A stretch of DNA of 64,000 bases from Desulfatibacillum sp. (GTDB lineage: Bacteria; Desulfobacterota; Desulfobacteria; Desulfobacterales; SpSt-501). Position 1 is the first letter of the stretch. The number at the start of each line of letters is the position of its first letter. The position numbers and the translations under genes were made by a program. The DNA is taken from assembly GCA_020725555.1 (NCBI GenBank), contig DYEU01000032.1, positions 305,656-369,655 on the forward strand. Direction: 5' to 3'. Below the pieces are notes generated by a model. That model had not been told where the DNA came from and made no database searches. It saw only the letters and a list, made by a program, of their open reading frames with translations. Below are positions 1 to 64,000 of the stretch, piece by piece.

Positions 1-1
1 C

Positions 2-2578
<2,577 letters not shown>

Positions 2579-2579
2579 C

Positions 2580-2608
2580 TTGTGCCGGCTGGAATCCGCG
2601 GCTATGAT
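2580..2608 (+). promoter_or_regulatory. Possible sigma-70 promoter for the DHH gene
   Basis: TTGTGC (2580-2585), 17-base spacer, TATGAT (2603-2608, five of six consensus bases). It lies directly after the clpB stop and 32 bases before the next start. The -35 element is weak (three of six). Confidence 0.4.
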
Positions 2609-2640
2609 GGCGGGACCCGATCAGGGGGTCCCGGGACCGG

Positions 2641-3684
2641 ATGCGAAGCAAGCGCGCCCAGCGGCTGATCGAATTCCAGCGGCAGTTCCAACCCGCCGAC
2701 GGGGTGTTGGTCGTGATCTCGGCGGACCCGGATGCGATCGCCTCGGCGATGGCCGTCTCCCGGCTGCTGCGGGGCCGCGCGCACCGGGTGGTCATCGCCA
2801 ACCTGAACCAGATCAGCCGGCCCGACAACCTGGCAATGGTCCGGCTGCTCCAGGTGCGGCTGACGCCGTTTGCCGAGATCCGGCCGCAGGAGTACCAGAA
2901 AATCGTGCTGGTGGACGCCCAGCCCTCGCACCACGAGATCTTCGCCTCCCTGAAGGCGGACGTGATCATCGACCACCACCCCGACACCGGGGCCCGCGCC
3001 CCGTTCACCGACATCCGGCCCCAGTACGGCGCCACCGCCTCCATCCTCACCGAGTACCTGCGGGCCGCGCGCATCGTCCCGGCCCGCCGCCTGGCGACCG
3101 CCCTCTACCACGCGATCAAGACCGACACCGACGACTTCAAGCGCCAGACCGCGGTCGAGGACCTCCAGGCCTTCCAGTACCTCTTCCGCCGCGCCAACAT
3201 CCCGCTCGCCCGCAGGATCTCCCAGGCCGACCTGCGGCTGGAGTACCTGAAGTACTTCAAGATCGCCCTGCAGGGCATGCGGCGCCGCAGGAACCGGGTC
3301 TTCGCCCACCTCGGCCCCGTCTCCAGCCCGGATGTCTGTGTCATCATCGCCGATTTCTTCATGCGCATCCACACCGTGAGCTGGAGCATCGTCTCGGGGG
3401 TCTGCGACCGGCGGCTCGTCGTCATCTTCCGCAGCGACGGGATCCGCAACCACGCCGGCCGTCTCGCCCAGGAGCGTTTCGGCTCCCTCGGCTCCGCGGG
3501 CGGCCACGCCGCCATGGCGCGCGCCGAGATCCCGCTCGCGGAGCTCCGGGACCCCGCGCTCGACCCGAAGGACCCGCGGCGGACGCTCGCCTGGATCATC
3601 TCCCGCATCGAGCGCCGGCGGCCGCCGCGGACATCCCCCGGGGCCCGCGAGGCCGCCGCCGTGCCGGCGCCCTCCCATGGCTGA
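2641..3684 (+). CDS. DHH-family phosphoesterase
   Basis: 347-residue soluble protein of the DHH/DHHA1 superfamily, which includes nanoRNases (NrnA) and cyclic dinucleotide phosphodiesterases. The DHH domain shows DPDA at 29-32, VDAQ near 91-94 and the family motif IIDHHPD at 109-115. The DHHA1 domain ends with the glycine-rich GSAGGHAAMA near 285. The first histidine usual in the HxxPDxDA metal motif is replaced by serine (SADPDA), which may alter metal binding. It overlaps the following gene by 8 bases, so the two are probably co-translated. The substrate cannot be told from sequence; oligoribonucleotide or pAp hydrolysis is possible. Confidence 0.85.
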   Translation: MRSKRAQRLIEFQRQFQPADGVLVVISADPDAIASAMAVSRLLRGRAHRVVIANLNQISRPDNLAMVRLLQVRLTPFAEIRPQEYQKIVLVDAQPSHHEIFASLKADVIIDHHPDTGARAPFTDIRPQYGATASILTEYLRAARIVPARRLATALYHAIKTDTDDFKRQTAVEDLQAFQYLFRRANIPLARRISQADLRLEYLKYFKIALQGMRRRRNRVFAHLGPVSSPDVCVIIADFFMRIHTVSWSIVSGVCDRRLVVIFRSDGIRNHAGRLAQERFGSLGSAGGHAAMARAEIPLAELRDPALDPKDPRRTLAWIISRIERRRPPRTSPGAREAAAVPAPSHG

Positions 3685-4465
3685 ACCGCGCCCCGACCTC
3701 GAAGTCGTCGTCCTCGGCTCGGGCACCTGCGTCCCCAGCCGCGAACGGAGCTCCTGCGCGCTCCTTGTGCGCACGGCGGGCCGGAGCTTCCTGCTCGACG
3801 CGGGCCCGGGCACCCTGCGGCGCCTGGCCGAGGCCGAGGTCGCGATCGACGACCTCACCGCCGTTCTGGTCAGCCACCTGCACCCGGACCACACGGCGGA
3901 CCTCGTGCCGCTCTTGTTCGCCACCAAGTACGACCCCGAGGGACGCCGCACCGACCCCCTCCTCCTCGTGGGGGGCCGCGGCTTCGCCGATTTCTACGCC
4001 CGGCTGAAGGGGGCCTACGGGGAGTGGATCGATCCCGGCCGCGGGCGGCTCGAAATCCGCGAGGTCGCGGTGGAGGGCCCCGACGCCCTGCGGCTTGGGG
4101 GCGTCGAGGTGCGCACGGCGCCGACCGTGCACACCCCGCAGAGCGTCGCCTTCCGCCTGGAGAGCCCGGCGGGACACTCGCTCGTCTACTCGGGGGACAC
4201 GGACTGGGCCGAGCCGCTCGTGCAGCTTGCCGAGGGGACCGACCTTCTGGTATGTGAGGCGGCTTTCCCGGAAGGCAGGAAGGTGCAGGGCCACCTGACC
4301 CCGGCCCTGGCCGGGCGGATCGCGGCCCGGGCGGGCGTGCGGCGCCTGATGCTCACCCATTTCTACCCCGCCTGCGAGGCGGCCGACATCGCCGCCCAGT
4401 GCCGGCGGAGTTGGGCGGGCCCGCTGCTGCTGGCCCGCGATCTGCTGCGGGTTTCCCTGCCATGA
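3677..4465 (+). CDS. Metallo-beta-lactamase-fold hydrolase (RNase Z-like)
   Basis: 262-residue metallohydrolase. The zinc motif HLHPDH lies at 67-72, followed by a later metal-binding aspartate in YSGDTD (about 172-177) and a C-terminal histidine in LTHFYP. The layout, with VHTPQSVAFRLE before the GDTD strand, resembles the RNase Z/ElaC branch. The long flexible arm of true tRNase Z is not obvious, so a generic MBL hydrolase is the safer call. It overlaps the DHH gene upstream and its stop overlaps an in-frame ATG of the next gene (4462), marking a tight operon. Confidence 0.8.
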   Translation: MAEPRPDLEVVVLGSGTCVPSRERSSCALLVRTAGRSFLLDAGPGTLRRLAEAEVAIDDLTAVLVSHLHPDHTADLVPLLFATKYDPEGRRTDPLLLVGGRGFADFYARLKGAYGEWIDPGRGRLEIREVAVEGPDALRLGGVEVRTAPTVHTPQSVAFRLESPAGHSLVYSGDTDWAEPLVQLAEGTDLLVCEAAFPEGRKVQGHLTPALAGRIAARAGVRRLMLTHFYPACEAADIAAQCRRSWAGPLLLARDLLRVSLP

Positions 4466-4494
4466 GCCCGGCGCCGGCCTGCGGAGAACGGCGG

Positions 4495-5160
4495 ATGCGT
4501 TATTACCCGATCCAGCTCGACGTGCAGGGCCGGCGCTGCCTGGTGGTCGGCGGGGGGGCGGTCGGCACGCGCAAGGCCGAGACCCTCGCGGCCTGCGGCG
4601 CCGAGGTCGTCGTCGTCAGCCCCGAGGCCACGGCGGAGCTATCCGCCTGGGCCGAGGCCGGGCGGATCCGCTGGCACCGGCGCGCCTATGCCCCTTCCGA
4701 CCTCGAGGGGGTGTTTCTCGCGGTCGGGGCGACCGACGACGAGGGGCTCAACCGCCGGCTGAGCGGCGACGCCCGCCGCCGCGGCGTCCTCTGCAACATC
4801 GCCGACCGGCCGGAGCTGTGCGATTTCATCCTCCCCGCCCTGGTGCAGCGGGGGGATCTCGTGATCACCGTCTCCACCTCGGGGAAAAGCCCGGCGCTCG
4901 CCAAGCGGCTGCGCCGCGAGCTGGAGCGGCGCTACGGCGAGGAGTACGCCCTGTTGCTGCGCCTCATGGGCGCCGTGCGCCGCCGCCTGCTCGCTGAGCG
5001 GCACGCGCCGGAGGAACACCGCACGCTCTTCGAAGCCCTCCTCGAGGGCGGCCTGCTCGAGCGCCTGCGCGAGGGCGATCTCCCCGGCGCCGACCGCGTC
5101 CTCGAGGCCGTTCTCGGCCCCGGGTGGAAGGCGGAGGCGCTGCTCGCCGAGACCGACTGA
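4495..5160 (+). CDS. Precorrin-2 dehydrogenase / sirohydrochlorin ferrochelatase
   Basis: About 221 residues, the Met8/SirC/CysG-N type that oxidises precorrin-2 to sirohydrochlorin with NAD and may insert iron to make siroheme. The Rossmann motif GGGAVGTRKAE lies at 19-29, and the dimerisation/active-site segment STSGKSPALAKRLR follows at about 123-136. There is no C-terminal uroporphyrinogen methyltransferase domain, so it is not a full CysG. I chose ATG 4495 because GGAG sits 8 bases upstream; ATG 4462, overlapping the previous stop, would add 11 residues. Followed by CcsA/HemX and hemA, it forms a tetrapyrrole block. Confidence 0.9.
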   Translation: MRYYPIQLDVQGRRCLVVGGGAVGTRKAETLAACGAEVVVVSPEATAELSAWAEAGRIRWHRRAYAPSDLEGVFLAVGATDDEGLNRRLSGDARRRGVLCNIADRPELCDFILPALVQRGDLVITVSTSGKSPALAKRLRRELERRYGEEYALLLRLMGAVRRRLLAERHAPEEHRTLFEALLEGGLLERLREGDLPGADRVLEAVLGPGWKAEALLAETD

Positions 5161-5182
5161 GGCCCACGCGACGGACGATCCC

Positions 5183-6001
5183 ATGGAAGAGATCCTCATC
5201 GCCGCCATTTTCCTCTACCTCCTCAGCGCCGCCGCCTACCTCGTCTACTTTCTGCTGCAGCGCCCCCTGCTGCCGCGGGCGGGCCTGGCGGCCCTGATCG
5301 GCGCCTTTCTCCTGCACACGGCGTATCTCGCCGCAGCCGGCATCCGGCTGGGCCATTTCCCGGCCGCCAACCTGCGCGAGACGCTCTTCTGCGCCGCCTG
5401 GGCGGTCGCGGGCGCCTTTCTCTACGTCCAGGGACGCTACGGCGTGAAGGTCCTGGGCCTGTACGCCGCCCCCCTCGTCGCCGGGGTGCTGATCGCGGGG
5501 GCCTTGCTGCCCGGCCCGCCGGCGCAGACGACGGCGCTCTTCCAGAGCCTCTGGCTCATGGCCCATGTGACCGCCGTCTTTCTCGGCGAGGCCGCCTTCG
5601 CCCTGGCCTGCGGCGTGGGCGTCCTCTACCTCCTGCAGGAAAAGGCCATCAAAACCAAGAAAACGCGCTACGTCTTCCGCCGTCTGCCCTCGCTCGAGCT
5701 GCTGGACAACGCCGGCTACGGCTGCATCGTGGTCGGCTTCGCCCTCATGACCCTGGGGTTGATCACGGGGCTGGTCTATGCCCGGGCGGTCTGGGGGCGC
5801 TTCTGGACCTGGGACCCCAAGGAGGTCTGGTCCGGGGTCTGCTGGCTCTACTACGCGGCGCTGCTCCACGGCCGGCTGCGGTCCGGCTGGCGGGGGAGGC
5901 GTTCGGCCTGGTTTGCGATCGCGGGGTTCGGGATCCTCCTCTTCACCTTTCTCGGCGTCAACCTTCTCTGGGAGGGGCATCATCGGGCGTTCACCCGCTG
6001 A
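5183..6001 (+). CDS. CcsA/HemX-family membrane protein
   Basis: 272-residue integral membrane protein with about eight hydrophobic segments and the tryptophan-rich WWD-type signature FWTWDPKEVWS near residues 210-220, which in CcsA/CcmC proteins presents heme for cytochrome c maturation. Histidines at the ends of helices (LLHTAYL, MAHVTAV, EGHHRAF) could bind heme. It lies between the siroheme gene and hemA, the position called hemX in several bacteria. HemX proteins are thought to influence HemA abundance, and CcsA proteins assemble c-type cytochromes; sequence alone does not choose between these roles. No ResB partner lies beside it. Confidence 0.85.
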   Translation: MEEILIAAIFLYLLSAAAYLVYFLLQRPLLPRAGLAALIGAFLLHTAYLAAAGIRLGHFPAANLRETLFCAAWAVAGAFLYVQGRYGVKVLGLYAAPLVAGVLIAGALLPGPPAQTTALFQSLWLMAHVTAVFLGEAAFALACGVGVLYLLQEKAIKTKKTRYVFRRLPSLELLDNAGYGCIVVGFALMTLGLITGLVYARAVWGRFWTWDPKEVWSGVCWLYYAALLHGRLRSGWRGRRSAWFAIAGFGILLFTFLGVNLLWEGHHRAFTR

Positions 6002-6042
6002 CCCCGGCCGGCCGGGAGGGTCCCCTGCATGCGGCTGACTAC

Positions 6043-7308
6043 ATGGTCGACATCGTCCTGATCGGCATCAACCACAAGACCGCGCCGGTCGAGCTGCGGG
6101 AGTGCCTGGCGTTCGCCGCCGAGGAGGCGGAGGAGGCCCTCCGGCGGCTGGTCGGGGACCCGGCCGTGCGCGAAGCGCTGCTCTACTCCACCTGCAACCG
6201 GGTGGAACTCCTCATGGCGGCCGAGAACCGGGACGGCGCCCTCGCCGCGGGCCGGGGTCTGCTCGCCGCGCGCAACCGGCTATCCCCGGAGCTCCTCGAG
6301 GGCAGCCTCTACATCCATGAAAACGACGACGCCGTGCGGCATCTCTTCCGCGTCGCCTCGAGCCTGGACTCGCTGGTCGTGGGGGAGCCCCAGATCCTGG
6401 GGCAGATCAAGGAGGCCTACCGGCAGGCCCTGCGCGCGAAGAGCTCCGGGGTCATCCTCAACCGCCTGATGCACCGGGCCTTCTTCGTCGCCAAGCGCGT
6501 GCGCACCGAGACCGGCATCGGCGGGCATGCGGTCTCGGTGAGCTATGCCGCGGTCGAGCTGGGCCGCAAGATCTTCGGCGACCTGGCGGGCAAGAGGGTG
6601 CTGCTGATCGGCGCCGGCGAAATGGCCGAGCTCGCCGTCGAGCACCTGCTGCGCCAGAAGGTGGCCGAGATCCTCGTCGCCAACCGCACCTACGAACACG
6701 GCCTCGAGCTGGCGCGCCGGTTCCAGGGCCGCGCCCTGCGCTTCGAGGACCTTCCCGCGGCGCTCACCGAGGCCGACATCATCCTGAGCTCCACGGGCGC
6801 CCCGGGGTTCATCCTCACCCGCGACCAGATCCGCCCCGTTCTGCGCCACCGCCGCAACCGGCCGCTCTTCTTCATCGACATCGCCGTGCCGCGCGACATC
6901 GACCCGGAAATCAACCGCCTCGAGAACGCCTACGTCTACGACATCGACGACCTCCAGGGGGTCGTGGAGGAAAACCGGCAGGACCGGATGAAGGAGGCGG
7001 TCAAGGGCGAGCGCCTCATCGACGAGGCCGTGGTCCGCTTCCGGCAATGGCGCGAGGGGCTGGAGGTCGTGCCCACGATCGTCGCGCTCCACCGCAAGCT
7101 GGAAGCGATCGGCGAGCAGGAGCTCCGGCGCACCGCCCAGTCCCGCCGCTGGGCGGAGGGGGACGTCGAGGCCGCCCGCCGCATGCTGGCCGCGTTCATC
7201 AACAAGGTCCTGCATGAACCGACCGTATTCCTCAAGCGGCAAGGGCACCGCACCGACCAGACCGTCAGCGTGGATTTCGTCCGCAAACTCTTTCACCTCG
7301 ATGAATGA
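6043..7308 (+). CDS. hemA: Glutamyl-tRNA reductase
   Basis: 421 residues. It catalyses NADPH-dependent reduction of glutamyl-tRNA(Glu) to glutamate-1-semialdehyde, the first committed step of C5 tetrapyrrole synthesis. The N-terminal catalytic domain carries STCNRVEL with nucleophile Cys51. A Rossmann domain with IGAGEMAEL follows near 188-196, and a C-terminal helical dimerisation domain ends the protein. Length and order are normal. It sits 41 bases after the CcsA/HemX gene and 35 before fabD, on the same strand. Confidence 0.97.
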   Translation: MVDIVLIGINHKTAPVELRECLAFAAEEAEEALRRLVGDPAVREALLYSTCNRVELLMAAENRDGALAAGRGLLAARNRLSPELLEGSLYIHENDDAVRHLFRVASSLDSLVVGEPQILGQIKEAYRQALRAKSSGVILNRLMHRAFFVAKRVRTETGIGGHAVSVSYAAVELGRKIFGDLAGKRVLLIGAGEMAELAVEHLLRQKVAEILVANRTYEHGLELARRFQGRALRFEDLPAALTEADIILSSTGAPGFILTRDQIRPVLRHRRNRPLFFIDIAVPRDIDPEINRLENAYVYDIDDLQGVVEENRQDRMKEAVKGERLIDEAVVRFRQWREGLEVVPTIVALHRKLEAIGEQELRRTAQSRRWAEGDVEAARRMLAAFINKVLHEPTVFLKRQGHRTDQTVSVDFVRKLFHLDE

Positions 7309-7343
7309 CCCCCCCCGCGGGGACAACGAGAAAGGACCTCACG

Positions 7344-8288
7344 ATGGCGAAGACGGCGTTTCTGTTTCCCGGCCAGGGATCGCAGCGGGTCGGCATGGGC
7401 GAGGACCTCTACCGGGAGTTCGCCTGGGTCCGCGAGCTCTTCGAGATGGCCGAAGAGGTGACCCGCCTGCACCTTGCCCGCCTGTGCTTCCAGGGCCCGA
7501 TGGAAGAGCTCACGCAAACGGTGAACCTCCAGCCGGCGGTGACGGTCGTCAACCTCGCCTGCCTCGGCCTCCTGCGCCGCGAGGGGATCGCGGGCGAGGC
7601 CGCCGCCGGCCACAGCCTGGGGGAATACAGCGCCCTCCATGCGGCCGGAGTGATCGGCGCCGAGGACACCGTGCGGCTGGTCTTCGAACGCGGCCGGCTG
7701 ATGCACCGCGAGGCGCTCGCCCACCCGGGCGCCATGCAGGCCGTGATCGGCCTGACGATCGACGCGGTCCGGGAGGTCGTGACCGCAGCGCAGGCGGCGG
7801 GCCCGGTCGCGGTCGCCAACCACAACACCGAGACCCAGATCGTGATCACCGGCTCGCCCGCCGGGGTCGAGCGGGCGGCCGCGCTGGCCGCGGCCCGGGG
7901 GGCGAAGGCCGTGCCCCTCAAGGTGAGCGGCGCCTGGCACAGCGAACTCATGCGCGGCGCCGAGGCCGAATTCCGCGCCTGCCTGGCCGCCGCCGCCTTC
8001 GCCGCGCCCCGGGGGAAATTGCTGCTGAACGTGACCGGCGATTGGGCGCCGGAGGACCCGGAGGCCTTGCGGGGGATCATGGCGCGGCAGCTCTGCAGCC
8101 CGGTCCGCTGGTACGACGCCATGCGGGCCCTGATCGCCTCCGGGGTGGACACGGTCGTCGAGGTGGGCCCCGGGAACGTGCTGGCGGGCCTGATGCGGAA
8201 AATCCTGCCCCGGGACAGCTCCGTGCGCGTGCTGCCCATGGACGGCCTGCGGGCGTTTGAGGCCCTGCAGCGCGCGCTGGCCGGATAA
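7344..8288 (+). CDS. fabD: Malonyl-CoA:ACP transacylase
   Basis: 314-residue cytosolic enzyme that loads malonate onto acyl carrier protein for fatty acid synthesis. The N-terminal FPGQGSQ is at 8-14, the serine nucleophile Ser91 is in GHSLGEYSA, and the catalytic histidine is in SGAWHSELM near 201. I chose ATG 7344 because AAAGGA precedes it by about 7 bases; an earlier in-frame start at 7305 would overlap hemA. No fabH, fabG or acpP lies beside it, so this fabD is separated from the usual fab cluster. A polyketide-type transacylase is unlikely given the typical length. Confidence 0.93.
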   Translation: MAKTAFLFPGQGSQRVGMGEDLYREFAWVRELFEMAEEVTRLHLARLCFQGPMEELTQTVNLQPAVTVVNLACLGLLRREGIAGEAAAGHSLGEYSALHAAGVIGAEDTVRLVFERGRLMHREALAHPGAMQAVIGLTIDAVREVVTAAQAAGPVAVANHNTETQIVITGSPAGVERAAALAAARGAKAVPLKVSGAWHSELMRGAEAEFRACLAAAAFAAPRGKLLLNVTGDWAPEDPEALRGIMARQLCSPVRWYDAMRALIASGVDTVVEVGPGNVLAGLMRKILPRDSSVRVLPMDGLRAFEALQRALAG

Positions 8289-8321
8289 CGCGCCGGGACG
8301 CCGCCGGCAAACCTCGCTGCA

Positions 8322-8350
8322 TTTACAAGGCGCTCCGGCTGTGATATTGT
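8322..8350 (+). promoter_or_regulatory. Sigma-70 promoter for dksA
   Basis: TTTACA (8322-8327), 17-base spacer, TATTGT (8345-8350) with an extended -10 TGA just before it. It lies in the gap between fabD and dksA, 38 bases before the dksA start. Confidence 0.6.
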
Positions 8351-8387
8351 TACCTATTTCACCGGGGAGAGAAAGGCGGAGCGCACG

Positions 8388-8750
8388 ATGAAAAAGAAAG
8401 ATTTGGATTTCTTCAAAAAGCTCCTGGAGAGCCGCCTGCAGGAACTTCTCGCCCAGGCGGACGACACCGTCTCGGGGATGACGCTCACCCACGAGAACTT
8501 TCCCGACCCGACCGACCGCGCTTCGCTCGAGGCCGACCGCAACTTCCTCCTCCGCATCCGGGACCGCGAACACAAGCTGATCAAGAAGATCAAACAGGCC
8601 CTCGAGCGGATCGAAAACGGCACCTACGGCATCTGCGAAGCCTGCGGGGAGGAGATTTCCATCAAGCGGCTCAAGGCCCGGCCGGTCACCACCCTGTGCA
8701 TCGAGTGCAAGGCCAAGGAAGAGGCCCTGGAGAAAGCCCTTGGGATCTAG
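8388..8750 (+). CDS. dksA: RNA polymerase-binding regulator DksA
   Basis: 120-residue DksA/TraR-family protein that binds the RNA polymerase secondary channel and, with ppGpp, adjusts rRNA and amino acid promoters. The coiled-coil tip motif DxxDxA is intact as D40-P-T-D43-R-A45. The C4 zinc finger is formed by C83, C86, C104 and C107. Shorter than Escherichia coli DksA (151) but typical of many other lineages. SD GGAGAGAAAGG is well placed. The stop overlaps the start of the PHP gene by 11 bases. Confidence 0.92.
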   Translation: MKKKDLDFFKKLLESRLQELLAQADDTVSGMTLTHENFPDPTDRASLEADRNFLLRIRDREHKLIKKIKQALERIENGTYGICEACGEEISIKRLKARPVTTLCIECKAKEEALEKALGI

Positions 8751-9609
8751 CGCCGCGCCTCCGGTCGACCTGCACATCCACTCCACGGCCTCCGACGGCA
8801 CCCTCACGCCCGGCGAGATCCTCGCGCGCGCCGTCCGCCTCGGCCTGGGCGCGATCGCCATCACCGACCACGACTGCCTGGACGGCTGCCGCGAGGCGCT
8901 CCGTCTGGGCATCCCGGAGGGCCTGGGGTTCCTCACCGGGGTCGAGATCAGCGCCGACCGGCCGGCCTCCTGCCCCGGCGACGGAAGCCTCCACATCCTG
9001 GGCTACCGCGTCCGCCTTGACGACCCCGCGCTGAACGACGCCTTCCGCCGGCTGCAGTCCGCCCGGGGGGACCGCAACCCCCGGATCCTCGAGCGCCTGC
9101 AGGCGCTCGGCATTCCGATCACCCTCGCCGAGGTCGAGGCCGAGGCCGACGGCGGCCACCCCGGCCGGCCGCACATCGCCCGCGTCCTGGTGCGCAAGGG
9201 GGTCGTGGCCACGATCGACGAGGCCTTCGCGCGCTACCTGGGAGACGGCAAGCCGGCCTACGTCGGCAAAGAGCGCATCGACTGCGGGCGGGCGATCGCG
9301 CTCATCCGCGCCGCAGGCGGGGTCGCCGTTCTCGCCCACCCCGGGCTGCTCGAACTCGATGACGAGCGCCGGCTCGAGCGGCTTCTGGGCGAGCTCAAGG
9401 AGACGGGCCTGCAGGGGCTCGAGGTCTTCTTCCCCGACCACAGCCCGGTGCAAACCGCCGCCTTCGCCCGCCTCGCCGGGCGCCTCGGCCTCCTCATGAC
9501 CGGGGGGACCGATTTCCACGGCGAGATCCAGCCGGGGGTCGAAATGGGCTCCGGCCGCGGGGGCCTGTTCGTCCCCTACGGCCTCTACGAGCGACTCCTC
9601 GCCTGCTGA
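8740..9609 (+). CDS. PHP-domain phosphoesterase
   Basis: 289 residues starting at TTG 8740 inside the end of dksA; no other start precedes the PHP core. Metal motifs in order are DLHIHS (10-15), ITDHD (41-45), the downstream ALAHPG-type segment (VLAHPGLL, about 196-203) and TDFHG near 259. This is the RNase AM/YciV (TrpH-like) arrangement, a family that hydrolyses 3',5'-nucleoside bisphosphate and trims RNA 5' ends. Co-translation with dksA is likely from the overlap. The next gene, rnc, also acts on RNA, which fits an RNA-processing role. Confidence 0.85.
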   Translation: MGSSAAPPVDLHIHSTASDGTLTPGEILARAVRLGLGAIAITDHDCLDGCREALRLGIPEGLGFLTGVEISADRPASCPGDGSLHILGYRVRLDDPALNDAFRRLQSARGDRNPRILERLQALGIPITLAEVEAEADGGHPGRPHIARVLVRKGVVATIDEAFARYLGDGKPAYVGKERIDCGRAIALIRAAGGVAVLAHPGLLELDDERRLERLLGELKETGLQGLEVFFPDHSPVQTAAFARLAGRLGLLMTGGTDFHGEIQPGVEMGSGRGGLFVPYGLYERLLAC

Positions 9610-9624
9610 GGAGACCCCCCCGCC

Positions 9625-10338
9625 ATGACCCGTTCGACGGGAATCGAAGAGGCCTTGGGCTACCGCTTCCGCGATCCCGCCCTGCGCGACGAGGCGCTTT
9701 GCCACCGTTCGTTCGTGCATGAGTCCGCGCCCCCCGCCGTGTGGAAAGACAACGAGCGGCTCGAATTCCTGGGGGACGCCGTGGTGAGCCTCGCCGTCGG
9801 CCGCCTGCTCCTCGAGCGTTTCCCGCAGGGCACCGAGGGGGACCTCTCGCGCCTGCGCGCCGGCCTGGTGAACGAGCGCCAGCTCGCCCGCATCGCCCGG
9901 CGGCTGGGGCTGGGCGAGGCCGTCCGGCTGGGCAAGGGGGAGCAGCTCTCGGGGGGCCGCGAAAAGGATTCGATCCTCGCCGGCGCACTCGAGGCCCTGC
10001 TCGCCGCCGTTTTCCTCGACTCCGGGTTCGACGCGGCCTTCGCCATTCTCGAGCGCACCTTCCGCCCGCTGCTCGCGGAGATCGAGGCCTCGGACGCCGC
10101 CGGCGGGGATTGCAAAAGCCGCCTGCAGGAACTCGCCCAGGCCCGCTCCGAGGCCTTGCCCCGCTACACGGTGCTGAGCGAGGAGGGGCCGGATCACGCC
10201 AAGACCTTCCGGGTGCGCCTGCAGGCGCTGGGCATCGAAACCGAGGGGGTGGGCCGGAGCAAGAAGGCGGCCGAACAGGACGCCGCCTGCCGGGCGCTCG
10301 GGCGCCTGCTGCGCCGCGAAGAGGCCCCCGAGCCGTGA
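9625..10338 (+). CDS. rnc: Ribonuclease III
   Basis: 237-residue double-stranded RNA endonuclease for rRNA and mRNA processing. The signature ERLEFLGDAVVSL lies at 44-56 with acidic catalytic residues E47 and D51. The second acidic pair is in KDSILAGALEALLAAVF (D about 112, E about 119). A dsRNA-binding domain occupies about 160-230 (KSRLQELAQ ... KKAAEQDAA). Length is normal. Era, often in the same operon, lies 5.7 kb further on here rather than next to rnc. Confidence 0.95.
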   Translation: MTRSTGIEEALGYRFRDPALRDEALCHRSFVHESAPPAVWKDNERLEFLGDAVVSLAVGRLLLERFPQGTEGDLSRLRAGLVNERQLARIARRLGLGEAVRLGKGEQLSGGREKDSILAGALEALLAAVFLDSGFDAAFAILERTFRPLLAEIEASDAAGGDCKSRLQELAQARSEALPRYTVLSEEGPDHAKTFRVRLQALGIETEGVGRSKKAAEQDAACRALGRLLRREEAPEP

Positions 10339-10339
10339 G

Positions 10340-10354
10340 CCTCCCGCGGGGAGG
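10340..10354. terminator. Hairpin between convergent rnc and PBP genes
   Basis: Perfect CCTCCC-GCG-GGGAGG stem-loop in the 30-base gap between the ends of rnc and the minus-strand penicillin-binding protein gene. There is no T tract, so it is at best a weak bidirectional terminator. Confidence 0.35.
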
Positions 10355-10368
10355 GGCCGGCGGGGTGG

Positions 10369-12798
10369 TCAGAGGTCCTGCTTGAGGAATTCCTCGGTTT
10401 CGCGGACCTCGCCCGGCCGCGGGGCGTGCTCCTGGGGCACGGTGCCCTCCTTGAAGCACTCGAAGAGGACGCGCCGCGACTCGGGCACCGCCAACAGGCC
10501 GGTGTCGGCGTCGATGCGGGCGAAGACCACGCCCTCGGGAGGCTGGAAGGTCTCGACGGGCACCTCCGCCAGGATGCGCTTCATGAACCCCAGCCAGATC
10601 GGGCTTGCGGCGGTGGCCCCGGTCTCGTTCTTTCCCAGCGGCGCCTCCTGGTCGAAGCCGACCCAGACGCCGGTCACGTACTGGGGGACGTAGCCGATGT
10701 ACCAGGCGTCGTACATGTCGTTGGTCGTCCCCGTCTTGCCCGCCGAGGGGCGGCCCAGCGCCTTCACCCGCTGGCCGGTCCCCTGCTGCACGACGCTCTC
10801 GAGCAGGCTGGTCATGAGGTAGGCCGTGTCCCGGCCGATCGCCCGGACGGGCTCGGGCTGCGCCTCCTCGAGCACGCGGCCGTCGCGGTCGAGGATGCGG
10901 GTCACGAAGACCGGCTCGACGAGAAGCCCCTCGTTGGCGAAGACCGCGTAGGCGCGGGTCAGCTCGAAGAGGCTCACCCCCGAGGCGCCCAGGGCGAGCG
11001 CGAGCGTCCGGGTGAGCTCGGAGGTGATGCCCAGGCGGCGGGCGTAGCCGATCGCGTAGTCGATGCCGATGTCCTGCAGGATCTTCACCGTGACGACGTT
11101 GCGCGACTGGGCGAGCGCCTCCCGCAGCAGGGTGGGGCCGTAGAAGGTCTCGCGGTAGTTGCGCGGCTTCCAGGTCTGGTCGCGTTCGCGGTCCTCGAAG
11201 ACGACCGCCGAGTCAAGGATGACCGTCGCCGGCGTGTAGACCTTGCGCGGGTCGCTCGCGGCGCGGTCGAGGGCCGCGGCGTAGAGGATGGGCTTGAAGG
11301 CCGAGCCGGGCTGCCGGCGGGCCTGGGTGGCGCGGTTGAACTGGTTCTCCCCGAAGTCCCGTCCCCCGACCATGGCCTTGACCCGGCCGGTGCGGGTCTC
11401 CAGGCAGAGCAGCGCCCCCTGCACCAGGGGGTCCTGCTCCAGGGCGAGCTTCCAGGGCTCGCGCGCCTGCCGGGGCGCCTCCTTCACCCGCACCCGGATC
11501 ACATCGCCGGCCCGCAGGGCGGCGCCCGGCGTGCGGATCTTCGCCGCCGCCGCGGGCACATCCGGGTTGGGCTTGCGCGCCCAGTCCATGTCGGCGAGCG
11601 CGATCACCCCGGTTTCCCCCCCCGGCAGGCGGACCGTCACCGTGTGCGCCGCATCGTTCACCTGCACGACCACGGCCTGGCGGATCGACCCCGGCTGGAG
11701 CGGCTCCGGTTCCTCGGAGGCCGTTTCGCGCAGAAAGGCCTCGACCTCGTGCGCCGCAAGCCGGCGCAGGGGGCCCCGGTAGCCCTGGCGCTTGTCGAGC
11801 TCGCGCAGGCCCCGGTTCATCTCCTCTTCGGCGGCTTTCTGCATCTCCAGGTTGACCGCGGTGTACACCTGAAGCCCCTGGGTGTAGAGCGCCTCGGTCC
11901 CGTAGCGCGACTCGACGGCGCGGCGCACGTGCTCCGTGTAATAGGGGGCCGCCTCCAGGTAGGGGTTGCGCCGGGTCTTGAACTCGAGCCGCTCGGCGAG
12001 CGCCTCCTCGGCCTGCCGGGGCGTGATCATGCCCTCCTCGACCATGCGCTGCAGGACGTAGACCTGCCGGGTGCGCGCCTGCTCGGGGTTGCGCAACGGC
12101 GAGTAGCGGCTCGGCGCCTGCGGCAGCCCGGCCAGCAGCGCGCACTCGGCGAGCGTGAGTTCGCCCACCGACTTGCCGAAGTAGTTCTCAGCGGCGGCCT
12201 GCACCCCGTAGGCGCCGTGGCCGAGGTAGATCTGGTTGAGGTAGAGGAAGAGGATCTCCTCCTTGGTGAAGTTCTGCTCGATGCGGTGGCTGAGGATGAT
12301 CTCTTTCAGCTTGCGGACGTAGCTCTTCTCGGGGGTGAGCAGAAACGAGCGCGTCACCTGCTGGGTGATCGTGCTGCCCCCCTGGCGGATGGCGCCGGCC
12401 TGCAGGTTTTTCAGGGCGGCGCGCAGGATGCCGAGGGGATCCACGCCGGGGTGCTGGAAGAAGCGCGCGTCCTCGGCGGCGACGAAGGCCTGGACGAGAA
12501 GCGGCGGAATCTCGGCGAGCGGAACGACCACGCGCCGTTCGCGGAAAAATTCGCCGATCACGCGGCCGTCGTCGGCGTAGATGCGGCTGATGATCGGGGG
12601 GCGGTAATCCCTGAGGCTGTGGATGCGGGGCAGGTCGCGGCTCAGGATCTCGTAGGCCGCGTAGAGCGCCGCCGCCGCGAGCACGGCGCAGGCGAAGAGG
12701 CCCGCGGCGGCGAAACGCAGCAGGCGCCGGATCCGCCCCCGGCGGCGGGGGGCGGGAGGTCTCGGGCGGGGTGCGGGTGCTTTTGCGGAAGAGGGCAT
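10369..12798 (-). CDS. mrcA: Class A penicillin-binding protein (PBP1A)
   Basis: 809-residue bifunctional peptidoglycan synthase anchored in the inner membrane by one helix (about 27-50) after a basic, proline-rich cytoplasmic tail. The glycosyltransferase domain (GT51, about 65-240) has the catalytic glutamate in [12 protein letters not shown] and the QGGSTITQQ motif. An OB-like insert (about 330-430) follows, as in PBP1A. The transpeptidase domain carries SxxK as PGSAFKP near 500, SRN (about 566) and KTGTT (about 690). It faces rnc convergently and hisI divergently. Confidence 0.94.
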
Positions 12799-12912
12799 CG
12801 TGGGTCGGGCTCGGCCGCGGACCGACGGCAGCGAAACCGGCGGGGTCCGGGCGAACGATGGCCGAAGATTGGGGACTGTACCACAAGGCGGCCGGGGAGG
12901 GCAACAAAAAGG

Positions 12913-12942
12913 TTGACTCCCGTCAAGGGATCGGACTATTTA
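12913..12942 (+). promoter_or_regulatory. Possible sigma-70 promoter for the hisI operon
   Basis: TTGACT (12913-12918), 18-base spacer, TATTTA (12937-12942), in the 173-base divergent gap between the PBP gene and hisI. The -35 is good and the -10 is weak. The rest of the gap shows nothing recognisable. Confidence 0.4.
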
Positions 12943-12971
12943 GAACATTTTTGAATTTTGGAGAAACACCC

Positions 12972-13349
12972 GTGATCCCCTTGCGGTTCGACAAGCTGGG
13001 TGGACTCGTCCCGGCCGTCGTCCAGGACTGGCGCTCCGGGGAGGTGCTCATGGTCGCCTTCATGAACGCGGCGGCCTGGGAGGCCACCTTGCGCACGGGG
13101 CTCGCCACCTACTGGAGCCGCAGCCGCGAGGAGCTCTGGGTCAAGGGGCAGAGCTCGGGCCGCGTGCAGCGGGTGCGGGAGATCCGCATCGACTGCGACG
13201 CGGACACGGTGCTGCTTAAGGTCGAGCAGGTCGGCGACGCCGCCTGCCACACCGGCCACCGCAGCTGCTTCCACCGGCGGGTGGCCGGCAAGATGCTGGA
13301 GACCGTGGGTGAGCCCCTGTTCGACCCCCGGGAGGTGTACGGTCGATGA
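12972..13349 (+). CDS. hisI: Phosphoribosyl-AMP cyclohydrolase
   Basis: 125-residue monofunctional PRA-CH, which opens the adenine ring of PR-AMP in histidine synthesis. Conserved segments are [15 protein letters not shown] near 52-66, the metal-binding DCDADT near 75-80 and CHTGHRSCF near 94-102. The ORF is open further upstream, but GTG 12972 preceded by GGAGAA gives the standard N-terminus ([11 protein letters not shown]). It lacks the HisE domain found in HisIE fusions. The stop overlaps hisG by 4 bases. Confidence 0.93.
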
Positions 13350-14221
13350 CCGCCAAGCTGAAACTCGGCATCCCCAAGGGCAGCCTGCAGGAAGCGACGC
13401 TCGCGCTTTTCCGGCGCTCCGGCTGGACCATCAACGTCAGCAACCGCAGCTATTTCCCGGAGATCAACGACGAGGCCATCCAGTGCGCCATCTGCCGCGC
13501 CCAGGAGATGTCGCGCTACGTGGAGAGCGCCACCCTCGACGCCGGGCTGACGGGCAAGGACTGGATCGCCGAAAACCGCTCCGACGTCCACGTCGTCGCC
13601 GATCTCGTCTACTCCAAGGTGAGCGCGCGGCCCGCGCGCTGGGTGGTCGCCGTGCCCTACGACGCGCCCTACCGGCGCCTCGAGGATCTCGCCGGCCGCA
13701 AGATCGCCACCGAGCTCGTCGATTACACGCGGCGCTATTTCGCCGCGCGCGGCATCGAGGTGTCCATCGAGTTCTCCTGGGGGGCGACGGAGGCCAAGGT
13801 CGTCTCCGGGCTGGCCGACGCCATCGTCGAGGTGACGGAGACCGAAAGCACGATCAAGGCGCACGGCTTGCGCATCATCCACGAGATGATGCAGACGAAC
13901 ACCCAGTTGATCGCCAACCACGACGCCTGGCGCGACCCCGACAAGCGGCGCAAGATCGAGCAGATCGCGCTGCTGCTCCAGGGCGCCCTGCGCGGCGAGC
14001 GCATGGTGGGGCTGAAGATGAACGTCCCCGAGGCGGCCATGGAGCGGGTCATCGCGCTGTTGCCCAGCCTGAAGGCGCCCACCGTGGCCCCGCTCTACCG
14101 CTCGGACTATTACTCGGTCGAGATCATGGTCCAGCGGGACCTCGTGCGCGATTTGATCCCCCGGCTGCTCGAGCAGGGCGCCGAGGGCATCATCGAATAC
14201 CCCCTCAACAAGGTGGTCTGA
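13346..14221 (+). CDS. hisG: ATP phosphoribosyltransferase, long form
   Basis: 291-residue first enzyme of histidine synthesis, joining ATP and PRPP. The N-terminus [15 protein letters not shown] is typical, and the PRPP-binding region falls in [14 protein letters not shown] (about 156-170). Length and the C-terminal segment (about 215-291, ending [10 protein letters not shown]) show the long form with its own ACT-like regulatory domain, so no HisZ partner is needed and histidine feedback is expected. It is translationally coupled to hisI; other his genes are not in the window. Confidence 0.93.
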
Positions 14222-14223
14222 CC

Positions 14224-15384
14224 ATGGTCTCCCGGCGCGCCCAGGAGTTGAGCTCCTTCATCGTGATGGACGTCCTCGAGCGGGCCAAGGACATGGAGCG
14301 CCAGGGGATCCGCGTCATCCACCTGGAGGTGGGGGAGCCCGATTTCGACGCCCCCGACTGCGTCAAGGCCGCCGCCTGCCGCGCCCTCGAGGAGGGCCAC
14401 ACCCATTACACCCACAGCCTGGGGAACCACGATCTGCGCGAGGCGATCGCCCGGCACCACCGGGCCCTCTACGGGACGGAGGTCGATCCCGGGCAGATCC
14501 TCGTCACCTCCGGGTCCTCGCCCGCCATCCTGCTTGTGTTTTCGGCGCTGCTGGACCCCGGCGACGAGGTGATCCTCTCCGACCCCCATTACGCCTGCTA
14601 CCCCAACTTCATCCGCTTCGTGCAGGGGGTGCCGGTGCGGGTCCCCGTGTACGAGGAGGAGGGCTTCCAGTTCCGGCCGGAGGAAATCCGGGCGCGGCTC
14701 ACCCCCCGGACGCGGGCGATCTTCATCAACTCGCCGTCGAACCCGACGGGGACCCTGCTTTCCGCCGACTGCCTGCAGGAGCTCGCGGCGATCGCCGAGG
14801 GGCCGGGGGGCCCCTGGATCGTCTCCGACGAAATCTACCACGGCCTCGTCTACGAGGGCAAAGAGCACAGCATCCTCGAATACACCCGCCGCGCCTTCGT
14901 CCTGAACGGCTTCTCCAAGCTCTACGCCATGACGGGCCTGAGGCTGGGCTACGTCATCGCGCCGCCGGAGCTCGTGCGGCCGATGCAGAAGCTGCAGCAG
15001 AACTTCTTCATCTCCGCCAACGCGATGGTTCAGCGGGCGGCGATCGCCGCGCTGGAGTGCGCGGGCGAGGATGTGCGCCGCATGAAGGCCGTCTACGACG
15101 AGCGCCGCCGCTTCATGATCCGCCGCCTGCGGGAGATCGGCCTGGGGATCGCCGTCGAGCCGACCGGCGCCTTCTACGTCTTCGCCAACGCCCGCCGGTT
15201 CCAGAAGGACTCCTATCGCCTGGCCTTCGACATCCTCGAGCACGCCCACGTCGGGGTCGCGCCGGGGATCGATTTCGGCGAGCAGGGCGAGGGGTACCTG
15301 CGCTTCTCCTACGCCACCTCCATGGAACACATCGCCGAGGCCATGGATCGGCTGGAGGCCTACTTCCGCAACCGCTTTTCCTGA
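14224..15384 (+). CDS. Fold-type I PLP aminotransferase
   Basis: 386-residue aminotransferase of the aspartate aminotransferase class I/II group. Features are the N-terminal VGEPDFDAP, substrate-binding SPSNPTGT near 167-174, VSDEIYHGL near 201-209 and the PLP lysine in GFSKLYAMTG (about residue 232), followed by LRLGY. ATG 14224 lies 2 bases after the hisG stop. Its position in a his run makes a histidinol-phosphate aminotransferase role conceivable, but the sequence looks closer to broad aspartate/aromatic aminotransferases, so I leave specificity open. Confidence 0.85.
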   Translation: MVSRRAQELSSFIVMDVLERAKDMERQGIRVIHLEVGEPDFDAPDCVKAAACRALEEGHTHYTHSLGNHDLREAIARHHRALYGTEVDPGQILVTSGSSPAILLVFSALLDPGDEVILSDPHYACYPNFIRFVQGVPVRVPVYEEEGFQFRPEEIRARLTPRTRAIFINSPSNPTGTLLSADCLQELAAIAEGPGGPWIVSDEIYHGLVYEGKEHSILEYTRRAFVLNGFSKLYAMTGLRLGYVIAPPELVRPMQKLQQNFFISANAMVQRAAIAALECAGEDVRRMKAVYDERRRFMIRRLREIGLGIAVEPTGAFYVFANARRFQKDSYRLAFDILEHAHVGVAPGIDFGEQGEGYLRFSYATSMEHIAEAMDRLEAYFRNRFS

Positions 15385-15438
15385 AGCGCCCGGCGGCAAG
15401 GCCCCAAGACCGACCCGCCGGGATCCGGGGGCCAGAGC

Positions 15439-16038
15439 GTGCTCATCACCTCCGCGGAGTTCGTGACCAGCGCCGCCCGGATCGAACAGTGCCCGCCGCC
15501 GGGGCGGCCGGAGTTCGCCTTCGCCGGCCGCTCGAACGTCGGCAAATCGAGCCTCCTCAACACGCTGATGAACCGCAGGCGGCTTGCGCTGACGAGCGCA
15601 ACCCCCGGCAAGACCCGGCTGATCAACTTTTTCCGGGTCAACCGGCGCTATCTCCTCGTGGACCTGCCCGGCTACGGCTACGCCCGGGTCGCCGAACGGG
15701 AGCGCCGCTCGTGGCGCCCGATGGTCGAGGGCTACCTCGCCGGCCGCGAAACCCTCAAGGCCGTCGGCCTGCTGATCGACATCCGGCGGGACCCCGGGCC
15801 GGAGGAGGAGCTCCTGCTGCGCTGGGTCGCAAGCCGGGGCGTCCCGGCCTTCGTGGTGGCGACCAAGGCGGACAAGGTCTCCCGCAACGCCCAGGAAACG
15901 CGCCGCTCGCGGATCGCGGCGGGCCTGGAGCTCGACCCGGAAGAGGTGCTCCTGTTTTCCGCGAAAACCCGGCTGGGGCGCAAGGAGCTCTGGCATGTGC
16001 TCGCCGGCTACGCCGCGCCCGAGGACGAACGGGCCTGA
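15439..16038 (+). CDS. engB: Ribosome-assembly GTPase EngB (YihA/YsxC)
   Basis: 199-residue TRAFAC GTPase required for large-subunit maturation. G1 is GRSNVGKSS (30-38), the switch region includes TPGKTRLINFF, G3 is DLPGYG, G4 is TKAD near 145 and G5 FSAKT near 173. Start is GTG 15439; no ATG precedes the conserved core. Only 16 bases separate it from the likely era start, so the two ribosome GTPases are probably co-expressed. Confidence 0.93.
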   Translation: MLITSAEFVTSAARIEQCPPPGRPEFAFAGRSNVGKSSLLNTLMNRRRLALTSATPGKTRLINFFRVNRRYLLVDLPGYGYARVAERERRSWRPMVEGYLAGRETLKAVGLLIDIRRDPGPEEELLLRWVASRGVPAFVVATKADKVSRNAQETRRSRIAAGLELDPEEVLLFSAKTRLGRKELWHVLAGYAAPEDERA

Positions 16039-16054
16039 GGCAGGCTCTGCCGCC

Positions 16055-17023
16055 ATGGAAGACCCCCGCACCCCGCTTGCACCGCCCGCGTTCAAATCCG
16101 GCGTGGTGACGCTCGCCGGCCCGCCGAATGCCGGGAAATCGACCCTCCTCAACCGCATCCTGGGCGAGAAGCTCTCCATCTGCTCGCCCAAGCCGCAGAC
16201 GACGCGCCACCGCATCCTGGGGGTCTGCCACCGGCCGGGGGCCCAGATCCTCTTTCTCGACACCCCGGGGGTCTTTCACGCCCGCGACCGGCTCAACCGC
16301 ACCATCGTCGAGACGGCCTGGGCGGCGATCGCGGAGGCGGACGTCGTGCTCGTCGTCCTCGACGCCTCGCGGCCCTCCCCGGAAGAAGAGCGGCTGCTCG
16401 CCGCGCGGCTCCGGGCGGACGGTCTCGCCGCGGTGATCGCCCTGAACAAGATCGACCGCCTCGGCGACAAGTCGGCGCTGCTGCCGCTCATCGAACGCTG
16501 GGCGGCCGAACTCTCCTCGGCAACCGTGGTGCCGATCTCCGCGCTCGAGGGCACCCAGGTGGAGGAGCTGGTCGCGGCGCTGATCGCCGCGCTGCCCGAG
16601 GGGCCGCCCTATTTCCCCGAAGACGCCCTCACCGACGCCCCGCTGCGCTTCCTCGCCGCGGAATGGATCCGTGAGAAGATCTTCGCCTTCACCGGCGAGG
16701 AGATTCCTTACGCCACGGCGGTCACGATCGAATCTTTCGAGGAGGAGCCCGCGGGCGGCCGCATGCGCATCGAGGCCGTGATCCACCTCGAGCGGGATTC
16801 CCAGAAGGGGATCGTAATCGGCCGGGGGGGGGCGATGCTCAAGAAGATCGGCACCGCAGCCCGCCTGGACCTCGAGCGGCTGACGGAGAAAAAGGTCTTC
16901 CTCCGGCTCACCGTGCGGGTGCAGAAGAACTGGCGCAAGGACGAGCGCGCCATCCGGCGCTTCGGCTACGGGGCGCCGGCCCCGGCAGGCTTCCGGCCGC
17001 GGCAGACGATGAGCGGCGAGTAG
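16055..17023 (+). CDS. era: GTPase Era
   Basis: 322-residue GTPase that checks 16S rRNA 3'-end maturation. G1 is GPPNAGKST (22-30), the switch region is KPQTTRHRILG, G3 is DTPG, and G4 NKID lies near 130. A C-terminal KH domain holds IVIGRGGAMLKKIG near 257-270. ATG 16055 was chosen over an earlier in-frame start at 15995 that overlaps engB. The last 58 bases overlap the convergent methyltransferase gene on the other strand, and the C-terminus extends about 15 residues past the usual end. Confidence 0.94.
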   Translation: MEDPRTPLAPPAFKSGVVTLAGPPNAGKSTLLNRILGEKLSICSPKPQTTRHRILGVCHRPGAQILFLDTPGVFHARDRLNRTIVETAWAAIAEADVVLVVLDASRPSPEEERLLAARLRADGLAAVIALNKIDRLGDKSALLPLIERWAAELSSATVVPISALEGTQVEELVAALIAALPEGPPYFPEDALTDAPLRFLAAEWIREKIFAFTGEEIPYATAVTIESFEEEPAGGRMRIEAVIHLERDSQKGIVIGRGGAMLKKIGTAARLDLERLTEKKVFLRLTVRVQKNWRKDERAIRRFGYGAPAPAGFRPRQTMSGE

Positions 17024-17790
17024 GTGAAGCGCCGCGGATCCTCGAAGAAGGCCCGGAACTCCGCCGCGAACTCCGCGAACCCCCCGGCGTAGTCCTCGAA
17101 CGGGTAGCCGGAATGGCGCGCGGCGACCTCCACCTTGCGCGTCCAGTTGAAGAGGTCCGCGGGCCGGGCGCGGCCGTAGATGAGGTGGTGGGGGTAGAGG
17201 TTGACGCGGATCTCCTCGAAGCCCAGGTCGTAGAGGTGGGCGTAGAGCCGGCGGCCGGCGTAGGGGTCGAAATCGGCCGCCTGCGCGAGGTGCTCCATCA
17301 GCGAAAAGAGCGTGCGTTCCAGCCGCGGCGGCATTCCGTGGTGGCTGAGGCAGTTGTGGTCCAGGTCCGCCAGGCAGAGCACCCCGCCGGGGCGCAGTGC
17401 TCCGGCCACGTGGCGCACGATGTCGAAGGCCGAGCCGCGGTAGTGCTCGAGGACGAACCGCATCCAGATGAAATCGAAGGCGCCCAGCGCCGCGAGCGGC
17501 CCGCGGATGTCGGCCTGCACGTAGCGGATGCCGGGGGCGGCGTAGTGGGCGCGCGCGTAGGCGATCCGCTCCTCCGCGCGGTCGACGGCGACCACCTCGC
17601 CTTCCGGGCCCACGAGCTGCTTCAGGTGAAACGAGGTCTTCCCCGGGCCGCAACCGAAATCCCCCAGGCGCATCCCCGGCCGGACCCCCCCCCAGCGCGC
17701 CTGGCGCTTGAGGGCCCGCGGATCGGTCTTGAGGTCCAGCCGCAGAGCCTCCTGCCCGCTCTCCATGAGGTAGCGGCCGGCGGCGCTCAC
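16966..17790 (-). CDS. SAM-dependent class I methyltransferase
   Basis: 274-residue cytosolic methyltransferase. The SAM-binding motif I is LGDFGCGPGKTS (42-53), motif II acidic VDRAEE follows near 70-75, and motif III covers RPGGVLCLADLD. The substrate is unknown; the family includes small-molecule and quinone methylases. It overlaps the upstream PP-loop gene by 4 bases, so the pair are probably made together, and its 3' end runs 58 bases into era on the opposite strand. Confidence 0.82.
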   Translation of the reverse strand: MSAAGRYLMESGQEALRLDLKTDPRALKRQARWGGVRPGMRLGDFGCGPGKTSFHLKQLVGPEGEVVAVDRAEERIAYARAHYAAPGIRYVQADIRGPLAALGAFDFIWMRFVLEHYRGSAFDIVRHVAGALRPGGVLCLADLDHNCLSHHGMPPRLERTLFSLMEHLAQAADFDPYAGRRLYAHLYDLGFEEIRVNLYPHHLIYGRARPADLFNWTRKVEVAARHSGYPFEDYAGGFAEFAAEFRAFFEDPRRFTYSPLIVCRGRKPAGAGAP

Positions 17791-18620
17791 AGGATCTTCC
17801 TCAGGTAGTCCTCCCGGTTCATGGACGAGAAGGCCTCCGCCGGCGGCAGCCCCAGGGCCTCGGCGGCGAAGGCGCGCACGCGGTCAAAATCGAAGGCGAG
17901 CCCCAGCCGCTTGTAGAGCTCGGAGAGGCTGCGCTTGGGGCGGAAGGGCCTGAACCGGCAGGCCCTCTCCAGGACGGGGATCCCTTCCCGGCGGAGCACC
18001 TCCCCGATCTGGGGGTCGTTCCAGAAGATGAGCGGCTTGAAGACCTCCATCCCCCCCGGCAGCCGCAGCAGCGGGTAGAAACGCTGGAAGGTTTCGAGAA
18101 ACCGGTCCTCGACGGGCTTGTACCGCACGGCCGGGTCGTGGCCGGGGGCGGCGAAGCGCGCGGCGAGGATGTGCTCGAGACTTGCGCTCACGAGATCCCA
18201 CAGGGAATAGCTCATGACGAGGACCCGGCGGTCCAGGTCGTGGCCGCGGCCGCGGACGTAGCCCATCAGCGCGGCCTTCTTGGCCTCGTTGCAGAGGCGG
18301 CAGGGGCTCAACCCCCGGCTTTGGGCCTCCGCGAGGGCGGACTCGTCCTGGGGGATTTCGTGCCAGACGATCGCCACCCCGCGGGACCTCCAGTAGGCGT
18401 CGAGCCGTTCGCGCTCGGCTGCGGCGTAGACATGCGGGGGGAAGAGCGCCGCGTGGGTCTCGAAGGAAAAAGAGAACTCGCGGGCGGCCTGCTCCAGGAA
18501 ATGGAGCACCACCGAGGAGTCCCGGCCGCCGGAGTAGAACATGAGCGCCTGCCGGCCCCGGAGGGCGGCAAGCTCGTTCTTCACCCGGGCGCGGAAGGCG
18601 GGGTAATCGAGGGGTTCCAT
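17787..18620 (-). CDS. TtcA-like PP-loop ATPase
   Basis: 277-residue N-type ATP pyrophosphatase. The PP-loop is SGGRDSS at 30-36, with Arg in place of the usual Lys (SGGKDS). Three cysteines, C107 and C110 in CRLC plus C221 in ERACRF, match the spacing of the three cysteines that hold a 4Fe-4S cluster in TtcA-type tRNA thiolases. This points to an Fe-S-dependent thiolation enzyme, but the proteins it resembles also include uncharacterised adenylating enzymes, so the target is open. It is translationally coupled to the methyltransferase downstream and sits 90 bases after the GH17-GT2 gene. Confidence 0.72.
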   Translation of the reverse strand: MEPLDYPAFRARVKNELAALRGRQALMFYSGGRDSSVVLHFLEQAAREFSFSFETHAALFPPHVYAAAERERLDAYWRSRGVAIVWHEIPQDESALAEAQSRGLSPCRLCNEAKKAALMGYVRGRGHDLDRRVLVMSYSLWDLVSASLEHILAARFAAPGHDPAVRYKPVEDRFLETFQRFYPLLRLPGGMEVFKPLIFWNDPQIGEVLRREGIPVLERACRFRPFRPKRSLSELYKRLGLAFDFDRVRAFAAEALGLPPAEAFSSMNREDYLRKIL

Positions 18621-18710
18621 GGGCGCGGCGTTCCTGAGCGCTTTAGCAGAGCCGGCGCGGCGCAGAGAGAGGGCGGGAAGCCCCTGTTCCCCCGTTGCGG
18701 CGCCTCTTCG

Positions 18711-21335
18711 TCACCTGCCCGCGGGGACCTGTTCCACGGCCGGGAGCGGCCGGCTTTCCGCGGTGCACGGGGCCTTCGCCTCCGGCATCGCGCCGAGCAG
18801 CGAAAGGGCGAGGGCCGCGGCGTAGGGGATCGCCTGGATCAGGAGCAGGCCTGCGCGCACGAGCGGCTCCTCGGTCTGGTCGTTGCCGAAGGCCCCCTGG
18901 ACGGCCGCGGCAGCGACGAGCAGCACGAACATGAGCCCCTCGCCCCGCGCCATGGCGAGCCCCTGGAGCAGGGCATGCCGGCTTTCACATTTGGGGGTCC
19001 GCAGGAACGGCATGCGGCGCGTGAAGAGGCCGCGCAGGACCGCCAGGGCGATCGTGTGCGTGAGTGCGGCACCGGCCAAGGCGGCGCCCAGGCGCTGGCG
19101 CAGGGTGCAGGGCACACGCGCCGTGTAGAGCCACAGAAAATGGAGCAGCTTGAAGAGAAACGCGCCGATCGGCGGGAGCATGAGCAAATAGAGCGGCGCC
19201 CCGAACTGCCGCGGGAAGAGGACCATCCCCGCCGTCCACAGGATGCACAGCACGTTCATCAACAGACTGATCGCGTCCCCGAACCAGGGCAGCCAACCGG
19301 CGATGAAATGGTAGCGCTGCGCGAAATTGAGCCCCCCGCCGCGCCGGAAGGGGGAAAGCCGCGGCCAGTGGTGCTTGAGGATCTGCACCGCGCCATAAAC
19401 CCAGCGGAACCGCTGGCGCTTGTAGCCGGCGAAGGAGTCGGGGGTGAGCCCTTTGCCGAAGCTTTCCTTGACGTAGATCGTCTCGTAGCCAAGGCTCTGG
19501 ATGCGCAGCCCCAGCTCGGCGTCTTCGCAGATGCACCACTCGGCCCAGCCGCCCGAGGACTCGAGGAGGCCCCGGCGGATGAGGGTCATCGTGCCGTGCT
19601 GGATGATGGCGTTGCGCTCGTTGCGGTGGACCATGCCGATTTCGAAGAAGCCGTGGTACTCCCAGTTGAGGACTTCCTTGAACCGGCTCCCCTCCCAGCC
19701 GCGGTGATCCTGGGGCGCCTGGACGACGCCCACCGCCGGCCGCTCGAAATGGGGCACCATCCGCTTCAGCCAGTCCGGCCGGACAAGGTAGTCGGAGTCC
19801 ACAACGGCGACGATCTCGGCCTCGGGGTCGGTCTGGCGCAGGGCGAAGTTGAGCGCCCCGGCCTTGTACCCCTCGACGCGCTCGAGGTGGAAGAAGCGGA
19901 AGCGCGGCCCGAGACGGCCGCAATGGGCCTCGACCGGCCGCCAGAGCTCGGGGTGCGGGTTGTTGTTGTCGATCACCAGGACCTCGTAGTCCGGGTAATC
20001 GAGGCCGGCCAGGCCGTCGAGCGTGGCCTGGACCATCTCCGGCGGCTCCTTGCAGATCGGGACATGAATGGATACGCGCGGCAGCCGCTGCCCGGGCCGC
20101 GGAGTCAGCGGCGTGAAGCGCCGCTTGAGCCCCTCCGGCCAGAGCATCTCGGCCATCTCGAAGCCGTTCACCAGGATGATGAGGAGCAGCCCGACCTGCA
20201 TCGGCAGCAGAAAGGCCCAGACGAGCGTTTCGCGCGCGAGGAACTCGCCGAGGAGCGGCGAGGCCAGCACCCAGACGAGCACGGAGGCCGTCGTCTGCAA
20301 AAGCAGCGCAAAGAAGAGGCGCCCCGGGAAGGTCTGGGAGGGGTTGCTCCGCAGGTAGGCCGCGACCAGCAGCAACCCGGAGAGCACGGCCGCCAGGCCC
20401 GTGTAGAAGAGGGTGTCGGAGTGGATCGGGCCCTGGAAGGCGAACTTGGGCCGGCGCTCCACGTCGTAGATCCCCCAGAAAGCGCCCACGACCCCTTCGT
20501 GGGGTTTTTTCCAGGGCTGGTCGAAGGCCTCCATGATGCAGTAGTCGATCTCGAGCCGGTCGGCAACGGCAAGAAAACGGCGCAGGAAGCGCGCCTCCGC
20601 CTCGCGGCCGGGTTTGGCCTTGCCGAAGTTCTCGCCGTTGCTCGGCCAGCCCACCTCCGCGAGGAAGACCGGCTTGTGCGGAAAGGCCTCGCGGATCTGG
20701 CGCCAGCGGTCGATGACCCAGCCCACGGACTGCTCGAAGGGGACCCTTTCCCAGTAGGGCAGCACGTGAATGGCGATGAAGTCGACGTGCTCGACCAGCT
20801 CCGGGTGGCGCAGGAAGACATGCCACGGCTCGGCGGTGCCGACCGGCACCTTGACCGCCGCCCGGACGCGGTCCAGGTAGCCGATCAGCTCCTCGACCCC
20901 GAGGTCGTCGCGGTAAATCGCCTCGTTGCCCACGAGCACGCGCTTGATCGTCGCCGGGTAGCGGCTCGCGTTGTCGATGAGGTTGGCGATCTCGTCCTCG
21001 TTGCGCTCGAGGCGCCCGTCCACCCAGGCGCCCGCGGTGACCTCAAAGCCCAGCCGGGCCGCCATCCCGGGGATCGCCTCCATGCCGTCCAGCGAGGAAT
21101 AGGTGCGGATGCCGCGGGTCTTGCCGCGAAGGAAGAGGAGGTCCTCGTAGATTTCCTCCGGGGCGGGAAAGCGTTGGGCGATGGGATCCTGATCGGCGCG
21201 GTAGGGGCTGAACGAGAGGTAATTGAAGGCGCCGGACCATTCGACTTCCGGCTTTTCGGGCCGGCTGAAGATGGCCCAGAGCGCCACTTGAAAGCCACAG
21301 GCAAGAAGAAGGATGAGCCAAGATCGCTTGCGCAT
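18711..21335 (-). CDS. GH17-GT2 fusion, beta-glucan synthase-like (NdvB type)
   Basis: 874-residue membrane protein. A signal anchor (about 5-24) leads into a periplasmic GH17-like domain (about 35-300) with the acid/base glutamate in VGNEAIY (E138) and nucleophile in the signature AEVGWPSNG (E227). Two membrane spans follow, then a cytosolic family 2 glycosyltransferase (about 420-650) with DSD (513-515), ED (604-605) and QRFRW (641-645), then C-terminal spans. This architecture is known in Pseudomonas NdvB proteins that make beta-1,3-linked glucans, with GH17 acting as a transglycosylase. ATG 21335 has AAAGG upstream; GTG 21347 is an alternative. No PilZ domain is present. Confidence 0.85.
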   Translation of the reverse strand: MRKRSWLILLLACGFQVALWAIFSRPEKPEVEWSGAFNYLSFSPYRADQDPIAQRFPAPEEIYEDLLFLRGKTRGIRTYSSLDGMEAIPGMAARLGFEVTAGAWVDGRLERNEDEIANLIDNASRYPATIKRVLVGNEAIYRDDLGVEELIGYLDRVRAAVKVPVGTAEPWHVFLRHPELVEHVDFIAIHVLPYWERVPFEQSVGWVIDRWRQIREAFPHKPVFLAEVGWPSNGENFGKAKPGREAEARFLRRFLAVADRLEIDYCIMEAFDQPWKKPHEGVVGAFWGIYDVERRPKFAFQGPIHSDTLFYTGLAAVLSGLLLVAAYLRSNPSQTFPGRLFFALLLQTTASVLVWVLASPLLGEFLARETLVWAFLLPMQVGLLLIILVNGFEMAEMLWPEGLKRRFTPLTPRPGQRLPRVSIHVPICKEPPEMVQATLDGLAGLDYPDYEVLVIDNNNPHPELWRPVEAHCGRLGPRFRFFHLERVEGYKAGALNFALRQTDPEAEIVAVVDSDYLVRPDWLKRMVPHFERPAVGVVQAPQDHRGWEGSRFKEVLNWEYHGFFEIGMVHRNERNAIIQHGTMTLIRRGLLESSGGWAEWCICEDAELGLRIQSLGYETIYVKESFGKGLTPDSFAGYKRQRFRWVYGAVQILKHHWPRLSPFRRGGGLNFAQRYHFIAGWLPWFGDAISLLMNVLCILWTAGMVLFPRQFGAPLYLLMLPPIGAFLFKLLHFLWLYTARVPCTLRQRLGAALAGAALTHTIALAVLRGLFTRRMPFLRTPKCESRHALLQGLAMARGEGLMFVLLVAAAAVQGAFGNDQTEEPLVRAGLLLIQAIPYAAALALSLLGAMPEAKAPCTAESRPLPAVEQVPAGR

Positions 21336-21395
21336 GGTGCCTTTCACGTTCCGGGGCGATAGGCTCCGCCCCGTGCTGTCTCTCAGGGAACCCCC

Positions 21396-21424
21396 AAAAA
21401 AAAAGGCCTATCCGCGACAGGCCT
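21396..21424 (-). terminator. Intrinsic terminator in the leader of the GH17-GT2 gene
   Basis: On the minus strand AGGCCT, a 9-base loop, AGGCCT, then nine T. It lies about 60 bases before the start codon and downstream of a good promoter, which is the layout of an attenuator or of a short independent RNA. Confidence 0.75.
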
Positions 21425-21507
21425 GAAAAAACTCCCAGTTGTCAGCCACCGTCCCCGGTGCGTCGAAGATGCTCGCCTACCTGAACGACCGTCCTTTGCA
21501 GGAAGCG
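21396..21507 (-). ncRNA. Candidate leader RNA or small RNA, family not recognised
   Basis: A minus-strand transcript predicted from promoter 21514-21541 would be about 110 nt and stop at the terminator 21396-21424. It can fold: GTTCAG (about 21480-21485) pairs with CTGA(C)AAC (about 21438-21445) with one bulge, enclosing the hairpin CACCG-GGGA-CGGTG. I compared it by eye with cyclic-di-GMP, cobalamin, glycine, fluoride and SRP RNA cores and found no match. It may be a riboswitch-like attenuator of the glucan synthase gene or a free small RNA. Confidence 0.5.
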
Positions 21508-21513
21508 GCGCAA

Positions 21514-21541
21514 AGTATAGCAACCGCCCGACGGACGTCAA
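21514..21541 (-). promoter_or_regulatory. Strong sigma-70 promoter upstream of the leader RNA
   Basis: Read on the minus strand: TTGACG (21536-21541), 16-base spacer, TATACT (21514-21519); five of six consensus bases at each element. It points toward the terminator and the GH17-GT2 gene. Confidence 0.7.
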
Positions 21542-21698
21542 GGGCTTTCTTGCGGCCGGCGGGGTCTGCCGGCGAGACCCGGCAGCAGGCCCTGAACTTT
21601 TTTTCAGGCTGCCGGCCGGTTCGAAAAAATCCTAGAGCCGACGGCGCCTGATAAAAATACAACTATTTGATATTCAAAAAAAACATTTTCTTTGGAGA

Positions 21699-21714
21699 TG
21701 GCCCGGTTATTGCA
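21699..21714 (+). promoter_or_regulatory. Sigma-54 (RpoN) promoter of the pilin operon
   Basis: TGGCCCGGTTATTGCA has invariant GG and GC separated by exactly 10 bases, as required for RpoN. Transcription would start near 21726, about 60 bases before the first pilin start. Pilin genes are classic PilS/PilR-RpoN targets. An 8-base inverted repeat GGGCGAAT/ATTCGCCC (21723-21730, 21768-21775) lies in the predicted 5' UTR. Confidence 0.78.
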
Positions 21715-21786
21715 TATCCTCAGGGCGAATGCGCAGGATACCCATGAACCGTGGCCTTCGCCGCACGATTCGCCCAGGTTAGACGC

Positions 21787-22281
21787 ATGAGCACGCGATT
21801 CGGTTGCAGCAGACCGCCGGTGAGATGCTCCGCAGCGGCGGGGTTTTCGCTGGTTGAGACCCTCGCGGTCCTCGCCGTGCTGGCGATCGCCGCGGCCTTT
21901 GCCTTGCCCCATGTTCTCGCCTGGAAAGGCGCCTCCGCCCTGCGGACGGCGGCCGCGGAGCTCAAGGAAAACCTAGAGTTCGCCAGGAGCCTCGCGGTCA
22001 AGGAAAACCGCACCGCGGTGGTGGAGTTTCTGCCGCAGGAGAACCGCTACCGGGTCAGCCTGCGCACCGGGACGGGCGATCTCGAAGCGGTCCGCGCGGA
22101 GACGCTGCCACCGCCGGTGCGGATCGACGCCGCGCACCCGGACTACACGGTGAGCCAGAACCGCCTCTCGTTCAACTCGCGCGGCGGGGCGGACAACTGC
22201 ACGATCGTTCTGAGCACCGAAGGCGGCCGCAGCCGCCGGGTGACGGTCTCCACGATCGGGAAGATCCAGATCGGGAACTGA
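21787..22281 (+). CDS. FimT/GspH-like minor pilin
   Basis: About 164 residues. A class III (prepilin) signal ends in AAAG and is followed by FSLVETLAVLAVLAIAAAF, the N-methylated helix with Glu at mature position 5. The C-terminal half is the beta-rich GspH/FimT pilin head. I chose ATG 21787; GTG 21751 would add 12 residues, but the usual leader is short. It opens a five-gene operon of minor pilins and PilY1, which primes type IV pilus assembly or a related secretion pseudopilus. PilD peptidase and core assembly genes are not in the window. Confidence 0.85.
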   Translation: MSTRFGCSRPPVRCSAAAGFSLVETLAVLAVLAIAAAFALPHVLAWKGASALRTAAAELKENLEFARSLAVKENRTAVVEFLPQENRYRVSLRTGTGDLEAVRAETLPPPVRIDAAHPDYTVSQNRLSFNSRGGADNCTIVLSTEGGRSRRVTVSTIGKIQIGN

Positions 22282-22289
22282 AGAAAACG

Positions 22290-22781
22290 ATGGCCCGGAC
22301 CCCCACGGAACCCAACGCTCCCCGCAGGCCGCCGCGGCGCGGCCGCCCTGGTTGCGCGCAGCCCAGCCCCCCGCCGTCCGCCCCGGGGGGGGACTCCGGG
22401 GGCTATCTCCTGGTCGAGATCCTGATCGCGATCGCCGTCTTCGCGATCGGCTTTCTTGCCGTGGGCACGCTGCTCGTCGGCACCGCCCGCAACAACACCA
22501 CCGGCAACCTGGTCACGCAGGCCGTGATGCTCGCCTCCGACCGGCTCGAGTCCCTCAAAAACCGGGCGATCGCCGATCTGCCGCTCGGCAGCTTCGAAGA
22601 CCCCGACAACCCGCTCGACGGCCGCGGAAACCCCGGGGGGGTCTTCGTGCGCCGCTGGGTGATCGACGACCCGGTGGGGAACGACAGCTCGCGCCGCATT
22701 CGGGTCACCGTGAGCTGGAGCCGCCTCGGTCAGGTGCGCACGATCGATCTGACGACCCTCACGCGGGGAAAGGGCACATGA
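22290..22781 (+). CDS. PilV-like minor pilin
   Basis: 163 residues. A long basic, proline-rich leader (about 37 residues) ends in SGG before YLLVEILIAIAVFAIGF, a prepilin helix with Tyr at +1 and Glu at +5. The rest fits PilV/GspI-type minor pilins, with NNTTGNLVTQAVMLASDRLE after the helix. The leader is longer than usual; no internal start sits nearer the cleavage site. It lies 8 bases after the FimT-like gene and overlaps the next by 4. Confidence 0.83.
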   Translation: MARTPTEPNAPRRPPRRGRPGCAQPSPPPSAPGGDSGGYLLVEILIAIAVFAIGFLAVGTLLVGTARNNTTGNLVTQAVMLASDRLESLKNRAIADLPLGSFEDPDNPLDGRGNPGGVFVRRWVIDDPVGNDSSRRIRVTVSWSRLGQVRTIDLTTLTRGKGT

Positions 22782-23464
22782 GTTCGCGAAACGCCGTGAA
22801 AGACCACCGCCCGGAGTGCGGGTACAGCCTGGCCGAGCTGCTTGTCGCCCTGGGTCTCGCCGGGGTGGTGCTCGCCGTGCTGGTCGGCTTTTTCACCCAT
22901 TTCCACCGCGCCGCGGCCATGCAGCAGGCTTCGGCCAGCGCGCAGCAGTCCGCGCGCGCCGCCCTCGACTACATGCTCCAGGAGCTGCGCATGGCCGGCT
23001 TCGACCCCCTGCGCCGCGCCGGGGCGGGCATCGAAGAAATCGGCGCCGGCGGCCGCAAGCTCCGCTTCTCGGCCGACCGCTGCGACCAGCCGCCGGGATC
23101 CGCGGGCTGCCCCCAGCCACAGCCGGACGGGGATCTGGACGATGCCGGGGAGCGGATTTCCTACTACTACGACACCGGGCAGCAGGCGCTGCGTCGTTGC
23201 CTCTACGAGGATCCGGGGACCTTCGGCGCGGATGCGGTGAGCGGAAGCTGCCAGCGGCTCCTTGATCGCGTGGTCGCCAACCCGGAGGCGATTCCGCTTT
23301 TCTCCTTCTTTGACGAGGAGGGGGCGCAGATCACCGACGACAGCGAGCGGGACCGCATCCGCTCCGTCGTGGTGACCTTGACCGTGGCCGAACCGGGCGG
23401 TGCCGGCCGCACGGTCTCGCGGACCTACGCCACCCGCCTGCGGCTGAGGAACATCGGGCTGTGA
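22778..23464 (+). CDS. PilW-like minor pilin
   Basis: 228 residues starting at ATG 22778, which overlaps the preceding stop by 4 bases. The prepilin site is CG before YSLAELLVALGLAGVV, with Glu at +5. Downstream SARAALDYMLQELRMAGFDP is the conserved PilW stretch after the helix, and cysteine pairs in the head (RCDQ, GCPQ, RCLY, SCQR) may form disulfides. Minor pilins of this type sit at the pilus tip with PilV, PilX and PilY1. Confidence 0.85.
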   Translation: MSSRNAVKDHRPECGYSLAELLVALGLAGVVLAVLVGFFTHFHRAAAMQQASASAQQSARAALDYMLQELRMAGFDPLRRAGAGIEEIGAGGRKLRFSADRCDQPPGSAGCPQPQPDGDLDDAGERISYYYDTGQQALRRCLYEDPGTFGADAVSGSCQRLLDRVVANPEAIPLFSFFDEEGAQITDDSERDRIRSVVVTLTVAEPGGAGRTVSRTYATRLRLRNIGL

Positions 23465-23994
23465 ACACCCTGCGCCAACACTCCGAGGAACCGGTGCCGG
23501 CGCCCTTGCCGGCAAGCGAGGCGGGCTACCTCACGATCGTCGCCGCCCTCGTGCTTCTCGCCCTGATCAGCCTCGTCGGGTTTTCGGCTTCGCGGATCGC
23601 CGGAACCGAGGTCACCCTCGCCCGCAACGAACTCGTCTACAAGCGCAATTTCTACCGCGCCGAGGGCGCCGCCCTGGAGGCAGCCGATCGCCTGGCCCGC
23701 ACCCAGGACCTGCGGGCGAACCCGCCGGCGTGGCTGGAGACGACGACCGGGCTGCTGGATGAAGAAACCGTGACGGCCTACTGGGACAACAGCTCGGCCG
23801 GCGGCGACCCCGTGGTCCCGGAGCCCGCCCGGGTCGATCCCGAGCACGCCCTGTTTCTTGCGGGATATGAAGGTCCGGCGCCCGGCGCCTCGCTCGACAT
23901 GAGCCGGCCCACCATTCACGCCGTCTCAATTTTCGGGCGCTGCAGCTGGGATGGCACCACCGTCATCAAGATGGGTTTTCGCCTGGCCTATTAG
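23461..23994 (+). CDS. PilX-like minor pilin
   Basis: 177 residues starting at GTG 23461, overlapping the pilW-like stop. A hydrophobic helix YLTIVAALVLLALISLVGF follows a possible prepilin cleavage after EAG. Position +5 is Val rather than Glu; losing this Glu is also seen in GspK-like tip pseudopilins. A conserved ALEAADRLAR stretch follows. PilX proteins bridge minor pilins to PilY1, encoded next. Confidence 0.8.
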   Translation: MNTLRQHSEEPVPAPLPASEAGYLTIVAALVLLALISLVGFSASRIAGTEVTLARNELVYKRNFYRAEGAALEAADRLARTQDLRANPPAWLETTTGLLDEETVTAYWDNSSAGGDPVVPEPARVDPEHALFLAGYEGPAPGASLDMSRPTIHAVSIFGRCSWDGTTVIKMGFRLAY

Positions 23995-24019
23995 GTTCGA
24001 AACCGGAGGAACCTCGCCG

Positions 24020-27000
24020 ATGAAAAAAAACGCCCGCATGGAACGGCCCGCGCAGCGTCCTGCTCCGGGTCGCCGCGCGCCTTGGTTCCGGGCCGCCGCG
24101 CTCGCGCTCGCCGCGTTTTGCTGCTGGATCGCTCCGCCTTCGGCCACCGCTCTTGAGCTCTCCGATGTGCCCATCTTTTCGCGGGTCATCCCGCCGCCCG
24201 CGAACATCATGTTCCTGCTCGACGATTCGGGCAGCATGAACTTCGACATCCTGGTCCGCGGCCAATACGACGGCAGCTTCCCCGACCCCACCCGCACCCC
24301 GGAACAGCTGGCGATCGATGCCCACGGCTTCTGTTACGTTTTCGACAACCCGGGGGACAATGTCTACCCGCAAACCTCCCAACCCTTGTGGTATGCCGGC
24401 CCAAACGGACGCAAGTATTGGAAATCACAGTGGTATAAGGTCAACGTCCTCTACTACAACCCTTGGGTCCAGTATGCGCCCTGGCCCTCCTACGGCACGG
24501 TCGTTTTTCCCAACGCCGACCCCGATGTTCCGCGCAGCCACCCCGTGAGGAACCCCAGCCTCACCGTGGATTTGCAGGCGACATCCTTCTCCGTCGGCGG
24601 GGTGAACGTCCCCATCGCCCACTATTTCGTCTTCTCGGCCGCGGAGGAGGTGGTCTACCTCGTGGTTCTCGACCGGCCGGGCGCCGCGATCCGCTACTAC
24701 CGCGCCACGGTCAGCGGGACGGGTCTGGCCGAGACGGTCACCGCCCTCACCCCCGTCGCCCAGCCGCCCGCGGACATCGTCACCGGCCGCAGCTACGCCG
24801 CCGAGCGGCAGAATTTCGCAAACTGGTTCAGCTACTTCCGGCGTCGCGAATTCGTCGCCAAGAACGCCATCGCCCGCGTGATCCAGAGCATGGCCGGGGT
24901 GCGGATGGGCTTCTACGGCATCAACCAGCGTATCGTCGCCACCCTCGAGCCGGTCATGGTGCAGCAGGGGGCGACGATCACCGATCGTTCCCATGTGCTG
25001 CTCGCGAAGCTCTACGACTATGTATCGAGCGGGGGGACTCCCTTGAAGCGCGGCCTGCACACCGTCGGGCAGTTCTACAAGGACAACACCGGCGTGCTGG
25101 GGGGGCTCTCCGGGCCCAAGCCCTATGACGCGACCGTCCCCGGCGCGGCCTGCCAGCAGTCCTTCACCGTGATCCTGACCGACGGCTATTACAGCGATCT
25201 CTCCTATGTCGCCAGCGGTGTGGGCAACGCCGACGGCGACAACGGCCATCCCTTCGCCGACGCCTCCTCCGGGACCCTCGCCGACATCGCCATGCACTAC
25301 TACGAAAACGACCTCAACGCGCTGCCGAACAGCGTCCCCGTCTCCCGCTACGACCGGGCCACGCACCAGCACATGGCGACCTACGCCGTGGCCTTCGGCG
25401 TCAGCGGGACGCTCGATCCCGCCGATTACGACACCGCCTTCCTCCACCGCACGACCGGCCAGCCGATCCAGTGGCCGGCGGTGACCGGAAATTACAGCCC
25501 CACAGCGATCGATGACCTGTGGCACGCCACGGTGAACGGCCGCGGACGCTTCCTCAACGCGAACAACCCCGAGGAGTTGGCCACGGCGTTGAGCGAGCTC
25601 GCCCGCGCGATCCAGGAGATTCTGATCGGCTCCTCCTCCTCGGTCACGGTGAACGGCGATTTTCTCTTCGGCAAGTTGGGGGCCGACACCGTGATCTACC
25701 AGGGAGTCTACAGCAACCGCGACGACGAGTGGACCGGGGATGTGCGCGCCTTCCGCCTTGATCCCGCAACCGGAGACATCGTCGCCTCGCCGCTGCGCTG
25801 GTCGGCCGCCGAACGGTTGAACGCGCGCAACCCCGACACGCGCCGCATCGCCACCTACAGCGGCAGCGCCGGCATCCCCTTCCGCCACGATTCCTTGACC
25901 GCGGAGCTGCGCGGCCTGCTGGGGAGCCCGGCCGCAGACCTCGTCCGCTACCTGCGGGGCGAGGAGATCGCTGGCTTCCGCGTGCGCTCTTCGAAACTGG
26001 GGGACATCGTCAACTCGGCGCCCGTGTTTGTTGCCGAGGAAACGGGCGGGGTGATCTACTGCGGCGCAAACGACGGCATGCTCCACGCATTCGACGCGGC
26101 GAGCGGGGAGGAGCTCTTCGCCTACATCCCGCGCCTGCTCTTCGGCCAGCTCCGGCTGCTCGCCGATCCCGGCTACCGCCACCGATTCTATGTCGACCTG
26201 ACCCCCACCGTGGTCCGCGGGCCGGGGGTGCTGGGCGGAGATGCGGTCAAAACGCTGCTGGTCGGCGGGCTGCGCCAGGGCGGGAAGGGCTACTTCGCTC
26301 TCGACGTGAGCGCCCCACAGGGGATCACCTCGGAGAGTGCCCTCGCCGGCCGCGTCCTCTGGGAATTTCCCGCCGCGGCCGACCCCGATCTCGGCTATAC
26401 CTACAGCCGCCCGGTCGTCGTGCGCACGAACAGCAGCGAGCACCCCTGGCTGGTGATCTTCGGCAACGGCTACGGCAGCGAAAGCGGCGGTGCGGTCCTC
26501 TACCTCGTCGACCCGGCAAGCGGCGGCCTCGTGCGCAAGATCCCCGCCGGCTCCGGGCCCGAAAACGGCCTCTCCAGCCCACTTGCGGTCGATGTCACCT
26601 TCGACGGCAAGGTCGACTTCATTTATGCCGGCGACCTGAAGGGAAATCTCTGGAAATTCGATCTGAGCCGCCCCTCGGTCGCCGAGTGGGGGGTCGCCTA
26701 CAGCGACGGCGCCGCCCCCCGGCCGCTCTTCCAGGCCCGCGGCCCGGGCGATGCCGAGCAGCCGATCACCACCCGTCCCGACGCCATGCTCCATCCCGAA
26801 AAACACGGTCTGCTCATCGCCTTCGGCACCGGCCGCCTGCTGGGAGATGGGGACCTCAGCGACCCGAGCGTCCAGTCCATTTACGTCCTCTGGGATTACG
26901 GCGACCGCGTCTACTCGGCAAGGTCCCGCACCTGGAGCCCGGACGACGACCGCGAGTTCCTCGGCACCTTTCTTAGGCCAGCGGGCTTGCGCTTGAGCAA

Positions 27001-27604
27001 CCAGCCCGACACCGTAAGCCTGCTGCGCCAGACGCAAAAAACCTACACCGTGATGCGCGGCGCCCTGGAGCAGCGGTTCCGTGTCATCAGCCGCCTCGAG
27101 CCCGTCTGGGTCACCGCGGCCGATCCCACGAACGGGCAACGACCCGACCTGAGCGGCACCGTCGCCAACCACGCCGGCTTCTTCATGGACCTTGATCCGG
27201 GGGAACGGGTGATCAGCGACGTGATCCTGCGCGGCGGCGTCCTGCTCGCCGTGGGATTTCTGCCGAACAGCGACCCCTGCGGGCCGGGAGGAAACTCGAT
27301 GTTCATGGAAATCAACGCCTTTACCGGCGGCCGGCTGGAGGGTGGGGTTCTCGATATCACCGACGACCGCCGCGTGGACCCGGCGGACGTGATCCGGGTT
27401 GACTTCGACGGGGACGGCGTACTAGAAGAGGTTTACCCGTCCGGCCTCGAATTCGGCGGCAACCTCCAGCCGCCCGCCATCCTGCGACTGGGCGACGGCG
27501 GCATGGAGCGCAAGTACCTAAGCTCCTCCAGCGGGACGATCGAGGTCATCACCGAGAGAGGGCCGCGCCTCGGCGTGACCTACTGGATGGAGGTTCGTTA
27601 CTGA
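24020..27604 (+). CDS. pilY1: PilY1-type pilus tip adhesin
   Basis: About 1194 residues. After a basic start and hydrophobic signal (about 22-45), a von Willebrand A-like region begins with LLDDSGSM, a DxSxS metal site at 68-72. The C-terminal half (about 640-1050) is the PilY1 beta-propeller, with repeated strands such as [27 protein letters not shown]-type blades. Near the C-terminus [10 protein letters not shown] looks like a calcium-binding loop. ATG 24020 has GGAGGA 9 bases upstream; an in-frame start at 23951 overlaps the previous gene. PilY1 caps the pilus and acts in adhesion, retraction control and surface sensing. It ends the sigma-54 operon. Confidence 0.92.
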   Translation: [1194 protein letters not shown]

Positions 27605-27642
27605 AGCCATCAAGGGGGCCGGGAGGTAAGGAGAGCCGATCC

Positions 27643-28563
27643 ATGATCGTCTCCTTTCACCCCATGCTCCGCGGGGACCGCAATTTTCTCTGTGCCGGAA
27701 GGCCGCCCACGACCGCGGAGATCGCCGCCATGCGCCGCGCCGCGGCGGTGCTTCTGCCGCAGGGCTGCCCCGAGCCGCTCTACCGCCAGGCGCGCGCGGC
27801 CTGCAAGCGGGTCTTCCCCGACTACGACGCACGCTTCGGCTACCCGGGGAAGATCGGCCAGATCGAACTCTTCCGTGCCCTGGGCCTGCCGCACCCCGAA
27901 ACCCGCATCTTCCGGTCGGCAGCGGAATTCCGCCGCCTTGAACCCCGCTGGCTCCCCCACCGCGGCCGCCCTCTCGTCTTCAAGTGCGACTGGGGCGGGG
28001 AGGGCGAGGCCGTCTTCCTTTTGCGCTCGCCGGAGGAGCTCGAGGAGCGCATCGCCTGGGCCGAAAGGCTTGAGGCCGCCGGCCAGCGGGGGTTTCTGCT
28101 CCAGGAATTCATCCCCTGCGGCGGGCGGTCGCTGCGGATCGTGGTGATCGGCGACCGCCTGCTCGCTTACTGGAGAACCCTGCCGGACGATGCCGATTTT
28201 CGGGCCAGCCTGGCGGCCGGAGCGCGGATCGATTCCCGTTCCCACCCGGCGCTCCGGCGAGCCGGCCTGGCGCTCGCGCGCCGTCTGTGCCGCCTGAGCG
28301 GCATCGACCTGGCCGGTTTGGATCTTGTCTTCGACGAGCGCCGCACTCCGCCGGCGCCGCTTTTGCTCGAAATCAACTACCGCTTCGGCCGCGCCGGGAT
28401 CGGGGGCTCAGCGCGCTTCTATCGGCTGCTCGGCGCGGCCGTGCGGCGCTGGTTGCGGGAAATCGGGGTGTCCTCCGGGAAGCAAGAGGAAACAGGCGGC
28501 GGGCGCCGTCCCTCGTGGTCCCTCGCCGCAAAAGGGCTCACGTCGCCGGAGAAGAGGCCTTGA
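27643..28563 (+). CDS. RimK-like ATP-grasp protein
   Basis: 306-residue ATP-grasp ligase. ATP-grasp features include LVFKCDWGGEGEAVFLL (about 110-126), LLQEFIPCGGRSLRIVVIG (about 151-169) and the metal-binding end LLLEINYRFGRAGIGG (about 239-254). The closest well-known fold relatives are RimK and glutathione synthase, which join an amino acid to a carboxylate; the substrate cannot be read here. It starts 38 bases after pilY1 and overlaps the HNH gene start, so it may share the pilin transcript. Confidence 0.78.
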   Translation: MIVSFHPMLRGDRNFLCAGRPPTTAEIAAMRRAAAVLLPQGCPEPLYRQARAACKRVFPDYDARFGYPGKIGQIELFRALGLPHPETRIFRSAAEFRRLEPRWLPHRGRPLVFKCDWGGEGEAVFLLRSPEELEERIAWAERLEAAGQRGFLLQEFIPCGGRSLRIVVIGDRLLAYWRTLPDDADFRASLAAGARIDSRSHPALRRAGLALARRLCRLSGIDLAGLDLVFDERRTPPAPLLLEINYRFGRAGIGGSARFYRLLGAAVRRWLREIGVSSGKQEETGGGRRPSWSLAAKGLTSPEKRP

Positions 28564-28877
28564 AGAGATCCCCGCCACCGTTTCCTGACCCCTGGGCGGA
28601 GCCGGGGGAGGAGGAGATCCGCCGCGAAAAAGCCCGCGCGCGGGAGATCCGGCAGACGACCTGGTGGAAGCGGCGCCTGGCCCGCGGACGCTGCCACTAT
28701 TGCGGCCGCGCCTTTCCGCCCCGGGAACTGACCATGGACCATGTCGTCCCCCTCGCCCGCGGCGGGAAATCGACGCGGGGGAACCTCGTCCCGTGCTGCA
28801 AGGAGTGCAACACCCAGAAAAAGCAGCTTCTTCCGATCGAATGGGAGGAGTACCTGCGCCGGCTGCGCTCCTCCTGA
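28560..28877 (+). CDS. HNH endonuclease family protein
   Basis: About 105 residues. A treble-clef HNH core is complete: CHYC, then TMDHVVPLARGG, then GNLVPCCKECN, giving four zinc cysteines, the catalytic DH and the final N. I chose TTG 28560, which overlaps the ATP-grasp stop and has GGAGAAGAGG just upstream. Stand-alone HNH proteins of this size are common and mostly uncharacterised. No restriction or phage genes are nearby, so a defence role cannot be claimed. Confidence 0.8.
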   Translation: MKRSPPPFPDPWAEPGEEEIRREKARAREIRQTTWWKRRLARGRCHYCGRAFPPRELTMDHVVPLARGGKSTRGNLVPCCKECNTQKKQLLPIEWEEYLRRLRSS

Positions 28878-28886
28878 CGCAGCACC

Positions 28887-29255
28887 TCAGGCCGTGGGGC
28901 CGCCCTGCTGGGGCCCTTCGCGCGCCAGCAATTCGCGGTACCAACAGGCGAATTCGAACATGCCGTGGGCCCGGTCCTCGGCGTTCACCAGGCCGAGAGC
29001 CATTTCCAGCACCCCGCGTCCGTAGGCGGCGTTGGGAAAAGGCTTCCCCCGACTCGCCAGGAACTCGCGCACAAGGCCATGGGCGGTGCGGCGGGTCGGG
29101 TCCCGGCGGATGTCGATCGGCTCCTTGGGCGCGGCGAAGGGATCCCAGGCCTCGTAGCCCCGCTTGAGGATGTGCCGGCGGCGGCGTTCGGACATCGACT
29201 CAAAGACCAGCCTTTTGCGCCGCGCGATCTCTTCCGCCGAAAATTCCTCGCTCAT
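28887..29255 (-). CDS. Conserved small protein of unknown function
   Basis: 122 residues, charged and without membrane segments or signal. An N-terminal helical, arginine-rich part (EEIARRKRLVFESMSERRRRHI) is followed by WDPFAAPKEPIDIR and a C-terminal helical half. I do not recognise a family. Its start overlaps the stop of the upstream YkgJ-type gene by 4 bases, so it is probably its partner or passenger, and codon use resembles its neighbours. Confidence 0.7.
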   Translation of the reverse strand: MSEEFSAEEIARRKRLVFESMSERRRRHILKRGYEAWDPFAAPKEPIDIRRDPTRRTAHGLVREFLASRGKPFPNAAYGRGVLEMALGLVNAEDRAHGMFEFACWYRELLAREGPQQGGPTA

Positions 29256-29953
29256 GGCGTTCTCCGCGAACGTTTGCGGCGCGGCGGGGGCTCCTCTATG
29301 GGTTCCTCCCGGAGGCCGAAATAGATCTCGTCATAGTCCGTGAGCAGGGCCGAAGAAAGGGGCACCAGGAGGTCGGCCAGCTTGACGTGCTTGGCCTGCA
29401 GGTCGCGCAGCAACTCGGCCGAAAGCTCCTGAAGCTTCGCATGAACGGCGTCCAGCAGCACCGTGGGGTAGGAAACCCCGGTCTGGAACCCCGAGAGGCC
29501 GCAGGTTCGGCCCCGGCCCTGGGAGGCGGTGGGAATGCCGTAGAAGCGGCAGGTGAGGGGGCGGTGCTCGTAGAGGAGGCAGAGATCCTCCTCGCTGAGG
29601 AGCGGGCAGCGCACGCGCTCACGGCCGAGCTCCTCGAGGACCTCCAACTCCGACCTTCCGGCTTCGAGCTCCTGGCGTGCGTGGCGCTTGATCTTGGCAA
29701 TGCGGCGGTCGATGCGGTTCGCCTCCTCCTCGATGCGGCTGCGCGCGGCCGCCGCGAAGCGCGCTCGAAAGCGCCGGTTGAGGTAAAGGGCCTCCACCAG
29801 GGTCATGTCGAAGAGCGCATGGCAGCAGTCGGCGCATCCCCGGCGGCAGCGCACGCAGTCGGGATGTGCGGCGCGCACCCGCTCGAAGGCCGCATCCGCA
29901 GCCGCGGCGAGCTGCTCGTAGCGGCGGAAATAGGGCTCAAAATCGAAATCCAT
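29252..29953 (-). CDS. YkgJ-type cysteine cluster protein
   Basis: 233 residues from ATG 29953; a GTG codon directly before it is an alternative. The N-terminal CVRCRRGCADCCHALFDM and the later cysteines in RVRCPLL, EDLCLLYEHRPLTCRFYG and RTCGLSGF match the YkgJ/CxxCxxCC family, thought to bind zinc or an Fe-S cluster, function unknown. The LCxLYxxRPLxCRxYG motif is diagnostic. It lies after mnmE, separated by two parS-like palindromes, and is coupled to a small unknown gene. Confidence 0.85.
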   Translation of the reverse strand: MDFDFEPYFRRYEQLAAAADAAFERVRAAHPDCVRCRRGCADCCHALFDMTLVEALYLNRRFRARFAAAARSRIEEEANRIDRRIAKIKRHARQELEAGRSELEVLEELGRERVRCPLLSEEDLCLLYEHRPLTCRFYGIPTASQGRGRTCGLSGFQTGVSYPTVLLDAVHAKLQELSAELLRDLQAKHVKLADLLVPLSSALLTDYDEIYFGLREEPIEEPPPRRKRSRRTP

Positions 29954-29998
29954 CACGTCACCGCCCTTTCCCGGCCGGCGCGCAGCGCACGGCCGGAA

Positions 29999-30014
29999 TG
30001 TTCCACGTGGAACA
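29999..30014. other. parS-like centromere site 1
   Basis: TGTTCCACGTGGAACA, a perfect 16-base palindrome identical to ParB-binding parS sites described in Pseudomonas-type chromosomes. Such sites cluster near the origin and load ParB for segregation. Confidence 0.85.
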
Positions 30015-30018
30015 TGAG

Positions 30019-30032
30019 CCCCCGATCGGGGG
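30019..30032. terminator. Perfect palindrome CCCCCGATCGGGGG between the parS sites
   Basis: A 14-base inverted repeat between the two parS sites and after the mnmE stop (minus strand). There is no T tract, so termination is uncertain; it could instead be a spacer structure. Confidence 0.35.
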
Positions 30033-30039
30033 AGACGGT

Positions 30040-30055
30040 TGTTCCACGTGGAACG
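30040..30055. other. parS-like centromere site 2
   Basis: TGTTCCACGTGGAACG, 15 of 16 bases equal to site 1, centre-to-centre distance 41 bases. It ends 2 bases before the mnmE stop codon. Two sites in one 104-base gap make chance occurrence unlikely. Confidence 0.85.
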
Positions 30056-30057
30056 CT

Positions 30058-31536
30058 CTATTTGCCGATACAGAAGCGGCTGAAGACCGCCTCCAGCACA
30101 TCCGCCGGGGCCTTCCCGCCGCGGATCTCCTCAAGGGCCCGGAGAGCCTCGTGCAGGTGCCCGGCGGCCAAATCTTCCTTGCCCTCGGCGGCAAGAAGCG
30201 CCGCCGCGGCCGCGATTGCGGCGGCGGCTTGCTCGAGTGCCAGCTTGTGCCGCAGGTTGGGGACGATTTCCCCGCCTACCTCGGCTTCCCGCCGGTCGAG
30301 CGTGGCCGCGATCAGGCCAAGCAGCTCCTCCAGGCCCTCCCCGGTTTTGGCCGAGACGAGCACGGCCGGTGCGGCCGGCCAGTCGCGGGCCGGGGGAGCC
30401 GGGCAAAGATCGATCTTGTTGTGCACGGCGATCACCGGACGGTTGCGAAGGCGCTCGAAGAGGGCCTCGTCCTCGGGCACGTGACCTCGGCCGGCTTCGA
30501 GCACGAAGAGCACGAGGTCGGCCGCCGCCACCGCCTCCCAGGATTTTTCGATCCCGACGGCCTCGATCGCATCGGTCGGCTCCCGCAGGCCGGCCGTGTC
30601 CCAGAGGCTGAGAACGACACCTTGGAGCACGAGCAGGTCTTCCACGGCGTCGCGGGTCGTCCCCGGCTGCGGGCTGACGATGGCCCGCTCCCGCCCGAGC
30701 AGCCGGTTCAAGAGGCTCGATTTGCCGACGTTCGGCCTGCCGGCGATGGCGATCCGCAGGCCCTCGCGCAAGGGACGGCCTTCTTCATGGCTCCGGAGCA
30801 GGCGGCCGAGCGGGTCGAGCAGCCCGCTTCGCAAGCGGTCGACCAGCTCCGGCCGCGCGGGAGGCGCCTCGAGCTCCTCGCCGAACTCGATCTCCGCCTC
30901 GAGGGCCGCGAGCACCTCGAGGGCCACATCGCGCAGGGCGTCGATCTCCCGCGATAGGCCGCCGGCGAGCAAGGAATTGGCGGCTTCGAGGGCCCGACGG
31001 CTCTTGGCCTGAATGAGGTCGATCACCGCCTCGGCCTGCGCGAGATCGATGCGGCCGTTCAAAAAGGCGCGCCGCGTGAACTCGCCGGGCTCGGCCAGGC
31101 GGCAGCCGGAGGCGAGCACGAGTTCCAGGATGGCCTGCACCGCGGCCGGCGAGCCGTGGGAGTGGATCTCGACCACATCCTCGCGGGTGTAGGAGCGGGG
31201 CGCGCGCATCGCCGCGAGCAGCACCTCGTCGACGCGGCGGCCGTTTTCCGGGTTGCGGATCTCGCCGAGGTAAAGGCGGTGCGAAACAGGCTGCCAGGGC
31301 TCTTTGCGCCGCAGGAGCTTCCCTTGGCGCGGCCGGAAGAGCCTCGCGGCGACCTCGAGCGCCCGGGGGCCGGAGATGCGCACGATGCTGATCCCGCCGA
31401 CGCCCGGGGGGGTGGCGACAGCGGCGATCGTGGCCGCACCGGGGGCCTCCCGGGAGGTCTCCGCGGCGGGATCGGGATCCGGTCGCGACCGGTCCCGATC
31501 ATCCGAACTTCTTTTGGATGTAATACTGCTGTCCAA
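30058..31536 (-). CDS. mnmE: tRNA modification GTPase MnmE
   Basis: About 492 residues. With MnmG it makes the cmnm5 modification at wobble uridine. The N-terminal folate-binding domain begins at TIAAVATPPGVGGI, the helical domain surrounds the G domain (GRPNVGKSS, DTAG, NKID), and the C-terminus FCIGK is the diagnostic motif. The only usable start is TTG 31536, overlapping yidC by 38 bases and without a clear SD, so the true start is uncertain. MnmG, RsmG, ParA and ParB, which often follow, are absent; the gene is followed by the parS pair. Confidence 0.93.
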   Translation of the reverse strand: MDSSITSKRSSDDRDRSRPDPDPAAETSREAPGAATIAAVATPPGVGGISIVRISGPRALEVAARLFRPRQGKLLRRKEPWQPVSHRLYLGEIRNPENGRRVDEVLLAAMRAPRSYTREDVVEIHSHGSPAAVQAILELVLASGCRLAEPGEFTRRAFLNGRIDLAQAEAVIDLIQAKSRRALEAANSLLAGGLSREIDALRDVALEVLAALEAEIEFGEELEAPPARPELVDRLRSGLLDPLGRLLRSHEEGRPLREGLRIAIAGRPNVGKSSLLNRLLGRERAIVSPQPGTTRDAVEDLLVLQGVVLSLWDTAGLREPTDAIEAVGIEKSWEAVAAADLVLFVLEAGRGHVPEDEALFERLRNRPVIAVHNKIDLCPAPPARDWPAAPAVLVSAKTGEGLEELLGLIAATLDRREAEVGGEIVPNLRHKLALEQAAAAIAAAAALLAAEGKEDLAAGHLHEALRALEEIRGGKAPADVLEAVFSRFCIGK

Positions 31537-33142
31537 TGGATAGCACGTTGTTGACCAGCCAGTAGAGCACCAGGCCGGAGGAGAAGTTGATGAAGATGAA
31601 GGTGAAGAAGGCCGGCATCAGCATCATCAGCTTCGCCTGCGTGGGGTCTCCGGTGGTGGGGGTCATCTTCTGCTGCCAGAGCATGGTCGCGCCCATGACG
31701 AGAGTCAAGACCGGGATGCCGTAGGGCGGCTCCATGAGCGGAATGGCGAAATCGAAGTTCCCGAGGCGGTCCGGCGCGGAGAGATCGTTGATCCAGCCGA
31801 AGAAGGGGGCGTGCCGCAGCTCGATCGCCTGGTCGAGCATGCGGTAGAGAGCGAAGAAGACGGGGATCTGGACCAGCATCGGCAGGCAGCCCCCGAGGGG
31901 GTTGATGTTGTAGGTGCGGTGCAGCCGCATGATCTCCTCGTTCATCTTCTTGCGGTCATTTTTATAGCGGTTGCGGATCTCCTGGAGCAGCGGCTGCAAT
32001 TTCTTCATTTGATTCATGGACTTGTAGCTCTTGGTCCCAAGCGGCCAGAGCAGGATCTTGGTGAGCACGGTCAGGATGATGATCGCCACCCCGTAGTTGG
32101 GGATGAGCGAGTAAAAGAAGTTGAGGATCCACAGGCAGGGCTTGGCCAGCCAGTCGAAGGTCCCGAAGTCGACGATGCGCTCGAGCTCGCGGCCCGCGGC
32201 GCGCACCACCTGCAGGCTCTTGGGCCCGAAGAAGAGCTCGATGGATAATTTGACGGGGACGCCGGGCTCGAAGGTGCGCGGCGACGCGGCATAGCGCGCC
32301 TCGACCCCGTTTGCGGCAAGGCGTCGCAGGGCGATCTCCGCCGCTTCGGGTTCGATCGGCACGAGCGCGGCCATAAAATATCGGTTTTCCAGCGCAAGCC
32401 ACTTCACCAGGCCGCTCAGGCTGCTTTTTTTGGCGATGTCGCCTATCGGGATCTGCTCGAGCGAGCGATCGACCAGGGCGGAGGGGCCCTCAAAGGCCGA
32501 AGATCCCTTGTGCGGCGGAAAGTCGTTCTTGAGGGCGATCCAGGGGATGTCGGCGAAGGGCTTCTCGGTGCGGTTGAGGAAATGGACCTCGAGCTCGATC
32601 AGATAGCTGTCCGCCCGGAAACGATAGATTTTTTCGATCTCCAGGCCGGGAAGCGCCCGGCTGCGGAAGATCAGCTCGCCGCCGCCCTCGTTCAGGCCGA
32701 GGCGCTCGCCGGCAAGCCCGGCCTGGAAGCCCTTCGCCCCCTCGGCGAGTGCCGCGGCCTTGACCAGCCCGACGGCGGGGACGGCCAGGCCTTCCTTGCC
32801 CGGCAGGAGGTCCATGGGCGGCGCGTCCTTCTCCGGCCGCGTGCGGTAGCGTTTGAGGATGAAGGACTCGATCGCCGCGGCGTCCTCGCGGAAGCGGGCC
32901 TGGTAGAGGGGGGTGTCGACGATCAGGGTGCGCGAGGCGATCTCCTCGCGCGCCGCAAGCGGGGGCTGCTCGAGGGGTGGCGGCGCCGGGGCGGCGGCCT
33001 GGGGCGGCGCAGCCGCGCCCTCCTGGAGCGGCCGCTCCGGGGCGGGCGGCTTCGGTCCGCTCTGGGGCCCGAAGAGGGCGTTCCAGGCCATGAAGACGAG
33101 GAAGGAAAGGACCAGGGCCAAGATCAACCGCATGTGATCCAT
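31499..33142 (-). CDS. yidC: Membrane protein insertase YidC
   Basis: 547 residues, proteobacterial long form. An N-terminal membrane anchor (about 4-22) and a proline/alanine-rich linker lead to the periplasmic P1 beta-supersandwich domain (about 65-320), then the conserved five-helix insertase core containing TKILLWPLGTKSYKSMNQMKKLQP-type sequence near 370 and GGCLPMLVQIPVFFALY near 425. It inserts inner-membrane proteins alone or with SecYEG. It lies in the conserved rpmH-rnpA-yidD-yidC-mnmE order. Confidence 0.96.
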   Translation of the reverse strand: MDHMRLILALVLSFLVFMAWNALFGPQSGPKPPAPERPLQEGAAAPPQAAAPAPPPLEQPPLAAREEIASRTLIVDTPLYQARFREDAAAIESFILKRYRTRPEKDAPPMDLLPGKEGLAVPAVGLVKAAALAEGAKGFQAGLAGERLGLNEGGGELIFRSRALPGLEIEKIYRFRADSYLIELEVHFLNRTEKPFADIPWIALKNDFPPHKGSSAFEGPSALVDRSLEQIPIGDIAKKSSLSGLVKWLALENRYFMAALVPIEPEAAEIALRRLAANGVEARYAASPRTFEPGVPVKLSIELFFGPKSLQVVRAAGRELERIVDFGTFDWLAKPCLWILNFFYSLIPNYGVAIIILTVLTKILLWPLGTKSYKSMNQMKKLQPLLQEIRNRYKNDRKKMNEEIMRLHRTYNINPLGGCLPMLVQIPVFFALYRMLDQAIELRHAPFFGWINDLSAPDRLGNFDFAIPLMEPPYGIPVLTLVMGATMLWQQKMTPTTGDPTQAKLMMLMPAFFTFIFINFSSGLVLYWLVNNVLSIGQQYYIQKKFG

Positions 33143-33178
33143 CGTTTCGATCTCCCGGGTGAACGGCGAGGGATTTCC

Positions 33179-33406
33179 TCAGGGAACCGGGTCGACGCCT
33201 CCCGCATGCAGGGGATGGCAGCGCAGGAGGCGCTTCATCGCCAGAACCGCCCCGCGGGCGGGGCCGTGACGCCGGATGGCGGTCAGGGCGTACTCCGAAC
33301 AGGAAGGGACGAAGCGGCAGCAGGGCCCCAAGAGCGGCGAGATCCCAGCCTGGTAGAGGCGGATGAGGAGAATGAGGGCGAAAGTGGCCAGGGCACGCGC
33401 GTTCAC
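33179..33406 (-). CDS. yidD: Membrane insertion efficiency factor YidD
   Basis: 75 residues starting at GTG 33406, whose GTGA overlaps the rnpA stop. The N-terminal amphipathic/hydrophobic helix is followed by [15 protein letters not shown] and [11 protein letters not shown], then [16 protein letters not shown], the family's invariant C-terminal motif. Cytosolic side of the inner membrane, assisting YidC. Confidence 0.95.
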
Positions 33407-33750
33407 GCCGTTTTTGCGATCTCTTCGAAGAGTTTCCGCAGCGCCTCGGAAAGCGCGCGGTTGGTCTGCCCCGCCGCCCCGCGCCTGGCGATCACGTGCA
33501 CGTCCCAGGAGCCGCCGAGCGCGTGCCGGTTGAGGCGGAACCACTCCCGCACCACGCGCTTGAGGCGATTTCTCTGGACCGCCCGGCCGATGCGCCGGCT
33601 GACCGTGACCCCGAGCCGCGAGCGCCCCGCGGCCGAGGGCGCCACGACAAGAAGGAACCACTCCCCGGCGATGCGGCGGCCCCGGGCATCGAGGGCCAGG
33701 AATTCCGACCGCTTGAGGATCCGGTCCTCTTTGCCGAAACGGAAGCGCAA
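33403..33750 (-). CDS. rnpA: Ribonuclease P protein component
   Basis: 115-residue basic protein subunit of RNase P, which cleaves tRNA 5' leaders together with the catalytic RNA. The RNR signature appears as [18 protein letters not shown] near 51-68. Start is TTG 33750, the only start in frame after the rpmH stop, with GGAAG upstream. It overlaps yidD by 4 bases. Confidence 0.94.
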
Positions 33751-33802
33751 GCCCGTTTCTTCCGGCGCCGAGGGCCAGGGCTGCGGCCCGCGGGACTCCG
33801 GC

Positions 33803-33937
33803 TCACCCGGCCAGCCGGGCGCGTCCCTTGGCGCGGCGCCGGCTGAGCACCCGGCGGCCGCCGGGGGTGGCCATGCGCTTGCGAAAGCCGTGGTTGCGCA
33901 CGCGGCGCAGACGGCTGGGCTGAAAGGGCCTTTTCAT
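33803..33937 (-). CDS. rpmH: 50S ribosomal protein L34
   Basis: 44 residues, [12 protein letters not shown] through [19 protein letters not shown], the standard L34 sequence. GGAGAGGA lies upstream as SD. It is the first gene of the rnpA-yidD-yidC-mnmE run. dnaA, the usual divergent neighbour of rpmH, is not here; rng lies upstream instead. Confidence 0.97.
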
Positions 33938-33987
33938 GGAACCCGTCCTCTCCTTCCCGTGACCTTCATCGAATCCAAAACTTTGGA

Positions 33988-34017
33988 AATAGATCACAGG
34001 TTTATTTGATTTGTCAA
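33988..34017 (-). promoter_or_regulatory. Promoter of the rpmH operon
   Basis: Minus strand: perfect TTGACA (34012-34017), 18-base spacer, TCTATT (33988-33993, four of six). It directly follows, and partly overlaps, the T tract of the rng terminator. Confidence 0.6.
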
Positions 34018-34041
34018 GAAAAAAGGGGCCGCCGTGCGGCC
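34016..34041 (-). terminator. Intrinsic terminator of rng
   Basis: Minus strand GGCCGC-ACG-GCGGCC stem-loop followed by CCTTTTTTCTT. It begins about 10 bases after the rng stop. Confidence 0.85.
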
Positions 34042-34050
34042 AGCCGGGGC

Positions 34051-35601
34051 TCAGCCCTCGGAGGAGGTGTAGACCTCGAACTGCTCGATGTGGAACTGGG
34101 GCTCGGGGTAGATGACGATCGTCCTGCCCAGAGAGCGCTCGAGCGCGGCCACGAGGGCGCTTTCGTCCCCGTGCAGCAGATCGGCCACCTGGGGGTTCGC
34201 CCGGATCACCACGCGATCCCCCATCAGGTCGCCGGCCGAGCGCAGGATCTCGCGGTGGATGTTGTAGCAGACCGATTGCCGCGAGACGATCCACCCCTCG
34301 CCCTCACAGTAGAAACAGGGCTCGCAGAGGATGCGGGTGAGCGGCTCGCGGGTGCGCTTGCGGGTCATCTGGATGAGCCCCATCTCGGACATGGGCAGGA
34401 CATGGGTCTTGCTCTTGTCGCGCTTGAGGGCCTCCTTGAAGGCGGTGAAAACCCGCTCCTGGTTCGACTTCTTCTCCATGTCGATGAAGTCGATGATGAT
34501 GATCCCGCCGATGTCCCGCAGCCGGATCTGGTAGGCGATCTCCTTGACCGCCTCGAGGTTGGTCTTGAGGATGGTCTCCTCGAGGTTGTGCTTGCCGACG
34601 TAGCGGCCGGTGTTGACGTCGATCGCGGTCAGGGCCTCGGTGTGCTCGATCAGGATGTAGCCGCCGGACTTGAGCCAGACCTTGCGCTTGAGGGCGCGGG
34701 AGATGTCCCCCTCGAGGTTGTAGGCGTCGAAGATCGGCTCGGGCCCCTCGTAGAACAGCACCCGCTCCTTGAGGGCCGGCATGTAGGTGTCGAGGAAGCC
34801 GAGGACGGCTTCGTAGGTGGGCCGCGAGTCGATGACCAGCTTTTCGGCCTCGTGGATGAGGAGATCGCGCACCGCCCGCAGGCTCACGGAGAGGTCCTTG
34901 TACAGGAGCGAGGGGCTCGGGGCGTTCTCGAAGCGGCGGCGGATGTCGGCCCAGAGGTTGCTCAGAAACCCCATCTCGTAGACGATCTTTTCCTCGCTCT
35001 CGCCCTCGGCCGCCGTGCGCACGATGTAGCCGTAGGTTTCCCGGCGGTGATCCTGCACGATCTGCCGCAGCCGCTGGCGTTCAACCTCGTCCTCGATCCG
35101 CCGCGAGACCCCGATGTGGCTCGAGGAGGGCATGAGCACGAGAAAGCGGCCGGGAAGGGCGATCTGGGAGGAAATGCGCGCCCCCTTCGTGCCCATGGGG
35201 GACTTGGCTACCTGGACGAGGATGTCCTGGCCCTCGACGAGGAGCTCCTCGATCGGCACCTCGCGCCGTCGCGGGGGCGGGGGGGAGAGATCGCCCTCTC
35301 CCGCGCCGTCCGGCCCGTTCTCCTCGACCCGCAGGGCGAAAAAGCGCTCGATGTCCGCCAGGCCGTCGGCGGCGACATCGTCCACGTACAGAAAGGCGGC
35401 TTGGCTCAGGCCGATGTCCACGAACGCGGCCTGCATGCCCGGCAGGACCCGGACCACGCGGCCTTTGTAGATGTTGCCGGCGATATGGGCGTCGTCCCCG
35501 CGGTCGACGTGGAGCTCGACGATGGTCCCGTCCTCGAGGAGGGCGACCCGCGTTTCGCGCTCGGTCACGTTGATGATGAGCTGCTTGTACACGTCGCGCA
35601 T
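34051..35601 (-). CDS. rng: Ribonuclease G/E family endonuclease
   Basis: 516 residues from ATG 35601, the start that gives the family N-terminus [19 protein letters not shown]. An S1 RNA-binding domain (about 35-125) is followed by the RNase E/G catalytic domain with the metal site around DFIDM (near 365) and the zinc-link [11 protein letters not shown] near 430. It lacks the long C-terminal scaffold of RNase E, so RNase G, involved in 16S rRNA 5' maturation, is the best call. It follows the TIGR03960-like radical SAM gene by 43 bases, an arrangement common in deltaproteobacteria. Confidence 0.92.
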
Positions 35602-35644
35602 CCGTTCCCGGCGCAAGACCGTCGCGGCGGCAAGGGAAACGGCT

Positions 35645-38137
35645 TCAAGCGGATTGCCGGCGGAGCTTGCGAAACCGCGCCCGCGCGAGATCGGCCGGCG
35701 CGAGCGGAAAGGCGACCTGCAGCAATTCGGCCGGCCGCAGGCTGGAGCCGCCGGCACGGCAGAGGTCGAACTCCGCCGTCTCGGGGTCCGTGATGCGAAA
35801 GTGCTGCAGCATATCCCCGAGCACGAATTTTTTCAACCGCCCCGACCGGCCGCCGACAGTCACCTCGCGGGCGGGGTCGAAGCCGTCGCGGAGCCCCTCC
35901 GGCAGCCCGCCCGGGAAGGTGACCCGGTAGCGATGGCAGGTCTCCGGCGGCCGCAGCGCACGGCTGGCGGCATGAACGCGCAGCCCCTCGGGCAGCTCGG
36001 CGTTCAGCCGCCGCACGATCTCCTCCGGCGCAAGATCCGCCGCCAGCCGCACGACGAAGGACTCCTCCTCGCTTTCGGTCCCCGTGGGCAGCGGATCCTC
36101 GAAGGCGACCCGCGGCTTGGGGTGATAGCCCTCGCTGAACCGCAGCGGAATTCCGGCGCGGCGCAGCGCGCGGTGGATGATGTGCACGAGCTCGAGATGG
36201 CCGAAGAAACGGGCCGGCCCGGTCCGCGAATAGAAGACCTGGACGGGGGGCGGCGCCGGCGCCGCTGCCCGCGGCCGGGGGGCGGCGGCCGCGGCCGCGC
36301 CGGGGAGCGCGGCATGCACGACCGGCCGAACGGAGACGAAATCACAGCACCCGCAGCCGTGGCAGGCCCCGGTGCGGCAGTCGGGGGTCTTCTCCCCCCG
36401 CAAGGCTTTCTCCCACTCCGCCCAGAGATGGTCCCGGGAGACGCGCACGTCGATCCGGTCCCAGGGGAAGGGCTCCCCGCGCAGCCGCGGACGCGTGGTG
36501 TAAAATCCGGGATCGACGCCGCAGGCGGCGAAGGCCTGCCGCCAGAGGTCCAGCCGCAGGCGATCACCCCAGCCGTCGAAGCGGCAACCCTTGCGGAAGG
36601 CCGAAACGAGGACCTCCGCCAGCCGGCGATCCCCGCGCGCGAAGACCCCTTCGAGGAAGCTCATCTCCGGGTTTTGCCACTTGACCTCCACCCCGCGGAC
36701 CGCCAGGCGCTCCCGGAGCGCGCCCAGGACGGCGCGGCTTTCCTCGAGGCCGAGCTGGGCGGCCCACTGGAAGGGGGTGTGCGGCTTGGGGATGAAGACG
36801 GCGAGCGAGACGTTGAGCCGGCCCTTGCGGCCGCCGGGGCCCTTTACAGCGGCCAAGGCGCGGACGAGATCGACGAGCTCCCGGCGGTCCGCCTCCGTCT
36901 CGGTCGGCAGCCCGACCATGAAATAGAGCTTGAGCAGCTGCCAGCCCGCGCCGAAGGCCTCGCGCACGGCGCTGAAAATCTCTTCGGTGTCGATGTTTTT
37001 GTTGATCACGTCGCGCAGCCGCTGGCTTCCGGCCTCGGGGGCGATCGTGAAGCCCGTCTTGCGCACGGAGCGGATGAGCTCCATCAGGACGGGGGAAAGG
37101 GCCCCGGCGCGGAGCGAGGGCAGCGAGATCGCGACGCGCTCGCCGCCGTGGCGTGCGACCAACCGCTCGAGAAGCGGCACCAGGCAGCCGTAGTCCCCCG
37201 TGCTGAGCGAGAGCAGCGAGAGGTCCTCGTAGCCGGTCGCGGCAAGCGCGCGCTCGGCGAGAGCGAGGATGCGCTCGGGCGCCCGCTCCCGGACGGGACG
37301 GTAGAGCATCCCGGCCTGGCAGAAACGGCAGCCCCGGGTGCACCCGCGGGCCACCTCGAGCCGCAGCCGGTCGTGAACCGGTTTGCCGAAGGGCACGATC
37401 GGACGATCGGGGAAGGCGGCGCGATCGAGGTCGGGCAGGATCGCGCGCCGGATGACCGGCGGGGCCCCGGGCCGCTCCGGCTCGAGGTGCTGAAACCCCG
37501 CCTCGTCCCAGCGGGCCCGGTAGAAGGAGGGCACGTAGACCCCTTCGATCCGCGACCAGCGCTCGAGCAGCGCCCCGCGATCCTCCGCCCCTCCTTCCTT
37601 CCAGGCGAGCCAGGCGCGGGCGAGCTCGAGCACCACCTCTTCCCCGTCGCCCACGACCATCGCGTCGAAAAACGGGGCCACGGGCTCGGGGTTGCAGGTC
37701 GCCGGGCCGCCGGCGAGGACGAAGGGGTGGCGGCGGTCCCGCTCGGCGCCGTAAAGCGGGATGCCGCCCAGTTCGAGGATGGCAAGCAGGTTGGTGTAGT
37801 TCAACTCGTAGAGCAGGCTCACGCCCACCCAATCAAAGCGAGCCAGCGGCGTGCGGCTCTCGAGCGAGCCGAGCCGCTCCCCCCGCTCGCGCAGGCGGGC
37901 CTCCAGGTCCGCGGCCGGCGCATAGACCCGCTCGGCGGCGATCCAGGGTTCGCGGTTGAGGACGTGGTAGAGAATCTGCATCCCGAAGTGCGAGGTCCCG
38001 ATCTCGTAGAGGTCGGGAAACGCGAGCGCAACGCGCAAGCGCACGGAAGCGGGGTCCTTGCGCACCGCGTTCACCTCGGTGCCGAGGTAGCGGCTGGGCT
38101 TCTCCACGACCGCGAGAAAATCGGGTTCACGCTCCAT
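35645..38137 (-). CDS. TIGR03960-type radical SAM protein with C-terminal DUF2344 domain
   Basis: About 830 residues. An N-terminal B12-binding-like region precedes the radical SAM core with the CxxxCxxC cluster motif CTRGCRFC near 266-273. A cysteine-rich linker (CRTGACHGCGCC near 610-621) follows, then a C-terminal TIGR03936/DUF2344 domain beginning FYSRTGPARFFGHLE. This two-domain family is widely paired with rng, and its reaction is unknown to me; an rRNA or tRNA modification has been suggested by context only. ATG 38137 was chosen, directly preceded by an in-frame GTG. Confidence 0.88.
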   Translation of the reverse strand: MEREPDFLAVVEKPSRYLGTEVNAVRKDPASVRLRVALAFPDLYEIGTSHFGMQILYHVLNREPWIAAERVYAPAADLEARLRERGERLGSLESRTPLARFDWVGVSLLYELNYTNLLAILELGGIPLYGAERDRRHPFVLAGGPATCNPEPVAPFFDAMVVGDGEEVVLELARAWLAWKEGGAEDRGALLERWSRIEGVYVPSFYRARWDEAGFQHLEPERPGAPPVIRRAILPDLDRAAFPDRPIVPFGKPVHDRLRLEVARGCTRGCRFCQAGMLYRPVRERAPERILALAERALAATGYEDLSLLSLSTGDYGCLVPLLERLVARHGGERVAISLPSLRAGALSPVLMELIRSVRKTGFTIAPEAGSQRLRDVINKNIDTEEIFSAVREAFGAGWQLLKLYFMVGLPTETEADRRELVDLVRALAAVKGPGGRKGRLNVSLAVFIPKPHTPFQWAAQLGLEESRAVLGALRERLAVRGVEVKWQNPEMSFLEGVFARGDRRLAEVLVSAFRKGCRFDGWGDRLRLDLWRQAFAACGVDPGFYTTRPRLRGEPFPWDRIDVRVSRDHLWAEWEKALRGEKTPDCRTGACHGCGCCDFVSVRPVVHAALPGAAAAAAPRPRAAAPAPPPVQVFYSRTGPARFFGHLELVHIIHRALRRAGIPLRFSEGYHPKPRVAFEDPLPTGTESEEESFVVRLAADLAPEEIVRRLNAELPEGLRVHAASRALRPPETCHRYRVTFPGGLPEGLRDGFDPAREVTVGGRSGRLKKFVLGDMLQHFRITDPETAEFDLCRAGGSSLRPAELLQVAFPLAPADLARARFRKLRRQSA

Positions 38138-38240
38138 CACGGGGTCCCCCGGGGGATGCGCTTCGCAACCGGTTGCAAAACGCGCCGAAACCCGCTATCG
38201 CCTGCGACAGCGGCAAAATTTTTTCTTGTATTCGATAAGC

Positions 38241-39701
38241 ATGGAAAAGCCAATCCCCAACCCCTGCTGGCGGGTGCTGCTCCTTGCGGCGGCGGTCCTG
38301 CTGGCGGGACCGCCCCCCCGGACCGCCGCGGCCGCCGCCCCGGAAAGCACCCGCGAGAGCGCCGTCGTGCGGGCCGTGCGCCGCGCCGGGCCGGCGGTCG
38401 TCAACCTGAGCACCGTCACCGAGGTGCGCGCCCGCGCCCACCCTTTTTCCGGCTTCGCCAGCCCCTTCTTCGAGGAGTTCTTCCGGGACTTCTTCGATCC
38501 CCGCTTCGAAAGCCGCCGGCAGCACACCAGCCTCGGCTCGGGGGTCATCATCGACGGCGAGCGGGGGCTCATCCTCACCAACGCCCACGTGATCGAGCGC
38601 TCGGGGACCATCCGCGCCGTGCTCCAGGACGAACGCGAATTCGAGGCCCGCATCGTCGGCGCCGATCCCGACTCGGACCTCGCCGTGCTGCAGATCGCCT
38701 CGCCGGAGCGGCTGCCCGCCATCCCCATGGGCCGCAGCGACGACCTCATGATCGGCGAGACGGTGATCGCGATCGGCAACCCCTTCGGCTTTTCGCACAC
38801 GGTGACGACCGGCGTGATCAGCGCCCTGAACCGCAGCGTGCGCACCGACGAGCGCGTCTACCAGAACTTCATCCAGACCGACGCCTCGATCAACCCCGGC
38901 AACTCCGGGGGGCCGCTGCTCAACATCGAGGGCGCCCTGATCGGCATCAACACCGCCATCTACGCCAAGGCGCAAGGCATCGGCTTCGCCATCCCGATCG
39001 ACCGCGCGCGCCGCGTCGTGGCCGACCTGCTGCGCTACGGCGAGGTGAAACCGGCCTGGATCGGGCTTGTCGTCGAGGAGATCGACGAGCGCGCCGCCCA
39101 GGCGCTCGGCTATCCCGCCCGCCGGGCGGTGCGGGTCCGCGCCGTGGAGGAGGAGAGCCCCGCCGCCCGGGCCGGGTTGCGTCCGGGAGACCTCCTCGTC
39201 ACGATCGACGGCAAGCGGATCACCACCTTGGACGATTACTACGCCGCCACCCGCGCCGCGACCGCCGGCGAGATGCTCGAGATCCAGCTCTGGCGCCGGG
39301 GCGAACCCCGCAGCCTGCGCCTGCGCACGGTCGAATTCCCCCTCGAGCGCGCCGACCTCCTCGCCTGGGAGGGGCTCGGCGTCCGCGTCGCCGACCTGGA
39401 CGAGCGGGCGCGCCGCAGCTTCCGCATCGCGGCCCGCGAGGGGGCCGTGATCACCGAGGTGCGGCCGGGCACGCCGATCGCGCGTGCGGGGGTGCGGCCG
39501 GGCGACGTGATCCGCCAGGTGGACGACAGCGCCATCGCCTCCCGCGAGGATTTCCGCCGCGCCCTGGTGCGGCACCGCGAGAAGGCTTCCCTCGTTCTGC
39601 TCATCCAGCGGGGCGAGCAGGGCTATTACCTGACCTTGCCGCTGCGTCCGGCCCGGCAACAGGCCGGGGGCGGCCCCCGCGAGGGCGCCGCCCCGGCTTG
39701 A
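38241..39701 (+). CDS. degP: DegP/HtrA-family periplasmic serine protease
   Basis: 486 residues. Signal peptide (about 10-35), trypsin-like protease domain with His in NAHVI (about 116), Asp in DSDLAVLQ (about 146) and Ser in GNSGGPL (about 222), then two PDZ domains (about 270-360 and 375-470). It degrades or refolds misfolded envelope proteins. ATG 38241 is preferred; TTG 38226 would add five residues. It is divergent from the radical SAM gene; the 103-base gap shows an AT-rich stretch but no clear promoter. Confidence 0.92.
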   Translation: MEKPIPNPCWRVLLLAAAVLLAGPPPRTAAAAAPESTRESAVVRAVRRAGPAVVNLSTVTEVRARAHPFSGFASPFFEEFFRDFFDPRFESRRQHTSLGSGVIIDGERGLILTNAHVIERSGTIRAVLQDEREFEARIVGADPDSDLAVLQIASPERLPAIPMGRSDDLMIGETVIAIGNPFGFSHTVTTGVISALNRSVRTDERVYQNFIQTDASINPGNSGGPLLNIEGALIGINTAIYAKAQGIGFAIPIDRARRVVADLLRYGEVKPAWIGLVVEEIDERAAQALGYPARRAVRVRAVEEESPAARAGLRPGDLLVTIDGKRITTLDDYYAATRAATAGEMLEIQLWRRGEPRSLRLRTVEFPLERADLLAWEGLGVRVADLDERARRSFRIAAREGAVITEVRPGTPIARAGVRPGDVIRQVDDSAIASREDFRRALVRHREKASLVLLIQRGEQGYYLTLPLRPARQQAGGGPREGAAPA

Positions 39702-39777
39702 CAACACACCGGCCGGCCTGTACCAAGCGTTAGACACGCCCCCCGCCGCCGGCCCTCCCGGCAAAGGAGCCTCCGCC

Positions 39778-40941
39778 ATGAAGATCGCCGTCCTCGGGGC
39801 GCTCGGGATGCAGGGCCGCGCCGCCCTGCGCGATCTCGCCCGCAGCCCGCACGTCCGCGAAATTCTCTGCGCGGACCGCGATCTCCGCGGCTGGGAAGGC
39901 CTGGCCGCGGGGATCGACATCGGCCGCATCACCCCCGTGCCCCTCGATGCGTCCTCGCCTGCGGCGCTGGTGGGGCTGCTCCGCGGGGTGGATGCGGCGA
40001 TCGACCTCTTGCCGCTCGCCTTCATGGAAAACGCCTTCGAGGCGGCGATCGAGGCACGCGTCCCGCTCGTCAGCACCAATTACGGCGGCCCCATCCGGCG
40101 ACTCGACGCCCGCGCCCGGCAACGCGGGGTCAGCCTCATGCCCGAGTGCGGCCTCGACCCGGGGATCGATCTCGTCCTGTGCGGGGAGGCGGTGCGGCGC
40201 TTCGACGAGCTGCGCGAAATCCAGTCCTATTGCGGCGGCATCCCGGAGAGAACGGCCTGCACCAACCCGCTCAACTACAAGATCAGCTGGAACTTCGACA
40301 TGGTGCTGCGGACCCAGAAGCGCCCCTCGGTCTTTCTCGTGGACGGCGAGCGGGTCGAGGTGCCGGCCGAGCGCCAGCACGAAACGGAGCTCATCCACAC
40401 GGTCGAATTCCCGGGGCTGGGGCGGCTCGAGGCCGTGCCGAACGGGGACGCCGCCTTTTACGTGGACCTTCTCGGCCTGGCCGGCCGGGTGCGCCATGCC
40501 GGCCGGTGGGCGCTCCGCTGGCCGGGGTGGTGCGCCTTCTGGCGGCCGCTCAAGCGCCTGGGGTTTCTCTCCGAGGAGCGCCGTTTCGGCCCGGAGTGCC
40601 CCCTCACCCCCCATGAGCTGATGGTGCGCCTGCTCGAGCCGCAACTGCAATACGGCGACCACGAAAAGGACCTCGTCCTCATGCTCAACCGTTTTTCCGG
40701 CCTCAAGGACGGCCGCGAACGGACGCTGACGACGACGCTGCTCATCGAGCGCGACCTTTCCTCCGGGCTCTTCGCCATGAACCTCGGGGTGGGCATCCCG
40801 GCGAGCATCGTCGCCCAGATGCTCGCCGCGCGCCGGATCACCGCCCCCGGGGTCCTCAACCCCGCGGTCCACGTTCCCTACGCCCCGTTCATGGCCGAGC
40901 TGGCCGCGCGGGGCTTGACCGTGAAGGAGTCCTTCACCTGA
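39778..40941 (+). CDS. Saccharopine dehydrogenase-like oxidoreductase
   Basis: 387 residues with an N-terminal Rossmann motif GALGMQGRAAL (7-17) and the characteristic middle segment MPECGLDPGIDLVLCGEAV (about 121-139) of saccharopine/carboxynorspermidine dehydrogenases. AAAGGAG lies upstream. The next four genes are an amino acid ABC transporter and the gene after that a racemase-family enzyme, suggesting it acts on an imported amino acid or opine-like compound. True saccharopine reductase, carboxynorspermidine dehydrogenase and lysine-derived dehydrogenases share this fold, so substrate is open. Confidence 0.82.
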   Translation: MKIAVLGALGMQGRAALRDLARSPHVREILCADRDLRGWEGLAAGIDIGRITPVPLDASSPAALVGLLRGVDAAIDLLPLAFMENAFEAAIEARVPLVSTNYGGPIRRLDARARQRGVSLMPECGLDPGIDLVLCGEAVRRFDELREIQSYCGGIPERTACTNPLNYKISWNFDMVLRTQKRPSVFLVDGERVEVPAERQHETELIHTVEFPGLGRLEAVPNGDAAFYVDLLGLAGRVRHAGRWALRWPGWCAFWRPLKRLGFLSEERRFGPECPLTPHELMVRLLEPQLQYGDHEKDLVLMLNRFSGLKDGRERTLTTTLLIERDLSSGLFAMNLGVGIPASIVAQMLAARRITAPGVLNPAVHVPYAPFMAELAARGLTVKESFT

Positions 40942-40972
40942 TCCGCCCCCGAACCCGAAAAGGAGGAACCCG

Positions 40973-41764
40973 ATGATGAAGGCATGGAAAGGATTGGGGA
41001 TCCTGACGACGATGGTCTTTCTCGCGGCCACGGCTGCGGCCGGGACCCTCGAGGAGATCACCCAGCGCGGCGAGCTGCGGATCGCCTGCCAAACCCAGGG
41101 GCCGCCCTTCAGCTTCGTGGACAAAAACGGCAAGCGGACCGGCAGCTCCGTCGAGCTCGCCGAACTCATGGCCAAGGAAATGGGCGTCAAGGTCAAATTC
41201 CTCGATTACGACTGGGACGGGCTCATCCCGGCGCTGCTTTCCAAGAAGGCCGACATCCTCGCCGCCGACATGACGCCCACCTTGAAGCGGGCGCTCAAGA
41301 TCGCCTTCACCCGGCCGTTCATGTACACGGGGAGCGTCGTCTTCGTGAAGGCCGACAGCCCCATCCGCGAGGTTAACGACGCCAAGAAACCGGGCCTGAA
41401 GGCGGCCGTGCTGCTCGGCTCGACGGGGGAAACCGACGCGAAAAAACACTTTCCCCAAGCGGAGCTCAAGTCCTACAAGGGCGGCGGCCCGCTGCTGATC
41501 GATGCCGTGCTCCAGGGCCACGCCGACTTCGGCGTGAACGACTCTTCGGCCGTGGTCGGCCAGATGGCGAATTTTCCGCCCAACAGCATCCGGGTCCTCC
41601 CCGGGATGGTCTCCAAGCTCCCGCTCGCCTTCGCCGTGCGCTACGACTCGATGGACCTGCTCGAGTGGCTGAACCTCTTCTTCCTGCACATCGAGCTGGA
41701 CGGGCGGCTCGAGCAGAACCTGAACTACTGGGTGAACAGCCTGGACTGGAAAAAGGATCACTGA
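40973..41764 (+). CDS. ABC transporter substrate-binding protein, polar amino acid type
   Basis: 263 residues. Signal peptide (about 8-24, cleaved near AAAG) and then the family 3 solute-binding fold: RGELRIACQTQGPPFSF, WDGLIPALLSKKADILAADM and TRPFMYTGSVVFV. SD AGGAGGAAC is strong. The ligand is probably an amino acid but no residue set identifies which. Its gene is 31 bases after the dehydrogenase and heads a complete importer. Confidence 0.9.
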   Translation: MMKAWKGLGILTTMVFLAATAAAGTLEEITQRGELRIACQTQGPPFSFVDKNGKRTGSSVELAELMAKEMGVKVKFLDYDWDGLIPALLSKKADILAADMTPTLKRALKIAFTRPFMYTGSVVFVKADSPIREVNDAKKPGLKAAVLLGSTGETDAKKHFPQAELKSYKGGGPLLIDAVLQGHADFGVNDSSAVVGQMANFPPNSIRVLPGMVSKLPLAFAVRYDSMDLLEWLNLFFLHIELDGRLEQNLNYWVNSLDWKKDH

Positions 41765-41863
41765 TCCCCGGCGGCCCCGACGGCCGGGGGAAACGCGCCC
41801 GCCGGGGAGCGTCCGGGTTGCTCCGCCCGGCGGGCGCCGTCCGGGCCGCGGTGCAGCGCGCCC

Positions 41864-42532
41864 ATGCTGGAAACGTTCAACTTCCGGGTCATCCTCGAGT
41901 ACCTGCCGCTCTACGGGACCTGCCTGCTGGCGACCCTGTGGCTTTCGGCGGCGGGGCTTGCCGGATCCCTTGCGGTCGGGTGCGCGGCCTGCGCGATGCG
42001 CATCAGCCGCTTCCCTGCGCTCCATTGGCCGGCCGCGGTCTACATCGAAAGCATCCGCTCGACCCCGCTTCTCGCCCAGCTCTACTTTCTCTACTTCGGC
42101 CTGCCCTCGCTGGGGGTCCCGGTCAGCGAGACGACGGTGGGGATCCTCGCCCTCACGCTGAACAGCGGGGCCTACATGGCCGAGATCATCCGCGGCGGCA
42201 TCCAGTCCGTCGCCCCCGGCCAGATCGAGGCCGCGGTCTCCTCGGGCCTGAGCTACCTGCAACGGATGCGCTCGATCGTGCTGCCGCAGGCGGTGGGGAT
42301 CACCCTGCCGCCGATGCTCGGCCAGGCGATCGTGCTGGTGAAGGACTCGGCGCTGCTCTCGCTCATCTCCCTCATGGAGCTCACCCGCGCCGGGCAGATT
42401 CTGACCTCGGAGCGCTTCATGCCGGCGGAGGGCTTTCTCACCTCCGCCGCCCTGTATCTGTCGATTTATTATGTACTCAAGGCGCTCACCGTCTGGTCGC
42501 GCAAGCGCCTGATCCACTTGCATACGGGATAG
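41864..42532 (+). CDS. Amino acid ABC transporter permease 1
   Basis: 222-residue HisM/GlnP-type permease. About five hydrophobic helices, the TPLLAQLYFLYFGLP segment and the cytoplasmic EAA loop [22 protein letters not shown] (near 127-148), which docks on the ATPase. A 99-base gap precedes it. It forms the channel with the second permease 45 bases downstream. Confidence 0.9.
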   Translation: MLETFNFRVILEYLPLYGTCLLATLWLSAAGLAGSLAVGCAACAMRISRFPALHWPAAVYIESIRSTPLLAQLYFLYFGLPSLGVPVSETTVGILALTLNSGAYMAEIIRGGIQSVAPGQIEAAVSSGLSYLQRMRSIVLPQAVGITLPPMLGQAIVLVKDSALLSLISLMELTRAGQILTSERFMPAEGFLTSAALYLSIYYVLKALTVWSRKRLIHLHTG

Positions 42533-42577
42533 CCGGCCGGCTGCGGCCCGGCTGCGAAACCGGGAGACGACCTGCCC

Positions 42578-43243
42578 ATGTGGGGCATCTACCTCGAGCA
42601 ATTGCTCCAGAGCCTGCCCTTCTTCCTGAAGGGGCTTTGGATGACGGTCGCCGTCTCCGGCTTGAGCCTCCTGCTGGGCACGGCGGTCGGGTTCCTCTGG
42701 GGCATCGTGCGCGCCTCGCGCCGCCGCATCCTCAAGGCCCTGATCGGCGCCTGGGTGGACGTGATCCGCGGGACCCCCTTTCTGGTCCAGATCTTTATCC
42801 TCTTTTTCATCCTGCCCGAGTTCGGCGTGCATCTGGAGGCCTTCCCCGCGGCGGTGATCGCGCTCTCGAACCTTGCGGCCTGCTTCATCTGCGAAATCGT
42901 CTCCTCCGGCATCGAGTCCGTGCCCCACGGCCAGCGGGAAGCGGCCGTCTCCTCCGGCCTGAACGGCTACCAGCAGCTGCGCCACGTCATCCTGCCCCAG
43001 GCCCTGCGCGTCATCCTGCCCCCGCTCGTCGGGCAGTATGTGCTGCTGATCAAAGACTCCTCGGTCGTCTCGGCCATCGGGGTGATGGACGTGACGCGGG
43101 CGGGGTGGCTGACGGTGCAGCGGATCCCCCAGGGGATCCTCGTCTTCGGGCTGGTGGGGCTGCTCTACTTCGCGATCTGTTACCCCTTGATTCAAATCTC
43201 CGGCGCGCTCGAAAAGCGGCTGGGGCGGTCCTCGCGGCGGTGA
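42578..43243 (+). CDS. Amino acid ABC transporter permease 2
   Basis: 221-residue HisM/GlnP-type permease with [17 protein letters not shown] near the middle and the EAA loop [22 protein letters not shown] near 120-141. It is similar in layout to permease 1, indicating a heterodimeric channel. It is followed after 7 bases by the ATPase. Confidence 0.9.
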
Positions 43244-43250
43244 GGCGGAG

Positions 43251-43979
43251 ATGATCGAGTTCCGGGATGTCCACAAGTGGTTCGGGGACCTGCACGTGCT
43301 CAAGGGGATCCGGCTCCGGGTCGCGGCGGGCGAGGTGCTCGTCGTCTGCGGGCCGAGCGGCTCGGGAAAGAGCACCCTCATCCGCACGATCAACCGCCTG
43401 GAGCCGATCCAGAAGGGCGAGCTCATCGTCGACGGGATGAAGGTCCACGACCCCCGCACCCCGATGACCAAGCTCCGCGCCGAGATCGGCTTCGTGTTCC
43501 AGCAGTTCAATCTCTACCCGCACATGACCGCGCTCGAAAACGTCACCCTCGCCCCGATCAAAGTCCGCCGCATGCCGCGGCGCGAGGCCGAGGCGCTGGG
43601 AAAGGAGGTCCTGGCCAAGGTCGGCCTGGCCGACAAGCTTCACCAGTACCCGGCGCAGCTTTCGGGGGGGCAGCAGCAGCGGGTGGCCATCGCCCGCGGC
43701 CTGTGCATGCACCCCAAGATCATGCTCTTCGACGAGCCGACCTCGGCCCTCGACCCGGAGATGATCAACGAGGTGCTCGAAGTCATGCGCGCCCTGGCGC
43801 GCGAGGGGATGACCATGATCGTGGTGACCCACGAGATGGGCTTCGCTCGCGAGGTCGCTCACCGCGTGGCCTTCATGGACTACGGCGAGCTGATCGAGAT
43901 CGCCCCGCCGGAGGAGTTCTTCGCCCGCCCGCAAAGCGAACGCACCCGGCTCTTCCTGAGCAAGATCCTGACGCACTGA
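43251..43979 (+). CDS. Amino acid ABC transporter ATPase
   Basis: 242 residues, GlnQ/ArtP type. Walker [10 protein letters not shown] (34-42), Q-loop FVFQQFNLY, signature LSGGQQQR, Walker [15 protein letters not shown] and switch THEM are all present. GGCGGAG lies upstream as SD. It ends the importer; a GGCGCC-GGGC-GGCGCC hairpin (43981-43996) follows without a T tract. Confidence 0.93.
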
Positions 43980-44020
43980 GGCGCCGGGCGGCGCCGCGAA
44001 GGCGGCGGCCGCCGGGGGCG

Positions 44021-45025
44021 CTATCGCGGCCGGGAGAATTCCCAGGAGACGTAAGGCGAGGCGGCCAGCCGGCAGAGCGCCGGATAGCCCAGGCGGAAGG
44101 CGAGGCGGTCGCCGGTGCGCACCGCCTCCGGCAGGCGGACCAGGAGGTGGTCGCTCGTCGCCCCGCGCACGGCGACACCCGTCTGGAGCGGGAAAAGGAA
44201 GCGCGGCTCGGTTTCGATCGTCCCCAGGGCGAGGATCGCTTCCCCTTCGCCGCCCTCCTTGACCTCGATCACTTCGGCCTCGAGGCGGAAGGTGTCGCGC
44301 TCGTAGCCCGGCAGCGTGACCGGATCGAGCGAGGAGGCAAACCCCAGCAGCATCGCCGTTCCGATGCGCAGGTGGTTGATCCCGGGGTTGGGGTGTCCCT
44401 CCACCGCGAGGGTGCGGAACACGTTGGAGGAGCCGCCCGAAAGGAGGGCGAGCGGCCTCTCGGTTTCGGCCTCCACGCGGCGCCCGAGGCGAACGAGGGT
44501 CTCGAGCCCTTCGCGCAGCAGCTCGAGGCCGCCGGTCATCGGGAAGTAGGCGCCCAGGCCGAGAAGGCGGATGCCGGGCAGGGAGCCGACGCGGCGGGCG
44601 GCGGCGGGAACCTGCGGCGGCGGGAGGCCCTCCCGGCCCGTGTGCAGGTCGACCATCAGGATGACGCCGTGGGTGCGGCCGCGCATCCGGGCCTCGATCG
44701 AGAGCGCCTCGACGACTTCGACCGCGGCGTTCAGGCTGGAATCGGCCAGCTCCACGGTGCGCGCCGCGTCCCCGGGCGCGGGCGAGCGGATGAGCAGGAG
44801 CGGGGCCCGGATGCCGGCCGCGCGCAGCCGCTCGAGGTGCTCCAGCCGCGAGTCGGCCAGGGTCTCCACCCCGCCGGCAAGCAGGGCGCGGGCGATCTCC
44901 GGGTGGCCGGCGACGCCCTTGGTCACCCCGGCCACGGTGCAGCCGAGGCGGCGGGCGAGCTCGACGGTGCGGGAGGCGTTGCGGGTGACGGCTGAGGAAT
45001 CCACAACCAGGCGAACCGTGGGCAT
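44021..45025 (-). CDS. Alanine/ornithine racemase-family PLP enzyme
   Basis: 334 residues with the alanine racemase fold III barrel. The PLP lysine is K36 in GVTKGVAGHPEIA. Conserved later segments include LMVDLHTGREG, LLSGGSSNVFRTL and HLRIGTAMLLG, the last two being typical of the ornithine racemase (Orr)-like branch. It lies convergent with the amino acid importer, which fits racemisation of the imported compound, but this is inference. A broad alanine/serine/lysine racemase is possible. Confidence 0.82.
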   Translation of the reverse strand: MPTVRLVVDSSAVTRNASRTVELARRLGCTVAGVTKGVAGHPEIARALLAGGVETLADSRLEHLERLRAAGIRAPLLLIRSPAPGDAARTVELADSSLNAAVEVVEALSIEARMRGRTHGVILMVDLHTGREGLPPPQVPAAARRVGSLPGIRLLGLGAYFPMTGGLELLREGLETLVRLGRRVEAETERPLALLSGGSSNVFRTLAVEGHPNPGINHLRIGTAMLLGFASSLDPVTLPGYERDTFRLEAEVIEVKEGGEGEAILALGTIETEPRFLFPLQTGVAVRGATSDHLLVRLPEAVRTGDRLAFRLGYPALCRLAASPYVSWEFSRPR

Positions 45026-45062
45026 GGGCGGGCCTTTCGCCGAAGAATCGAAGGACCCTTCC

Positions 45063-45091
45063 AGTATACCAGATGCGCCCCCTTCCGGGAA
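45063..45091 (-). promoter_or_regulatory. Possible promoter of the racemase-family gene
   Basis: Minus strand TATACT (45063-45068) with extended TGG before it; a weak -35 TTCCCG lies 17 bases upstream (45086-45091). It sits 38 bases before the start codon. Confidence 0.45.
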
Positions 45092-45122
45092 ACCCGCCTG
45101 GCTCGAGGGGCCCTTTCACCGC

Positions 45123-45812
45123 GTGGCGGTCCTCTTCCAAAACGATGACCTGATCGCCCTCGACAAGCCGGAAAAACTCGCCTCGATCCCCGAGCGCAAC
45201 CCCCGGAAACCCTCCCTGCTCACCCTCCTCGGCGAATGCACCGCCCGGCGCTGGTATGTGGTCCACCGCCTGGACAAGGACGTAAGCGGCGTGATCCTCT
45301 TCGCCGCCAACGCCCCGGCCCACCGCCACCTGTGCCGGCTGTTCGAAACGCGCCGCATCCGCAAGAGCTATCTCGCCCTGGTCCACGGCCGGATCGAACC
45401 CGCCGCGGCGACGATCGATCTCCCCCTGCGCCGCTGCGGATCGGGCCGGATGGCCGTGGACGTGGCGGCCGGCAGACCCTGCCGCACCGACTACGCGGTG
45501 AGCGAGCGGATCCCCGGCTTCACGCTCCTCGACGTGCGGCCGCACACCGGCCGCAAGCACCAGATCCGCGCCCATCTCTTCAGCCGGGGCCATCCCGTGG
45601 CGGGGGATCGCCTCTACGGCGACAAGGCGGTGCAGTCGCGGTTTCCGCGCCTCATGCTCCATGCCCGATGCCTCGAATTCGAAGACCCGCACGGGGATCC
45701 GCTGCGGATCGAGTCCCCGGTCCCGGAGACCTTCGCGGCGGTGCTCCGCAGGCTGCGGGAAGAGGGCCCCCCGCTGCGGCCGCCTCAAGCGGCAGAGCCG
45801 ACCGGCCGATAA
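45123..45812 (+). CDS. RluA-family pseudouridine synthase
   Basis: 229 residues from GTG 45123. It isomerises uridine to pseudouridine in rRNA or tRNA. The catalytic motif is HRLDKDVSG with its Asp; later HTGRKHQIRAHL and HPVAGDRLYG are standard. There is no N-terminal S4 domain, as in TruC/RluA. An in-frame ATG at 45024 would add 33 residues but would overlap the divergent racemase start, so GTG 45123 is preferred with modest certainty. The RNA target cannot be told. Confidence 0.85.
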   Translation: MAVLFQNDDLIALDKPEKLASIPERNPRKPSLLTLLGECTARRWYVVHRLDKDVSGVILFAANAPAHRHLCRLFETRRIRKSYLALVHGRIEPAAATIDLPLRRCGSGRMAVDVAAGRPCRTDYAVSERIPGFTLLDVRPHTGRKHQIRAHLFSRGHPVAGDRLYGDKAVQSRFPRLMLHARCLEFEDPHGDPLRIESPVPETFAAVLRRLREEGPPLRPPQAAEPTGR

Positions 45813-45856
45813 GGGGGAAGAGAACTCCCACCCCGAAGCGAAGGGACGGCCGTTCC

Positions 45857-46096
45857 GTGAAATCGCTCGACCCGCCCGCTTTCGCCGAGCGGCGCGTCCT
45901 CGAGGACCGCCGCAGAAACCGGCGCGACGCGGAGACCGTCTTCGACACCCGCGAGGCCTGCCGCTATCTGCGCATTTCGCGGCCCACCTTTCTCAAGCTC
46001 GTGGCCGCGGGCCGCATCCGGGCGCGCAAGGTCGGACGGGGCTGGCGGGTGCTGCGCAGCGAACTGGAGCGCTTTCTCCTCGGCCCCGAGCGCTGA
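45857..46096 (+). CDS. Small excisionase-type helix-turn-helix protein
   Basis: 79 residues from GTG 45857 with AAGGGACGG upstream. The DNA-binding part is FDTREACRYLRISRPTFLKLV followed by AAGRIRARKVGRGWRVLRSELERFL, the winged-helix layout of the MerR/excisionase (helix_turn_helix_17) family. No integrase, attachment site or phage gene is nearby, so it is more likely a small transcription regulator. It is between the RluA-type and Fe-S genes on the same strand. Confidence 0.8.
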   Translation: MKSLDPPAFAERRVLEDRRRNRRDAETVFDTREACRYLRISRPTFLKLVAAGRIRARKVGRGWRVLRSELERFLLGPER

Positions 46097-46166
46097 GCCC
46101 CCTTTACAACCCGGCCCCGCCGTGCCAGCATGCCCCCATCGCGACCGGCGCCGAGGAGGGGCTCCC

Positions 46167-47243
46167 ATGGACGACGTGTACCGGAAGCTGCGCGAGCATC
46201 TGGATCGGCTCCCCGCCGGTTTTCCGGCGACGCCCTCGGGGGTCGAGCTGCGCATCCTGCGCCGCCTGTTCCAGCCGGAGGAGGCCGAGCTCGCCCTGCA
46301 GCTGGGGTTGAAGCTTGAGACGGCCGAGGCCGTCGCCGCGCGCGCAGGGCTCGATCCCGCCCGGACCGCCGAGCGGTTGCGCGCCATGGCGCGCAAGGGG
46401 CTGATCTTCTCCATCGAGACGCCCGGCCGCCCGGAGGTCTTCATGGCGGCCCAGTTCGTGATCGGGATCTGGGAATACCACGTGAACGATCTCGACCCCG
46501 AGCTCATCCGGGACATGGAGGAATACATCCCGGCGCTCGCCCGCTCGGCCTTCGGCACCCTCCCCCAGCTGCGCACCGTCCCCGTGGGCCGCAGCCTGCA
46601 AGCCGGCCTGGAGATCATGGCCTACGAGCAGGCCGAGGAGCTCGTGCGCGGCCAGCAGCGCTTTCTCGTCGCTCCCTGCATCTGCCGCCGGGAGCACCGG
46701 ATCAAGGGCGAGGGCTGCGACCGACTGATGGAGGCCTGCCTGATCTTCGGCTGGGGGGCCGAATTCTACGCCCGCAACGGGCTCGGCCGCTTCATCAGCC
46801 TCGAGGAGACGCTCGCCATCCTCAATACGGCCGAGGAGCAGGGGCTCGTCATCCAGCCGAGCAACTGCCGCGAAATCGTCAACATCTGCCTGTGCTGCGG
46901 GGACTGCTGCCAGATCCTGAAACACCTCAAGCGCCTGCCGCAGCCGGGGAGGCTGGCGGCCTCGGCCTTCATCGCCACCCTGGAGGAGGAGCGCTGCACG
47001 GCCTGCGGCACCTGCGGGGAGCGCTGCCCGATGGAGGCGGTCGGGCTGCGCGAGGGCGTCATCGCCCTGGACCCCGACCGCTGCATCGGCTGCGGGCTCT
47101 GCGTGAGCACCTGCCCCGCAGGGGCGCTTCGCCTCACGCGGCGGCCGCCGGAGGCCGTGCCGCCGCTGCCCAAGGACATGCGCGAGGCGTTCGTCCTAAG
47201 AGCGATGATGCGGCAGAAACAGCGCGAGCGCTCCGGCCGCTGA
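46167..47243 (+). CDS. 4Fe-4S protein with winged-helix-like N-terminus
   Basis: 358 residues from ATG 46167, preceded by GAGGAGGGG. The first 90 residues look like a winged helix. A cysteine-rich middle (C171, C173, C184, C191, C234 and the run CLCCGDCC at 241-248) precedes two ferredoxin clusters, C277/C280/C283/C287 and C306/C309/C312/C316. The pattern CICRxxHxxxxxGCDR is shared with a widespread family of Fe-S proteins of anaerobes whose function is not established. No partner oxidoreductase is adjacent. Confidence 0.82.
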   Translation: MDDVYRKLREHLDRLPAGFPATPSGVELRILRRLFQPEEAELALQLGLKLETAEAVAARAGLDPARTAERLRAMARKGLIFSIETPGRPEVFMAAQFVIGIWEYHVNDLDPELIRDMEEYIPALARSAFGTLPQLRTVPVGRSLQAGLEIMAYEQAEELVRGQQRFLVAPCICRREHRIKGEGCDRLMEACLIFGWGAEFYARNGLGRFISLEETLAILNTAEEQGLVIQPSNCREIVNICLCCGDCCQILKHLKRLPQPGRLAASAFIATLEEERCTACGTCGERCPMEAVGLREGVIALDPDRCIGCGLCVSTCPAGALRLTRRPPEAVPPLPKDMREAFVLRAMMRQKQRERSGR

Positions 47244-47268
47244 AGCCTTGCGGCGGCCGGGTCGCGGG

Positions 47269-47940
47269 CTACGCGGAGGGAGGCCGAAAGAGACCGCGCG
47301 GGTCGGCGCCGAGGAGCCCCGCGCGAAAGCTTCGCTCATCGACCGGGGAGAGCCGGCGCCCCATCCGCGCGTCGATCAGCCGCACCCTGCGGACCTCGTC
47401 GGTGCGGCGGGCGATCTCCTCCATCGCGGCATCGTTTTCCGTCCAGCCCAGCCGATCGAAGGGCGCAAGCGAGACCGGCCCGGCGTAGGCCCGGAGCGTC
47501 TTTTCCCGCGCGAGGTTGTAATAGAACTCGAAGTAGGACATGGCCAGCTCGCGCAGGCTGCGGTAGACGGGCTCGCGATACCGCAGGCCCGCGAAGTTGG
47601 ACTTGGCGACCGCTCCCCAGGCACCCCCGACCCGGAAAAGGGCGAGCAGGTGCTCGTCGTCGCGGCCGTTGGCGAAAAGGTCGAGAATCCGCGGGGGGTG
47701 GCCGATCCGGCGCAGGGCGGCGGCGGCGAAGACGGCACCGTCGAAGCAATGCGCCTTGCGGTCCTGCAGGACGCGCCGCGGGGCGCGGTAGAACGCGTCG
47801 CTGCTGTAGGGGATCGCATCGAGAAAGCGCTGGATGGCCGCCGGGGACGCAAGGCGAAACCCCAGGCGGCGCTCGGCCGCGGCGAGCGCCCGTTCGAAGC
47901 CGTCCCCGGAAAGCCGCCGCCCCTGACCCGCCGTCACCAC
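47269..47940 (-). CDS. Transglutaminase/cysteine-peptidase-like protein, uncharacterised
   Basis: 223 residues, no signal peptide or membrane span. C65 in KAHCFDGAVFAAAAL sits at the start of a helix, H97 in DDEHLLALFR and N115 in WGAVAKSNF follow; this Cys-His-Asn/Asp order suits a papain- or transglutaminase-like fold. The identity is inferred from residue pattern only. Start GTG 47940 overlaps the upstream beta-barrel-like gene by 7 bases, so the two are likely made together. Confidence 0.6.
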   Translation of the reverse strand: MVTAGQGRRLSGDGFERALAAAERRLGFRLASPAAIQRFLDAIPYSSDAFYRAPRRVLQDRKAHCFDGAVFAAAALRRIGHPPRILDLFANGRDDEHLLALFRVGGAWGAVAKSNFAGLRYREPVYRSLRELAMSYFEFYYNLAREKTLRAYAGPVSLAPFDRLGWTENDAAMEEIARRTDEVRRVRLIDARMGRRLSPVDERSFRAGLLGADPRGLFRPPSA

Positions 47941-48521
47941 CCCTCCAGCCAGCCGTCGATGTCCAGCCGGAAGCTAAACGTCCACACGCCAAGCGGCGTG
48001 AGGCCGAGATCGAACCCCAGCCGGTTCCAGGAAATTCCGGCGAAGGCGGCGATAAAGGCCGTGAGCCCCGCCAGGTCGGGAAACTCGGGGCCGTAGCCGC
48101 TCATGATCCCCGCCTTGTAGCCGAGATCGAAACGCAGCGCGTCCGCAAGCGGCCGCGAGTAGAGCTCGCGGGCTATACCGCCGAAAAAGGACCGGCGGTC
48201 ATGGCTGTTGATGAAGGTGCCGGCGGTCATGCCGGCGACCTGCAGGCCGAAGAGATGATTTTCCTCGTTGTTCTCCCCGCTTCCGAAAAGATCCCCGCTT
48301 CCGTCCATGTGCAGGCTCCACATGCCGAGAAGCAGGGCATCGCGCGCCGGGCGGCCCCAGAGCGGACCGAGCGCCCCCGGCGCGTCGCCCGCGGCGAAGC
48401 CGCCGCGGTCTTCTTCCCGGCCTGCCGGCGGGACGCCGTCAGCGGCCGCCGCTGCAGGAAGAAACGCCGCCGTGAGGAGCAGGGCCGCGATCGCTTTGCA
48501 AAGGGGGTTCACGGGGCGCAC
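47934..48521 (-). CDS. Predicted secreted, outer-membrane beta-barrel-like protein
   Basis: 195 residues. A signal peptide (about 8-27, AFLPAAAAA) is followed by alternating aromatic/glycine-rich strands: LLLGMWSLHMDG, HLFGLQVAGMTAGTFINSHD, DLGYKAGIMSGYG and a C-terminal FSFRLDIDGWLEGW ending in Trp. This suggests a small barrel, possibly related to PagP-like lipid-modifying barrels, but I cannot confirm a family. Start GTG 48521; GTG 48512 is also possible. Confidence 0.6.
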   Translation of the reverse strand: MRPVNPLCKAIAALLLTAAFLPAAAAADGVPPAGREEDRGGFAAGDAPGALGPLWGRPARDALLLGMWSLHMDGSGDLFGSGENNEENHLFGLQVAGMTAGTFINSHDRRSFFGGIARELYSRPLADALRFDLGYKAGIMSGYGPEFPDLAGLTAFIAAFAGISWNRLGFDLGLTPLGVWTFSFRLDIDGWLEGW

Positions 48522-48533
48522 ATCACGGCGGCG

Positions 48534-48863
48534 TCAGTCCACGATGAAGAGCCGGCAGCCCGTCGCGGTGCGCGAGCGGTGCGGCTCGGCCCCGTCGGCG
48601 ACCTGGTAGCTCGTGCCCGGCTTGAGGTGAAAGCGCCGGCCGTCGGCCAGCTCGGTTTCGAGCTCCCCCTCAAGGACGAGGAGAACGTGGCCCTTCGAGC
48701 ACCAGTGATCGGCCGCGTAGCCCGGGGAATAATCGACCAGCCGCACGCGGATCCCGCCGAAGTGCCGCGTTCGTGAGCGGACCTCGCCGGTCAGGCCGGG
48801 CTGGACGGTCGGCTCGATGTCCAGCCAGTCCACGGTTTGAAACGGAATCCCCTCCATTTTCAT
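48534..48863 (-). CDS. Cupin-fold protein (DHCW-motif type)
   Basis: 109-residue single cupin. Motif 1 is represented by ADHWCSKGHVLLVLEGELE (about 51-69) and motif 2 by PGTSYQVADGAEPHRS (about 82-97), with histidines as likely metal ligands. Family members are unassigned small metal-binding proteins. ATG 48863 has AGGAGG upstream. It is 12 bases before the barrel-like gene on the same strand. Confidence 0.8.
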   Translation of the reverse strand: MKMEGIPFQTVDWLDIEPTVQPGLTGEVRSRTRHFGGIRVRLVDYSPGYAADHWCSKGHVLLVLEGELETELADGRRFHLKPGTSYQVADGAEPHRSRTATGCRLFIVD

Positions 48864-48910
48864 CGTGCCGGCCTCCTGGGTGCGGGTTTTTCCCGCCGGG
48901 AGCTTGCCCG

Positions 48911-48939
48911 TGTATAGTGCAGAACCCCCTTCTTGAAAA
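48911..48939 (-). promoter_or_regulatory. Promoter of the cupin gene
   Basis: Minus strand TTTTCA (48934-48939), 17-base spacer, TATACA (48911-48916), 48 bases before the cupin start. Confidence 0.5.
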
Positions 48940-48974
48940 GCGCCGTCGCGCTCCGGGACCCCGGAGGCCCCGCC

Positions 48975-49003
48975 TTGCCAAGGGGAGGTTTCGGGGATAA
49001 ATT
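48975..49003 (+). promoter_or_regulatory. Promoter of nadE
   Basis: TTGCCA (48975-48980, five of six), 17-base spacer, TAAATT (48998-49003), 51 bases before the nadE start. It is divergent to the cupin promoter in a 191-base gap. Confidence 0.5.
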
Positions 49004-49054
49004 TTTCGCAGCACATCCCCCGGCCGACCGGCGGCGGGATGAAGGAGGATCCCC

Positions 49055-49936
49055 ATGGCGACCATCCGCCTGCCCCGCATCGATTGCGCCCGGGTGTGCC
49101 GGGAAATCGGCGACTTCGTCCTCGAGCGCGTGCGCCGGACGAAGACCACGGGCTGCGTGATCGGCCTCTCCGGAGGGGTGGACTCAAGCACCACGGCGGC
49201 CCTCATCCAGCGCGCCTTCGCCCGGCCCGAGGCCCGCGGGTTGGAACTTGTGGCCTACATCCTGCCCACGCGCCTCAACCGCGAGGAGGACGCCCGCGAC
49301 GCCCTGGAGGTGGCCGACCTTCTCGGTCTGCGCCACGAAACCCGGCCGCTCGAGAAGGCCGTGGAAGGGTTCCGCTCCACCAACCCCGAGGCCTTCGAGG
49401 CCGGTTTTCACCTCGGGAACCTGATCAGCCGCGTACGCGCCAACGTCCTCTCCACCAAGGCCGCAACCGAAAACAAGCTGGTCGCCGGGACCGGGAACCG
49501 GGACGAAGATTTCGGCATCGGCTATTACACGCTCTTCGGCGACGGCGCGGTTCATCTGAGCCCGATCGGCAACCTGAGCAAGCGCCTGGTGCGCGAGATG
49601 GGATCCTTTCTCGGGCTCCCCGGGCACATCGTCCGGCGCGAGCCGACGGCCGGGCTGGAGCCGGGTCAGTCCGATTTCGGGGATCTGGGCTACGACTACG
49701 ATCTGGTCGAGCTGGTCGTGGAGGGACTCCACCAGGGGATCACCCCCCTGGACGAACACCCTCAGGTGCGCGCGCTCGCGGAGGAGCAGATCGCACGCTA
49801 TCGCGAACGGTTCGGGAAAGCGAAGTTCCCGGACCCCGCGGCGCTGGTCGAGGACATTCTGCAGCGTCACGAGCGCGCGCGCGGGAAGCTCGAAATTCTT
49901 CATCCCCCTTCGGCGCCGGTCACCCTGGAATACTGA
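49055..49936 (+). CDS. nadE: NAD+ synthase, ammonia-dependent type
   Basis: 293 residues. It amidates nicotinic acid adenine dinucleotide to NAD+. The PP-loop is SGGVDSS near 39-45, and the conserved GTGNRDEDFGIGYYTLFGDG segment lies near 147-166. There is no N-terminal nitrilase domain, so ammonia rather than glutamine is the expected donor. GAAGGAGG is a strong SD. It ends 20 bases before the convergent thymidylate synthase gene. Confidence 0.94.
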   Translation: MATIRLPRIDCARVCREIGDFVLERVRRTKTTGCVIGLSGGVDSSTTAALIQRAFARPEARGLELVAYILPTRLNREEDARDALEVADLLGLRHETRPLEKAVEGFRSTNPEAFEAGFHLGNLISRVRANVLSTKAATENKLVAGTGNRDEDFGIGYYTLFGDGAVHLSPIGNLSKRLVREMGSFLGLPGHIVRREPTAGLEPGQSDFGDLGYDYDLVELVVEGLHQGITPLDEHPQVRALAEEQIARYRERFGKAKFPDPAALVEDILQRHERARGKLEILHPPSAPVTLEY

Positions 49937-49956
49937 CCCGGTCCTCCCCCCCCTCT

Positions 49957-50751
49957 TCAGCGGTCGCGCAGGCAGCGCATGCGCGCGAGCTCTTCGGCGT
50001 AGCCGTAGAGATGCAGCCCCTTGCTCTCGACGATCATTTCGCCATCGCCCACGCCGATCGCCGCGGCCATGTATTCCTTGAGGTTCTGGATGGCGGCGAG
50101 GTTGGCCGGCATGCCGTTCCAGAGATCCCAGGAGCGGAAGTAGACGCAGAAATGCAGGCGGCCGTCCTGGATGCGCGTGTCGATCGCGCGCAGGCAGGGC
50201 GGATCGAGGAGAGCGAGGTCCGAGGGCTGGGCGACCTGGAGCACCATCTGGTTGTTGCGCGGGCCGAAGCGCCGGTAGGTGTCGATCACCCACTCGATCT
50301 GGTTGAGGTAGAGCACCCCCCCCTCCTCGAAGACGATGCGTCCGTCCGGCTCGCGCGCGTCCACGATCTCCCGGCAGCCCTGGCGCCACCAGGCGAGCGT
50401 GTCGCCCGTGAGCGGAACGCGCGTGAGGCGTTCCCCGTAGGTGTAGGATTCCCCGGGTTCCTTGCGCGGGGACATGAGGTACTCCAGATACCCCCGGCTG
50501 TATCCCGGCCCGCCGTAAAGGTAATCGTGCTCCACGGGGTTGGGAATCCCCAGCGCGGGCGGGATGTCCGGAATCAGCGGCTGCGTGCCGGGGTGTTTCA
50601 CGTGGCCGGTGAAGTAATCGTACTCGAGGCGGGTCTGGCCGGCGTAGGAGCCGCGGTCGATGACGAAGCGGCGGCCGTGGTCCAGAATGTCGTGAACGGC
50701 CTGGAACCAGAGATCGGGAAGGTCGCGCGCGGCGATGAAATGGATGCGCAT
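49957..50751 (-). CDS. Thymidylate synthase, methanogen-like type
   Basis: 264 residues. Expected to methylate dUMP to dTMP with methylene-tetrahydrofolate. The nucleophile is C186 in PPCLRAID, followed by DGRLHFCVYFRSWD with R206, MPAN with N217 (the residue that selects uracil in ThyA) and H247/Y249 in LHLYGY. The N-terminal half is unlike bacterial ThyA and the gaps match the short methanogen-type branch. It starts 5 bases after the gyrB stop, so it is probably co-transcribed with it. Dihydrofolate reductase is not seen nearby. Confidence 0.78.
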   Translation of the reverse strand: MRIHFIAARDLPDLWFQAVHDILDHGRRFVIDRGSYAGQTRLEYDYFTGHVKHPGTQPLIPDIPPALGIPNPVEHDYLYGGPGYSRGYLEYLMSPRKEPGESYTYGERLTRVPLTGDTLAWWRQGCREIVDAREPDGRIVFEEGGVLYLNQIEWVIDTYRRFGPRNNQMVLQVAQPSDLALLDPPCLRAIDTRIQDGRLHFCVYFRSWDLWNGMPANLAAIQNLKEYMAAAIGVGDGEMIVESKGLHLYGYAEELARMRCLRDR

Positions 50752-50756
50752 GCGGA

Positions 50757-53240
<2,484 letters not shown>

Positions 53241-54359
53241 TCAGATCCTCATGGGCATAAGCACGCTCAAGTAACGCCGGTCCTTTTCCCCGGTGAGAAT
53301 GCAGGGGCGATCTTCTCCGGTCAGATGCAAAACGACGGCCTCATCCTCCATGACGTTCAAACTGTCGATGAAGAACCGGGGATTGAACATGGTGGTCATT
53401 TTCTTTCCCCGATACTGGATGTCCATGACCTCCTTGGACTCCCCGATATCGGGATTTGTCGAGGAGACGGTCAAGGTGTCGTCTTCGAACTGGAAGATCA
53501 CCCCCTTGTATTCCTCGGAGCCGAGAATCGACATCCGCCGCAGCATCGAAAGGAAGGTGAGGCGGTCCAGTTTGATCTGCTGTCCATCGGAAATTTTAAT
53601 GATATCATGGTATTTTGGGAACTCTCCCTCCAAGAGGCGCACGATCAGCCGCTCATCCTCGCGATGCAGGAGGAGATGGTTGTCCTTGAAGGAGAGCTCC
53701 GCCACAGCCTCGCTTTCCAGGAATTTCCCGAGTTCGGCGAGACTTTTCTTGGGCACGAGGATCCCGCGCTCGATGGCCGCCTCCTCGGCGGGCGCGATCG
53801 GCAGATCGACCTTGGACAGGCGGCTGCCGTCGGTGGAGACCATGCGGAAGAGGATCTCCCCGCCGTCCTCCAGCTTCTCCAGATACACCCCCAAAATGTG
53901 CGGCCGGCGATCATCTGTGGCGGCCGGGATGATGACGGTTTTTTGAATCATGGAAGCCAGTTGTCTTGATGGCAGGTGAAGGGCGACCTCGGCCTTAATC
54001 TTAGGGATGGTCGGAAAATCCTCGGGCTTCATGCCGACGATATGGTATTCGATCTGATCCTTCTTGATTTCGATCCACTGGTTGTCGAGCTGCTGCAGGA
54101 TGATGTCCTCACTTGGAAAATCCTTTATGATTTCAAATAATTTCCTTGAATTCAACACCGTCTTGCCCTCTTTCTCGACCACCGCCGGGTAGCTGCCGAC
54201 GAAACCGGTTTCGAGATCGGTCGCCGAGACGATAAGCCCCTGGGTTTCGGCGCTCAGGAGAACGTGGGTCGTGATCGCGAGATTGGATTTTCTCCCGGTG
54301 ATCCCCTGGATCTTTGCAAGAACGGGAAGCAAATGCTTTTTCTGAACCGTAACCTTCAT
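53241..54359 (-). CDS. dnaN: DNA polymerase III sliding clamp
   Basis: 372 residues of three repeated clamp domains. N-terminus MKVTVQKKHLLPVLAKIQG and C-terminus ending KDRRYLSVLMPMRI are typical. ATG 54359 has AGGGGAG about 7 bases upstream; an earlier in-frame start at 54377 has no such site. It lies directly beside an AT-rich segment with a DnaA-box-like site; dnaA is not present in the window. Confidence 0.96.
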   Translation of the reverse strand: MKVTVQKKHLLPVLAKIQGITGRKSNLAITTHVLLSAETQGLIVSATDLETGFVGSYPAVVEKEGKTVLNSRKLFEIIKDFPSEDIILQQLDNQWIEIKKDQIEYHIVGMKPEDFPTIPKIKAEVALHLPSRQLASMIQKTVIIPAATDDRRPHILGVYLEKLEDGGEILFRMVSTDGSRLSKVDLPIAPAEEAAIERGILVPKKSLAELGKFLESEAVAELSFKDNHLLLHREDERLIVRLLEGEFPKYHDIIKISDGQQIKLDRLTFLSMLRRMSILGSEEYKGVIFQFEDDTLTVSSTNPDIGESKEVMDIQYRGKKMTTMFNPRFFIDSLNVMEDEAVVLHLTGEDRPCILTGEKDRRYLSVLMPMRI

Positions 54360-54401
54360 CTTGATTCTCCCCTGCAAAAGAAAGAAAAGAAGAAGATCGT
54401 C

Positions 54402-54470
54402 TGTGGATATGTCGATAAATATTTCAAATATTTAAAATTATTAAATATTTTATTGTTTTTTCCCTTACCG
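54402..54470. other. AT-rich island with DnaA-box-like site next to dnaN, oriC candidate
   Basis: TGTGGATAT (54402-54410) matches the DnaA box complement TGTGGATAA at eight of nine bases. Next to it lie three copies of the palindrome AAATATTT (54417-54424, 54426-54433, 54443-54450) in a segment nearly free of G and C, striking in this GC-rich window. This has the look of a DNA unwinding element, but only one DnaA box was found by eye. Confidence 0.45.
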
Positions 54471-54528
54471 GAAACCCTATGCCAAAAACGGTTGGGGATC
54501 CTTTTCGCCCTGTCCCGTACCGATCTGT

Positions 54529-55074
54529 TCATAAGCCGGGTGTTTTCGACTCCTCTTGCGACAGCCAGCGGCGCAGATATGCGAGATGGGTCCCTTTCCA
54601 CTTGGGCGAAAGCCTCTCGGAAAGAAAGAGGGAAAACAATTTATCTATGAATTCAAACAACTTAATTAGTTGATCCATGCGGTCAAGAAGCCTTGTTTCC
54701 GCTTCCTCCTCCAAAGAAAAGGACGAAGCGGGCTCCATTTTCAGGCCGCAGAGGTTCAGATTTTCCGCCTTGAGCGCGAAACGATACTCCTGTTTCTCCG
54801 TTCGCAGCGACAGGCCGAGTTCACTGACCCAGGCCCCTCTTCCCAGGGCGATCCGGGCCTCCTCGAGGCCGGGGTCTTCGCCGCGGATCGTGATCTTCTC
54901 TTTCGATCCTTCGCGGTTCTCGATCACCATCCGCTCGGCGAGCGCCAGCCCCTTCACCTCCGGGTCGAGGGCGCACAGCGATTCGTTTCGGGTTTCGACA
55001 CCATGCCACAGCCAGGTGAGAAACTCGTCTCCCAAAAAACGAAACCGCTGATAGGCGACGGCGATGTCGAGCAT
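54529..55074 (-). CDS. RdgC C-terminal-half-like protein
   Basis: 181 residues. The segment FLTWLWHG through VETRNESLCALDPEVKG, the charged middle with KEKITIRGEDPGLEEARIALGRG and RTEKQEYRFALKAENLNLCGLKME resemble the order of the C-terminal half of RdgC, a ring-shaped DNA-binding protein that limits RecA. ATG 55074 has CGGGGG upstream but with long spacing. The gene upstream covers the N-terminal half, 21 bases away. A diverged independent family is the alternative. Confidence 0.6.
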   Translation of the reverse strand: MLDIAVAYQRFRFLGDEFLTWLWHGVETRNESLCALDPEVKGLALAERMVIENREGSKEKITIRGEDPGLEEARIALGRGAWVSELGLSLRTEKQEYRFALKAENLNLCGLKMEPASSFSLEEEAETRLLDRMDQLIKLFEFIDKLFSLFLSERLSPKWKGTHLAYLRRWLSQEESKTPGL

Positions 55075-55095
55075 GGAGTCGAAGTACCCCCGCGA

Positions 55096-55710
55096 TCAGG
55101 CCTTCAGGCGACTGGGCGTCAGCGCCGCCAACAGGTCTCTTTCCTTCTCCTTCAGACCGCAGAGCAACTCTGCGGCCGTGTAAGGGAAGATCCGGATCAG
55201 GGATAGGGAAAAGGAGCGCCGAAAGAGTTTTTCCAACTCCTCGTTCGCCGCCTTCTGCACGGAGAAAAAGAAAAGGCGGTGGTTCTCGTAATCCCAGACC
55301 AGGTCGTGAACATGGGGAACGGGCGGAATGCGTGCGAGAAGCGTCCGGCTGACCTTTTCCCGGAGGGCCTCTTTCTCGTCGCGGGAGAGGAAGGAACGCC
55401 GGGTTTCGCTCAGCCGACGTTTGCTCGAGCGCGAGAACTCTTTGCGCAAGAGATTCGCCGGCAGAGGCTTGCGGTCGATGCGCAGCGCGAAGACGAAAAA
55501 GGTCCCCCAGACGAAGGAATCGCCCTCAAACGCCGGTTGATAAGGATCGGTAAACGAGGTCCAGCCGGAGGCGGAATCCGCGGGATCGTCCTCGATCTCG
55601 CGGATCATGTTGCGGGTGAGCCCCTCGCGGACGAAATCTGTGGGGTTCCCCGCGATCCGCCCTTCCACGCGGTAGCGTACGCAAGAGATGCTCGAAGAAA
55701 AAAAACCCAT
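55096..55710 (-). CDS. RdgC N-terminal-half-like protein
   Basis: 204 residues from ATG 55710. The run WGTFFVFALRIDRKPLPANLL, then SFLSRDEKEALREKVSRTLL and the closing LFRRSFSLSLIRIFPY follow the residue order of the first half of RdgC (start, basic helices, LxxRxxP, VPL-like end). It stops cleanly with TGA before the downstream C-terminal-like ORF, so RdgC appears as two genes here. An alternative start at TTG 55767 adds 19 residues. Confidence 0.62.
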   Translation of the reverse strand: MGFFSSSISCVRYRVEGRIAGNPTDFVREGLTRNMIREIEDDPADSASGWTSFTDPYQPAFEGDSFVWGTFFVFALRIDRKPLPANLLRKEFSRSSKRRLSETRRSFLSRDEKEALREKVSRTLLARIPPVPHVHDLVWDYENHRLFFFSVQKAANEELEKLFRRSFSLSLIRIFPYTAAELLCGLKEKERDLLAALTPSRLKA

Positions 55711-55790
55711 GTTCCCGGCCTGTTGCCGACGGACGGCGGAGAGGATTGCCGATCGCGATTTTTTCAATTACATAGCGAATTTAGGCGCTC

Positions 55791-58700
55791 ATGACAAGCC
55801 CTCTTTCAGCAGGCGAGTATCTCGCCGACCTTCATGTCCATTCGCGCTTCTCGCGGGCGACCTCGAGCGCGCTGACGCTTGAGGCCCTCCACACGGCGGC
55901 GCAGCTCAAGGGGATCCGTGTTGTCGCCACCGGGGATGCGACCCATCCGGCCTGGCTGGCCGAAATCGAAGAGCGGCTCTTGCCCGCGGAGCCGGGTCTC
56001 TGGAGGTTAGACCCCCGGCGGTCCTCCGGCGACGAGCATGCCGTTCCCGCCGCCTGCAGGGCCGAGGTGCGCTTCATTCTCGCCGCCGAAATCTCACTGG
56101 TCTACAAAAAGGAGGGGAAAACCCGCAAAAACCACAACCTGGTCTATTTCCCGGATCTTTCGTCGATCAAGGCCTTCAGCCGCAGGCTCGAGAAGATCGG
56201 CAACATCCACGCCGACGGCAGGCCCATCCTCGGCCTGGACGCGCGCGATCTCCTGGCCTTGACGCTCGATACCTGCCCGGAGGCCTTCCTCGTGCCGGCG
56301 CACATCTGGACCCCCTGGTTTTCGGTTCTGGGCGCCCAGTCCGGCTTCGACTCCCTGGAGGAGTGTTTCGGCGATCTTGCAGGAGAGATTTTCGCCGTGG
56401 AAACCGGTCTCTCTTCGGACCCGCCGATGAACCGCCGCGTCTCCTTTCTCGATCGCGTGCGCCTGATTTCCAATTCCGACGCCCACTCCGCGGAAAACCT
56501 GGGCCGGGAAGCCAACCGCTTCGCCGGCGAGCTCTCATTCCACGGCCTGCGCGACGCCCTGCGCGGCAAGGGGAACACGGCCTTTCTGGGAACCCTCGAG
56601 TTTTATCCCGAAGAAGGGAAATATCATTATGACGGCCATCGCCGCTGCGGCGTGCGCCTCGAACCGCGCGAAACGCTGCGCCACGGCGGACGCTGCCCGC
56701 GATGCGGCAAGATGCTGACCGTCGGGGTGCTCAACCGGGTGGAAGCGCTCGCCGACCGGCCGGAAGTCGACCCGCATGCTTTCGGGCAGGGATTCCAGTA
56801 TCTGATCCCGCTGGCCGACATCTTGAGCGAGATTCTCCAGACCGGAAAGGCAAGCCGCAGGGTCGCCGATTCGCGGCGCCGAATCCTGGAAACGCTGGGC
56901 GCGGAGCTCGTCGTCCTGTGCGAGCGCCCGGCTTCCGAGCTCCGCGCTTTGGGGATTCCGCTTCTGGACGAGGCGGTCCTGCGCATGCGACGCGGCGAGA
57001 TCGAGATTCTCCCCGGATGCGACGGCGAATACGGGAAAATCCGCATCTTTCGCGAACAGGAACGCGAAGCCCTCTGCGGCCAGAAAGCGCTCTTTCCCGC
57101 AGGCGGCGAAGCCGCGCGGCGAAGGCGCTCGCAGCCCCCAGCCTCTTCAGGGGGCCTTTGCACGAAGAAAGCCCCGCTTGAGGCCCAGCCGCTGCACCCT
57201 CCGGACCCGACCGACGAGCAGCGCGCCATCCTCGATTCCCGCGCACGACGCCTGCTGATCACCGCCGGGCCCGGAAGCGGCAAAACCCATGTCCTCACCC
57301 TGCGCATCGCCCGGCGGATCGAGGAAGGTGTGGACGCCGGCAGAATCCTCGCCGTCACCTTCACCCAGAAAGCGGCTGCGGAGATGAGAAGCCGGCTTGC
57401 GGCGCTGCTGGGCGAACGGGGGCCGCTCCCCTGTGTCGCCACCTTCCACGGCTTTTGCCTCATGCTGCTGCGGGAGGAGGATGCCTCCAGCCGCCTGCAC
57501 CTTCTTCACGAGCTCGACCAGGAAGCCCTCGTCGCGCGCGCGATCCGCCTTGCGGAGGGCCGGGTCGGGCCGAGTGCGCTTCGGCCGCGCCTGGTGCGCT
57601 CCTGGATTTGCGCCGCCAAGGAGGCGTTTCTCGCCCCGGAGGAGATCTTCCCCTCGTTCCACCCCGAGGTCGCGGACCTGGAGCGCTTCCGCAGGGTCTA
57701 CGCGCACTACCAGCGGCTCCTGGAAGGCCAGGGCCTTCTTGACCTGGAGGACATCCTGTTCCGGGTGGGACGACGCCTCGAGCGCGACGCCGCCTGGCGG
57801 GCTTCCTGCCGCCGCCGTTTCCAGGAAATCTTCGTAGACGAATACCAGGACCTAAACGCGGCCCAATACCGCATCCTGCGCGGCCTCGCCCCGGCCGGAG
57901 CGAAAGAACCGGCGCTCACCGTGATCGGCGACCCCGACCAGGCGATCTACGGGTTCCGCGGCTCAACCCCGGTTTACTTTCGCAATTTTCTTCAGGAAGA
58001 GCCCGAGGCGGAGCACCGCACGCTCGAGCGCAATTTCCGCTCCCACCCCGAGATCGTCGCCGCCGCACGCCGCTTGGTCGGCGGCGATCCCGCCGCTGAC
58101 GGCGAAGCTCGAAAGACCCCGGGCGCCGAAGCGCCCCTGCGGATCCGGGAGTTCCGGGATGAAAGCGAGGAGGCGCGGGCGATCGCCCGCGAAATCCGGC
58201 AAGCCATCGGCGCCACCGGGTTCCATGAGGCGGGGGCGGAACTTCTCCCGCAGCCGGAGAGGGCACCCCGCGGCTTTCGCGATTTCGCCGTGCTCACGCG
58301 CACCTTCGAGCTCGGGGAGCCGATCGCGCGCGAGTTCGCGCGGCAAGGGATCCCCGTGCAGCGCGTCGACCGCCGGGAGGCGGTTCTCGGGGAGGCGGCC
58401 CGCAGGCTGCTCTCCTTCCTGCGCGTGGGCCTGGGCCTGGGCGGGCTCGAGGATTTCGGCGCCGCCGCCGCTTTCCTTTCCCCACGGTTGCCGGAGAGCC
58501 GACTCGCCGCATTCATCGACTGGGGCTACCGCAAGAACCTGCGCCTGGCGGAGGCCTTGCAGGCCGCCGGGCGCTTTCCCGTCACCGGGCTCCGTCCGGC
58601 CGACCAGCGCCTTCTGCTCCAAGGGATCCAGGCGCTCCTGGAGCTGCGGCGCGAGGCGGCCGGGAAATCCCCCCGCGAGGCGCTCCGCCTTCTCCTGCAC

Positions 58701-59198
58701 CATGAAGGGGTGCGCCGTGCAGGCGCAGAGGCCGCGGTGGCCGCCGCGGCCGAGCGTTTCGAGGAGCTGCTTGCCGGCGTCGCCCCCTGCTCCTCGGCGG
58801 AGGGAATCCTCGAGACGCTGGTTCTCGCCGCGGACGGCGACCTCTACCGGGAGGCGGCGCAGAAGGTGGCCCTGATGACCCTTCATGCCTCCAAGGGCCT
58901 CGAGTTTCCGGTCGTCTTCATCGCCGCGTGCGAGGAAGGGGTTCTTCCCTGGGCCGACGCCGCCTGCGAGGAACGGTGGCAGGAGGAGTTGCGCCTGCTC
59001 TACGTGGGCCTCACGCGGGCGAAAGAGCAGGTGGTCCTGTCCTGGGCGAAACGGCGCCTGATCCGGGGAAAACGCCTCGAACGGCGGCCCTCCCCGTTTC
59101 TCGCGCGGCTCGGGGACGGCTTGATCGAGCGCGCCTCCCCCTCTGCGCCTCCCCGCCGGCCGACATCCCGCCAAAGGAGCCTTTTCGGAGACCCCTGA
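55791..59198 (+). CDS. Endonuclease Q-like PHP nuclease fused to UvrD-type helicase
   Basis: 1135 residues. N-terminal (about 10-330): PHP metal motifs DLHVHS (13-18), TGDATH (47-52), AAE (98-100), PAHIWTPW (169-176) and SNSDAHS (227-233), then a zinc ribbon with C286, C302 and C305, as in endonuclease Q, which cuts 5' of deaminated bases and AP sites. C-terminal (about 470-1110): superfamily 1 helicase with Walker A AGPGSGKT (492-499), DEYQD near 683, QAIYGFRGS near 717, LHASKGLEF near 1030 and VGLTRAK. A low-complexity linker joins them. Divergent from the RdgC-like genes with an 80-base gap. The fusion predicts strand opening coupled to incision at damaged bases. Confidence 0.83.
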   Translation: MTSPLSAGEYLADLHVHSRFSRATSSALTLEALHTAAQLKGIRVVATGDATHPAWLAEIEERLLPAEPGLWRLDPRRSSGDEHAVPAACRAEVRFILAAEISLVYKKEGKTRKNHNLVYFPDLSSIKAFSRRLEKIGNIHADGRPILGLDARDLLALTLDTCPEAFLVPAHIWTPWFSVLGAQSGFDSLEECFGDLAGEIFAVETGLSSDPPMNRRVSFLDRVRLISNSDAHSAENLGREANRFAGELSFHGLRDALRGKGNTAFLGTLEFYPEEGKYHYDGHRRCGVRLEPRETLRHGGRCPRCGKMLTVGVLNRVEALADRPEVDPHAFGQGFQYLIPLADILSEILQTGKASRRVADSRRRILETLGAELVVLCERPASELRALGIPLLDEAVLRMRRGEIEILPGCDGEYGKIRIFREQEREALCGQKALFPAGGEAARRRRSQPPASSGGLCTKKAPLEAQPLHPPDPTDEQRAILDSRARRLLITAGPGSGKTHVLTLRIARRIEEGVDAGRILAVTFTQKAAAEMRSRLAALLGERGPLPCVATFHGFCLMLLREEDASSRLHLLHELDQEALVARAIRLAEGRVGPSALRPRLVRSWICAAKEAFLAPEEIFPSFHPEVADLERFRRVYAHYQRLLEGQGLLDLEDILFRVGRRLERDAAWRASCRRRFQEIFVDEYQDLNAAQYRILRGLAPAGAKEPALTVIGDPDQAIYGFRGSTPVYFRNFLQEEPEAEHRTLERNFRSHPEIVAAARRLVGGDPAADGEARKTPGAEAPLRIREFRDESEEARAIAREIRQAIGATGFHEAGAELLPQPERAPRGFRDFAVLTRTFELGEPIAREFARQGIPVQRVDRREAVLGEAARRLLSFLRVGLGLGGLEDFGAAAAFLSPRLPESRLAAFIDWGYRKNLRLAEALQAAGRFPVTGLRPADQRLLLQGIQALLELRREAAGKSPREALRLLLHHEGVRRAGAEAAVAAAAERFEELLAGVAPCSSAEGILETLVLAADGDLYREAAQKVALMTLHASKGLEFPVVFIAACEEGVLPWADAACEERWQEELRLLYVGLTRAKEQVVLSWAKRRLIRGKRLERRPSPFLARLGDGLIERASPSAPPRRPTSRQRSLFGDP

Positions 59199-59207
59199 AA
59201 ACGGCAT

Positions 59208-59236
59208 CCCCTTAAAAACGCTTGATTTTTTAGGGG
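59208..59236. terminator. A/T-flanked hairpin after the helicase gene
   Basis: CCCCT-TAAAAA ... TTTTTTA-GGGG inverted repeat with one mismatch, 10 bases after the helicase stop. The T tract is inside the stem, so it is a moderate terminator candidate for both strands. Confidence 0.4.
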
Positions 59237-59241
59237 AGCGC

Positions 59242-59271
59242 TTGATCCTTGCGGGGGTTTGCGGGTAAAAT
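59242..59271 (+). promoter_or_regulatory. Promoter of the lytic transglycosylase gene
   Basis: TTGATC (59242-59247), 18-base spacer, TAAAAT (59266-59271, five of six), 27 bases before the start codon. Confidence 0.55.
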
Positions 59272-59298
59272 GGTCTCAGGAGATCGAAGACGGGCGAG

Positions 59299-59874
59299 AT
59301 GAAGGCGATCCTCGTTGCAGGCGCGCTTTGTTTTCTTTTCCTGCTCCCCCTTAGGCCGGCCGGGGCGGACATCTATCGCTACATCGATGAAAACGGGGTC
59401 ATGCACTTCACCAACGCCCCAACCTCGCCCAAGTTCAAGCTCTTCATGCGCGAGCGCCGGCAGTTCCTCGACCGGTTGGAGGCCCATCACTACGATCCCA
59501 TCATCCAGGAGGCTTCGCGCAAGTACGGGCTCGAGGCGGCGCTCATCAAGGCCGTGATCAAGGCCGAGTCCGACTTCGACCCCAAGGCCGTTTCGCACAA
59601 AGGGGCCCGCGGGCTGATGCAGATCATGCCCATGAACTTCCGCCTCCTCAACGTCGAAAACCCCTTCGACCCCCGGCAGAACATCGAGGGCGGCGCCCGC
59701 TACCTGCGCGAGATGCTCGACCGCTACGGCGGGAACCTCGAGCTGGCGCTCGCGGCCTACAACGCCGGCCCGGGCGCGGTCGACCGCTATGCCGGCATCC
59801 CCCCTTATCCCGAGACCACCGAGTACATCGCCCGGGTGAAGAAATACCTCGACGGCTACGCGCGCAACTCCTGA
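59299..59874 (+). CDS. DUF4124-SLT lytic transglycosylase
   Basis: 191 residues. Signal peptide (about 4-23), a DUF4124 segment IYRYIDENGVMHFTNAPT (25-42), and a soluble lytic transglycosylase domain with catalytic Glu in KAESDFDP (E about 90), GLMQIMP and AYNAGPGAVDRY. It cleaves peptidoglycan glycans in the periplasm, forming anhydro-sugars. Its last 19 bases overlap the end of the convergent glgB. Confidence 0.9.
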   Translation: MKAILVAGALCFLFLLPLRPAGADIYRYIDENGVMHFTNAPTSPKFKLFMRERRQFLDRLEAHHYDPIIQEASRKYGLEAALIKAVIKAESDFDPKAVSHKGARGLMQIMPMNFRLLNVENPFDPRQNIEGGARYLREMLDRYGGNLELALAAYNAGPGAVDRYAGIPPYPETTEYIARVKKYLDGYARNS

Positions 59875-62006
59875 TTGCCCGGCGATCCGCCTTGCGGCTC
59901 GAGAACGATCGCCGTCCGCGTGGGGAGATAGAGACTCAGCACGTCGCCGGCGAGCGTGTGGTGCTCCTCGCCCGGAATCAGCCGGCCGTGGCCCCCGTAG
60001 TCCCGGGCGTCGCTGTCCAGGACCAGCCGATAGCTCCCGGGCGGCGCCGGGATGCGGTAGTGGACGTGGGAACGGGTGGGGTGAAAGTTGAAGACGAAGA
60101 CCCACCCGGCGCGGGTGAAGGCGAGCACCTTGTCGTCCTCGTGGACATGGAGCGGCCGCGCGGCCGGATCGGCGAAGAGCCGCGCCGCGACGGCGAGCGC
60201 GATCATGTCCCGGTCGAAGCGCGCGAGCAGCCCGTATTTGAGGGAAGGGTCGTCCACGAGGCTCCATTGCCGGCGCGCGTAACGGAAGGACCAGCCGTTG
60301 CCCTCCCGCGGGAAGTCGATCCACTCGGGGTGGCCGAACTCGTTGCCCATGAAGTTCAGGTAGCCGCTGCCAGCGGTTGCGAGCGTCACGAGGCGGATCA
60401 TCTTGTGGAGGGCGACGGCGCGGTCGACGCGCAGGTGGTCGTCGTCGACGCGCATGTGCCAGTAGAGGTCGGCGCCCGCCAGCCGGAACAAGAGCGATTG
60501 GTCGCCCACGAGGGCCTGGTCGTGGGACTCGGCATAGCTGATCGTTTTCTCCTCCCGCCGGCGGTTGTTCAGCTCGAACCACAAATGGCCCATCGGCCAC
60601 AGCTCGTCCGGGACCTCCTTGGCCAGGCGGATCCAGGTGTCCGCGATCCCCATCGCGAAGCGGTAGTCGAAGCCGATGCCGCCCTCGGCTTGCGGTGCGG
60701 CCAGGCCCGGCATGCCGCTCACGTCCTCGGCGATGGTGACCGCGGCCGGCTTCAGGGTGTGGATCAGGCGGTTGGCGAGCGCGAGGTAGCCGAGCGCGTC
60801 CTCGTCCACGGTTTCGTTGAAGTAGTCCTCGTAGGAAAGGAAGGGCCGGTTCAGGCCGTGGTCGAGGTAGAGCATGCTGGTGACGCCGTCGAAGCGGAAG
60901 CCGTCCACGCGGTATTCGTCCAGCCAGAAGCGGCAGTTGGAGAGGAGGAAATGGAGCACTTCCGGTTTGCCGTAATCGAAGCACCGGGAGTCCCAGGCCG
61001 GGTGCCGGCCCCGCGGCACATCGTGAAAATACTGGTAGAGCGTCCCGTCGAAGCGGCTGAGTCCCTCGACCTCGTTCGAGGCCGCATGGGAGTGCACGAG
61101 ATCGATCACGACGGCGATGCCCATGCCGTGGGCGGCGTCGATGAGCGCCTTGAGGTCCTCGGGTTCGCCGAAACGCGAGCTCGCCGCAAAGAAGCTCGTC
61201 ACCTGGTAGCCGAAGGAAGCGTAGTAGGGGTGCTCCTGGACGGCCATGAGCTGAAGGGTGTTGTAGCCGGCGTTGCGGACCCGCGGCAGGACGTTCCGGG
61301 TGAATTCGGCCCAGGTGCCGACCTTTTCCTCCTCCTGGGCCATCCCCGGGTGCACCTCGTAGACGAGGGGGGGGACCTGCGGGCGGCGCCAGCGGAGGTG
61401 GCGCCAGCGGTAGGGCGACCGGGGCCGCCAGACCTGGGCGTTGAAGATCAGGGTCCCGGGGTCCTGGACCACGCGGCGGCACCAGGCCGGGATGCGGTCG
61501 CCCGAGCCTCCCGGCCAGTAGATCTTGAGGCGGTAGAGGTCCCCGTGGCGCAGCCGGTTTCCGGGGAGCCGGATCTCCCAGACGCCCCGCGGCTCGATCC
61601 GCCGCAGCTCGAACTCGGGGAGCTCCTTCCAGCCGCTGAAATCGCCGACGAGGAAAACGGCCTCGGCGTTCGGCGCCCACTCCCGGAAGACCCAGCGCGG
61701 TCCGCGGCGGTGGAGGCCGAAGTATTCATGGCCGGAGGCGAAATCCGCAAGCGGGATGCGCCCCCCGGTCAGGCGCTTTTCGGTCGCCTCGATCTTCTGC
61801 AGCCGGCGCCGCAGGATCCCCTCGTAGCGGGAAAGGTCCGGGTCGATCGCCAGCAGGCGCCGGAGGCGCTCCTGCGGCCCCGGGAAGCGGTCCGGGGGCG
61901 TCGCGCGCCGTTTCCGGGCGCCGGCGCCGCCGGGCCTATTCGACGATGAGCGGCCGCTTGAGCATGGTTTCGTAGAGCTCGATGTACTGTCGCGCCGTGC
62001 GCTCAT
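59856..62006 (-). CDS. glgB: 1,4-alpha-glucan branching enzyme (GH13_8 type)
   Basis: 716 residues. It introduces alpha-1,6 branches in glycogen. A CBM48 domain (about 85-190) is followed by the GH13 barrel with region I DLVHSH, region II GFRFDGVTSM (Asp nucleophile), region III TIAEDVSGMPG (Glu) and region IV ESHDQALVGD. These fit the eukaryote-like GH13_8 subfamily rather than E. coli-type GlgB. The only in-frame start found is ATG 62006, 71 bases inside the end of glgA and without a clear SD, so the first 30 or so residues are uncertain. Confidence 0.9.
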   Translation of the reverse strand: MSARRDSTSSSTKPCSSGRSSSNRPGGAGARKRRATPPDRFPGPQERLRRLLAIDPDLSRYEGILRRRLQKIEATEKRLTGGRIPLADFASGHEYFGLHRRGPRWVFREWAPNAEAVFLVGDFSGWKELPEFELRRIEPRGVWEIRLPGNRLRHGDLYRLKIYWPGGSGDRIPAWCRRVVQDPGTLIFNAQVWRPRSPYRWRHLRWRRPQVPPLVYEVHPGMAQEEEKVGTWAEFTRNVLPRVRNAGYNTLQLMAVQEHPYYASFGYQVTSFFAASSRFGEPEDLKALIDAAHGMGIAVVIDLVHSHAASNEVEGLSRFDGTLYQYFHDVPRGRHPAWDSRCFDYGKPEVLHFLLSNCRFWLDEYRVDGFRFDGVTSMLYLDHGLNRPFLSYEDYFNETVDEDALGYLALANRLIHTLKPAAVTIAEDVSGMPGLAAPQAEGGIGFDYRFAMGIADTWIRLAKEVPDELWPMGHLWFELNNRRREEKTISYAESHDQALVGDQSLLFRLAGADLYWHMRVDDDHLRVDRAVALHKMIRLVTLATAGSGYLNFMGNEFGHPEWIDFPREGNGWSFRYARRQWSLVDDPSLKYGLLARFDRDMIALAVAARLFADPAARPLHVHEDDKVLAFTRAGWVFVFNFHPTRSHVHYRIPAPPGSYRLVLDSDARDYGGHGRLIPGEEHHTLAGDVLSLYLPTRTAIVLEPQGGSPGNQELRA

Positions 62007-63450
62007 AGGTGAAATCCCGTGCGCTCTCCGTCATGATCCGCCGGATCTGCCGTTCGCGCACCGCCTCCGGCAGGGCGTGGAACGCCATCGCCTGCTCGAT
62101 CGCCCAGAACAGGCCGTTGGCGTCGTAGACCTGGAAGAGAAAGCCGTTTCCCGTGTCGCCGGCGACGTCGAGGTGGCGGATCGTGTCGTGAATGCCGCCG
62201 GTGTCGTGGGCCACGGGCAGGGAGCCGTAGATCGGGGCGATCATCTGCGGCAGCCCGCAGGGCTCGAAGCGCGAGGGCATGAGGATGAAATCCGAGGCGC
62301 CGTAGGCCAGGTGCTCCATCGCCTCGCTGAAGTCGCAGATCGCCACCCGCCGCTGGAATTGGTGGAAGTTGACGATGTCCTGGAAGACCCGCTGGTATTC
62401 GCCGTTGGCGACGAAGACGACCTGGAGGTTTCGTTCCCACCAGGTGGAGAGCACCCGGTAGAAGATGTCGGAGAGGAGCGCGCAGCCCTTCTGCACGGGA
62501 TCGAGCCGCGAGGGCCAGAAGAAGAGCGGGGCGTTCACGTCCTCGATCAACCCCAGGGTGCGCTGCAGGAAGCGTTTGTTTTCGCGCTTGGCGGCGGCAT
62601 GGTCTTCGGGACCGTAGCGGACCTTCAGGTCGGAGTCGGTCCGGGGGTTGAAGGACGGGTCCGGGGCGTTGAGGATGCCGAAGCCGCAGCCGGCGTGGTA
62701 CTTGTTGGCGAGCTCGCGCCGGATCTGCTCCTCGACGAAATCGTGGCGGCCCTCGACCACCTCGCGCAGGAAGGTGGGGCTCACCGTGTTCACGAAGTGG
62801 GCGGCGAAGATGCCGCTCGCGAGGAGATCGACGGGGTTGCGCTCGCGCGCCGATTCGTAGTCGTCGGCCCAGTGCATGAAGTAGAGGTGCTGCCAGAAGC
62901 TCGCGGCGTCGATGCCGCGGTCCTCGATGGCGGCGAGGGTGGTCTTCACCGTGTGGATGTTGTGGATGGTGAAGAGGCAGGGGATGCGCAGCCGGCGGGC
63001 GACCGCGGGCAACAGTCCCGTCATCCAGTCGTTGCAGTGGATGAGGTCGGGCTGCACCCGCGGCAGGATGTTGTTGATCACCTCGCGCTGGAAGGCGAGC
63101 GCGAGCTTGATGTTTTCGTCGCCCGAGCTCGAGTAGACGCGGTTGATGTAGAAGAAGGCACGGTCCTCGGCGAGGTGGACCCGGTCGTCGGGCATCTTGC
63201 GCTGGATGCTCGAAATCTCCTCGCGCAGAAACGGCACCAGCCGGTCGCTGAAAATCGAGCGGTAGTCGGGCAGGGCGACGTGGACGTCGGCCCCCTGGTC
63301 GAAGAGCGCGCTGACCAGCGCGGCCGAGACATCGGCGAGCCCCCCGGCCTTGGCCGTAAAGAAGGTGGCAAGGCTCCCCATGCGGTCGGGGAGGTAGGTC
63401 ACCTCCGGGGTGACGATCAGGACACGGGGGTTGCGGCGCTTGTCGTCCAT
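61936..63450 (-). CDS. glgA: Glycogen synthase (GT5)
   Basis: 504 residues. GT5 transferase that extends alpha-1,4 glucan from a nucleotide sugar. The donor-site motif AKAGGLADV lies at 34-42; HCNDWMTGLLP (about 138-148) and the C-terminal SRFEPCGLPQM (about 391-401, with Glu) are characteristic. ATG 63450 follows GGAGGAGG, a strong SD. It sits 22 bases after glgP in a glgP-glgA-glgB operon. Confidence 0.94.
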   Translation of the reverse strand: MDDKRRNPRVLIVTPEVTYLPDRMGSLATFFTAKAGGLADVSAALVSALFDQGADVHVALPDYRSIFSDRLVPFLREEISSIQRKMPDDRVHLAEDRAFFYINRVYSSSGDENIKLALAFQREVINNILPRVQPDLIHCNDWMTGLLPAVARRLRIPCLFTIHNIHTVKTTLAAIEDRGIDAASFWQHLYFMHWADDYESARERNPVDLLASGIFAAHFVNTVSPTFLREVVEGRHDFVEEQIRRELANKYHAGCGFGILNAPDPSFNPRTDSDLKVRYGPEDHAAAKRENKRFLQRTLGLIEDVNAPLFFWPSRLDPVQKGCALLSDIFYRVLSTWWERNLQVVFVANGEYQRVFQDIVNFHQFQRRVAICDFSEAMEHLAYGASDFILMPSRFEPCGLPQMIAPIYGSLPVAHDTGGIHDTIRHLDVAGDTGNGFLFQVYDANGLFWAIEQAMAFHALPEAVRERQIRRIMTESARDFTYERTARQYIELYETMLKRPLIVE

Positions 63451-63472
63451 CGCCTCCTCCGGGCTTGGCGGC

Positions 63473-64000
63473 TTACCCGGCGGCCCAGGTGATCAGCCCC
63501 GGGGTCAGCTTGATCCACGGGTCCCCGTGCGGGGTCGCCCGCACGGCGAACCCGAACCGGCCGGCCGCCTCGCAGGTCAGGCGGCACCCGTAGAGATAGG
63601 TTCCCCCCCCGCGGTCCTCCAGCCGCTCCATAAGGACGATGCGGGGGTTCATGAGCTCGGCGTGGCTCTTGAACTGCCCGTAGTAGATCTCGATGTCGAC
63701 GTCCTCGGGCCGGAGCGGGCCGAGATGCACCTCGACGGTGATCGCCACCGAGTCGCCCACGCGCTGCATGGTTTGGGGGGTCCGCTGCGGGAGGCCGAGC
63801 CGGATCTCCTTCCAGTGACGGCGCAGCCGCGCATGGAGCTCCGCCAGGCGCCGGGCCTCGCTTTCGCCGTCGGCCGTCAGGCGGTCGTACCAGACGGCGG
63901 ACGGGGCGTAGAGCTGCTCGGTGTAGTCGCGGATCATGCGCAGGCTGCAATAATCCTCCATGGCCGCCTTCATCGCGGCCTTCATCATCTCGATCCAGGC
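63473..64000 (-). CDS. glgP: Alpha-glucan (glycogen) phosphorylase, C-terminal part
   Basis: The frame is open to the window edge; about 175 residues are visible. The segments WIEMMKAAMKAAM and MIRDYTEQLY followed by APSAVWYDRL are typical of the C-terminal region of GT35 alpha-glucan phosphorylase, and the last part ends in GDPWIKLTPGLITWA, the usual end of the TIGR02094 branch. It releases glucose-1-phosphate from glycogen. The catalytic and PLP sites lie outside the window. Confidence 0.85.
   Translation of the reverse strand, partial: AWIEMMKAAMKAAMEDYCSLRMIRDYTEQLYAPSAVWYDRLTADGESEARRLAELHARLRRHWKEIRLGLPQRTPQTMQRVGDSVAITVEVHLGPLRPEDVDIEIYYGQFKSHAELMNPRIVLMERLEDRGGGTYLYGCRLTCEAAGRFGFAVRATPHGDPWIKLTPGLITWAAG

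Follow-up and report, generated by a model that had tools for sequence, protein, structure and literature searches.

The window, a 64,000-nucleotide stretch of Desulfatibacillum sp. contig DYEU01000032.1, carries an open frame with an ATG start and no internal stops, which encodes an EndoQ-type nuclease and, behind it, a UvrD-type SF1A helicase, both complete and joined by a largely disordered linker (Table 1). A sequence-only reading had proposed that one 1135-residue gene joins these two enzymes, and matches to PDB and Pfam bore this out. The fusion is real: since a genome of the same genus (G003) contains an open 1136-aa counterpart with 63% identity to the window fusion, and fusion ORFs recur across loci, it is not an assembly error. 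EndoQ and helicase were encoded by a single ORF at 99 of 103 loci, in 97 cases at a length of at least 1000 aa, the remaining four loci corresponding to other helicases of the window's own genome (L002–L004) and to a split pair (L044). A frameshift or chimera joining two genes is ruled out by the frame being open in relatives at 36–63% identity, and is also countered by the recurrence of the nuclease–helicase pairing as fused, adjacent, and unlinked genes. Overall, 96 distinct fusions originating from more than 10 phyla were aligned. Carriers of a homologue include Moorella stamsii (L072) and Geobacter argillaceus (L058), both tractable in the laboratory.

Table 1 Features of the fusion gene and its neighbours, in window coordinates
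Feature	Position	Strand	Basis
gyrB	50757..53222	-	Neighbour annotation
dnaN, beta clamp; putative docking partner by motif only	53241..54377	-	Neighbour annotation
181-aa partner gene of RdgC-like gene	54529..55074	-	No Pfam family; at -2 in 13/72 loci
RdgC-like protein, divergent neighbour	55096..55767	-	RdgC E 2.8e-6, 27.3 bits, cut-off 25
EndoQ-UvrD fusion gene, 1135 aa	55791..59198	+	Open reading frame, profile and PDB searches
EndoQ-type nuclease, residues 12-422 (PHP domain, zinc ribbon, C-terminal domain)	55824..57056	+	PfuEndoQ alignment, conservation, fold
Zinc ribbon H283-x2-C286 ... C302-x2-C305	56637..56705	+	Alignment of 96 fusions
Linker, residues 423-469	57057..57197	+	431-469 predicted disordered
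Internal clamp-motif-like QKALF, residues 431-435, just past folded EndoQ part	57081..57095	+	QxxLF-type pattern
UvrD/PcrA-type SF1A helicase, residues 470-1118	57198..59144	+	Pfam, PDB match, fold
Helicase motif I GPGSGKT, K498	57267..57287	+	Motif columns of alignment
Helicase motif II DEYQD	57837..57851	+	Motif columns of alignment
Helicase motif III GDPDQAIYGFRG	57927..57962	+	Motif columns of alignment
Helicase motif V TLHASKGLEF	58878..58907	+	Motif columns of alignment
Helicase motif VI LLYVGLTRAK	58995..59024	+	Motif columns of alignment
C-terminal clamp motif QRSLF, residues 1128-1132, disordered tail	59172..59186	+	Pattern count, alignment, pLDDT

The nuclease half aligned with PfuEndoQ (5zb8, E 6.9e-52, phmmer against PDB) over its full extent, so that the EndoQ homology previously assigned to residues 1–330 holds but also includes the C-terminal domain. 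The NCBIfam hypothetical equivalog TIGR00375 matched residues 12–417 significantly (E 2.1e-45), but the score of 155.7 bits falls short of the curated cut-off (326.6 bits), which was exceeded in none of the 197 phylum genomes in the profile search. All seven metal-site and catalytic residues (H15, H17, E100, H115, H171, D230, and H232) are kept in the window, and the equivalents of Pfu H8/H10/E76/H84/H139/D193/H195 are present in 94–96 of the 96 distinct fusions, with H139 invariant, as are both base gate residues (Pfu G169/S171, window G206/S208; each 96/96). PfuEndoQ activity is reported to be abolished by E76A, H84A, or H139A (PMC8307549). At the position of the first zinc-ribbon Cys of PfuEndoQ, 94 fusions have a His and two a Cys, the other three Cys being found in all 96, and His-Cys3 is still a possible zinc ligand set. 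The predicted structure of this half superimposes on 5zb8 with a Z of 44.9 and an rmsd of 2.5 over 386 aligned residues, and Foldseek gave a match at 2.2e-29. In the EndoQ tree (a quick tree with SH-aLRT only, and long-branch warnings for L145, L177, and PFU), a long branch separates the fusion-type nuclease from PfuEndoQ and the Bacillota stand-alone type, and we therefore infer its substrate from conserved pocket residues. Because of these long branches and a TIGR00375 score less than half of the cut-off, the substrate could differ from that of known EndoQs.

The helicase half is intact, as previously suggested, with UvrD-helicase (PF00580; 1.9e-60, 205.3 bits vs. a gathering threshold of 23) and UvrD_C (1.6e-30) matches, and with helicase motifs kept in the aligned fusions. 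PcrA/UvrD structures matched window residues 476–1124 in the PDB search, and the predicted structure aligned with UvrD-DNA (2is1) at a Z of 38.4 over 621 residues in one alignment. Scores against the pcrA, uvrD, and rep equivalogs (280.5, 260.8, and 245.5) reached none of the curated cut-offs (911.2, 1144.45, and 951.45, respectively). In a quick tree including 26 fusions, five split helicases, 28 of 30 helicases from unfused-EndoQ genomes, four of 11 related-genome controls, and the genome's own UvrD-like protein, and excluding two long AddA/AdnB-like rows, EndoQ-partnered helicases formed one clade apart from ordinary UvrD/PcrA (SH-aLRT 100). The whole-fusion model (mean pLDDT 85.4) has a pLDDT below 50 across linker residues 431–469 and in the C-terminal tail, and since its pTM is only 0.61, we make no claim on the mutual orientation of the two halves.

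We think that the most important feature of the fusion, overlooked in the sequence-only reading, is its clamp-binding-type motifs, for which the β-clamp-binding consensus QLxLF and its location are given in PMC4549789. After removal of 16 ORFs (seven truncated where a contig or locus ends, and nine identical), 105 complete distinct fusions remained, of which 98 have a QLxLF-type motif within their last 14 residues (shuffled mean 2.3) and 89 match a stricter C-terminal pattern (shuffled, 0.22); the window's own QRSLF meets the looser pattern only, and the Q1128 position is invariant in 58. The seven fusions lacking the pattern are L039 (QLSF), L060 and L077 (QLSFF), L180 (QLKFF), L182 (SATLF), L186 (HLSLF), and L011. 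The frame of L011 breaks near its end, and QLQLF closes the following ORF, which lies in a different frame. Behind the EndoQ part, a second motif, QxxLF, is present in 74 of the 103 fusions (out of 105) for which the anchor was found, and is missing or degenerate in the other 29. As background, 620 neighbouring ORFs (greedy calls, some truncated by locus ends) included four loose and no strict C-terminal motifs. The C-terminal motif was likewise found in none of 11 UvrD-type helicases of related genomes (one, L199, without a visible C-terminus), nor in L002, the UvrD-like protein of the window's genome, and it was absent from 28 of the 30 helicases with loci inspected among 37 matches in 26 genomes with an unfused EndoQ. 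Unfused EndoQs of the fusion-type clade carried it in 24 of 45 cases (looser pattern, last 40 aa), and Bacillota stand-alone-type EndoQs in 0 of 12 rows, which were called B. subtilis-like from higher TIGR00375 scores rather than from B. subtilis itself and include one mis-sorted fragment (a 202-aa piece of L147). Bacterial EndoQs have been stated to carry a clamp motif, and archaeal EndoQ is described as bound and stimulated by PCNA via a C-terminal PIP box (PMC4858679).

The surroundings of the gene, an RdgC-like pair and the dnaN/gyrB area, had earlier been taken as a hint of replication-linked repair. In the window, the fusion does have dnaN, gyrB, and a gene weakly matching RdgC nearby; the second member of the pair has no Pfam match. 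Among 72 flanked loci, with neighbour identities checked against the window's own proteins, dnaN was a neighbour in 17, gyrB in 16, the RdgC-like gene in 14, and its partner in 13, so that the hint is a local one and cannot carry a general claim. A link to replication is better supported by the conserved clamp-binding-type motifs than by these genes.

EndoQ is mainly known as a stand-alone archaeal enzyme that cuts 5′ of dU, dI, xanthine, and AP sites, with downstream steps modelled rather than shown, and UvrD/PcrA helicases translocate 3′ to 5′. On the basis of conserved residues and motifs, we lean towards the fusion being a clamp-tethered enzyme for lesion incision and strand removal at deaminated bases and AP sites. 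The protein would dock on the β clamp (DnaN), where its EndoQ half would nick 5′ of the deaminated base or AP site, leaving a 3′-OH and a 5′-phosphate, like archaeal EndoQ; the helicase would load at the nick and travel 3′ to 5′ along the intact strand, thereby displacing the lesion-bearing strand 5′ to 3′, and a clamp-bound polymerase would refill from the 3′-OH. Displacement of a cut strand by UvrD is described for bacterial mismatch and excision repair (PMC7690668). This would represent glycosylase-independent excision repair. Since UDG, Nfo, and MutL are encoded in the genome as well, and the uracil/AP task is already covered by UDG and Nfo, it would probably serve as a backup or a post-replicative layer. 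The presence of UDG in the window's genome and in 90 of 96 relatives rules out the fusion as a UDG replacement. Similarly, dual incision by EndoQ and EndoV is not general, since EndoV was found in 19 of 96 relatives and not in our search of the window's genome. The proposed archaeal EndoQ, EndoV, and helicase excision route (PMC4357722) resembles our preferred reading in that a helicase removes the damaged segment once EndoQ has incised. It differs in that the motor of the fusion belongs to the same polypeptide as EndoQ and that the window's genome yielded no EndoV. The proposed "incise, then helicase removal" route thus becomes a single testable polypeptide.

The motor may instead act before incision, with a clamp-tethered UvrD opening or scanning DNA and feeding single strands or a bubble to EndoQ, and strand removal left to others. 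This would fit the disordered linker without a fixed domain arrangement, as well as the reported cutting of uracil and hypoxanthine in ssDNA by EndoQ (PMC11354406) and likewise by MacEndoQ (PMC6202378); however, archaeal EndoQ is described as handling lesions in duplex DNA with no helicase, through kinking of the duplex and base flipping (PMC8307549), and we consider this order of events unlikely. A nuclease target other than deaminated bases, e.g., replication errors or another nascent-strand feature, with mismatch-repair-like nicking and unwinding on the clamp, seems quite improbable given the invariant U/Hx gate and H139 and the MutL of the window's genome, even though the fusion-type nucleases branch apart from the characterised EndoQs, nick, UvrD displacement, and resynthesis are steps of bacterial mismatch repair (PMC7690668), and the archaeal/actinobacterial mismatch nuclease EndoMS/NucS is reported to be clamp-stimulated (PMC8228993).

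It is very hard to see the fusion as an anti-phage enzyme, whether as a Gabija-like nuclease–UvrD pair or as a guard against uracil-containing phage DNA. PADLOC GajB models match its helicase part (best 2.5e-73), and a review suggests that bacterial EndoQs may take part in antiviral defence (PMC8307549), but the GajB matches are confined to the UvrD part, and a Pfam scan of 20 ORFs around the fusion revealed no GajA-like gene (ATPase-TOPRIM). There were no EndoQ matches in 50,697 phage records and no fusion in 72,556 plasmid records, five of which had helicase-only matches. By our reading of the search output, 85 of 96 relatives have an EndoQ-bearing match, unlike a patchy defence gene.

Compared with characterised EndoQs (PfuEndoQ, TkoEndoQ, MacEndoQ, and B. 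pumilus EndoQ), the nuclease half shares the whole fold, catalytic residues, G/S base gate, a putative zinc ribbon, and a clamp-type motif located past the end of the folded part, but differs in its fused helicase, zinc-ribbon His, QxxLF in place of the archaeal PIP box, distant separate clade, and sub-cut-off TIGR00375 score. The helicase half is similar to UvrD/PcrA/Rep SF1A helicases in motifs I–III, V, and VI and in its single alignment to UvrD-DNA, but unlike them falls in a separate clade (quick tree), scores far under equivalog cut-offs, and has a tail ending in a clamp motif; UvrD is described with a C-terminal Tudor domain (PMC7585439). With β-clamp-binding proteins the fusions share a QLxLF-type motif in a predicted disordered C-terminal tail; they differ in that most have two putative motifs per protein, one per enzymatic half. 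EndoQ, UvrD, and the clamp motif in bacterial EndoQ are already known, and our literature search found no description of an EndoQ–helicase fusion or of a double clamp motif.

EndoQ without a fused helicase is common (a stand-alone-size frame in 75 of 134 matching phylum genomes), hence in some lineages EndoQ can do without the motor. A single fusion followed by strict inheritance is unsupported, as the fused label has to change 18 times on the EndoQ tree (111 rows), with starred branches forcing nine or more of these changes. These changes indicate that helicase joining and/or loss happened repeatedly, in a direction not readable from the tree. More tentatively, a widespread bacterial excision-repair machine might consist of EndoQ plus a dedicated helicase from a UvrD subfamily, either fused or encoded as a gene pair, each with its own β-clamp peptide. 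One such molecule could then fill the two pockets of a single clamp dimer and, with no need for a glycosylase, incise newly replicated DNA, remove the strand, and hand over to the polymerase. Through the clamp-type tags on both halves, the fusion would link the repair of deaminated bases in bacteria of many phyla to the replication clamp. At the five loci with adjacent split pairs, the motif terminates all five helicases and is found in four of the five EndoQs, three of which carry it at the very end.

The 1135-codon frame described in the sequence-only reading is present in the window sequence and, as proposed there, includes a UvrD/PcrA-type SF1A helicase (residues 475–1118). The EndoQ homology claimed for the N-terminal part is also real, but its extent is ~90 residues greater than stated: Pyrococcus furiosus EndoQ (PfuEndoQ, 5zb8) aligns end to end with residues 12–422 (E 6.9e-52), so that the EndoQ part is complete. 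An AlphaFold2 model of this fusion, based on an alignment of 58 fusions, reached a mean pLDDT of 85.4 with a pTM of only 0.61, and structural comparison matched it to an EndoQ structure (Z 44.9, 386 residues) and to DNA-bound UvrD (Z 38.4, 621 residues), with concordant Foldseek results. Residues 431–469 and 1121–1135, both modeled with low confidence, are presumably disordered. In an alignment of 96 distinct fusions, equivalents of Pfu H8, H10, E76, H84, H139, D193, and H195 are retained in 94–96 sequences, and both gate residues (Pfu G169 and S171) in all 96; according to a review (PMC8307549), E76A, H84A, and H139A abolish PfuEndoQ activity, and H139, G169, and S171 obstruct T and A. The window fusion has intact helicase motifs I, II, III, V, and VI, all strongly conserved across this alignment. 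In the zinc ribbon, the first Cys of PfuEndoQ is replaced by His in 94 of 96 fusions (window residue 283), which provides a simple marker of the fusion clade.

Analysis of the C-termini of 58 aligned fusions revealed an invariant Gln and a near-invariant Leu-Phe (window Q1128, L1131, and F1132) within otherwise poorly conserved sequence. These residues constitute, as judged from sequence, the bacterial beta-clamp-binding consensus QLxLF (PMC4549789), a putative docking site for DnaN. Among 105 complete distinct fusions, a looser pattern (Q..[LIM][FL]) occurred within the last 14 residues of 98, including the window copy (QRSLF), and a stricter one (Q[LMI].L[FL]) in 89, compared to means of 2.3 and 0.22 when the last 40 residues of each fusion were permuted. 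The looser motif was found in 4 of 620 ORFs adjoining fusions and the stricter motif in none. No C-terminal clamp motif was seen in 11 UvrD-type helicases from related genomes (one of which, L199, is cut before its C-terminus), nor was the motif present in the window genome's own UvrD-like protein.

In 74 of 103 fusions, a second QxxLF directly follows the EndoQ domain (5.2 after shuffling; QKALF at window residues 431–435), and a scripted count identified both motifs in 69 of 105. In archaeal EndoQ, a PCNA-binding motif follows the folded C-terminal part, and cutting is stimulated when PCNA binds (PMC4858679); the internal QxxLF of the fusions occupies a comparable place, with no residue-by-residue alignment possible. 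Since a clamp consensus in bacterial EndoQ homologs was already noted in that study, the available part of which does not mention a helicase fusion, a clamp motif on the EndoQ half is not new. At five loci (L044, L130, L134, L143, and L174), EndoQ and helicase are adjacent separate genes. All five helicases terminate in the clamp motif, one with two extra residues after it, while the EndoQ motif is terminal in L044, L130, and L134, ~27 residues before the end in L174, and absent from L143. A search of 26 genomes encoding unfused EndoQ with a split-type helicase query yielded 30 inspected loci, including two helicases not adjoining EndoQ (genomes G209 and G243) that terminate in or near the motif, and one from genome G152 with a degenerate tail.

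In a quick helicase tree (n = 64; SH-aLRT support alone, with composition warnings), all 33 EndoQ-partnered helicases shared one side with the helicase from genome G152 (SH-aLRT 100), and the 30 remaining UvrD/PcrA-type sequences, including the window genome's own, occupied the other. The G152 helicase (locus L217) is free, in a genome with a stand-alone EndoQ, and has a degenerate tail (KKMRLFNI) and a stop in the matched stretch. In the EndoQ tree, the 103 rows of fusions and related unfused EndoQs were split from PfuEndoQ and seven Bacillota stand-alone rows (SH-aLRT 99). The fusion-clade nuclease is distant from both types. In one contig of the Bacillota sample (L168), a fused and a stand-alone EndoQ lie ~7 kb apart and are tree neighbors.

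Scanning one genome per species across 84,980 species identified at least 587 relatives. The best 80 of these, which were examined, spanned, as judged from record titles, Desulfobacterota, Myxococcota, Gemmatimonadota, KSB1, Latescibacterota, Chloroflexota, Spirochaetota, Bacillota, Elusimicrobiota, Aerophobetes, Cloacimonadota, SAR324, and one "Rhodospirillales" genome, along with Nitrospirota as a split pair. By our own reading, 85 of 96 relatives in the window's order have an EndoQ-bearing match, fused and unfused mixed. Within the phylum sample, 134 of 197 genomes matched the EndoQ-related profile TIGR00375, none of the 197 reaching its curated cut-off (326.6 bits); by frame, 54 matches were ≥850 aa, 75 were 380–700 aa, and five were shorter. 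The Bacillota sample included 128 matching genomes among 249, 29 of them with frames ≥1000 aa, a class defined by frame length. EndoQ without a motor is retained in many lineages.

UvrD travels 3′→5′. EndoQ leaves 3′-OH and 5′-phosphate ends (PMC4357722), and during mismatch repair and nucleotide excision repair in bacteria, it is UvrD that clears away the cut strand (PMC7690668). For the fusion, we infer that the EndoQ part would nick 5′ of the lesion, leaving the same ends, and that from this nick the helicase part would travel along the intact strand, peeling away the damaged one, with docking on the clamp holding a polymerase nearby. A scheme outlined in the 2015 EndoQ paper has a helicase activity take out the segment after cuts by EndoQ and EndoV (PMC4357722, Fig. 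10 legend); EndoV was not found in the window genome. Several observations weigh against this reading. UDG, Nfo, and MutL are encoded in the same genome, so the fusion is not the sole route for uracil, AP sites, or mismatches. The distance of its nuclease clade from PfuEndoQ and the Bacillota stand-alone type, the TIGR00375 scores below the cut-off, and the lineages with a motor-free EndoQ also count against it. While the components are known, their combination appears undescribed: searches of open-access literature, covering abstracts and text passages, yielded no description of an EndoQ-UvrD fusion or double clamp motif, although a fused bacterial EndoQ may be drawn in figures or in subscription papers such as that on B. 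pumilus EndoQ. Fig. 9A of PMC4357722 depicts bacterial EndoQs, and its legend names no helicase. The clamp-motif evidence makes the EndoQ-UvrD combination directly testable.

Coordinates of the fusion gene, its neighbors, and genes at two compared loci
Feature	Location	Strand	Remark
EndoQ-UvrD fusion	window 55791–59198	+	1135 aa
RdgC-like protein and ~175-aa partner	window 54529–55767	-	divergent from fusion, towards dnaN
SLT transglycosylase gene	window 59299–59874	+	adjoins fusion
GlgB-like and starch-synthase-type genes	window 59856–62006 and 61936–63450	-	downstream of fusion
263-aa protein	L005 1023–1814	-	beyond gyrB-dnaN
Fused EndoQ-UvrD	L168 3570–7202	+	
Stand-alone EndoQ	L168 14250–15512	-	

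Several neighbors of the fusion recur across the 72 flanked loci. The SLT transglycosylase gene is found at position +1 in 13 loci and +2 in three. The short RdgC-like gene (Pfam match E 7e-8 to 6e-6 in three scanned copies) is present at 14 loci, and its partner, which has no Pfam family, at 13 (e.g., L013 and L155). Finally, the 263-aa protein occurs at L005 and ten other loci (11 of 72), the L005 copy, the one scanned, having a thymidylate-synthase match (E 4e-11).
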